Source: a virus
IMG/VR virus record: IMGVR_UViG_3300009157_000042
Coordinates: 1 to 27,294 of that record
Direction: 5' to 3' (one strand)
DNA: 27,294 nucleotides
The notes under the pieces were generated by a model. The model did not search any database, was not told the DNA's origin, and worked only from the letters and a program-made list of their open reading frames with translations. Of this stretch, positions 1 to 27,294 are shown piece by piece; the stretch's first letter is position 1; each line of letters opens with the position of its first letter. A program made the translations under genes and the position numbers.

Positions 1-2
1 CC

Positions 3-518
3 CAGATTCAGCAAATCCATGTGTTGAAGGAAAAGATAGGTGGGTGGACGGGGAAAGCCGATCACGACAAACACCCGTATCGGGCCGCGCTGCTGGCCTA
101 CAAGACCACCGACGGGAAACCATGTACATCGTCCAAGGACCTTACGTTCGATCAGGCGGCCAACCTTCTACGCAGGATGCAAGGCACCTTCGACGCTCAG
201 GTTGAGAGCCTGGCGAAGTTGAACGGCGCTGGCCATCTCGAAGCCGCCACCCGCGAGCCTGGAAGCGACGATGGAGACGATCACATTGCCCGCCGCTCCA
301 GCCCGTACGACGACGCAGGCGACACGGGGGAAGCTCCCGAACCCGAGCTGATAGCAAACCTCCGAGAAGCAGCCAAATCCCACTGGGGGAAGAAAACCGG
401 TGACCTCGCCCCCCAATGGCTGGAAATGGAGTACGGGGTAAAAACAGCAGCAGAGCTAACGAAGTACCAAGCAACCCACGCCCTACAACGGCTGCTGTCG
501 GGACAGGTTTTGTCGTGA
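3..518 (+). CDS. GemA/annealing-protein C-terminal-like protein (5' partial)
   Basis: The reading frame is open to the left edge, so the true start lies outside; the first internal start codon is GTG at 21. The first visible residues (QIQQIHVLKEKIG) followed by YRAAL and TSSKDLTFDQA resemble the K-I-H ... S-S-K-D-L-T module known from GemA/gp16-like phage regulators and from the C-termini of phage single-strand annealing proteins. A second related unit (MEYGVKTAAELTKYQATHAL) lies near the C-terminus, separated by an acidic, low-complexity linker. The stop overlaps the next start by four bases. With the N-terminus missing I cannot decide between a GemA-type regulator and the tail of a RecT/ERF-type recombinase; the neighbouring nuclease and zinc proteins fit either. 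Confidence 0.45.
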   Translation, partial: QIQQIHVLKEKIGGWTGKADHDKHPYRAALLAYKTTDGKPCTSSKDLTFDQAANLLRRMQGTFDAQVESLAKLNGAGHLEAATREPGSDDGDDHIARRSSPYDDAGDTGEAPEPELIANLREAAKSHWGKKTGDLAPQWLEMEYGVKTAAELTKYQATHALQRLLSGQVLS

Positions 519-754
519 GCATGCCGCTGTGCCTCGTGTGCGGCTGGGAAATCGACGACGAGGTGATGACCCCCTGCCCACAGTGCGGCGGTGCGCAGGA
601 GCACGGTGACGCCGACTGCTGGTTCTGTTTCGGCATGGGCCAGCAAGCCGTCGACTACTGCGGCTGCCCGGGGCGACGCCGAGAGGACGGATGGCTTAGC
701 TGTGCGCAGGCGCCCGCCCGACAAACGAACATTCCCGGAGCAGGGCCGCTGTGA
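515..754 (+). CDS. Cys-rich zinc-ribbon microprotein
   Basis: A 79-residue protein starting at GTG 515, which overlaps the upstream stop as GTGA and has AGG at 505-507 at good spacing; ATG 521 is an alternative. It carries CLVC, CPQC, CWFC and CGC motifs, enough ligands for two zinc sites, and the CPQCGG and CFGMG segments recall DnaJ-type cysteine repeats. No enzymatic motif is visible. Many phage early proteins of this sort bind nucleic acid or a host protein, but that is inference. It sits in an overlap-coupled series with the next two genes. Confidence 0.7.
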   Translation: MSMPLCLVCGWEIDDEVMTPCPQCGGAQEHGDADCWFCFGMGQQAVDYCGCPGRRREDGWLSCAQAPARQTNIPGAGPL

Positions 755-1041
755 CCGGCGAACCCATCCGCCCCCAGCCCCGCCTTCCCGGCGAGCACCG
801 CGACTGCCCGAAGTGCGGCGGCACCGGAAAGATACCGAAGACTTCTTGGTTCGCCGGGAAGGCTCAGCACATCTTCGACATCGGCTACGCGAGCAGTCGC
901 AGGCAGGGTCCATGGGGTTACGGCATCTACGTTTGCCACCGCTGCCAGGTCGAGCGCACGAAGGGCAAAAACGGGCGCGTCCTGTATCTGGTCAACGGGG
1001 AATGGATCGCGGCAGTGGGCTGCAAACCGAGGACGCCGTGA
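751..1041 (+). CDS. zinc-ribbon protein of unknown function
   Basis: A 96-residue protein starting at GTG 751 within a GTGA overlap. A CPKCGGTGKI motif near residue 20 and a CHRC motif near residue 60 make a probable four-cysteine zinc ribbon with a basic, glycine- and tyrosine-rich loop between. The CxxCxGxGK pattern resembles the zinc repeat of DnaJ and many phage orphan proteins. Its partner genes are another zinc protein upstream and an HNH-type nuclease downstream, all translated in series. Function unknown. Confidence 0.7.
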   Translation: MTGEPIRPQPRLPGEHRDCPKCGGTGKIPKTSWFAGKAQHIFDIGYASSRRQGPWGYGIYVCHRCQVERTKGKNGRVLYLVNGEWIAAVGCKPRTP

Positions 1042-1424
1042 CCACCGGCCTGAAGTTCCCCAAGCCTCCCAAGAGAGAGGCCAAGCCCAGACGGCCGATG
1101 AAGCGGTCGTGGATCAAGCGCAAGCGTCCCCGCCGCCTCTCCCGCAACTTGGGCGACCCCGCCTACATGGCCTTTGTTCGCACTCTGCCGTGCGCGGTGA
1201 AAGCAGGATGCTCGGCTGACTGCGAGGGTCCGATCCACGCCCATCACGCGGTCACTCGCGCTCGCGGAGGCAAGGACGACACCTGTATTCCGCTCTGTAA
1301 CCGTCACCACATGCAGTGGCACGACGCTAACGGAGTCTTCGCCGGCATGACACGTTTCGAACGATTCGCTTGGTCGGTAGCAGCGATAGAGGCAACGCAG
1401 CGAACGTACCGGGAGAGCAAGTGA
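1038..1424 (+). CDS. HNH/DUF968-like zinc endonuclease
   Basis: A 128-residue protein. The start chosen is GTG 1038 (GTGA overlap); the frame is open further upstream, but that part duplicates coding sequence of the two preceding genes. After a very basic N-terminus (about residues 10-35) come C52, C58 and C62, then HAHH (67-70), D81, CIPLC (83-87) and HH (90-91) with H95. The order Cys pair, His pair, D-x-C-I-P-L-C-x-x-HH-x(3)-H is characteristic of DUF968/Ref-like HNH nucleases, which cut DNA in phage recombination (P1 Ref needs RecA). The basic N-terminus suits DNA binding. Activity is inferred from motifs only. Confidence 0.75.
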   Translation: MTTGLKFPKPPKREAKPRRPMKRSWIKRKRPRRLSRNLGDPAYMAFVRTLPCAVKAGCSADCEGPIHAHHAVTRARGGKDDTCIPLCNRHHMQWHDANGVFAGMTRFERFAWSVAAIEATQRTYRESK

Positions 1425-1627
1425 ACAAGGCTGCCAATCGACCGTATACGGTCCTTCGCATGCTCGCTAGCTACGCTGACTACATCGGCTGCTCTTGTGC
1501 CTCCGGTGGCGAGGACTGCCGGGGGTCGCGTCAGTGCGCGCGCGCCGACTTTCGAAAATGGGTATCGCGAATGCGGATGCACTTCGTTGTCACGCGAGGT
1601 GAATTGAAACGGTTGCAGAGGAAGTAG
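1421..1627 (+). CDS. small protein of unknown function
   Basis: A 68-residue basic protein beginning at GTG 1421, overlapping the nuclease stop by four bases. It contains four cysteines in the middle (CSCASGGEDCRGSRQC), possibly a metal site, and a basic C-terminal helix ending LKRLQRK. It is the last gene of the first overlap-coupled block; after it comes a 167-base non-coding stretch. I do not recognise a family. Confidence 0.6.
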   Translation: MNKAANRPYTVLRMLASYADYIGCSCASGGEDCRGSRQCARADFRKWVSRMRMHFVVTRGELKRLQRK

Positions 1628-1651
1628 CCCCGCAGTCACGTGGAGAGCGCG

Positions 1652-1727
1652 AGCGCCGAGGGGCGCTAGTAGGTTAACGGAATCCGCTTTTAGCGGACAA
1701 AACTAGTGATCTAGGTTCCAAGAACCT
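1652..1727. promoter_or_regulatory. three phased inverted repeats upstream of integrase
   Basis: Three perfect inverted repeats with 6-base arms lie in the gap before the integrase: AGCGCC/GGCGCT at 1652-1667 (4-base loop), TCCGCT/AGCGGA at 1683-1697 (TTT loop) and AGGTTC/GAACCT at 1713-1727 (CAA loop). Their centres (1659.5, 1690, 1720) are spaced about 30 bases, close to three helical turns. CTAG also occurs twice (1703-1706, 1711-1714). Candidate roles are integrase-promoter control, accessory-protein binding or part of attP. A weak promoter-like pair (TTGTAA 1727-1732, TACGGT 1751-1756, 18-base spacer) follows. Function is inferred. Confidence 0.5.
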
Positions 1728-1794
1728 TGTAAGCCCTCTCTGACTTCGCGTACGGTAGCGCGCGCGGAGTCATGGGGGAGAGAGGCTTTCAGCG

Positions 1795-2958
1795 TTGGGG
1801 GACGAGCCGCAGCTAGCGACTGCGGAAAGGGACAGCCGCGACCCGGCATTGACACCGTCTGTCAACGCCGTCTTGTTGCGGCGTCAGCTTTCCGAGGCGT
1901 TGGCTGAAATACGCACGCTTCGGTACACGGTCGCGCATCAAGCGCGGCTGCTAGAGCACCTGGGACCCGAGACGCATCCTGCAGCACCGTCGGTGAACTG
2001 CGTGTACTGGCTCTTCTCCGACGTCCGCCGACACGAGAGGAGCTGGCATCTGCACTGGCAACGCCTCCAGCCCTCGCTACGTGGGCTCGGAACTATCCCG
2101 GCTACCGAAGTGACACCCAACGTATGGGCGAAGCACCTGGCGGCTCGCAGGCACGAAGAGCAACGAGGGGGAGGAACACCGTCGGGCGTCACCTTGAACA
2201 TCGAACTGGCGCGCCTCAAGGGCATGCTTGATTGGGCTGTCGAGGCGCAGCTAATCGACTTCAACCCGCTGCGAGCTGCGAAGCGAATCCAGGCCAGTGA
2301 CCAGCGGGAGACGAAGCTTTCCCCGGCCGACATCGACCGGCTGTTACTCGAGGCGGAGTCACTTCGCGATCAGCGGCTGTCGCCCGAAGACGACGATGGA
2401 ACGCGCTCGAAGCTTCTCCAGGCTGCCGCGTTGTGCTGGTTCGACTCCATGATGCGATTCAACGAAGCCCGCTCGATGCGACGGTCGCTGATTCAGCCAA
2501 ACGGCGACTACCGCATTCCACGCGAGCACACCAAGACGGACGCCGGGGCCCGTACCGTCACCCTGACAGCCAGGACCCTCGAAGCCATCCGGGCGATTCC
2601 CGTCGTCGAGGACAGCGACTACGTGTTTACCAATCCACGGACGGGAAAGCTTCTGAGCTACCACACGCTGCGTCGGTGGTTTCGGTGGACCTGTGAGAGC
2701 GCGAGACTCGACGCGAAGACAGCACCGCGAGACAAACGGATCGTGATTCACATGCTCAGACACGCCGGAGCAACCGCAGCGGACGCAGCGGGCGTCAGAC
2801 CTGGCGCGCTACAGACCGTGCTCGGACATCGCTCGCACGCCAGCACCGCCCGTTACCTCCACCGAGAGGGCGCCGAGTCAGCTCACCACGTCGCGGAGAA
2901 AATGGCCGAACTTGCGCACGGCGTAAAAAAGCGCAAGGGCCCTCGTAGAAAATATTGA
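1795..2958 (+). CDS. int: tyrosine recombinase integrase
   Basis: A 387-residue site-specific recombinase of the lambda-integrase family, catalysing integration and excision at att sites. An N-terminal helical part (1-60) and SAM-like core-binding domain (about 65-165) precede the catalytic domain, where the full set is visible: R221 (MRFNEA), K247 (HTKTDAG), H319 and R322 (HMLRHAG), H345 (LGHRS) and the nucleophile Y354 (TARYLH). The start is TTG 1795, with a purine-rich GGGGGAGAGAGG (1775-1786) eight bases upstream; no ATG or GTG start fits in this frame before the core-binding domain. The C-terminus is strongly basic. It stands alone between two structured non-coding regions. Confidence 0.95.
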   Translation: MGDEPQLATAERDSRDPALTPSVNAVLLRRQLSEALAEIRTLRYTVAHQARLLEHLGPETHPAAPSVNCVYWLFSDVRRHERSWHLHWQRLQPSLRGLGTIPATEVTPNVWAKHLAARRHEEQRGGGTPSGVTLNIELARLKGMLDWAVEAQLIDFNPLRAAKRIQASDQRETKLSPADIDRLLLEAESLRDQRLSPEDDDGTRSKLLQAAALCWFDSMMRFNEARSMRRSLIQPNGDYRIPREHTKTDAGARTVTLTARTLEAIRAIPVVEDSDYVFTNPRTGKLLSYHTLRRWFRWTCESARLDAKTAPRDKRIVIHMLRHAGATAADAAGVRPGALQTVLGHRSHASTARYLHREGAESAHHVAEKMAELAHGVKKRKGPRRKY

Positions 2959-2990
2959 CGGCTCCGGCTGAGTCGTGTTTCTTAGAAATC

Positions 2991-3096
2991 GTGACGCTCG
3001 AGTTCGTGCCCGGAAATCCCGCTCGCAAACCTGACCCGCATTCGAGCGTCACACCCCGCGTGCTGTCGGATGCGGGCGGGATTCCTGGACACGAAC
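2991..3096. repeat. interlocking inverted repeats downstream of integrase
   Basis: Two long inverted repeats interleave in A-B-A'-B' order. A is GTGACGCTCGA (2991-3001) with its perfect complement at 3042-3052. B (3002-3026) pairs with B' (3072-3096) at 21 of 25 positions, or 23 counting G-U. A third repeat, CCCGCAT (3035-3041) with ATGCGGG (3070-3076), competes with B'. A and B pairings cross, so an RNA copy would form a pseudoknot or switch between structures; as DNA it could be attP or an operator. It ends four bases before the AGGAGG of the next gene. Confidence 0.6.
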
Positions 3097-3110
3097 TTTA
3101 GGAGGTCGAG

Positions 3111-3248
3111 ATGCGCTCGCTATCGTTCAGATTGTGTGCAATTGCGTCACGTAATACAGGGCTGAAAGTCCGCACCGCCATCAAGGCTGGAGGCTTCGAC
3201 CCGCAGGGGGCTGGTAATCACAACCGCCGCTTGCTGGTGGTCCGGTGA
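3111..3248 (+). CDS. 45-residue basic peptide with KAGG...NHN motif
   Basis: ATG 3111 is preceded by a textbook AGGAGG (3100-3105) at five bases, and the stop overlaps the next GTG as GTGA, so this short frame is very probably translated. The product has nine arginines or lysines, one cysteine, and a segment GLKVRTAIKAGGF followed by GNHNRRLLV. From memory, short bacterial ORFs with a K-V-K/R-T-x-x-K-A-G-G ... N-H-N pattern occur widely without assigned function; I could not verify this. No membrane segment or HTH is evident. It is the first gene after the structured region and heads the long early operon. Confidence 0.7.
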   Translation: MRSLSFRLCAIASRNTGLKVRTAIKAGGFDPQGAGNHNRRLLVVR

Positions 3249-3580
3249 GCAAGTCAGCAAAGGCTCGGGCAGCTCGTCTCGTCAGGCTGGTGGAGGATGC
3301 CATCGAGTCCGGCGCCTTCACGCCTAATGAGTCGTTCTTCTACGTCAACCAGCGCCTCGGGCCATGCGGCTGTGTAAAGGCTGGCGCGCAGTTTGTTTCG
3401 GGTGACTTCTCTGGCTCGTGGTTCCACATCAAGGGTTTGAGCCTGTCGGAGTCGACGTCACTTGAGGCCGGGTACGAGCCGGGTGGCCCGACCATGCCGG
3501 ACGAGCCTGTAAGGCTGTCGGCGGCTTTCGTGGCCGCTGGCCAGGAGCTACGAAAGTTTCACCCGGCGGTTGGCCAATGA
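3245..3580 (+). CDS. small protein of unknown function
   Basis: A 111-residue protein starting at GTG 3245 in a GTGA overlap. The first 25 residues form a basic amphipathic helix (SKSAKARAARLVRLVEDAI), followed by a mixed part with a GPCGC motif. No known domain recognised. Its start is fixed by coupling to the 45-residue peptide upstream, and its stop overlaps the next ATG. Confidence 0.65.
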   Translation: MSKSAKARAARLVRLVEDAIESGAFTPNESFFYVNQRLGPCGCVKAGAQFVSGDFSGSWFHIKGLSLSESTSLEAGYEPGGPTMPDEPVRLSAAFVAAGQELRKFHPAVGQ

Positions 3581-3693
3581 CCTCCCGTCGCTACGCCTCC
3601 CTCAAGCGTCGCCTCCAAAGCCTCCGAGCTGAAGCCAAGAAGCTGGGCGCTCAGGTGGTGCGTCAGTGGGACATGCGCGGGAGAGGCAGATGA
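3577..3693 (+). CDS. 38-residue highly basic microprotein
   Basis: ATG 3577 overlaps the upstream stop (ATGA) and its own stop overlaps the next ATG at 3690 in the same way, so the frame is bracketed by coupling signals. The product is almost one arginine- and lysine-rich helix (SLKRRLQSLRAEAKKLGAQ) ending in MRGRGR. It could contact nucleic acid, but nothing specific can be said. Too short to judge by coding statistics alone. Confidence 0.5.
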   Translation: MTSRRYASLKRRLQSLRAEAKKLGAQVVRQWDMRGRGR

Positions 3694-3974
3694 GGCGCGT
3701 GAAGGTGGAAGTCACCGCCGATGACATCGACAATGGCGAACGCGGCAAGCCGTGTAGTTGCCCTGTCGCTCTCGCGCTTCGACGAGTGCTCTCCGATGTC
3801 GACGACGAGTTCGGGTTGTGGAAGTTCTGGGACAAGAACACGGCGAAGTGGCATCTCGGTATAGGGGTCAACACGCGGCTCACGCAGGCGCCGAGTGACG
3901 TCGAAACGTTCGCGTACAACTTCGACCGCGACATCTTCGTCGAGCCCTTCACCTTCGAAGTGGAACTCCCATGA
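3690..3974 (+). CDS. small conserved-type phage protein, unknown
   Basis: A 94-residue protein. ATG 3690 is preferred over an upstream GTG at 3666 because it sits in an ATGA overlap and has GGGAGAGG four bases before it. The protein begins MRRVKVEVTADDIDNGERG, then a CSCPVALALRR motif, then an acidic and aromatic C-terminal half (FEVELP end). The N-terminal pattern, in which a short strand leads into a 'nGer..cscPvAlAl' segment, is one I associate with uncharacterised phage proteins. Function unknown. Confidence 0.65.
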   Translation: MRRVKVEVTADDIDNGERGKPCSCPVALALRRVLSDVDDEFGLWKFWDKNTAKWHLGIGVNTRLTQAPSDVETFAYNFDRDIFVEPFTFEVELP

Positions 3975-4195
3975 AGGCCTCCCACGTAGACACCCTCATA
4001 GGTGTCCTGCTCAAGCTAGCGTGGGTGGTGGTTGGAATTGCGGTGCTGTCGCTGGCGGGATGCGAGAGGCGGCCATGCGTCAGGCAGGCATGCCAGCGCG
4101 AGGCTGTCATCGTCGTCGTGAACAGCGGCATTGGCGTTCCAATCTACGACGAGGTTTGTCACTGCGTTGAGTACGGGGACGGAGGTGTCAAGTGA
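3971..4195 (+). CDS. small predicted lipoprotein
   Basis: A 74-residue protein starting at ATG 3971 (ATGA overlap). A hydrophobic stretch (residues 9-29) ends in the lipobox L28-A29-G30-C31, so signal peptidase II would leave a mature 44-residue lipoprotein anchored at C31, carrying further cysteines (RPC, QAC, CHC) that could form disulphides. It lies in the early operon, not beside recognisable lysis genes. Known small phage lipoproteins include superinfection-exclusion factors (T5 Llp, P1 and N15 types) and the outer spanin Rz1. Early position favours exclusion and the lack of proline enrichment argues against Rz1, but both remain inference. Confidence 0.65.
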   Translation: MKASHVDTLIGVLLKLAWVVVGIAVLSLAGCERRPCVRQACQREAVIVVVNSGIGVPIYDEVCHCVEYGDGGVK

Positions 4196-4374
4196 GAGAC
4201 GGAGACTGCGAGGCTTGCGACCACGGCATAGCAACGCTCTGCGATGACTGCGCGAGCGATGAGGTGGCGTCAAAGGTTTCGGACTGGCTGGTCAAAGAGC
4301 GAGCCAAGCCGGCAACCGACATCACACCAGAAATCGCCGCCATCTTTGAGCGCTGCTCGGAAGACCTTCGCTAA
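4192..4374 (+). CDS. acidic CxxC microprotein
   Basis: A 60-residue protein starting at GTG 4192 (GTGA overlap). Two cysteine pairs (CEAC, CDDC) within the first 20 residues could hold one zinc ion; the rest is an acidic helical region (SDEVASKVSDWLVKERA). No known family. It sits between the lipoprotein and another orphan in a continuous overlap chain. Confidence 0.65.
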   Translation: MRDGDCEACDHGIATLCDDCASDEVASKVSDWLVKERAKPATDITPEIAAIFERCSEDLR

Positions 4375-4688
4375 TGGCCGCAGCGAAGCGCAAGAAGCTC
4401 GACGACGTCAAGGCCGACCTTCCCGCCCAAGCTCAGGTCGGAGACCGCATACGCCTCAAGCCAGAGCAAATCGTCAGCTACGTGAACGCCGCCAAGCAGG
4501 TCGGCTGGGAGTTTGACCCCTACCGCATTGTCGTCGTCACCCGGGAGGACAAGTACAACCCAGGCGGTGGACGGCGCCTGTTCTTTGAAGGCATCCCGTT
4601 TTGCTACTCGGCAAACGACGTGATTCTGGCCTGGAATACCGAGGGAGAGAGACGGGAAGAGCTGCAACGGAGAGGGTGGAACGTATGA
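4374..4688 (+). CDS. unknown basic protein
   Basis: A 104-residue protein; ATG 4374 overlaps the upstream TAA by one base (TAATG). A lysine-rich N-terminus (AAAKRKKLDDVKADL) leads into a probable alpha/beta domain with VGDRIRLKPEQIVSYVNAAKQVGW and a strand pair YRIVVVTREDKY. The VGDRIRL segment looks like a small beta-barrel edge, but no family could be assigned. ATGA overlap with the following gene. Confidence 0.65.
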   Translation: MAAAKRKKLDDVKADLPAQAQVGDRIRLKPEQIVSYVNAAKQVGWEFDPYRIVVVTREDKYNPGGGRRLFFEGIPFCYSANDVILAWNTEGERREELQRRGWNV

Positions 4689-4903
4689 AGCGCCGAAGGG
4701 TCTCCAGGTATGTCAGCGAGAGAGCGGCTGACATAGCCCGCACAGCGTTCGGCCCCACATGTCCGGCGGAATATTTCGCTGACGTGTTTGGGGCGCACGT
4801 CGAGCGGATTCTGAACGACGCCGCCAATTGGGCTGACGACGGCGGTGACGGCCAGCACATCAGGAAGATGGCGACAGAGCGTCAGCGAGGGACGTCGGCG
4901 TGA
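4685..4903 (+). CDS. unknown small protein
   Basis: A 72-residue protein from ATG 4685, in an ATGA overlap; the frame continues upstream but that part lies inside the preceding gene. Basic start (KRRRVSRYVSERAAD), then a predicted helix-rich part with CPAEYFADVFGAHVERILNDAANW. No recognised domain. Its TGA overlaps a GTG at 4900 that opens a 14-codon frame ending in a second GTGA at 4941, a possible coupling leader for the next gene. Confidence 0.6.
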   Translation: MKRRRVSRYVSERAADIARTAFGPTCPAEYFADVFGAHVERILNDAANWADDGGDGQHIRKMATERQRGTSA

Positions 4904-4940
4904 CTCCCCAAAGGACAGCCACTCTCCCGCGGGGCGCGGC

Positions 4941-5612
4941 GTGAGCGCACGGGCCTGCCAGGACTGCGGCTCTCCAATGTCCCTGCTAGAGACCAGCCAC
5001 GGCGGCCCGACCACGTTCCGAAAGATGGAGTGTGGGTGCGGTAGCCGGTTCGAGTCGGAGGAACGCATAGCCCGCCGACTCCCGCCCGCGCCTGCCCGCG
5101 CCCGCCGGCAGGCGCCCGCAAGCGTAGAGGCGCCTCCACCGTTACCCGGGACGGCCAACCCCTCGCCGAGTGGCGGGGGGATTGGGGGGCCTCCGCCTGG
5201 AGTGCCTGTTTTGATACCCACGTCTTCTGATCTGGACTCGAAGTCTTCCCTTCTAAGCAATCAGACGCGCGCGCGACGCAAAACGCCTGCCAACCCGAAC
5301 TTTGGACCAATGCGTGACGTGTTCATTGGTCGGTGGGAAGAGCGGTACGAAGACAAGTACATCTTCCAGGCAAAGGACGGCTCCTGCTTGGCGAAGATGC
5401 TTCGTGACGCGCCCCACCTCGTTGAGCGGTGGCCGGACATGGTTGACCGCTACCTAGCGGATTCGTTCTGGGCGTCCAAGCGCCACCCGATGACCGGGCT
5501 GGTGACGCGGCCAGTGGAGTTTGCCGGCGATGTCAATGCGCCCGTCCGGCAGGACAAATGGACCGACAGTCGGCGCACTGCGGTCGAGTGGGCACATAGG
5601 AAGGTCGGATGA
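4941..5612 (+). CDS. phage replication-initiator (O-like) candidate with zinc ribbon
   Basis: A 223-residue protein when started at GTG 4941. The frame is open upstream to 4845 but that part overlaps the preceding gene, and 4941 sits in a GTGA motif. It has an N-terminal zinc ribbon (C6, C9, C31, C33), a long proline-rich linker (about 48-95), and a C-terminal helical domain (about 120-195) with RWEERYEDKYIFQAKDG, MLRDAPHLVERWPDMVDRYL and FWASKRHPMTGLV. That block resembles the C-terminal part of phage replication proteins in which K-Y-x-F-x-x-K-D is followed by short helices and an F-W segment. The helicase-loader candidate follows immediately (ATGA). Role in origin recognition or helicase recruitment is inferred. 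Confidence 0.5.
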   Translation: MSARACQDCGSPMSLLETSHGGPTTFRKMECGCGSRFESEERIARRLPPAPARARRQAPASVEAPPPLPGTANPSPSGGGIGGPPPGVPVLIPTSSDLDSKSSLLSNQTRARRKTPANPNFGPMRDVFIGRWEERYEDKYIFQAKDGSCLAKMLRDAPHLVERWPDMVDRYLADSFWASKRHPMTGLVTRPVEFAGDVNAPVRQDKWTDSRRTAVEWAHRKVG

Positions 5613-6238
5613 CAAAGCGAGAATCGTTCGTGACGCTGATGGAGATGCTGGGCGAGACGTTCAACCGCCCTCTCACGGGCGGCTTGCTTGAGGGCTATTG
5701 GCTGGTCCTCGAAGACCTGACCGAGGCCGAGATGCGCGCCGCGGTCAAAGGGGCGCTCATGTCGAGCAAGTTCATGCCGACGCCGGGCGAGCTGCGCGCG
5801 GTCATTCGTCGCCCGATTGGATCGGCGCTGGACGCCATCCAGGCGTGGCAGGTTGTGCGCAAGGCAATCGACAAGTTCGATTACCTGGTCAACACCATCG
5901 ACTTCGGGCCGTTGGTCAACGCGGTGATCCGAAACCTGGGAGGCTGGGACACGCTCTGCACGGCAACACTCCCGGAGCTCGACAACCCCGGGTGGCTGCG
6001 GAAGCGGTTCGAAGAGGTTTACCGCAGCCTGGCAACGGCAGACCCGCAGTCAATCCACGGCGAGGCGCTTACCGGCGCTCTCCCGCCGAAGTGGGACCCG
6101 AAGGACAAGCGGGATTACATCGTGCCGCTTGATGGGAGCGCGCCAGTGCTGCGAATCGAAGCCAATGGGGCCTCTGATGCCAGGGCCAGCATCGCCGCTC
6201 ATATTGCATCCCTGGCGGACGACAAGGCGGCCGAGTGA
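5609..6238 (+). CDS. G39P/DUF6475-type helicase-loader candidate
   Basis: A 209-residue protein starting at ATG 5609 (ATGA overlap). Residues 1-70 fit the G39P-like helical module: a helix around YWLVLEDLTEAEMRAAVKGA followed by SSKFMPTPGELRAVI, the 'F-x-P-T-x-x-E-L' hallmark. Residues 75-145 match the DUF6475-type pattern (AIQAWQVVRKAIDKF, then FGPLVNAVIRNLGGWDTLC). In phage SPP1, G39P delivers the replicative helicase to the origin-bound initiator. With the O-like gene upstream and SSB downstream, this protein probably recruits a host DnaB helicase, since none is encoded in the window. Confidence 0.65.
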   Translation: MTKRESFVTLMEMLGETFNRPLTGGLLEGYWLVLEDLTEAEMRAAVKGALMSSKFMPTPGELRAVIRRPIGSALDAIQAWQVVRKAIDKFDYLVNTIDFGPLVNAVIRNLGGWDTLCTATLPELDNPGWLRKRFEEVYRSLATADPQSIHGEALTGALPPKWDPKDKRDYIVPLDGSAPVLRIEANGASDARASIAAHIASLADDKAAE

Positions 6239-6387
6239 CCTGCTACATCCCGGCCTGCACGGGATTCGCTAAGCTCGCGTGGCGAAAGGTGCAGCGGCAG
6301 GGGCCGCGAAAGCTTCGAGGCCGTCACCTACCAACGAACCTGGCGTTGTTCGCCTGTTACGACCACTGGCCCAAGGTGGTCTCGTGA
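6235..6387 (+). CDS. 50-residue Cys/His microprotein
   Basis: GTG 6235 overlaps the loader stop (GTGA) and its own TGA overlaps GTG 6384 the same way. The product begins MTCYIPACTGFAKLAW, continues with a basic stretch (RKVQRQGPRKLRGRH), and ends ALFACYDHWPKVVS. C3, C8, C41 and H44 could form one zinc site around an internal basic loop. The overlap at both ends and the conserved-looking CYIPACTGFA ... CYDHW pattern support a real gene; function unknown. Confidence 0.65.
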   Translation: MTCYIPACTGFAKLAWRKVQRQGPRKLRGRHLPTNLALFACYDHWPKVVS

Positions 6388-6563
6388 CTGAAACCAGAAT
6401 CTACAAACTCGACAAAGGCCTTTCGATTTGGTTCTGGCTCTGCGAACCGTGCCTCGCCGAAAAGCTATCGAAGGGGTGGGCGTTGATGGAGAAGCGCAAC
6501 CCGCCCCACAAGCTCCCGTGTGATGAGTGCAAGTACAAGGCGAAGAAGAAAGGACGTATGTGA
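6384..6563 (+). CDS. zinc-ribbon microprotein
   Basis: A 59-residue protein. GTG 6384 is chosen over an upstream in-frame GTG at 6279 because the latter falls entirely within the preceding gene, while 6384 forms a GTGA overlap. CEPC and CDEC pairs about 30 residues apart form a four-cysteine ribbon, and the C-terminus is lysine-rich (KYKAKKKGRM). Located directly before the SSB gene (TGATG overlap), so a role in DNA metabolism is possible but unproven. Confidence 0.65.
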   Translation: MTETRIYKLDKGLSIWFWLCEPCLAEKLSKGWALMEKRNPPHKLPCDECKYKAKKKGRM

Positions 6564-6919
6564 TGGAAAACAACTCTCGGTTTCAGTTGAAAGATGGCCG
6601 CATCATCCGGGTTCACGAACGACCCAATGTTTGCTTTCTAACCGTGCTCTCGCACGCTGGGAAGTTCGCCGAGAGGTTCGACGTGGTTGTTTTTCAGCCG
6701 CCAACTTTCCCGCTGGAGGTGGACATGCCCGTGACCATCTCGGGTGACCTTGGGATGCGAAAGCCCAAACCAGGCGACGAGGGTGGCAAGTGGGAACTCC
6801 AGCTCATCGCCCGGAAGATTGAGAAGGGCGACGCGGACAAAGCACCGTGGCCCAAGGGCGTGAAGGCGCCAAAACAGGCGGAGTTACCGGTGGCCGAGGA
6901 TGACGGAATCCCCTTCTAG
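6563..6919 (+). CDS. ssb: single-stranded DNA-binding protein
   Basis: A 118-residue protein from ATG 6563 (TGATG overlap). The last residues, VAEDDGIPF, are the acidic tip with terminal I-P-F by which bacterial SSB recruits replication and repair proteins. The preceding 80 residues look like a beta-rich OB fold (FDVVVFQPPTFPLEVDMPVTISGDLG), and the region before the tip is lysine/proline-rich as in SSB linkers. It is shorter than E. coli SSB (178 residues) but normal for a phage version. The sequence body does not match classical SSB closely, so assignment rests mainly on the tail, size and context. Confidence 0.7.
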   Translation: MENNSRFQLKDGRIIRVHERPNVCFLTVLSHAGKFAERFDVVVFQPPTFPLEVDMPVTISGDLGMRKPKPGDEGGKWELQLIARKIEKGDADKAPWPKGVKAPKQAELPVAEDDGIPF

Positions 6920-6921
6920 CC

Positions 6922-7215
6922 ATGTGGCGCCCAACCGTAGAGCAGGCCCGTGGCTACAACCGCCGCCGCTACGCTCTCCTGAAGCGTCAGGGGCGGTGTA
7001 TTCAGTGCGCTGAGAGGTTGGAGGCGGGCAACGGGAGGGTTCGGTGCATCTCCTGTCACTCGGTCATGCTGGAGAAAATCGAGACCAAGCGAGCCGTGTA
7101 CGACGTGAGGAAGGTGCCTTTGGTGGTATCTAGCAACCGCTGCCCTCACTGCCATTTGCTCCTGCCCCACGCCAGCTGTCTGTCGGGAAGTGCCTTGGAT
7201 AGGAGGGCGCTGTGA
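6922..7215 (+). CDS. zinc-binding HNH-like small protein
   Basis: A 97-residue protein from ATG 6922, two bases after the SSB stop. It has a basic helix (YNRRRYALLKRQG) followed by CIQC and CISC pairs, then CPHC and a late cysteine. The 'R-x-x-Y-x-L-K-x-x-G-x-C-x-x-C-x(n)-C-x-x-C' pattern recurs in small phage zinc proteins, some annotated HNH-like, but the His-Asn-His core is absent. DNA binding is likely; nuclease activity is not supported. Confidence 0.6.
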   Translation: MWRPTVEQARGYNRRRYALLKRQGRCIQCAERLEAGNGRVRCISCHSVMLEKIETKRAVYDVRKVPLVVSSNRCPHCHLLLPHASCLSGSALDRRAL

Positions 7216-7502
7216 TGGAAAAGCTGCTCAAAGTCGTCGGCTCGTTCGCGGTCATCTTCGTTGCGATCCCCTGGTATGGGTGGGTTGGCTCGAAGTTGTG
7301 GAATTGGTTCGTCGTTCCGTTGGGAGCGCGGCCTTTGCACGTGTTCCAGGCGTGCGGCATTGCGCTAGTGGCCAGCTACTTTGTGGTGCCCTCGAACCTG
7401 AAGCGCGACGACGACAAACTAGGCGTGGCGCTATGCAAGGCGATGGTGTGGCCGCTGCTGGCGCTCGGCTTTGGGGCCCTGTACCACTGGCTCGCAGCGT
7501 GA
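7215..7502 (+). CDS. small integral membrane protein
   Basis: A 95-residue protein. ATG 7215 is preferred over GTG 7212 because AGGAGG at 7201-7206 lies eight bases before it. Three hydrophobic segments are visible: about residues 8-28 (VVGSFAVIFVAIPWYGWVGS), 43-60 (HVFQACGIALVASYFVV) and 74-92 (CKAMVWPLLALGFGALYHW), with a charged loop (LKRDDDK) between the last two. Size and topology would fit a class I holin, but its early-operon position next to SSB argues against that. A membrane-interacting host-takeover or exclusion protein is equally possible. Confidence 0.65.
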   Translation: MEKLLKVVGSFAVIFVAIPWYGWVGSKLWNWFVVPLGARPLHVFQACGIALVASYFVVPSNLKRDDDKLGVALCKAMVWPLLALGFGALYHWLAA

Positions 7503-7714
7503 GGAAACGCAAACGCCCCATGCATCCCAAGCTCCCATCCGGCTATTGGACCAACGACCGCGTCGACAGATACAACCGTCTGCGCGCTGACGCCACTATC
7601 GCTGCACTAGCCCAAAATCTCGTCGATCCTCCGAAGTGCACCACTCACCCCGCGTGCCTCCATTGTTTCTACTGCAAGCTGGCCAAGTGGGGGCCTGAGT
7701 GGTGGGTCCGATGA
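7499..7714 (+). CDS. unknown Cys/His microprotein
   Basis: A 71-residue protein from GTG 7499 (GTGA overlap with the membrane protein). A very basic N-terminus (RKRKRPMHPKLPSGYW) precedes a C-terminal cluster (CTTHPACLHCFYC) of four cysteines and two histidines, a likely compact zinc site. Ends in WGPEWWVR. No family recognised. Confidence 0.6.
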   Translation: MRKRKRPMHPKLPSGYWTNDRVDRYNRLRADATIAALAQNLVDPPKCTTHPACLHCFYCKLAKWGPEWWVR

Positions 7715-7941
7715 ATGGCCGCGACTGCATCGAATACATCGTGGAACGTGAGCGGGAAGAGGCGTTCGGGGAGGTGGAAGAGTTGTCTTTTGAGCGGTAC
7801 GCCGATGCCCTGCTAGCGGAGGCAGCCCTCCCGAAGAGGCGTCCTGAATGGGTGGAGTGGGCGCGTGAGCAATCGAAAGCGTGGAGGGCGTTGGATAAGC
7901 GGCTTCAATCTCTCATCGAGAGCAAGGCGCCTAGCGAATGA
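7711..7941 (+). CDS. acidic helical small protein
   Basis: A 76-residue protein from ATG 7711 (ATGA overlap). It is almost entirely charged helix (IVEREREEAFGEVEELSFERYADALL, broken at proline-arginine 43-45) and tryptophan-rich in the middle (EWVEWAREQSKAW). It may form a coiled coil or dimer. No family recognised. It directly precedes the nuclease gene with an ATGA overlap. Confidence 0.6.
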   Translation: MNGRDCIEYIVEREREEAFGEVEELSFERYADALLAEAALPKRRPEWVEWAREQSKAWRALDKRLQSLIESKAPSE

Positions 7942-8222
7942 TTTACCGGGCGAAATTTGATGCGACGCACGTGGAAATCACCAAGGGCCTGAAGCGCATC
8001 GGCTGGTGGTTCAAGGATTGCGCTCGTTACCCTGGCCTGGGCTTCGATATCCTGACTCGCCACAAGGATGGTTTCCCGCTGATGCTAGAAATCAAGAACC
8101 CTGGCCCACCCAGCTCTCAAAAGCTCACTGACTCGGAGCAAGCCATGATGGAGGCCTACCCCCAATTCTTCAGGGTCGTGACCACCCTTGAAGGCGTGTT
8201 ACGTGCGATAGGATTGGGGTGA
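7938..8222 (+). CDS. VRR-NUC-like PD-(D/E)XK nuclease
   Basis: A 94-residue protein from ATG 7938. The nuclease core is visible: G35-F-D37 in a first strand, then L50-E51-I52-K53 in the next, giving the D-x(13)-E-x-K spacing of PD-(D/E)XK enzymes. SSQKLTDSEQAMM and the ending VVTTLEGVLRAIG match the small VRR-NUC-type phage/plasmid nucleases, in which a K-L-T-x-x-E helix and 'V-x-x-x-E-x-V-L-x-A-I-G' tail are typical. Such enzymes act on branched DNA or nick duplex DNA; here it would process replication or recombination intermediates beside SSB. Substrate is inferred. Confidence 0.7.
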   Translation: MIYRAKFDATHVEITKGLKRIGWWFKDCARYPGLGFDILTRHKDGFPLMLEIKNPGPPSSQKLTDSEQAMMEAYPQFFRVVTTLEGVLRAIGLG

Positions 8223-8467
8223 TGACAATCTCTGCCCTCGTCGTAAGAGCGCGCCTGGCGGTCAAGGAGTGTGGCCCTGAGTTCTGGCTGGAACTGGCCA
8301 GAAACAAGAGCTGCGACTACGAATCCTGCTACCTGTGCGGGTGCGACATCGAGTTCATGGGCGGGAACGACTCACACGAAGACTGGTGCCCGACGTTGAT
8401 CGCGAGGCGCGTCCTAGGACTGCCGTTGCAGCGAGAGCCGCCTAAAATCCCCGAGCGGGCACCGTAG
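8222..8467 (+). CDS. Cys-rich small protein
   Basis: An 81-residue protein; ATG 8222 forms a TGATG junction with the nuclease stop, and GTG 8219 is an alternative start. CDYESCYLCGCD and HEDWCP provide at least four cysteines and a histidine for metal binding. The pattern 'Y-L-C-G-C-D ... H-x-x-x-C-P' followed by a short helix ARRVLGLPL looks like a zinc finger of the type seen in other phage orphans. Function unknown. Confidence 0.6.
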   Translation: MTISALVVRARLAVKECGPEFWLELARNKSCDYESCYLCGCDIEFMGGNDSHEDWCPTLIARRVLGLPLQREPPKIPERAP

Positions 8468-8479
8468 AGGAGGAGAGCG

Positions 8480-9271
8480 ATGGAGAAGCCGACGAAAGTT
8501 GAGATTGGAAGCCGGTGGCTATTCGAGGACGCTCAAAGCCTAGGGGTGTTCGTCGTCATTGGGTGCCGCGGGAACAAAAGCTCACTTGGGCCTGACTACG
8601 ACATCAGGTTCGAGGACGGCAACGGCAGAAGCTACTACAGCGAGAGTTGCATTCTGACGACCGGCCGCTACCTCGGCGGTCCCCAGCCATCTCCTGAAGT
8701 GCCGCCAGCGTGGGTAATCGGGGAGCGATGGAAGTGCGGGACCCTCACCGGGACCGTGGTTGAAGTGGTCGGCGAGGAAGGGTGGATCAGGTGGGACACG
8801 GACAGAGACAGGACATACGCCTACACGCCGGCCGTTCGGGAGCACATGACGCGCCTTGGCCCCACTACTCCCCTGGTCCCACTAGAGGGTAAAGAGCCCG
8901 TGGGAACCATCAAGAGCATCGAACCTGATGGCAAGTTCACGGTAGCATTTGGTGGGGCACCTCAAGGGAAGCCCCACGACTGGGACCGATACTGCGTCAA
9001 TACCAGTGGGTTGCAACTGTGCGTAGCGTGCGGGGCGCCCAATAGCATCGTCGTCAACCAAACGTGCACCCCTGACGCTGGATGGCGCCAAGCCCACGAG
9101 GAACGCATTAGCGACGCTCAGACAGCCGCAGACGAAGCCAAGGCCTCAGCCACCAACTGGATACAAACACGCAAGGGAACGCAAGCCAGGCTGCCTGAGG
9201 GCCGTTTCCAGAGCCACTGCCTGGGAGCAGGGTTGGGGGTCTGGTCATTGCGCGAGAAGTCATGGGAGTGA
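8480..9271 (+). CDS. unknown 263-residue protein with repeated SH3-like units
   Basis: The largest orphan of the early region. ATG 8480 follows GAGGAGGAGA (8467-8476). Two or three similar segments are visible: GSRWLFEDAQSLGVFVVIGC near residue 11, GERWKCGTLTGTVVEVVGE near residue 81 and a weaker VGTIKSIEPDGKFTVAF near residue 141. Each resembles an SH3-like or KOW-like beta-barrel beginning 'G-x-R/K-W'. A CVACGAPN motif follows near residue 181, then a helical, alanine-rich tail. This suggests a multi-barrel binding protein, but ligand and role are unknown. Confidence 0.6.
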   Translation: MEKPTKVEIGSRWLFEDAQSLGVFVVIGCRGNKSSLGPDYDIRFEDGNGRSYYSESCILTTGRYLGGPQPSPEVPPAWVIGERWKCGTLTGTVVEVVGEEGWIRWDTDRDRTYAYTPAVREHMTRLGPTTPLVPLEGKEPVGTIKSIEPDGKFTVAFGGAPQGKPHDWDRYCVNTSGLQLCVACGAPNSIVVNQTCTPDAGWRQAHEERISDAQTAADEAKASATNWIQTRKGTQARLPEGRFQSHCLGAGLGVWSLREKSWE

Positions 9272-9534
9272 CCTGCGATCGGCACAACACGGCCTACGAC
9301 GAGATACCAGGCTGTCTCGGGTGTCGGCTAGAGGACATGCTGAGGGAGTTGGAGAAGTTCACAGGCTGTGACAGGTCGCTCTACATCCACGACGATGGCT
9401 GTGACGGGTTCTCTCACAGCGCATGCCGGCGACGCTTCCACCAGGAGAAAGAACGCCTACATGCGGCTCTAGCTAAGCTACTGGCAACTCTGCGCGATGA
9501 CACCACTCCAACACCACTAGCCAAAAAGCCATGA
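9262..9534 (+). CDS. zinc-binding helical microprotein
   Basis: A 90-residue protein. ATG 9262 gives a 10-base overlap; GTG 9268 would give the usual GTGA overlap and is equally plausible. The start CDRHNTAYDEIPGCLGC is a Cys/His zinc motif followed immediately by a long charged helix (RLEDMLRELEKF), a second Cys/His group (CDGFSHSACRRRFHQEKERL) and another helix. It may dimerise through the helices. Function unknown. Confidence 0.6.
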   Translation: MGVTCDRHNTAYDEIPGCLGCRLEDMLRELEKFTGCDRSLYIHDDGCDGFSHSACRRRFHQEKERLHAALAKLLATLRDDTTPTPLAKKP

Positions 9535-9593
9535 AACCCAAGGTGGCTGATCAAGCCAAGCACGCAGCCGAGATACGGAAGGAGAGGGCATGA
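9531..9593 (+). CDS. 20-residue micro-ORF, ATGA-coupled
   Basis: ATG 9531 overlaps the upstream TGA, and its own TGA overlaps ATG 9590. The product is a lysine-rich helix (MKPKVADQAKHAAEIRKERA). It contains the GGAAGGAGAG Shine-Dalgarno sequence of the next gene (9577-9586). It may be a genuine micropeptide or simply a coupling device that carries ribosomes to that start. Evidence is positional only. Confidence 0.4.
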   Translation: MKPKVADQAKHAAEIRKERA

Positions 9594-9832
9594 ACCCGAA
9601 CCAAGCAAGCGACGGGGCCTACTACGACCAACTGGCCTACGAAGAGGCGCAGCGACAGCGGAATGACCGCCTAGTTAGGGCTGCTGCGCCATGCGTGGCC
9701 TGGGAAGACGGGTATCACTGCTGGACCGAGGACCGCGACCTGCCAACGTCTAAACCCGCACATCATCGATGCGGCCCAGAACGCCACGGCATGCGGTCTC
9801 AAGACGCCCGTAGCGGCGCCTATCTCACCTGA
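9590..9832 (+). CDS. unknown small protein
   Basis: An 80-residue protein from ATG 9590 with a strong upstream GGAAGGAGAG. The N-terminal third is a glutamine- and tyrosine-rich helix (SDGAYYDQLAYEEAQRQRNDRLV); the remainder has scattered Cys, His and Trp (CVAWEDGYHCW, HHRCGPERH) that could bind metal. No family recognised. A 40-base gap follows, one of few breaks in the chain. Confidence 0.55.
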   Translation: MNPNQASDGAYYDQLAYEEAQRQRNDRLVRAAAPCVAWEDGYHCWTEDRDLPTSKPAHHRCGPERHGMRSQDARSGAYLT

Positions 9833-9872
9833 GGACCGGCATTGAGCGATATGGTCGCCTGAAGGTCATCCC

Positions 9873-9971
9873 ATGAGCCTGGACCTGGTAACGGCCTTTG
9901 TGATCGGCGTGGGAGTTGGCTCGGTCATCATGCGTCTGCTCTATGGCCATCGTCCGGGGGAGGAGCCATGA
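9873..9971 (+). CDS. 32-residue single-pass membrane peptide
   Basis: ATG 9873 opens a frame whose stop overlaps the next ATG at 9968 (ATGA). The product MSLDLVTAFVIGVGVGSVIM continues RLLYGHRPGEEP: one hydrophobic segment with small-residue spacing (G-x-G-x-G) ending in arginine, then a soluble tail. The Gly spacing would allow helix packing. Phage-coded single-span micropeptides of this size often act on host membrane proteins, but the target here is unknown. An in-frame GGGGGAGGAG near its end serves as the ribosome site for the next start. Confidence 0.55.
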   Translation: MSLDLVTAFVIGVGVGSVIMRLLYGHRPGEEP

Positions 9972-10051
9972 TCACGTGCCTGCTGACGTACCGCTTGTTC
10001 TTGGTGTGGCCGTTTGTTTGGCCCGTGAAGCTCGCGAGAATGCTGCGATGA
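9968..10051 (+). CDS. 27-residue hydrophobic micropeptide
   Basis: ATG 9968 sits in an ATGA overlap and is preceded by GGGGGAGGAG (9956-9965) at short spacing; its stop overlaps ATG 10048 (ATGA). The product is hydrophobic and aromatic (ITCLLTYRLFLVWPFVWP) with a basic end (KLARMLR), suiting a membrane-associated peptide. Coupling on both ends and the strong ribosome site are the evidence for translation. Confidence 0.5.
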   Translation: MITCLLTYRLFLVWPFVWPVKLARMLR

Positions 10052-10248
10052 GTCTTCGCAGGGTATTCGGTCAGAACGAGGAAACGCCCAAGGTGGCTAG
10101 ATGCGGTGGCTGCGGGAGGGTCGTCCAAATCAACCCCAAGGAGACGTCGCGCGTGGTGTGGTCGGATAGCCATCCAGAGCCGATTGTTGAGTATTGCCAC
10201 AACGCTTGCCTCTCCAGTGTGATTGACGAAGGGACGGCGCGGCCGTGA
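10048..10248 (+). CDS. zinc-finger microprotein
   Basis: A 66-residue protein. The frame extends upstream to 9916 but ATG 10048, in an ATGA overlap, avoids duplicating the two membrane peptides. CGGC (19-22) and CHNAC (50-54) bracket a basic beta-rich loop (RVVQINPKETSRVVWSD), a typical four-cysteine zinc ribbon. Its stop overlaps GTG 10245. Function unknown. Confidence 0.65.
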   Translation: MSLRRVFGQNEETPKVARCGGCGRVVQINPKETSRVVWSDSHPEPIVEYCHNACLSSVIDEGTARP

Positions 10249-10457
10249 ACGCGAAGTGGCCACAGGAAGCCCGTGTGCTGGTCAACGGGATTTGGCTCAC
10301 CGAAGCTCAATCAATGGCGCTGCGGGTTGCTGTTGGCATGTTCCTGTCCGACCTCGCCGACGCTGACCGCATGAAGTCGCTAGGTGACATTGGGCCGCTT
10401 TACCAAGCCAGACTACATGAGGTTCAGGACCTACTTTCGAGCAAGGAGAGAGCATGA
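10245..10457 (+). CDS. unknown helical small protein
   Basis: A 70-residue protein from GTG 10245 (GTGA overlap). The segment VLVNGIWLTEAQSMALRVAVGMFLSDLAD, then YQARLHEVQDLL, fits a short strand plus two helices. The 'V-x-G-x-x-L-T-E-A-Q-x-x-x-L-R-V-A' pattern with 'Y-x-x-R-L-x-E-V/I' is familiar from uncharacterised phage proteins. Its C-terminus encodes the AAGGAGAG ribosome site for the next gene. Confidence 0.65.
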   Translation: MNAKWPQEARVLVNGIWLTEAQSMALRVAVGMFLSDLADADRMKSLGDIGPLYQARLHEVQDLLSSKERA

Positions 10458-10690
10458 ACAAAGACAGGGCATTCGCAGATGACCTAGGTCGCTTGGTGGC
10501 GGCGCTAAAGGAAAAGCATGGTGTCAGCGACATCGACGCAGCCACGCGGCTCATGATGTGCACAGCGACGCTGTACGCCAAGAACGAGACCGAGCACGGC
10601 CGTATTCCGTCAATGGACGACTTCGGGAAGATGGCGAAAGCCTCATATCTGGTCGTCGAGGAAATCCTAAAGATGCGCCGGGCGTCATGA
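10454..10690 (+). CDS. unknown helical small protein
   Basis: A 78-residue protein from ATG 10454, in an ATGA overlap, with AAGGAGAG just before the start. It is predicted all-helical (FADDLGRLVAALKEKHGVSD, AATRLMMCTATLYAKNE, DDFGKMAKASYLVVEEILKM). No HTH or catalytic motif evident. ATGA overlap with the following zinc-ribbon gene. Confidence 0.65.
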   Translation: MNKDRAFADDLGRLVAALKEKHGVSDIDAATRLMMCTATLYAKNETEHGRIPSMDDFGKMAKASYLVVEEILKMRRAS

Positions 10691-10902
10691 CCACGCCTCG
10701 CCGCTGCACCGAGTGCAACGCTCGCACGCCACATGTGCCCAGCGTGGGTGACGATGAATGGGTCTACACATGCACACAATGCGGCCTCCAGCACACCGAA
10801 TGGGAACGTGAGCACGTCGCACCAGGACCGACCGTGACCATGACCGAAGAGGAGTTCAACCAGTTCATCGCTGGCCTCAAGGGCTTGGTTAGCGCGTCAT
10901 AA
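10687..10902 (+). CDS. zinc-ribbon protein, last gene of early operon
   Basis: A 71-residue protein from ATG 10687 (ATGA overlap); the frame is open upstream but only within the preceding gene. CTEC near residue 8 and CTQC near residue 29 flank a strand pair (DDEWVYTCTQCGLQH), a classical zinc ribbon. A helix at the C-terminus (TEEEFNQFIAGLKGL) follows a short acidic linker. It ends the rightward chain begun at 3111; 147 non-coding bases follow. Confidence 0.65.
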   Translation: MTTPRRCTECNARTPHVPSVGDDEWVYTCTQCGLQHTEWEREHVAPGPTVTMTEEEFNQFIAGLKGLVSAS

Positions 10903-10934
10903 TCGCCCTCGCCAGCCCTGAGACGTCAGAAACA

Positions 10935-10983
10935 TGGCTCTTTGGTAAGCCAGCGCACTTGCGTCTTAGTGCGTTGTGTGCGC
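10935..10983. repeat. alternative hairpins in gap before HTH gene
   Basis: Three inverted repeats are visible: TGGCT/AGCCA (10935-10952), GCACT/AGTGC (10955-10972) and GCGCAC/GTGCGC (10953-10983). The last two share bases and exclude each other, so the region could form alternative structures. No T-run follows, so a standard intrinsic terminator for the early operon is not supported. Confidence 0.35.
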
Positions 10984-11031
10984 ATCTGACTCTCGCGCGC
11001 CCGCCTGATTTCGGAGCACTACACGTAAGTA

Positions 11032-11049
11032 GCGTTGCTATAGTAACGC
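11032..11049 (+). promoter_or_regulatory. palindromic operator over extended -10 of a leaderless promoter
   Basis: The 18 bases GCGTTGCTATAGTAACGC form a palindrome with 5-base outer arms, a single mismatched pair and a CTATAG core. Within it lies an extended -10 element, TG at 11036-11037 followed by TATAGT at 11039-11044. A start site six or seven bases downstream would coincide with ATG 11050, and no Shine-Dalgarno is present, so the transcript is probably leaderless. A repressor on the palindrome would block this promoter; autoregulation by the HTH protein is a natural guess. No -35 match is seen. Confidence 0.6.
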
Positions 11050-11334
11050 ATGGGTGTACGAAGGTACTCGGCCAGGGAGCTTGCTAACAGCCTTGGCCTG
11101 CACATCCGCACCATCCAACGGGCCTGCAACCGTGGCGACCTAGTGGGCTTTCGTACCCCGAGCGGTCGCTACCACCTGATCGCTGAGCCAGCGCTTAATG
11201 ACTGGCTCGCGAATGAAGGGCGAATGGTACTCGCCCACGCGCTATCCCACTACCGCCGACGCCGTAACGCTGGATGCCAACCGAGCTCCACCAACCCTGC
11301 TACCAACGACAACGACACGAACAAACCCAAGTAG
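11050..11334 (+). CDS. excisionase/MerR-type HTH DNA-binding protein
   Basis: A 94-residue protein from ATG 11050. Residues 6-55 form a winged-helix module: YSARELANSLGLHIRTIQRA (helix-turn-helix), then CNRGDLVGFRTPSGRYHLI (the wing) and an AEPALNDWL helix, the pattern of phage excisionases and other MerR-like domains. The C-terminus is basic then asparagine/threonine-rich and disordered. Excisionase is possible in a phage with an integrase, although the genes are 8 kb apart; a lysis-lysogeny regulator is as likely. Expression appears to come from the palindromic leaderless promoter abutting its start. Confidence 0.8.
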   Translation: MGVRRYSARELANSLGLHIRTIQRACNRGDLVGFRTPSGRYHLIAEPALNDWLANEGRMVLAHALSHYRRRRNAGCQPSSTNPATNDNDTNKPK

Positions 11335-11373
11335 CTACGCATGGTTATGTAGTGTGAGACGTGGGTGTGCTGG

Positions 11374-11514
11374 CTCGAGTGACCCTGGGTAGGTACCCCC
11401 ACCCCCCAAAGTGCACAGTGCACTTTGTACGAGTAGTCACGTGGCTACAAGATAGGACCGTAGGGTCCTCTGGCCTATCGCGTTAGATAGGCGTGGGCTA
11501 GCTACTCCCCCCAC
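11374..11514. repeat. array of inverted repeats between convergent operons
   Basis: Almost every base belongs to a palindrome: CTCGAG (11374-11379), ACCC/GGGT (11382-11390), GGGTA/TACCC (11387-11398), a perfect 21-base one with arms CAAAGTGCAC (11407-11427), GTAGTCAC/GTGGCTAC (11433-11448), AGGACC/GGTCCT (11454-11469), GCCTATC/GATAGGC (11473-11492), GCTAGC (11497-11502) and GTGGG/CCCAC (11493-11514). Three successive centres, 11440.5, 11461.5 and 11482.5, are exactly 21 bases apart. Arm sequences differ. Bidirectional termination, an origin, or a structured RNA are the candidates. Confidence 0.6.
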
Positions 11515-11699
11515 GGTCCATTAGCACTGTCTCTGAGCTGACGAGGGGTGGGGAACTTCGGAGCAGGCCGCGTGCCCTCGCCGAGACAGGCGCAGCACTG
11601 GGCGAAAAGACACGGCGGCTTGCTAACTCCATTGCCCCCGCACACGTCGCAAACTACCCGTTCCTCGTCATCTACCAAGACAACCTCACCACCAGCCAT
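11502..11699 (-). CDS. DnaJ-type Cys-repeat microprotein
   Basis: Last gene of the leftward operon. With ATG 11699 it is 65 residues; the frame is open upstream to 11819 but that would overlap the previous genes heavily. CDVCGGNGVS and CACLGEGTR are two C-x-x-C-x-G-x-G repeats like the DnaJ zinc domain, with an extra CC between. The C-terminus is disordered and proline-rich. It probably binds one zinc ion. The start is uncertain because a small membrane-peptide frame (11672-11752) overlaps it. Confidence 0.55.
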   Translation of the reverse strand: MAGGEVVLVDDEERVVCDVCGGNGVSKPPCLFAQCCACLGEGTRPAPKFPTPRQLRDSANGPWGE

Positions 11700-11752
11700 A
11701 GCAGGAAAGCCCCCAGTACAAACCCCATGGCGAAAGAGTGGGTGTCCATCAT
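11672..11752 (-). CDS. 26-residue single-pass membrane peptide
   Basis: On the minus strand, ATG 11752 overlaps the preceding gene's TGA (ATGA). The product MMDTHSFAMGFVLGAFLLWL followed by VVRLSW is one hydrophobic helix with a short polar head and a basic end, much like the 32-residue peptide at 9873. It overlaps the next start by 28 bases, so one of the two starts may be wrong. Support is the overlap motif and composition only. Confidence 0.4.
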   Translation of the reverse strand: MMDTHSFAMGFVLGAFLLWLVVRLSW

Positions 11753-11991
11753 CCGGCCTCCCTGGCGTATTCCTGCACATCTTCCATCGCATGGCTGTCA
11801 CGCCGCTGGATGGCCACAAGGGCTGCGAACAGCACGGCTCGGGCCCGCCCCCTGACGGTTTTCCGCGCAGCCCTCACCGCATCCAGCGCGGCATCAGCCC
11901 CCTTCCCGGTCTCCAGGTAGGCCCGGATCGAAGCCGGCATCCCTGGCCACTTGTCAGCTACCGAGAGGGCGATTTTACGCAGTTCGCTCAA
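11749..11991 (-). CDS. alanine/arginine-rich helical protein
   Basis: An 80-residue protein from ATG 11991, overlapping the upstream TGA (ATGA at 11991-11988). Helical throughout, with a basic middle (ALDAVRAARKTVRGRARAVLFAALVAIQ). No family recognised. It lies between a CxxC helical protein and the putative membrane peptide in the leftward operon. Confidence 0.6.
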   Translation of the reverse strand: MSELRKIALSVADKWPGMPASIRAYLETGKGADAALDAVRAARKTVRGRARAVLFAALVAIQRRDSHAMEDVQEYAREAG

Positions 11992-12221
11992 TAACGTAAC
12001 CCGTCCAGCTCGCAGTCCAGGTCCCGTAGGTCACTGGCTGCATCTTGGACCCCGTGCCAGTCCTCGCTGTCCTGCTTCATCTTGAGATAGTCGATGAGGC
12101 GGGGACGGTTGGCTTCGAGCTCGGCGATTCGGTCTTGCCTGGCATCGGCCACGGCGGCTGCGCAGATTGAGCAAGGCGTCAGTGGAGAGTCTTCCCTGGT
12201 GTGGTTGAAGGCCGGGCTCAT
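11988..12221 (-). CDS. small CxxC coiled-coil protein
   Basis: A 77-residue protein from ATG 12221 (ATGA with the upstream stop). A CSIC pair near residue 17 is followed by a long charged helix (ADARQDRIAELEANRPRLID, then YLKMKQDSEDW) and a second helix (VQDAASDLRDLDCELDGL). It may dimerise as a coiled coil. Function unknown. Confidence 0.6.
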   Translation of the reverse strand: MSPAFNHTREDSPLTPCSICAAAVADARQDRIAELEANRPRLIDYLKMKQDSEDWHGVQDAASDLRDLDCELDGLRY

Positions 12222-12418
12222 CGCCTGCCCCTTTGCTCTTCCCCGTAGTACCCACTGTCCAGGTCAGCCTCCAACTCCCTCCTGCACCTGGTCCTCTCTA
12301 GGCTGCACAACAGCGGTAGCCAACACCGCTTGCCGTTAAACCAGCACTCCCCACCCCTCACCTTCTCAGCCTCCACAGCCGTCAGCTTACGTATCGGCCT
12401 CCAGTCGTGCGGCCTCAT
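12218..12418 (-). CDS. unknown small basic protein
   Basis: A 66-residue protein. ATG 12418 forms an ATGA overlap with the Fis-like gene's TGA; the frame is open to 12454 but only inside that gene. It begins MRPHDWRPIRKLTAVEAEKV, contains four cysteines (ECW, RCW, LLCS, RCRREL) and ends in a disordered, charged tail. No family recognised. Confidence 0.6.
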   Translation of the reverse strand: MRPHDWRPIRKLTAVEAEKVRGGECWFNGKRCWLPLLCSLERTRCRRELEADLDSGYYGEEQRGRR

Positions 12419-12600
12419 CGCCTGTCCCTTACCAGCGACTCCTCCGAGGCCCACCGCTTCCGGTACCGGATGAGCGTAGAGGGGCTGATCCCGAGCTCCA
12501 GGGCCAACCGGTGCTCAGGCACCGTCCCGCTGTAGTGGGTCAACACCGCCTCCACGTGCTCCCTGATTACTTCCTTGAGTGGTCGAATCGGGGGGGCCAT
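12415..12600 (-). CDS. Fis-type helix-turn-helix regulator
   Basis: A 61-residue protein from ATG 12600, immediately after the HNH stop, with GGAAG six bases upstream. It is essentially one HTH: helix (EVIREHVEAVLTHYSG), then RLALELGISPSTLIRYRKRW, whose G-I-S-x-S-T-L-x-R-Y-R-K-R-W recognition helix matches Fis-type and sigma-54-activator C-terminal HTHs (K-x-A-x-x-L-G-I-S-x-x-T-L-x-R-x-L-K). At this size it can only be a DNA-binding dimer. It is a candidate regulator of the divergent control region. Confidence 0.7.
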   Translation of the reverse strand: MAPPIRPLKEVIREHVEAVLTHYSGTVPEHRLALELGISPSTLIRYRKRWASEESLVRDRR

Positions 12601-12918
12601 CTAGCGCTTCCATCGGTTTCCTTGTGGGGGGATGCGCCCGCGCTCGAAGGCGTCGCGGACGTTTTCGGCGTAGGTGCCGAGGGTTAGGTGCGAGGGCCGG
12701 ACGCACTTCCGGTTGTCGCAGGCGTGGCGGATCACAAGTCCCCTCGTCGCCTTCCGCCCGTGGGCTATCTCCCATGAGGCCCGGTGGGCGCCGATGGTCC
12801 GTCCGGCGTAGCGGATATGCCCGTAGCCGCCTCCCCCGAGCGGCCCCTGCCACTCCCAGCACAGGTCCTCTGGCGCCTGTTTCACTAGTCCCCAGAACCT
12901 GGCTTCCTGCCTGTCCAT
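12601..12918 (-). CDS. HNH endonuclease (homing-type)
   Basis: A 105-residue protein started at ATG 12918, giving MDRQEARFWGLVKQ, which aligns with the usual N-terminus of such HNH proteins; an ATG at 12969 would add 17 low-complexity residues from AT-rich DNA. The family signature is complete: CWEWQG, GYGHIRYAGRTIGAHRASWE, then GLVIRHACDNRKCVRPSHL and TYAENVRDAFERGR. The H-x(n)-H-x-C-D-N-x-x-C-V-x-P-x-H-L core binds the metal and the last helix binds DNA. In phages these are mobile or DNA-nicking enzymes. As the first gene of a leftward operon it may be a captured free-standing homing endonuclease. Confidence 0.85.
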   Translation of the reverse strand: MDRQEARFWGLVKQAPEDLCWEWQGPLGGGGYGHIRYAGRTIGAHRASWEIAHGRKATRGLVIRHACDNRKCVRPSHLTLGTYAENVRDAFERGRIPPQGNRWKR

Positions 12919-12983
12919 CCTGATTGTCAGCTTAGAATATGTATTATTACTTGTAAAGAAAGAATACATCCTGTAAAGAAAAA
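12919..12983. promoter_or_regulatory. AT-rich divergent control region with direct repeats
   Basis: A markedly AT-rich stretch in a GC-rich genome, between leftward HNH and rightward late genes. TGTAAAGAAA occurs twice, at 12952-12961 and 12972-12981, exactly 20 bases apart, so one protein could bind both on the same face. The rightward strand offers TTGTCA (12924-12929), TAGAAT (12933-12938) and TATTAT (12942-12947); the opposite strand offers TTTACA elements within the repeats. Exact promoters cannot be fixed by eye. Confidence 0.5.
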
Positions 12984-13337
12984 ATGGACGATGGTTTGGT
13001 CATGGCAATCGTCGTCATCGAAGAAGGCGCACCAAACGGGACGGACCTCGTCTTGAGGAGCCCGGTTAATGGCGTGCCGAAGGCACAGGAGCCGATCAAG
13101 GTCGTTGACCTCGGCGACGACTTCGCCTTGGCCGGCGTTCGCCTGGACGTCGCTTGGGATGAGACCCGGGAGAACCTCTGCGTCGTTCTGATGGTGGACG
13201 CGGGCAGGAACAGCAGGCTCGTTGGCCTTCAGGTGGTACCGACTCTCATTGCGGAGGTGGGGCGGGTCAACATCGCCAGCCTCAAAGAGGGAATCGCAGA
13301 GGCCCTTGCTCCGAAGGCACCGGAGCAGCCGGTATGA
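12984..13337 (+). CDS. unknown beta-rich protein, first of late block
   Basis: A 117-residue protein from ATG 12984; AAAGAAAA before it is a poor ribosome site, and ATG 13002 is a weaker alternative. Strands are suggested by MAIVVIEEGA, TDLVLRSP, PIKVVDLGDDF and ENLCVVLMVDAG. A short proline-rich tail follows. No family recognised. It is the first gene right of the divergent control region and is coupled by ATGA to the next. Confidence 0.65.
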   Translation: MDDGLVMAIVVIEEGAPNGTDLVLRSPVNGVPKAQEPIKVVDLGDDFALAGVRLDVAWDETRENLCVVLMVDAGRNSRLVGLQVVPTLIAEVGRVNIASLKEGIAEALAPKAPEQPV

Positions 13338-13543
13338 AGCTGCTGGCGACCGCTTCTCACACCGAAGCTCTCCCTCCCGGCGTGTGGGAGTCGATCAAGA
13401 AAGCCATCATCTCCACCGGCAAGACGTGGGGAGTGGACATCTCTGTCGACGATGACTTAACCGTTAGAGAGTCCATCGCGCGCTATTGGGCTGCTCACAG
13501 GATTCAAGAGGATGCCCGACTCGCCAGCGACAAAGATGGCTGA
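13334..13543 (+). CDS. unknown small protein
   Basis: A 69-residue protein from ATG 13334 (ATGA overlap). It reads as one amphipathic helix (GVWESIKKAIISTGKTW), a short strand and a second helix (VRESIARYWAAHRIQED). No domain recognised. It precedes the possible small-terminase gene. Confidence 0.6.
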   Translation: MKLLATASHTEALPPGVWESIKKAIISTGKTWGVDISVDDDLTVRESIARYWAAHRIQEDARLASDKDG

Positions 13544-13967
13544 CCTCGTCACTCGAACAGTCGAGGACGAGAAGGCGTTGCTCGAGAAGCAGCGCCTACG
13601 CACCGAGCGCAAGCAGCTCCGCAAGCAAGAGCGCAACGCCCATCTAGAGACGCTGTTCGCTCGGATCAAGTCCGATGCAGCCACCCACGTCTATCTCAAG
13701 CGCCACATGTTCAAAACGGACGAAGAGCTAGACGCTCTCGGTCTCTCCGCTCAGCAAAAGAAAATCGTACGTCAGTGGCAGGAGCCAAAGAAGGCAACAG
13801 CGTTCGGCATCGAGTCGTCAGCCAAGCTGATTGAAGCCGAGACCAGGGCAAAGGCCGAGAAGGTTTCAGTCCGTCTCAACGTCGAGAACGCGACCATCGT
13901 CCTGCCCGAGAAGCGAGAAGAGACGATAGCGCCCATCTACATCGACGTGGAGGCGCAAGAGAAGTGA
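13536..13967 (+). CDS. charged helical protein, possible terminase small subunit
   Basis: A 143-residue protein from ATG 13536; ATG 13512 in frame would give 151 residues with a larger overlap. A long basic/acidic coiled-coil-like helix (about 12-40, EKQRLRTERKQLRKQERNA) is followed by a helical domain (HVYLKRHMFKTDEELDALGL, QQKKIVRQWQ) and a beta-rich tail (VRLNVENATIVLPE). Helical DNA-binding region plus strand-rich C-terminus, at the head of the late block, is compatible with a small terminase subunit, but the large subunit is 3.5 kb away and no HTH is clear. Tentative. Confidence 0.35.
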   Translation: MADLVTRTVEDEKALLEKQRLRTERKQLRKQERNAHLETLFARIKSDAATHVYLKRHMFKTDEELDALGLSAQQKKIVRQWQEPKKATAFGIESSAKLIEAETRAKAEKVSVRLNVENATIVLPEKREETIAPIYIDVEAQEK

Positions 13968-15733
13968 GCGCCTTCGCTTCCAACATCATCCGTCTCGACT
14001 ACCCCCCTTCTGGCCTTCCTGGCTACGACGCTGTGATCGGCGAGAGGGCCATCGACCTCGATACCGACATCCTCTACATAAAGGTAGGAACGGCCGTCAC
14101 TGACTGGATTGTCGGGACTGGAGCGTATGGAGGTGGTGTTGGTGTCGTCGTCAGCGTCAGCGGCACAGCCGGACGTATTTCGTCTACCGGGGGAGTCAAT
14201 CCCGTCATCGACCTCGTGGATACCGCAGTCACTCCCGGAAGCTACACCTACGCCAGTCTCACGGTGGACGCGGCCGGTCGGCTCACGTCAGCCAGCAACG
14301 GAACAACCCCCGCCCCAGTCGGGGCGACGTATATCACCCAGACCCCAAACGCCACGCTGACGAATGAGCAGGCCCTATCAGCCCTCTCGAGCGGGGTGCT
14401 GTCGTCAGTCACGGCGACCGGGGTTGTGTCGGCGACTGCGTTTACGGCAAATCGGATCGCCTTCGGGAGTGGGACCAACGGAACTCTCACCGAATCGTCG
14501 CTCCTCAACTTCGACGGGACGAAGCTCGGCGTGGGTACAGCATCGCCGACTACCAGCGCCACGGCAACCTGGGAGCAGAGCGTCGATGGGCCCATGGGGC
14601 ACTTCGTCCACAACCCCAACGCCGGCACAGGAGCCCAGGCCCTCATCCTGATGCAGACGGCGGTAAGCGCGACCTTCGCGACAACGCCCTACGTGATTCT
14701 CTCGGCAACGGGTATCAACTTCACCCCGGCCGGGGCAATCCCGGCCTCGTCTGCCTATCTCGAGCACAACGGTGGCACGATGGCCATTGGCGCCGTCACG
14801 GGCGACGTCGTCTTCTACTCGGGAGCTGGCAGAACCGAGAAGGCGAAGATAGCGAACGCCGGGAACTTTTCGATCGCGAATCTGACCGCTGGCGGAGTCG
14901 TGTATGCCACGGCGGCAACGGGGGTTCTGAAGATCGGAACCGCTGCCGAAGTAGCCGCAGCCATCACCTGGCCGGCTGCAGCCCGTGTACTGGTGAGTAG
15001 CGGCGTATCGACGGCCCCTGTCGGTGACATTGGTTTTCAGTACAGCACTTCGACGAACTCGTTTGTCGTTGGCGAGGACAACACGCAGGCGTGTCACAAC
15101 CTAGGAAACCTCGGAGACGCTACGTACGAGCGCGTTCGCGCCTTCTGGTCGTCAAATATCTGGGTCCTCGCGACTGAGATGTCTGGCGGGACAGAGAGAG
15201 ACATGTTGATCGGAAACGCCAGCACCGCGGCCGTCGTCGTCTCGGCTGGCGGTGGCGTCACGATAGTAGGCGGGGCGGTCGGCTCAGCCCCGTCCGTACT
15301 AACGTCGAATCTCAAGATTCTGTCGAGGCCGATCGCATCCCGCGCTAGCTCGGCGGGAGCAACGCTTGACGCATTCCATGTCGCCGGAGAGACAGTCAGC
15401 ATCACTGGAAACACCAACATCACGACGGCCACGGGATTCAACTACGTCACCATCGACCGCCCCACCTACAGCGGGTCGGGCGGTGCGAAGTCGATCACAA
15501 ATGGAGCGACCGTGTACATTGCCAACGCGCCCGCAATCGCAGGCGATATCTCTGCACTCACGAACGCCTATGCCATTTGGGTCGACGCTGGTCTATCTCG
15601 CTTTGACGGGAACGGTACGCACGTTTTCGAGCTGCCGGCTGATGCGACCGCCGGAGTGGACACGACGATCGACGGAAGGATTCCGATCTTGGTCGGCGGG
15701 GCAACTAAATACGTTCGCTACTACGCAGACTAA
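13964..15733 (+). CDS. tail fibre-like structural protein
   Basis: A 589-residue protein from GTG 13964 (GTGA overlap). Low in charge, rich in Gly/Ala/Thr/Ser/Val, with many short strands, as in phage fibres. Residues about 8-50 (YDAVIGERAIDLDTDILYIK) look like a fibre attachment motif; about 60-115 has the SVSGTAGRISSTGGVNPVID and YTYASLTVDAAGRLTSASNG pattern typical of fibre repeats. The middle (KLGVGTASP) resembles repeats of fibres that end in chaperone or receptor-binding domains. The end, RIPILVGGATKYVRYYAD, is a common fibre C-terminus. Trimeric receptor binding is inferred. Confidence 0.8.
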   Translation: MSAFASNIIRLDYPPSGLPGYDAVIGERAIDLDTDILYIKVGTAVTDWIVGTGAYGGGVGVVVSVSGTAGRISSTGGVNPVIDLVDTAVTPGSYTYASLTVDAAGRLTSASNGTTPAPVGATYITQTPNATLTNEQALSALSSGVLSSVTATGVVSATAFTANRIAFGSGTNGTLTESSLLNFDGTKLGVGTASPTTSATATWEQSVDGPMGHFVHNPNAGTGAQALILMQTAVSATFATTPYVILSATGINFTPAGAIPASSAYLEHNGGTMAIGAVTGDVVFYSGAGRTEKAKIANAGNFSIANLTAGGVVYATAATGVLKIGTAAEVAAAITWPAAARVLVSSGVSTAPVGDIGFQYSTSTNSFVVGEDNTQACHNLGNLGDATYERVRAFWSSNIWVLATEMSGGTERDMLIGNASTAAVVVSAGGGVTIVGGAVGSAPSVLTSNLKILSRPIASRASSAGATLDAFHVAGETVSITGNTNITTATGFNYVTIDRPTYSGSGGAKSITNGATVYIANAPAIAGDISALTNAYAIWVDAGLSRFDGNGTHVFELPADATAGVDTTIDGRIPILVGGATKYVRYYAD

Positions 15734-16066
15734 ATGGCTGTCACTTACGGAAACCTGGCTCAGTCCTACCCGACGGCGGGGCAGCTCGTGACGCTGTACT
15801 CGCTGTCGTCGGGCAACGCGATCATCTCGGCCGTCTGGGTTTGCAACCACGGAGCCGCAACCACCTTCAGGCTCAGTCATGCAATCGGCGGAGCGACTGA
15901 CAACAACCAGCAGTACCTCGCCTATGACCTGGCTGTAGAGGCGAACGAAACATACATGTTCGAGGTTCCGTCTACGGGCCTGTCTATGCAAGGAGGCGAC
16001 GTACTTCGCTGTCGAAGCGGAAACGGTGTCTGCTCCTTCAACGTCTACGGCCAGGTGCAGACGTGA
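15734..16066 (+). CDS. beta-sandwich tail-associated protein
   Basis: A 110-residue protein from ATG 15734, directly after the fibre TAA. The pattern LVTLYSLSSGNAIISAVWVC, NHGAATTFRLSH, YLAYDLAVEANETYMFEVP and GDVLRCRSGNGVCSFNVYGQ repeats the strand order of a family of small phage structural proteins (L-Y-x-V-P ... I-x-S-x-x-V-C-N, T-F-R, Y-x-x-D-x-x-L-x-x-N-E-T, G-D-x-I-x-V-x-S) associated with tail fibres. Position between fibre and collar genes supports that. Function in fibre attachment or as a decoration is not determined. Confidence 0.65.
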   Translation: MAVTYGNLAQSYPTAGQLVTLYSLSSGNAIISAVWVCNHGAATTFRLSHAIGGATDNNQQYLAYDLAVEANETYMFEVPSTGLSMQGGDVLRCRSGNGVCSFNVYGQVQT

Positions 16067-16629
16067 GCCACGGGACATCACAGCGAGCGAGCACTGGCGG
16101 GGGTGGAGGTGGGCCATCCTGGCAACTCCCGGTCGGCTTCGTGTTCATCTCCGTGGTGAACTCCGACCCTGGGCCCTTGCTTGGCTATGGGACGTGGACG
16201 GTGTTTGCCACGGGCCGGATGTTGATCGGCGTGGATGCCGGTGACCCTAGCTGGGATGCCCCGGAGGAGACAGGAGGCGCAAAGACGGTAACGCTCTCCG
16301 AGTCGGAGATTCCTTCTCACACGCACATTCAGAACTCCCACAACCACACTCAGGACGCCCACACCCACGTCCAGAATTCTCACACGCACGTGATCACAAG
16401 CCAGACGGCTACGACAGGTAGCGCGACGAGCTATGAGCACGGAGTTCTCGACACGTCCAGTGCCGAGGCAGAAGCAACCGAGGTAACCGGGGCGACCACT
16501 GCCGTGAATCAGAACGCCACCGCTACGAATCAGGCCGCCACGGCCACGAACCAGAACACAGGCGGAGGCGGGGCACACGACAACATGCCGCCCTATATCT
16601 CGGTCTACATGTGGAAGAGGGTGTCATGA
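16063..16629 (+). CDS. tail collar/receptor-binding protein with HxH repeats
   Basis: A 188-residue protein from GTG 16063 (GTGA overlap). After a Gly-rich start comes a phage tail-collar-type domain (about 25-82: PVGFVFISVVNS, YGTWTVFATGRMLIGVDAGD, TGGAKTVTLSESEIPSHTH). Then four H-x-H pairs at 86/88, 93/95, 100/102 and 107/109, seven residues apart, and an Asn/Thr/Ala repeat (about 148-164). It ends AHDNMPPYISVYMWKRV, the usual 'N-x-P-P-Y-x-x-x-Y-x-W-K-R' terminus of collar proteins. In T4 gp12 and related fibres, HxH pairs in a trimer bind metal on the fibre axis. Confidence 0.8.
   Translation: MSHGTSQRASTGGGGGGPSWQLPVGFVFISVVNSDPGPLLGYGTWTVFATGRMLIGVDAGDPSWDAPEETGGAKTVTLSESEIPSHTHIQNSHNHTQDAHTHVQNSHTHVITSQTATTGSATSYEHGVLDTSSAEAEATEVTGATTAVNQNATATNQAATATNQNTGGGGAHDNMPPYISVYMWKRVS
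16318..16389 (+). repeat. four in-frame 21-base HxH repeats
   Basis: The DNA for residues 86-109 of the collar protein holds four copies of a 21-base unit coding for H-x-H followed by (I/T/V)-Q-(N/D)-(S/A), each copy slightly different (HTHIQNS, HNHTQDA, HTHVQNS, HTHV). The exact 7-codon period suggests expansion of one metal-site module. Confidence 0.75.
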
Positions 16630-16982
16630 AATTCGGCATCACTCGCTACGAGCAGTTCGCTCTTACCTCTCACCTTGTCCACCTCCCATCTCCTAACCCA
16701 GAGCACGGTCGGAAGCGGCTGCGAGCCTGGGACGAGTTGGGGGTGGCGGAGTTGGCTGACAAGATCGCAACTGCCACCGCCGGTTTTGGTGGAGTGGAAA
16801 TTCTCGTCGCCGACTGGCGAGACAAGAAACAACCCATCGCCATCGACATCAACGCCGATGTTCTGGAGTACGTCATCGCCGGTCTCGGGCGGGAGTTGGC
16901 AGGGGTCTGGGCAGACACGCTCATTCAACTTCGCGAGCGCCTAGAGCGACTGCGCGACAAAACCTACGAGTTCCCGGCGTGA
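16626..16982 (+). CDS. unknown late small protein
   Basis: A 118-residue protein from ATG 16626 (ATGA overlap; the earlier in-frame start at 16611 lies inside the collar gene). It has an alpha/beta layout: ELADKIATATAGFGGVEILVADWRD, IAIDINADVLEYVIAGLGREL, and a long C-terminal helix (TLIQLRERLERLRDKTYEF). No family recognised. It lies between structural genes, so a tail- or assembly-related role is possible. Confidence 0.65.
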   Translation: MKFGITRYEQFALTSHLVHLPSPNPEHGRKRLRAWDELGVAELADKIATATAGFGGVEILVADWRDKKQPIAIDINADVLEYVIAGLGRELAGVWADTLIQLRERLERLRDKTYEFPA

Positions 16983-17437
16983 ACCCGACGATCGAAAGAC
17001 CGGTCCGGACGAAGAAGGTCACGCCGGAGGAGCTGCCTCAATGGAGTGCCTTCGAAGCCATCCCGTGGATGCAGGAGGTAAAGCGGCTCCTGGATCAAGT
17101 CTACGTCACTTCCCGAAGCTTCCCAACTGCAGCTACTGGAACCTTTACGACCGTCTACAGCACGCCAGACTTGGCCGAGGGCTTCGACTGGATGCTCGAA
17201 GCTCGCATCATGGCCCACGCTTCCTCGGCCCGCTCGTCGTGGATCATAGAGGGCCTGTTCTATAACGACGGGACCGTCCAGCAGGCAGGGGCGACCTTCG
17301 CCATCTACACGCAAACCACAGCGGCCTTCAACGTCCAATTTCTCATCGTCGACAACCATATCGAGGTTCAAGTCCAGGACGACGGGGCCCTGGATGTGAA
17401 GTGGCGGGTGTGGATCGACTTGCGGGAGAGCCCGTGA
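16979..17437 (+). CDS. unknown beta-rich late protein
   Basis: A 152-residue protein from GTG 16979 (GTGA overlap). N-terminal 45 residues are polar with a helix (SAFEAIPWMQEVKRLLDQVY); from about 55 it is strand-rich (TGTFTTVYSTPDLAEGF, WMLEARIMAHA, ATFAIYTQTTAAFNVQFLIV, HIEVQVQD, DVKWRVWIDL). This fits a jelly-roll or beta-sandwich structural protein such as a head-fibre or tail component. It directly precedes and overlaps the large terminase. Function unknown. Confidence 0.6.
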   Translation: MNPTIERPVRTKKVTPEELPQWSAFEAIPWMQEVKRLLDQVYVTSRSFPTAATGTFTTVYSTPDLAEGFDWMLEARIMAHASSARSSWIIEGLFYNDGTVQQAGATFAIYTQTTAAFNVQFLIVDNHIEVQVQDDGALDVKWRVWIDLRESP

Positions 17438-18987
17438 GCTTCAAGTTTCGCCCCCACCCAGGAGCCCAGGAGCGCTTCATGGCGTTCAAGGGCCGCTATG
17501 CGCTCATCGGTGGCGCGGCTGGTGGTGGAAAGTCTGACTGCCTTCTCTACGACCCGTTTCGCCAGGTGAAGGTCGAGCAGGAGCGGGTTAATCGCGGCGA
17601 GATTGTCTCGTCAACAGGCCGCGCGATTCTCTTCCGGCGAACGATGCCGGAGCTTCGCGAAGTCATGGACCGCGCGCGGCGTACGTTCGAGCTCATCGAC
17701 CCGGGCGCCAAGTGGCATGAGCAAACGAAGACCTGGACCCTTTCTTGCGACTACAAGTTCATGTTTGGCCAGATGGAGGAAGACTCCGACTGGATCAAGT
17801 ACTACTCGTTTGAGTTCACATGGGCTGGCTTCGACGAGCTAACGACGTTCACGGAAGACCAGTTCGACCAAATCGACACCCGCGTCCGCTCGTCTGATCC
17901 GGTGCTCTCGAAAATGCTCTACGTCCGCGCCGGAACGAACCCGGTCGGTCCTGGTCTCGAATGGGTGCGACGTCGGTTTGTCGAGGTAGCTCCTCCCAAT
18001 ACCCCGGTCATACGTCGAATCAAGACTCCCGTTATCCAGGACGGCGTTACGCGCTACGAGACGGTAGAGCGGGAGCAAATCTTCATCCCCGCCCGCCTGT
18101 TCGATAACCCGAGCATCGACCAGAAGGAATACGCCGCCACGCTGACGGGAAAGTCAGCGGCGACACGCAAGGCACTGCTTGAGGGCGACTGGTACGCCAA
18201 CACCGAGGGGGCTTGGGTGGGTGACGACTGGGACTCTTCGATTCACGTGTGCGAGCCGTTCAAGGTTCCCCCTGGCTGGCCCAAGTTCCGCATGGGTGAC
18301 TACGGCTATTCATGGCCCGGACTTGCTTCCATCCAGTGGGGAGCTACGGACCCGGACGGGAACATCACCATCTACCGCTCGCTGACGACCGTTCGTCAGA
18401 ACGCCGAGATGCTGGCGTATCGCGTGAAAGAAATCGAGATGGACGCGGGTGAGTGGGACTTGGACCGCCACTGCTCAAAGCTTCGAGGTCCACTCGATTC
18501 GTCTTGCTGGAATCAGACGGGAGCCATCGGTCCCACTATCGCGGAGTCCTTCTTCAACGTCGGCGTCATTTGGGACAAGTGCGACAAAAACCGAACCGCT
18601 GCCGCAGAGCAGTTCCGTCAACGTCTCGTGAGACGTACTGCCCACGCGACGATCAAGGACGAGAACGGCAAACCGGCCTACATCGTTCCCGGCATTCGCT
18701 GGTTTAACACTTGCTACTCGTACGTCCGCAGTCCACGGGGAGCCAAGGTTAAGGTCGGTCCCGTGGTGACGATTCCGGTTCTACCGGCGGACGAGAACGA
18801 TCCGGACGTTCCCGATACCCACGGCAATGATCACGACTGGGACGCAGCGGCCTACGGGTGCATGTCGCGTCCCATCGTCGCCGAGAACGACAAGGTCCAC
18901 CCCGACGAACTGAAAGAGCGGCGCAAGCGTCAGAAGGACTCTGAGCGCTCGGTTAACAAACTTGGCTACCCACAGGGGGCATGGTGA
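17434..18987 (+). CDS. terL: terminase large subunit
   Basis: A 517-residue ATP-driven DNA packaging motor. GTG 17434 is chosen (GTGA overlap). Walker A is GGAAGGGKSD (26-35) and Walker B with catalytic acid is AGFDE (131-135); an LFRRTMPELR segment and coupling region lie between. The C-terminal RNase H-like nuclease shows FRMGDYGYSWPGLASIQW, a middle acidic segment, and HDWDAAAYG near the end, consistent with metal-binding acids. Family-typical length. It works with the portal encoded immediately after (ATGGTGA overlap). No convincing small subunit sits next to it, which is unusual. Confidence 0.95.
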   Translation: MSFKFRPHPGAQERFMAFKGRYALIGGAAGGGKSDCLLYDPFRQVKVEQERVNRGEIVSSTGRAILFRRTMPELREVMDRARRTFELIDPGAKWHEQTKTWTLSCDYKFMFGQMEEDSDWIKYYSFEFTWAGFDELTTFTEDQFDQIDTRVRSSDPVLSKMLYVRAGTNPVGPGLEWVRRRFVEVAPPNTPVIRRIKTPVIQDGVTRYETVEREQIFIPARLFDNPSIDQKEYAATLTGKSAATRKALLEGDWYANTEGAWVGDDWDSSIHVCEPFKVPPGWPKFRMGDYGYSWPGLASIQWGATDPDGNITIYRSLTTVRQNAEMLAYRVKEIEMDAGEWDLDRHCSKLRGPLDSSCWNQTGAIGPTIAESFFNVGVIWDKCDKNRTAAAEQFRQRLVRRTAHATIKDENGKPAYIVPGIRWFNTCYSYVRSPRGAKVKVGPVVTIPVLPADENDPDVPDTHGNDHDWDAAAYGCMSRPIVAENDKVHPDELKERRKRQKDSERSVNKLGYPQGAW

Positions 18988-21356
18988 TGCAGACCGAAAT
19001 AGAGACACCGACCGACGACATGGGACCATTCACCGAAGTTCCCATCGACGAAGAGGTCAAACCCAAGGTGTCTTCCTTCGCCGAAGCGCTGGGAAAAGCT
19101 CCTGAGACGGTGAACCTCGCCGAAATCATGTCCGAGGAGGACCTGAAGAAGTGCGGGGAGAAGGTCTGCCGAAACAAAGACCGCGACTTCCAGGGCTCGA
19201 AGAAGTACCGCGAGCGTCGGGCGTCGATTCTGCGTCTGTTTCTCGGCGATTTGCCCGCCCCCATCGACGGGGAAGAGCTTGCCCACGCGCAAGTTCACTA
19301 CCCAATCATCGCCAAAGCCGTGCAGCGCATCCACGCGCGAATCTACGACCAGCAGTTCCCGTCAAACGGTGAGTTTTTCGGCGTCAAGCCGACGGACGCG
19401 ACCGACCTGGAGCGAGCGATCCGTGTCGGCAAACACCTGAACTGGCAGATTCAGCACCAAATCCCCGAGTACGTCCCGAACCACGACGTTCTCATCATGC
19501 AGTGGCTTCTCTACGGGTCGGCGTTCTCATACATGTACTGGGACCCGGTGAAAAACCGGCCCTGTCACGAGGTCTGCCGCACGGAAGACATGATTCTTCC
19601 CTACAAGCGTTGCTCAACAGACCCGAGCTTGGCTGACATGCCTCGCATCACGCGGATTCTGCGCAAGTACCGGCATGAGTTGGAGGAGATGGAGGACGCG
19701 GGCTACTACATCAACGTCACGGAGCTGTTCGAAGAGCTCGACGAGAAGGACGAGACGGCGGGAGTCGACCAAAGCAACGACGCGCAGTCAGATCACCCCG
19801 TCCAGAAGGCCATCGACCACGAGTCAGGCGTCGAGAAGCCCGAAAACGACCCCGACGCCCCTCGTGTACTGCTGGAGCAGCACTGCTGGTACAAGTTGCC
19901 GGGAGAAAAGCGGTCCAAGGCGGTGATCATCACCGTGGACGAGCAAACGAAGCTCGTTTTGTGCCTGAAACTGCGCGAGGACGACGATCCGCAGGACAAA
20001 GCTCGCTACAACCGCGAAAAGGAGGCCTACCGCGCCGCCTACGAGGCTGCCATGCAGCAGTATTCGATGGACATGGCCGCCTACGAGGCTGGGCAGGCCC
20101 AGGCGATGACCATGCCGCCCATGCCGGGAGAAATGACGGCAACCGTCCCGCCGATGATGGGCGAAACGTCGTCAACGGGGCCGCTTATGCCACCGCCTCA
20201 GCCTCCCCCGCCTCCGCCAGAGCCGGATGCGCCCAAGCAAGTCGCGATCAACTTCTTCACCCACTACATCTGCATTCCCAACCCGGAAGGCGTGTACGGG
20301 TTTGGTGTCGGGTCGGAACTCGAAGGCAACAACATGGCCGCCGACACGCTGACGTCGCAAATCGTTGACGCGGCGACCCTGGCGAACACCGTAGGCGGTT
20401 TCATCTCGCGGCAGTTCAAGGCGAGCCGCGATGACCTCCGATACCGGCCGGGGGAGTTCATCGAGACGGACGCGATGGCTCAGGACTTGGACAAGATGAT
20501 CAAGATCATCCAGTTTCCCGGCCCTGAGCCCGCCATGGGCCAGCTCGTGAAGGACCAGAAGGAAGAAGCCGAAGAACTGTCGGGCGCTGGGGACATTCTC
20601 TCCGGCGAAGTAGGCGGCTCGAACGAAACCGCGACCACCACGCAGATTCGTATCAGCCAGGCCATGGCAGCAATTGCCATCTGGAACAAGCGGTATACGC
20701 GGGCGCGAACGGTCGAAGGCGAACATCTCGCTCGCCTCAATTCGGTCTACCTCGGTGACGAAGAGTTTTTCACCGTCGTCGACCCGTTCAAGAACGTACC
20801 CGGCAACATGCCGGCTCCTGGTATGCCGCCCGCTGGCATGCCGCCGATGGGAGGGGCACCTCCGATCCAGGGCGGTCCGGGGACCCCTCCACCCGCGGCC
20901 GGGCCACCCCCTATCCCCGCGCCGCCCCCGGCACCGCCCCCTATTCCAGGTCCGTCAATCGAAAAGGTCCCAGTCGGAAGAATGGACTACCTACTCGATA
21001 CCGACCTGACTGTTACCGCCGACCCACGGATGGCCTCGCAGCCTCAGAGATTCCAGGAGGCACAGACCATCATGAACATCATCAACTCAACACCAGCTAC
21101 CCAGGCGATGCCGCTGGTTCAGATTGCCGGCCTCCGACTCATCTTCAAGGCCATCGACAATACGGAGATGACCGCGGCGCTGAATCAGCAACTCTCGATG
21201 CCGCCTCCGATGCCGATGCCTGGGCCCGGTGGCCAGCCCCCGCCCGGAGGACCGCCGCAGGAAGGTGGCGGGGGACCGCCGCAGCCTGACAACGCTGTTC
21301 CCAACTCGGGCAATCAACCCATGAACGGCGAAGCGCTGGCAGGCCAGGTGACGTGA
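18981..21356 (+). CDS. portal protein
   Basis: A 791-residue portal, the ring at the capsid vertex through which DNA is packaged. ATG 18981 overlaps the terminase stop. The N-terminal 350 residues contain the clip/wing-type helices and a YGSAFSYMYWDPV strand pair; GAGDILSGEVGGSNETATTT and QIRISQAMAAIAIWNKRYTR in the middle are typical of large portals, which often have E-T-A-T before this helix. Length is near the P22 class. Unusual are three Pro/Met/Gly-rich insertions at about 373-416, 606-660 and 738-773, the last being an extended disordered C-terminus. Assignment rests on context and motifs. Confidence 0.85.
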   Translation: MVMQTEIETPTDDMGPFTEVPIDEEVKPKVSSFAEALGKAPETVNLAEIMSEEDLKKCGEKVCRNKDRDFQGSKKYRERRASILRLFLGDLPAPIDGEELAHAQVHYPIIAKAVQRIHARIYDQQFPSNGEFFGVKPTDATDLERAIRVGKHLNWQIQHQIPEYVPNHDVLIMQWLLYGSAFSYMYWDPVKNRPCHEVCRTEDMILPYKRCSTDPSLADMPRITRILRKYRHELEEMEDAGYYINVTELFEELDEKDETAGVDQSNDAQSDHPVQKAIDHESGVEKPENDPDAPRVLLEQHCWYKLPGEKRSKAVIITVDEQTKLVLCLKLREDDDPQDKARYNREKEAYRAAYEAAMQQYSMDMAAYEAGQAQAMTMPPMPGEMTATVPPMMGETSSTGPLMPPPQPPPPPPEPDAPKQVAINFFTHYICIPNPEGVYGFGVGSELEGNNMAADTLTSQIVDAATLANTVGGFISRQFKASRDDLRYRPGEFIETDAMAQDLDKMIKIIQFPGPEPAMGQLVKDQKEEAEELSGAGDILSGEVGGSNETATTTQIRISQAMAAIAIWNKRYTRARTVEGEHLARLNSVYLGDEEFFTVVDPFKNVPGNMPAPGMPPAGMPPMGGAPPIQGGPGTPPPAAGPPPIPAPPPAPPPIPGPSIEKVPVGRMDYLLDTDLTVTADPRMASQPQRFQEAQTIMNIINSTPATQAMPLVQIAGLRLIFKAIDNTEMTAALNQQLSMPPPMPMPGPGGQPPPGGPPQEGGGGPPQPDNAVPNSGNQPMNGEALAGQVT

Positions 21357-21589
21357 TGGACTTCGACAGCCTTGCGCCAGAGCAACGAGAGGAGTGGCGA
21401 CGCCACGAAATCACCTCTCGCGCGCTCTCCATGCTGCGCGAGGCGGAGAACACAGCGGCCAACGGCGTAACGACATCCGCCGAGGTCGGCACGCTCGAGG
21501 AGATTCGTTTTGCCGCTGGCTATCGGCGGGGGATTGGAAAAGCCATCGACCTACTCACGAGGGAGCGCAATGAAAAGCAAGCTCGATAA
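21356..21589 (+). CDS. small head-region protein
   Basis: A 77-residue protein; ATG 21356 is preferred over GTG 21353 because AGGTG at 21346-21350 is better placed. It is charged and helical: LAPEQREEWRRHEITSRALS, then a short linker and EIRFAAGYRRGIGKAIDLLT. The layout (short helix, loop, 'A-x-G-x-x-x-G-I-x-x-A-I-x-L-L') matches unnamed proteins often found after phage portals. Function unknown. Confidence 0.65.
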   Translation: MDFDSLAPEQREEWRRHEITSRALSMLREAENTAANGVTTSAEVGTLEEIRFAAGYRRGIGKAIDLLTRERNEKQAR

Positions 21590-22010
21590 GGTACGCGAAC
21601 AATACAAAGACCAGATTCCACCCATCCCCTACCTCCCAGTCGGGGAAGTGGTGCTGGTCTACAGGCTTCCGTCGGAGGAGAAGACAGCGGGCGGGCTGTA
21701 CGTTCCCGAAGAGCACAGGTCCCCTGTCTCCAGCGGAATCCTCATCGCCGCTGGTCTAGCAGCTCGGGACGTGATGGCGGACTCCCTGATCGAAGTCGGA
21801 GACATCGTCTACTTCGCCCGCTTTGCCGGGGATGAGAAGGAATTCAAGCGCGAAGCCGCGGGGAAGGCAGAGAAGCTCTTGCAGCTAAAGATGCGCGAAA
21901 TCCTCGGCTCCGCTGACGGATTGGAGCGCTCCAAGCACTACCGAATCGTCCTCAAGACCTACGACGATGGAACCTCTGAACACATCTACGAGCGAAAGGA
22001 AGCAGCCTGA
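21570..22010 (+). CDS. GroES-like co-chaperonin
   Basis: A 146-residue protein from ATG 21570 with GGGAG just upstream; it overlaps the preceding gene by 20 bases. PVGEVVLVYRLPSEEKTAGG followed by LYVPEE aligns with the GroES start and mobile loop (L-x-D-R-V-x-V-x-x ... E-x-K-T-A-G-G-I-x-x-P), and EVGDIVYFARFAGDE matches the V-G-D-x-V-x-F-x-x-Y-x-G strand of the barrel. It exceeds host GroES by about 50 residues, with an inserted charged helix (FKREAAGKAEKLLQLKM) and a basic tail. T4 gp31 is the precedent: a phage GroES that adapts GroEL to fold the capsid protein. Position between portal and scaffold supports this. Confidence 0.85.
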   Translation: MKSKLDKVREQYKDQIPPIPYLPVGEVVLVYRLPSEEKTAGGLYVPEEHRSPVSSGILIAAGLAARDVMADSLIEVGDIVYFARFAGDEKEFKREAAGKAEKLLQLKMREILGSADGLERSKHYRIVLKTYDDGTSEHIYERKEAA

Positions 22011-22909
22011 TGGAAACGCAAACGGAAACCGTCGAGACCGAGACCCCGGACGTCGAGCCAGTCGAGGCAACGACCGAAGTCGAGACGACCCCCGTCGAAA
22101 CCCCGGCCGCTGTAGATCGTCCACCGTCAGACCGCAAGAACCGCAAGGCCCAACGCCTGGACGTCGAGGCCGCCGAACGACGAGCCCAGGAGTTCCAACG
22201 CTCGCTGGAGACCGAGCGTCAGGAGCGCCAGCGTATCGAGCGGGAAGTCGCCGAGATGCGCCAGGAGCGCCAGCAGCGCGATCGGCAGACGCAGAGCCAG
22301 AGCCAAGCCGAGCAGACGAAGGAGAAAATCGCCTCTCTCCGTCGGGTGGCGCAGATGCACCTCGCCCGCTCTGCCCAACTGCAGGGCGCCGAAGCCCAAA
22401 AAGCATGGGACGAGTTCCAGCGGTGCGAGGACGAAGCTCGGGACCTCCGCGACGAGATGCGCGACAACGAGCGCTGGGAGAAGCGCAAGGGCGAGCTCCA
22501 ACAGCAGATGCCCAATCCCCAGGCAACCCAGGCCCTCGCCGGCCACGAAACAGCCTACCCCTGGCTCACGACGAACCAGGAAGCCGTGAACATGGCCGAC
22601 ACGAGGCTCACATACCTAATGAACGCCGGCCGACCCCTAAACCGCCAGACCGTCGTCGAGGCTCTGTCCTGGACGGCCAGGGCGATGGGTCTCGGCGGCC
22701 ACCAGCCGGCAACTGACGCTCAACGGGCACGTTACGGAGGTATCCCGGGAGGGGAGGGGGCAGGCAATGGCGAAGGTCCCCGGACGATCAAAATGGGCCG
22801 CCACGAAGAGGCACTGGCCAAAGCCGCCTATCCCCAACTCGAAGCCAAACAGGCCTATAAGCAGTGGGCCAAGGACGTTGCCGCGCGGCAGTCGGGGGAC
22901 GACGACTAG
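22010..22909 (+). CDS. capsid scaffolding protein candidate
   Basis: A 299-residue protein from ATG 22010 (TGATG overlap). It starts with an acidic Thr/Glu/Val repeat (METQTETVETETPDVEPVEA), then a long charged coiled coil (about 45-165: ERRAQEFQRSLETERQERQR and on), then a more globular C-terminal half with an AYPWLTTNQEAVNMADTRLT segment and a basic tail. Acidic start, coiled-coil middle and basic C-terminus upstream of the coat gene are the features of internal scaffolds. Because the coat lacks an N-terminal delta domain, a separate scaffold is expected. Confidence 0.75.
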   Translation: METQTETVETETPDVEPVEATTEVETTPVETPAAVDRPPSDRKNRKAQRLDVEAAERRAQEFQRSLETERQERQRIEREVAEMRQERQQRDRQTQSQSQAEQTKEKIASLRRVAQMHLARSAQLQGAEAQKAWDEFQRCEDEARDLRDEMRDNERWEKRKGELQQQMPNPQATQALAGHETAYPWLTTNQEAVNMADTRLTYLMNAGRPLNRQTVVEALSWTARAMGLGGHQPATDAQRARYGGIPGGEGAGNGEGPRTIKMGRHEEALAKAAYPQLEAKQAYKQWAKDVAARQSGDDD

Positions 22910-23031
22910 TGCTTTGCGGTAAATGCAGGAAGGAGCACCGCATCCCCGGCCAACGCTGGGGGTATGCGTGCTTTGCCGCGTATCAGCGCGAATACCGTAA
23001 AACGAAACGCCAGCAACGCACGGAAGGCTGA
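22909..23031 (+). CDS. 40-residue Cys/His microprotein
   Basis: GTG 22909 overlaps the scaffold TAG by one base. The product has CGKC at the start, H10 and C21, then a basic end (YQREYRKTKRQQRTEG), a likely zinc site. The Y-x-R-E-Y-R tail occurs in other small phage zinc proteins. Supported by junction and composition; no family assigned. Confidence 0.5.
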   Translation: MLCGKCRKEHRIPGQRWGYACFAAYQREYRKTKRQQRTEG

Positions 23032-23167
23032 TTGACTTCGACGTTGAGTTAATCGAACACTATCAGCATCGGCATCGGGTCCTAACCATCGGCCCGGTAG
23101 TTGGCTCCAAGGTGGTCCCCCTCCTCCGCAAGAGGGCACGGGCGGTAACCAGAACACCGGAGCCGTC
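23032..23167. other. 136-base non-coding gap in the head module
   Basis: The longest gap of the late operon. A hairpin CCCTC/GAGGG (23119-23136) is visible without a T-run. TTGACT (23032-23037) has no -10 at good spacing; the nearest TATCAG lies 23 bases on. No promoter or terminator can be claimed. Confidence 0.3.
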
Positions 23168-23599
23168 ATGCCCGAAGCCGAGTCAGCAGCGCCGAAGAAG
23201 CGTAGAGGCCGCCCGCCCGGGAAGACCGCGCGTCGTCACGACCCGGAACCGGCACCGGTCAACGGCGACTACTCGAAGGATGTCGTTCTCGGCAAGGAAG
23301 CCGGCAAGCGTTACGCCTGGCTGACCCCGAGCGGCATCGACGCCGACGTCCCGAACTTCCGCCACCGCGGCTATATGAAGACCGAGCGCCGCCCCGACGG
23401 CCCCCGTCCTGCGTGGGACCTGGGGAAAGAGGGCGACGCCGGCTTTGAGGTCGGTGGACTGGAGCTGTACGAAGCCGACGACGAAACGGTCGCTCGGTAC
23501 GAGGCCCACCAGCGGACTCCCTCGGAGCGCCGGATGGAAGGCATTCACGCCGCCGCGAAAGCGACCGGCGGCTACATGACCCGAAACGTGGAGAGGTAA
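23168..23599 (+). CDS. AT-hook-like basic protein in head module
   Basis: A 143-residue protein from ATG 23168. Residues 9-22 (PKKRRGRPPGKTAR) contain the R-G-R-P core of an AT-hook, a minor-groove DNA-binding motif; the remainder has a WLTPSGIDADVPNFRHRGY segment and a charged C-terminus. The hook might contact packaged DNA or simply be a disordered basic tail. It sits directly before the decoration and coat genes, so a minor head protein is plausible. No family recognised. Confidence 0.6.
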   Translation: MPEAESAAPKKRRGRPPGKTARRHDPEPAPVNGDYSKDVVLGKEAGKRYAWLTPSGIDADVPNFRHRGYMKTERRPDGPRPAWDLGKEGDAGFEVGGLELYEADDETVARYEAHQRTPSERRMEGIHAAAKATGGYMTRNVER

Positions 23600-23602
23600 C
23601 CC

Positions 23603-24232
23603 ATGGCTAACGTAACGATTGGCGGGTATCGCGCAGTGGGGACGCTCTCGGGCGCTCCCTTGCCGACTCCCATGGTTCGCGAAGTCGCGAATAACTACGG
23701 CACCGCGCTCGGCGTCGGTGACGTGTTGGCCGCTGCCACCGACGGGACTGTCACCGTTGCTGGTACCACGGCGGGCGTCATCATCGGCGTTGCCGAGGGG
23801 TTCTCGTACGTCACTGGCGGTAAGCGGACGTATTCGAACTACCTTCCGGCTAACACGACGTTCTCCCCTACGACCGTTGGATCGCGGAATGCGTCGCTGG
23901 TGCAGTTCACCCCCTGCACGCCGGACGTCATCTTCGCGGTTCAGGCCGACGAGGGAACGACGTTCACGACCATCGCGACGCAGATTTCCGCTCTCCAGGA
24001 AAACTGCGACCTCGTGGCTGGTACCCCGGACGCGAACACAGGTCAGTCGACGTTCGCTCTCGACATCTCGACCCACGCGACGGCGACGTTCAACTTCCGA
24101 ATCATCGGAATCCGCGGCTACACGCTGGCGGGTCTCGAGCTTGGAACGAACGACCCGACGGCAAGTCGGTTCGAGTTCTTGGTGGTCTGCAACGAGTCTC
24201 TGTGGCCCACCGGCACTGCGACGGGAGTCTAA
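23603..24232 (+). CDS. capsid decoration/structural cement-like protein
   Basis: A 209-residue protein from ATG 23603. Gly/Thr/Val-rich and strand-dominated (NVTIGGYRAVGTLSGAPLPT, ATDGTVTVAGTTAGVIIGVA), as in the small head proteins that precede the coat gene in many phages and bind its surface. The alternating 'D-G-T-V-x-V-A-G-T-T-A-G-V-I-I-G-V' resembles the DUF2190-like beta-barrel of trimeric cement proteins. Assignment is by composition, fold pattern and the gap of only three bases to the coat gene. Confidence 0.6.
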   Translation: MANVTIGGYRAVGTLSGAPLPTPMVREVANNYGTALGVGDVLAAATDGTVTVAGTTAGVIIGVAEGFSYVTGGKRTYSNYLPANTTFSPTTVGSRNASLVQFTPCTPDVIFAVQADEGTTFTTIATQISALQENCDLVAGTPDANTGQSTFALDISTHATATFNFRIIGIRGYTLAGLELGTNDPTASRFEFLVVCNESLWPTGTATGV

Positions 24233-24235
24233 GTC

Positions 24236-25141
24236 ATGGCGAATCCAGCAGCGAATACAGCAACGATCGCCCCGTTTCTCAAGCCCACCCTGGACATCGT
24301 CTGGGGTACGAACATCAAGGGCAAACTGGACTGGGAGGATTCGGGCTTCGACGTGTCGAACACGACCGATGCCTACATCGATGACCAGGAGCGCGCCTCC
24401 ACGGGTCCGATGCAGGTCAAGGTCGAGAACGAGCTCGCGGCGATCGACTCCTTCGCTACCGGCTATTCCAAGCGGTATGTGATGGTCGCGTACGCGCAGC
24501 GCGTGATTGTCTCGAAAGAGGCCATCGCCGATGCGAAGTACGAAGAGGCCGTCAACGGTGCAGCGGACGTGGCCCAGGCCGCCAAGCTGACCCAGGAATA
24601 CACCGCGGCGAGCGTCTGGATCAACGCCTACACCTCCGGCTACAACGGCGGCGACGGTGTGGTCCTCGGCTCGGCGTCTCACCCGCTCGTCAAGGGTGGC
24701 ACGTATTCCAACATGCTCACGACGTTCATGAGCCTGTCGGAGACGGCCATCGAGACGATGGTGATTAACGCCTCGCAGATGCCGGACTCCAATGGCTGGC
24801 TGGTCAACGGGTACAACATCAAAAAGATGATCATCCCGAAGGCCCTGGAGTTCCGCTGCATGCGGATTCTCAAGTCGGCCAACCAGAACGACACGGCCAA
24901 CAACGCGATCAACGCCCTCAAGTCGAAGAACATCGACATGGGCGTCAACCGCTACTTCACCAGCTCCACCCAGTACGGCGCGAAGACCGACGCGAAAGCC
25001 GGCCTGCGATTCGTGTGGCGTGAGAAGCCCAGCTTCGACGACGAGTCGGACGAGAAGCGCAAGAGCAAGACCTTCATCGGCTACGAGCGCTTCGCTGTCG
25101 GCTGGACGAATCCTCGCGGCGTCTACCTCTCGAACACCTAA
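24236..25141 (+). CDS. major capsid protein (HK97-like)
   Basis: A 301-residue coat protein from ATG 24236. Visible are an N-terminal arm, an E-loop region (QVKVENELAAIDSFATGYSK), and the P-domain with GVVLGSASHPLVKGGTYSN around residues 141-158, a motif shared by many HK97-fold coat proteins, followed by MPDSNGWLVNGYNIKKMIIP, KALEFRCMRILKS and the C-terminal A-domain strands (RYFTSSTQYGAKT, LRFVWREKP). There is no N-terminal scaffold domain, consistent with the separate scaffold upstream. It lies downstream of the decoration gene and upstream of the twin beta-helix proteins. Confidence 0.9.
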   Translation: MANPAANTATIAPFLKPTLDIVWGTNIKGKLDWEDSGFDVSNTTDAYIDDQERASTGPMQVKVENELAAIDSFATGYSKRYVMVAYAQRVIVSKEAIADAKYEEAVNGAADVAQAAKLTQEYTAASVWINAYTSGYNGGDGVVLGSASHPLVKGGTYSNMLTTFMSLSETAIETMVINASQMPDSNGWLVNGYNIKKMIIPKALEFRCMRILKSANQNDTANNAINALKSKNIDMGVNRYFTSSTQYGAKTDAKAGLRFVWREKPSFDDESDEKRKSKTFIGYERFAVGWTNPRGVYLSNT

Positions 25142-25154
25142 AGGGGCTTGACCC

Positions 25155-26114
25155 ATGGCCAACAACAACGTTTACGCGAACTACCCCGGGGTTCAGGAAG
25201 TCGTCGGCATGGTGATTTCCCCGAACGGGGGGGCCGTCTTCTACGTCGGCACGGCGGCGCAGCTTGCCGCTCTCGGCCAGACGGGGGAATGCATCAACTC
25301 CCGCGCCTCGCTGACCGTAGACGCGGCGCTGGCCCAGTGTGTCTCGGGACGTGGAGACTTCGTCTACATCCTTCCGGGGTACACCGAGACCGTCTCGGCG
25401 GCTGACGCCTGGTCCAGTCTCGGCACCAAGACGGCGGTTTCGATCGTCGGCCTCGGTACGGGGATGAATCGCCCGACCTTCACCTACTCGGCGGCGGCGG
25501 CGACCATCCTGATGGACGCGGCGAATCTCGCCATCCGCAACTGCATTTTCTACATGGCGGGCGCGACTGGTTCGTCAACGGCTCTCACGGTGGCGGCTCC
25601 GATCACGGTGTCGGCTGCTGGTTGCGCCATCACGGACTGCTACATCCACTTCGGTGTGGATGCCGACCAGCTCGTCACTATCGGCATCACCACGACTGCG
25701 GCTGCTGACAACTTCGAGTTCAAGCGAAACCAGTGCTATGGCGCCACGGCGGCGGCTTGCACTTCGTTCCTGTACCTCGTCGGCGCTGACTGGTGCCAGA
25801 TTTGGGACAACACCATCATTGGCGGGACCAGTTCGGTCAACGTCGGCGTGGTGCGGTTCATTACCACGGCCTCCATCGGAATCGACTTCCGTCGAAACGC
25901 CTTCATGAACATCACGGCGTCGTCGGTCCATGCGGTAACGCAGATGGCTGGCGTGCTGGGACAGGTTCAGGATTGCAATTTCGGCATCCTGAACGACTCC
26001 GGCCTGGCCGGGTGGGTGCCAGCCGGCGCTGGTGACGGGCCGCAGCTCTTCAACTGCCGTACGGCGAACCTGGCCGGCGAGGCCGGCGGCATCACGACTC
26101 CGGTCAGCACCTAG
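25155..26114 (+). CDS. beta-helix surface protein, copy 1
   Basis: A 319-residue protein from ATG 25155. It has no signal peptide. Short regularly repeating strands with alternating Gly, Asn, Cys and Asp (AITDCYIHFGV, NFEFKRNQCYG, CQIWDNTIIGG, IDFRRNAFMN, QVQDCNFGI) are the pattern of right-handed parallel beta-helices as in tailspikes and pectate-lyase-like proteins. A lead-in (SLTVDAALAQCVSGRGDFVYILPGYTE) is typical of 'adapter' parts of such proteins. No catalytic residues for polysaccharide cleavage are identifiable. It follows the coat gene and is paralogous to the next gene. Confidence 0.75.
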   Translation: MANNNVYANYPGVQEVVGMVISPNGGAVFYVGTAAQLAALGQTGECINSRASLTVDAALAQCVSGRGDFVYILPGYTETVSAADAWSSLGTKTAVSIVGLGTGMNRPTFTYSAAAATILMDAANLAIRNCIFYMAGATGSSTALTVAAPITVSAAGCAITDCYIHFGVDADQLVTIGITTTAAADNFEFKRNQCYGATAAACTSFLYLVGADWCQIWDNTIIGGTSSVNVGVVRFITTASIGIDFRRNAFMNITASSVHAVTQMAGVLGQVQDCNFGILNDSGLAGWVPAGAGDGPQLFNCRTANLAGEAGGITTPVST

Positions 26115-26116
26115 TC

Positions 26117-27076
26117 ATGTCGCAGCTCAACAACTCCGTGACCCAGCCTGGGGTTCTCGAACTCGGGAACCTCTGTCTTTCGGTCACGGGTGGCAAGGTC
26201 TTCTATGTCGGGACCGCTGCCATGCTGGCGAACTACTCCGACGTCGGAGTAGGTATCCAGTCGCGTACGTTCACGGACGTCAACACCGCGCTTGCATCGT
26301 GCGAGTCTGGCCGAGGAGACGTGATTTTCGTCCTCCCCGGCTACACGGAGAGCATCGCCGCTGCTGATTCGTGGTCCAATCTGGCGGCCAAGACGGACAT
26401 CACCATCGTTGGCATGGGCGGCGGAACGAATCGTCCCACGTTCACGTGGACAACCGCGACGTCAACGGTCCTCTTCGACACGGCCAACTTCAAACTGCTC
26501 AACTGCAACCTGTATCTCGCTGGCGCGCATGCGGCCGGTTCAGCGCTCACGGTCGCAGCCCCGATCACGGTGTCGGCGGCCGGCTGTGAAATCTCAGACT
26601 GCACGATTTTCTTTGGCTTCGACGCCGATCAACTGGTGACTATCGGCGTGACCACGACGGCAAACGCGGACTTCTTCAAGTTCAACCGCAACTACTGCTA
26701 CGGGGCGACCGCAGCCGCTTGCACGTCGTTTTTCTACGCCGTCGGCGCGGACTACCTCCAGATGTACGACAACACGATCATCGGCGGCACCAGCGCCACG
26801 ACCGTTGGTGTGTTGCGGTTCATTACCACCGCGTCGATCGGCATCGACCTGCGCCGCAACAACTTCGTAAACATGAGGGCTGCCTCGATTCACGCCGTCA
26901 CGCAGATGGCCGGGGTGCTGGGGCTCGTGTCTGATTGCAGCTTCGGAATTCTCGACGGCGCCACTCTGGCCGGGTGGGTGCCAGCCGGGGCCGGCGACGG
27001 TCCCCTGTTCTTCCGCTGTTACACAGCAAACCTCGCTGGCGAGTCTGGTGCCTTGACGACCCCGGTGAGCACCTAG
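26117..27076 (+). CDS. beta-helix surface protein, copy 2
   Basis: Also 319 residues, from ATG 26117, two bases after copy 1 stops. It aligns without gaps: the first 25 residues differ, the middle is partly similar, and from about residue 140 most positions are identical (TVAAPITVSAAGC, CYGATAAACTSF, NTIIGGTS, RFITTASIGID, HAVTQMAGVLG, AGWVPAGAGDGP and the ending TTPVST). The repeat pattern is the same right-handed beta-helix. A tandem duplication is the simplest origin; the divergent N-termini suggest different attachment partners. Confidence 0.75.
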   Translation: MSQLNNSVTQPGVLELGNLCLSVTGGKVFYVGTAAMLANYSDVGVGIQSRTFTDVNTALASCESGRGDVIFVLPGYTESIAAADSWSNLAAKTDITIVGMGGGTNRPTFTWTTATSTVLFDTANFKLLNCNLYLAGAHAAGSALTVAAPITVSAAGCEISDCTIFFGFDADQLVTIGVTTTANADFFKFNRNYCYGATAAACTSFFYAVGADYLQMYDNTIIGGTSATTVGVLRFITTASIGIDLRRNNFVNMRAASIHAVTQMAGVLGLVSDCSFGILDGATLAGWVPAGAGDGPLFFRCYTANLAGESGALTTPVST

Positions 27077-27084
27077 GAGACGAC

Positions 27085-27270
27085 ATGAGCAAGGACGACA
27101 AGAAGGTCACTCCACTGGTTCACACGGCGGAGCCTATGCCTCAGACCGGATGTGTGGTCTGCGGCTCGTATGCGGGGAAGCTCGTCGGAGTCACGACGGC
27201 TGCCCGCGCGCACGAAGCGTGCTCCGCGAATCGGCCCGACGTCATCGCCAAGGTCAAGGCTCGCGCCTAA
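27085..27270 (+). CDS. CxxC small protein
   Basis: A 61-residue protein from ATG 27085, with AGGAG at 27075-27079. Start SKDDKKVTPLV is basic and acidic, then CVVCGSYAGKLVGVT and HEACSANRPD give three cysteines and a histidine, a possible zinc site. C-terminus KVKARA is basic. No family recognised; it follows the beta-helix genes and may be a minor virion or assembly protein. Confidence 0.55.
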   Translation: MSKDDKKVTPLVHTAEPMPQTGCVVCGSYAGKLVGVTTAARAHEACSANRPDVIAKVKARA

Positions 27271-27288
27271 GAAAGCCACGGAGGGCAC

Positions 27289-27294
27289 ATGGCC
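27289..27294 (+). CDS. start of a further gene (3' partial)
   Basis: ATG 27289 is preceded by GGAGGG at 27280-27285. Only two codons lie inside the window, so nothing can be said about the product. Confidence 0.5.

Follow-up and report, generated by a model that had tools for sequence, protein, structure and literature searches.

Among described transcript ends, those that depend on Rho offer one of the closest parallels to the locus reported here. RhoTermPredict recognises them by a two-step rule, a 78-nt stretch with more C than G and a C every 11-13 nt, then a hairpin within 150 nt; the rule is of low specificity, with 23,930 predictions in E. coli (PMC6407284). Rho-dependent 3' ends, which are protected from 3' exonucleases, are enriched in stable stem-loops, and 3' ends with U-poor, structured stem-loops occur frequently in a genome of high GC content (PMC8269248, PMC7815308). 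The cluster of palindromes described here was found at positions 11374-11514 of a stretch of 27,294 nt (the window), i.e. positions 1-27,294 of IMG/VR record IMGVR_UViG_3300009157_000042. It resembles Rho-dependent terminators with protective stem-loops (PMC6407284, PMC8269248, PMC7815308) in that a C-rich, G-poor stretch of 78 nt with regularly spaced C lies at a gene end, with hairpins no more than 150 nt downstream and no U-tract. Yet in the cluster both Rho use and the 3' ends are putative, there are five hairpins instead of one, and the C-rich stretch is strong for the rightward transcript only. Likewise, GC-rich stem-loops past a stop codon, lacking a U-tract, in a genome of 61% GC recall the U-poor ('I-shaped') stem-loop terminators of GC-rich bacteria (PMC8269248), although each stem in the cluster is short and of modest stability (the two scored come to about -4 to -8 kcal/mol).

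Two further systems were compared. Bidirectional intrinsic terminators share with the cluster palindromes common to two convergent stops, here including a 21-nt palindrome flanked by AAA/TTT; in contrast to them, the U-tracts of the cluster are too weak both ways and all its terminator scores are below 0. REP elements (GTAG-tagged palindromes, PMC3733652) are also short palindromes 3' of genes, often between convergent ones, and one stem of the cluster starts with GTAG. However, the palindromes of the cluster are single copies with unrelated stems, and their GTAG is paired within the stem, unlike the unpaired GTAG or CGTC tag of REP. The cluster was not assigned to this class since repeats of array words in the window stay within chance expectation and GTAG is part of a stem. 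No REP transposase was recognised.

The window is that of an uncultivated temperate tailed phage with a GC content of about 61%. Its integrase, terminase, portal-like and capsid genes are listed in Table 1; their products share only about 26-35% identity with those of the nearest annotated relatives. A phage-encoded GroES-like co-chaperonin (Cpn10, E 1.2e-10) occurs just past the portal gene (21510-22010), and a tandem pair of paralogous genes (319 aa each, about 70% DNA identity) directly 3' of the capsid gene (25155-27076). A search of the window found neither tRNA nor tmRNA.

Table 1. Position of the palindromes, their flanking genes and the main phage genes in the window.
Feature	Coordinates	Strand	Remarks
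Tyrosine integrase	1795-2958		
Last gene of rightward operon	11050-11334	+	94 aa; HTH_17 domain (excisionase-like)
Rut-like stretch, C-rich and G-poor	11230-11307	+	end of last rightward gene; C 37, G 14; C spacing 11-13 nt
Palindrome	11387-11398	both	GGGTAGGTACCC
Predicted five-way junction	11387-11507	+	closing helix 11387-11402 / 11493-11507 around four hairpins
Perfect 21-base palindrome	11407-11427	both	CAAAGTGCAC-A-GTGCACTTTG; 10-bp arms, 1-nt centre
Hairpin	11433-11448	+	GTAGTC-ACGT-GGCTAC; 6 bp, one U-G pair on + strand
Hairpin	11454-11469	both	AGGACC-GTAG-GGTCCT
Hairpin	11473-11492	both	GCCTATC-GCGTTA-GATAGGC; 9 nt past last stop of leftward operon
Last gene of leftward operon	11502-11699	-	CxxCxGxG pairs, DnaJ-like zinc finger by eye
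Rest of leftward operon	11749-12969	-	five genes, overlapping or abutting
Leftward gene	11749-11991	-	
Leftward gene	11988-12221	-	
Leftward gene	12218-12454	-	
Leftward gene	12415-12600	-	HTH
Leftward gene	12601-12969	-	HNH endonuclease
Terminase	17401-18987		
Portal-like protein	18981-21356		similarity to annotated phage proteins
Capsid	24236-25141		similarity to annotated phage proteins

The first-pass annotation had placed the palindromes between convergent operons, and this setting was confirmed. The leftward operon comprises six genes and is considered real because the genes overlap (among the upstream five, by 4 nt twice and by 40 nt once) and display a codon-position GC like that of the structural genes. 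Its TAG stop codon occupies 11504-11502, facing the rightward stop at 11334; the palindromes thus sit in a true 3'-3' gap of 167 nt (11335-11501). Directly 5' of the ATG of the HTH_17 gene lies a further, near-perfect palindrome of 18 bases, GCGTTGCTATAGTAACGC (11032-11049), which looks like a candidate autoregulatory operator.

Eight or nine inverted repeats had been reported in the cluster, a number that holds only if palindromes of 4-6 bases (CTCGAG, GGTACC, TAGCTA) are counted. With Watson-Crick stems of at least 5 bp, there are four (11387-11398, 11407-11427, 11454-11469 and 11473-11492), the fifth (11433-11448) requiring one G-T pair. The perfect 21-base palindrome is indeed present; its GC-richer stem with AAA/TTT flanks makes it weakly terminator-like in both directions. 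Another perfect palindrome with 10-bp arms occurs at 26233-26252, inside a coding gene. As stated previously, the centres of the last three hairpins (11440.5, 11461.5 and 11482.5) are exactly 21 nt apart, but the proposed 21-base period does not extend to the others, the adjoining spacings being 24.5 and 23.5 nt. The observation that stems differ between palindromes, with no common half-site, also held, which makes an operator array for a single repressor unlikely.

No ordinary terminator was found in the array: none of its sites passed a scan for hairpins with at least 5 T in 8, none of its hairpins has a proper U-tract, and the best Carafa-type scores were -34 to -36, a normal terminator scoring above 0. 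On the - strand, hairpin 11454-11469 is followed by ATCTTGTA (4 T in 8). Since no site on either strand of the whole window scored above 0, the phage appears to be without ordinary intrinsic terminators and probably ends its transcripts in another way. The C-rich stretch at the end of the HTH_17 gene displayed a C/G ratio of 2.64 and a chain of 7, among the top 0.7% of + strand windows. It conforms to the first step of RhoTermPredict (C/G above 1, C every 11-13 nt), and the second step, a GC-rich hairpin or pause motif no more than 150 nt downstream, is provided by hairpin 11433-11448, which lies inside 11308-11457, with 11454-11469 straddling the limit. Among 46 gene ends, the one at 11334 ranked second in rut-like C/G and first in downstream hairpin content, and was the sole one to pair a strong C-rich stretch with the largest downstream hairpin content. 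The gene end at 11502 tied for first in hairpins; on this leftward side, the C-rich stretch (11532-11609) has a C/G ratio of 1.52 and a chain of 6. Finally, as would be looked for in a bidirectional terminator, the four Watson-Crick palindromes, which pair on both strands, lie between the two convergent stops.

The cluster is probably a two-sided transcript-end region in which termination is assisted by Rho or takes place at U-poor hairpins. The C-rich stretch of the rightward transcripts, in which the HTH_17 gene comes last, would be the loading site of Rho or of a factor equivalent to it, and the hairpins 70-190 nt downstream of this stretch would slow the polymerase and lead to release. The message would subsequently be trimmed by 3' exonucleases back to the stable stems, the stem-loops protecting the mRNA 3' ends. 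Leftward transcripts would encounter the identical palindromes directly past their own stop codon, so that one DNA segment may serve both directions. Such a role requires stems that pair on both strands, without a common stem sequence, which matches what is seen. Most likely, then, the hairpins at the operon ends form an ordinary transcript-end site, and not a new kind of element. The bidirectional terminator was one of three options offered by the first-pass annotation (together with a multi-hairpin RNA and a cruciform-type origin) and fits best, albeit only in a form that is assisted by Rho or uses U-poor hairpins, given the lack of a proper U-tract.

Whether the cluster could be devoid of function, i.e. 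short palindromes grouped by chance in a narrow gap without coding sequence and noticed because they are striking, was evaluated by shuffling. The cluster scored 28 (summed Watson-Crick stem length); when 11374-11514 was dinucleotide-shuffled 5000 times, this value was reached 3 times. For the natural gap, 1 shuffle in 2000 had as many palindromes, the lowest figure among the seven gaps tested and about 0.004 after correction for these seven. A cluster of this strength is therefore rare among local shuffles, but not when the search is widened: in shuffled 27-kb windows, the best 141-nt cluster anywhere reached 28 in 28 of 160 trials (17%), and a stem of at least 10 bp appeared in 39 of 160. 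Two further observations favour chance: within the portal gene, a region at 20761 reaches 26 where the cluster has 28, and as RNA the entire gap folds in no unusual way (see below). When G-U pairs were allowed, 111 of 5000 shuffles of 11374-11514 matched the palindrome excess; it is at its greatest when Watson-Crick pairs alone are counted and is thus strand-symmetric. Since local shuffles rarely match the cluster while best-of-window and G-U-allowed shuffles do so more often, it exceeds chance moderately, not overwhelmingly. The figures for the gap, together with the coincidence of the cluster with a C-rich stretch and with convergent gene ends, make an absence of function rather unlikely.

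A discrete structured RNA, released from the rightward transcript and folding on the + strand into the five-way junction with four hairpins, was considered improbable. The junction is both the minimum-energy and the centroid structure predicted for the + strand of 11374-11514; in it, the left half of palindrome 11387-11398 pairs with 11493-11507 as closing helix. The G-U pairs of hairpin 2 and of the closing helix function on this strand only. However, the z-score of -3.3 was obtained with the boundaries chosen by the first-pass annotation, where the - strand adopted a different fold (z -2.1); with the natural boundaries of the gap, values fell to -2.1 (+) and -1.6 (-), which coding segments also reach. 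When flanks of about 50 nt were included at both ends, the + strand preferred to pair CCCCACCCC (11397-11405) with GGGGTGGGG (11545-11553) over 9 bp, which disrupts the closing helix and rearranges both right-hand hairpins. Moreover, the closing helix extends into the stop codon of the leftward gene. Rfam gave no match at gathering score anywhere in the window, nor, with E values up to 5 admitted, in 11300-11600.

Likewise, no homologue of the array was found in phages (distant blastn), viral contigs (queried with the HTH_17, zinc-finger, terminase, capsid and HNH proteins, the 12984 ORF and the exact palindrome pattern), GTDB genomes (integrase and capsid), plasmids or the whole records of 18 distant relatives (HTH_17 protein and array DNA). 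Two capsid relatives, L096 (the same virus, 99.99%) and L097 (75% DNA identity), both end short of the array, overlapping the window only at 19736-27294 and at 22783-27293 (structural end), respectively. HNH relatives matched in the HNH gene only, besides weak scattered tblastx matches.

In a window-wide scan of local folds, the cluster (Lfold z -4.4, a value in favour of a discrete RNA) took about the 15th place on the + strand and was outranked by the gaps on both sides of the integrase. Its folding is thus not exceptional for this phage, and the earlier claim that it is the least explained element of the window was abandoned. The window's most extreme + strand local fold (z -5.7, the - strand being nearly as strong) was observed right after the integrase stop (2988-3113), where a long imperfect inverted repeat (27-nt arms, 85%) is accompanied by overlapping 23-nt arms; this is a candidate attP region or leader of a 45-aa ORF (3111-3248). 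The non-coding gap 5' of the integrase (1629-1794) contains several hairpins and folds strongly on both strands (z -3.2 and -3.7).

That the cluster acts at the DNA level, as a set of operators, a site of recombination or an origin based on cruciforms, is very improbable in spite of palindromes symmetric on both strands, an adjoining excisionase-like gene and centres about two helical turns apart, because the stems have no half-site in common, words from the array are found elsewhere in the window no more often than chance predicts, the integrase is 8 kb distant and has strong inverted repeats of its own beside it, the repeat search showed no iterons, cumulative G-C skew is at a maximum here instead of a minimum, no initiator was recognised among the proteins scanned near the site (part of the ORFs), and convergent transcription produces positive supercoiling, which disfavours cruciforms. 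Three words that the array shares with the region upstream of the integrase (AGTCACGTGG, AGGACCGTA in reverse and GCTAGCTAC) were not taken as evidence: about 0.5 would be expected for this pair of regions, 15 such pairs were compared, and two of the three contain palindromic words.

If the cluster does act as a two-sided transcript end, this phage would be another example of a GC-rich phage without recognisable intrinsic terminators that separates two converging operons, the separation being achieved by shared palindromes and a C-rich Rho-loading stretch. This would help to annotate such phages, and would involve no new mechanism.
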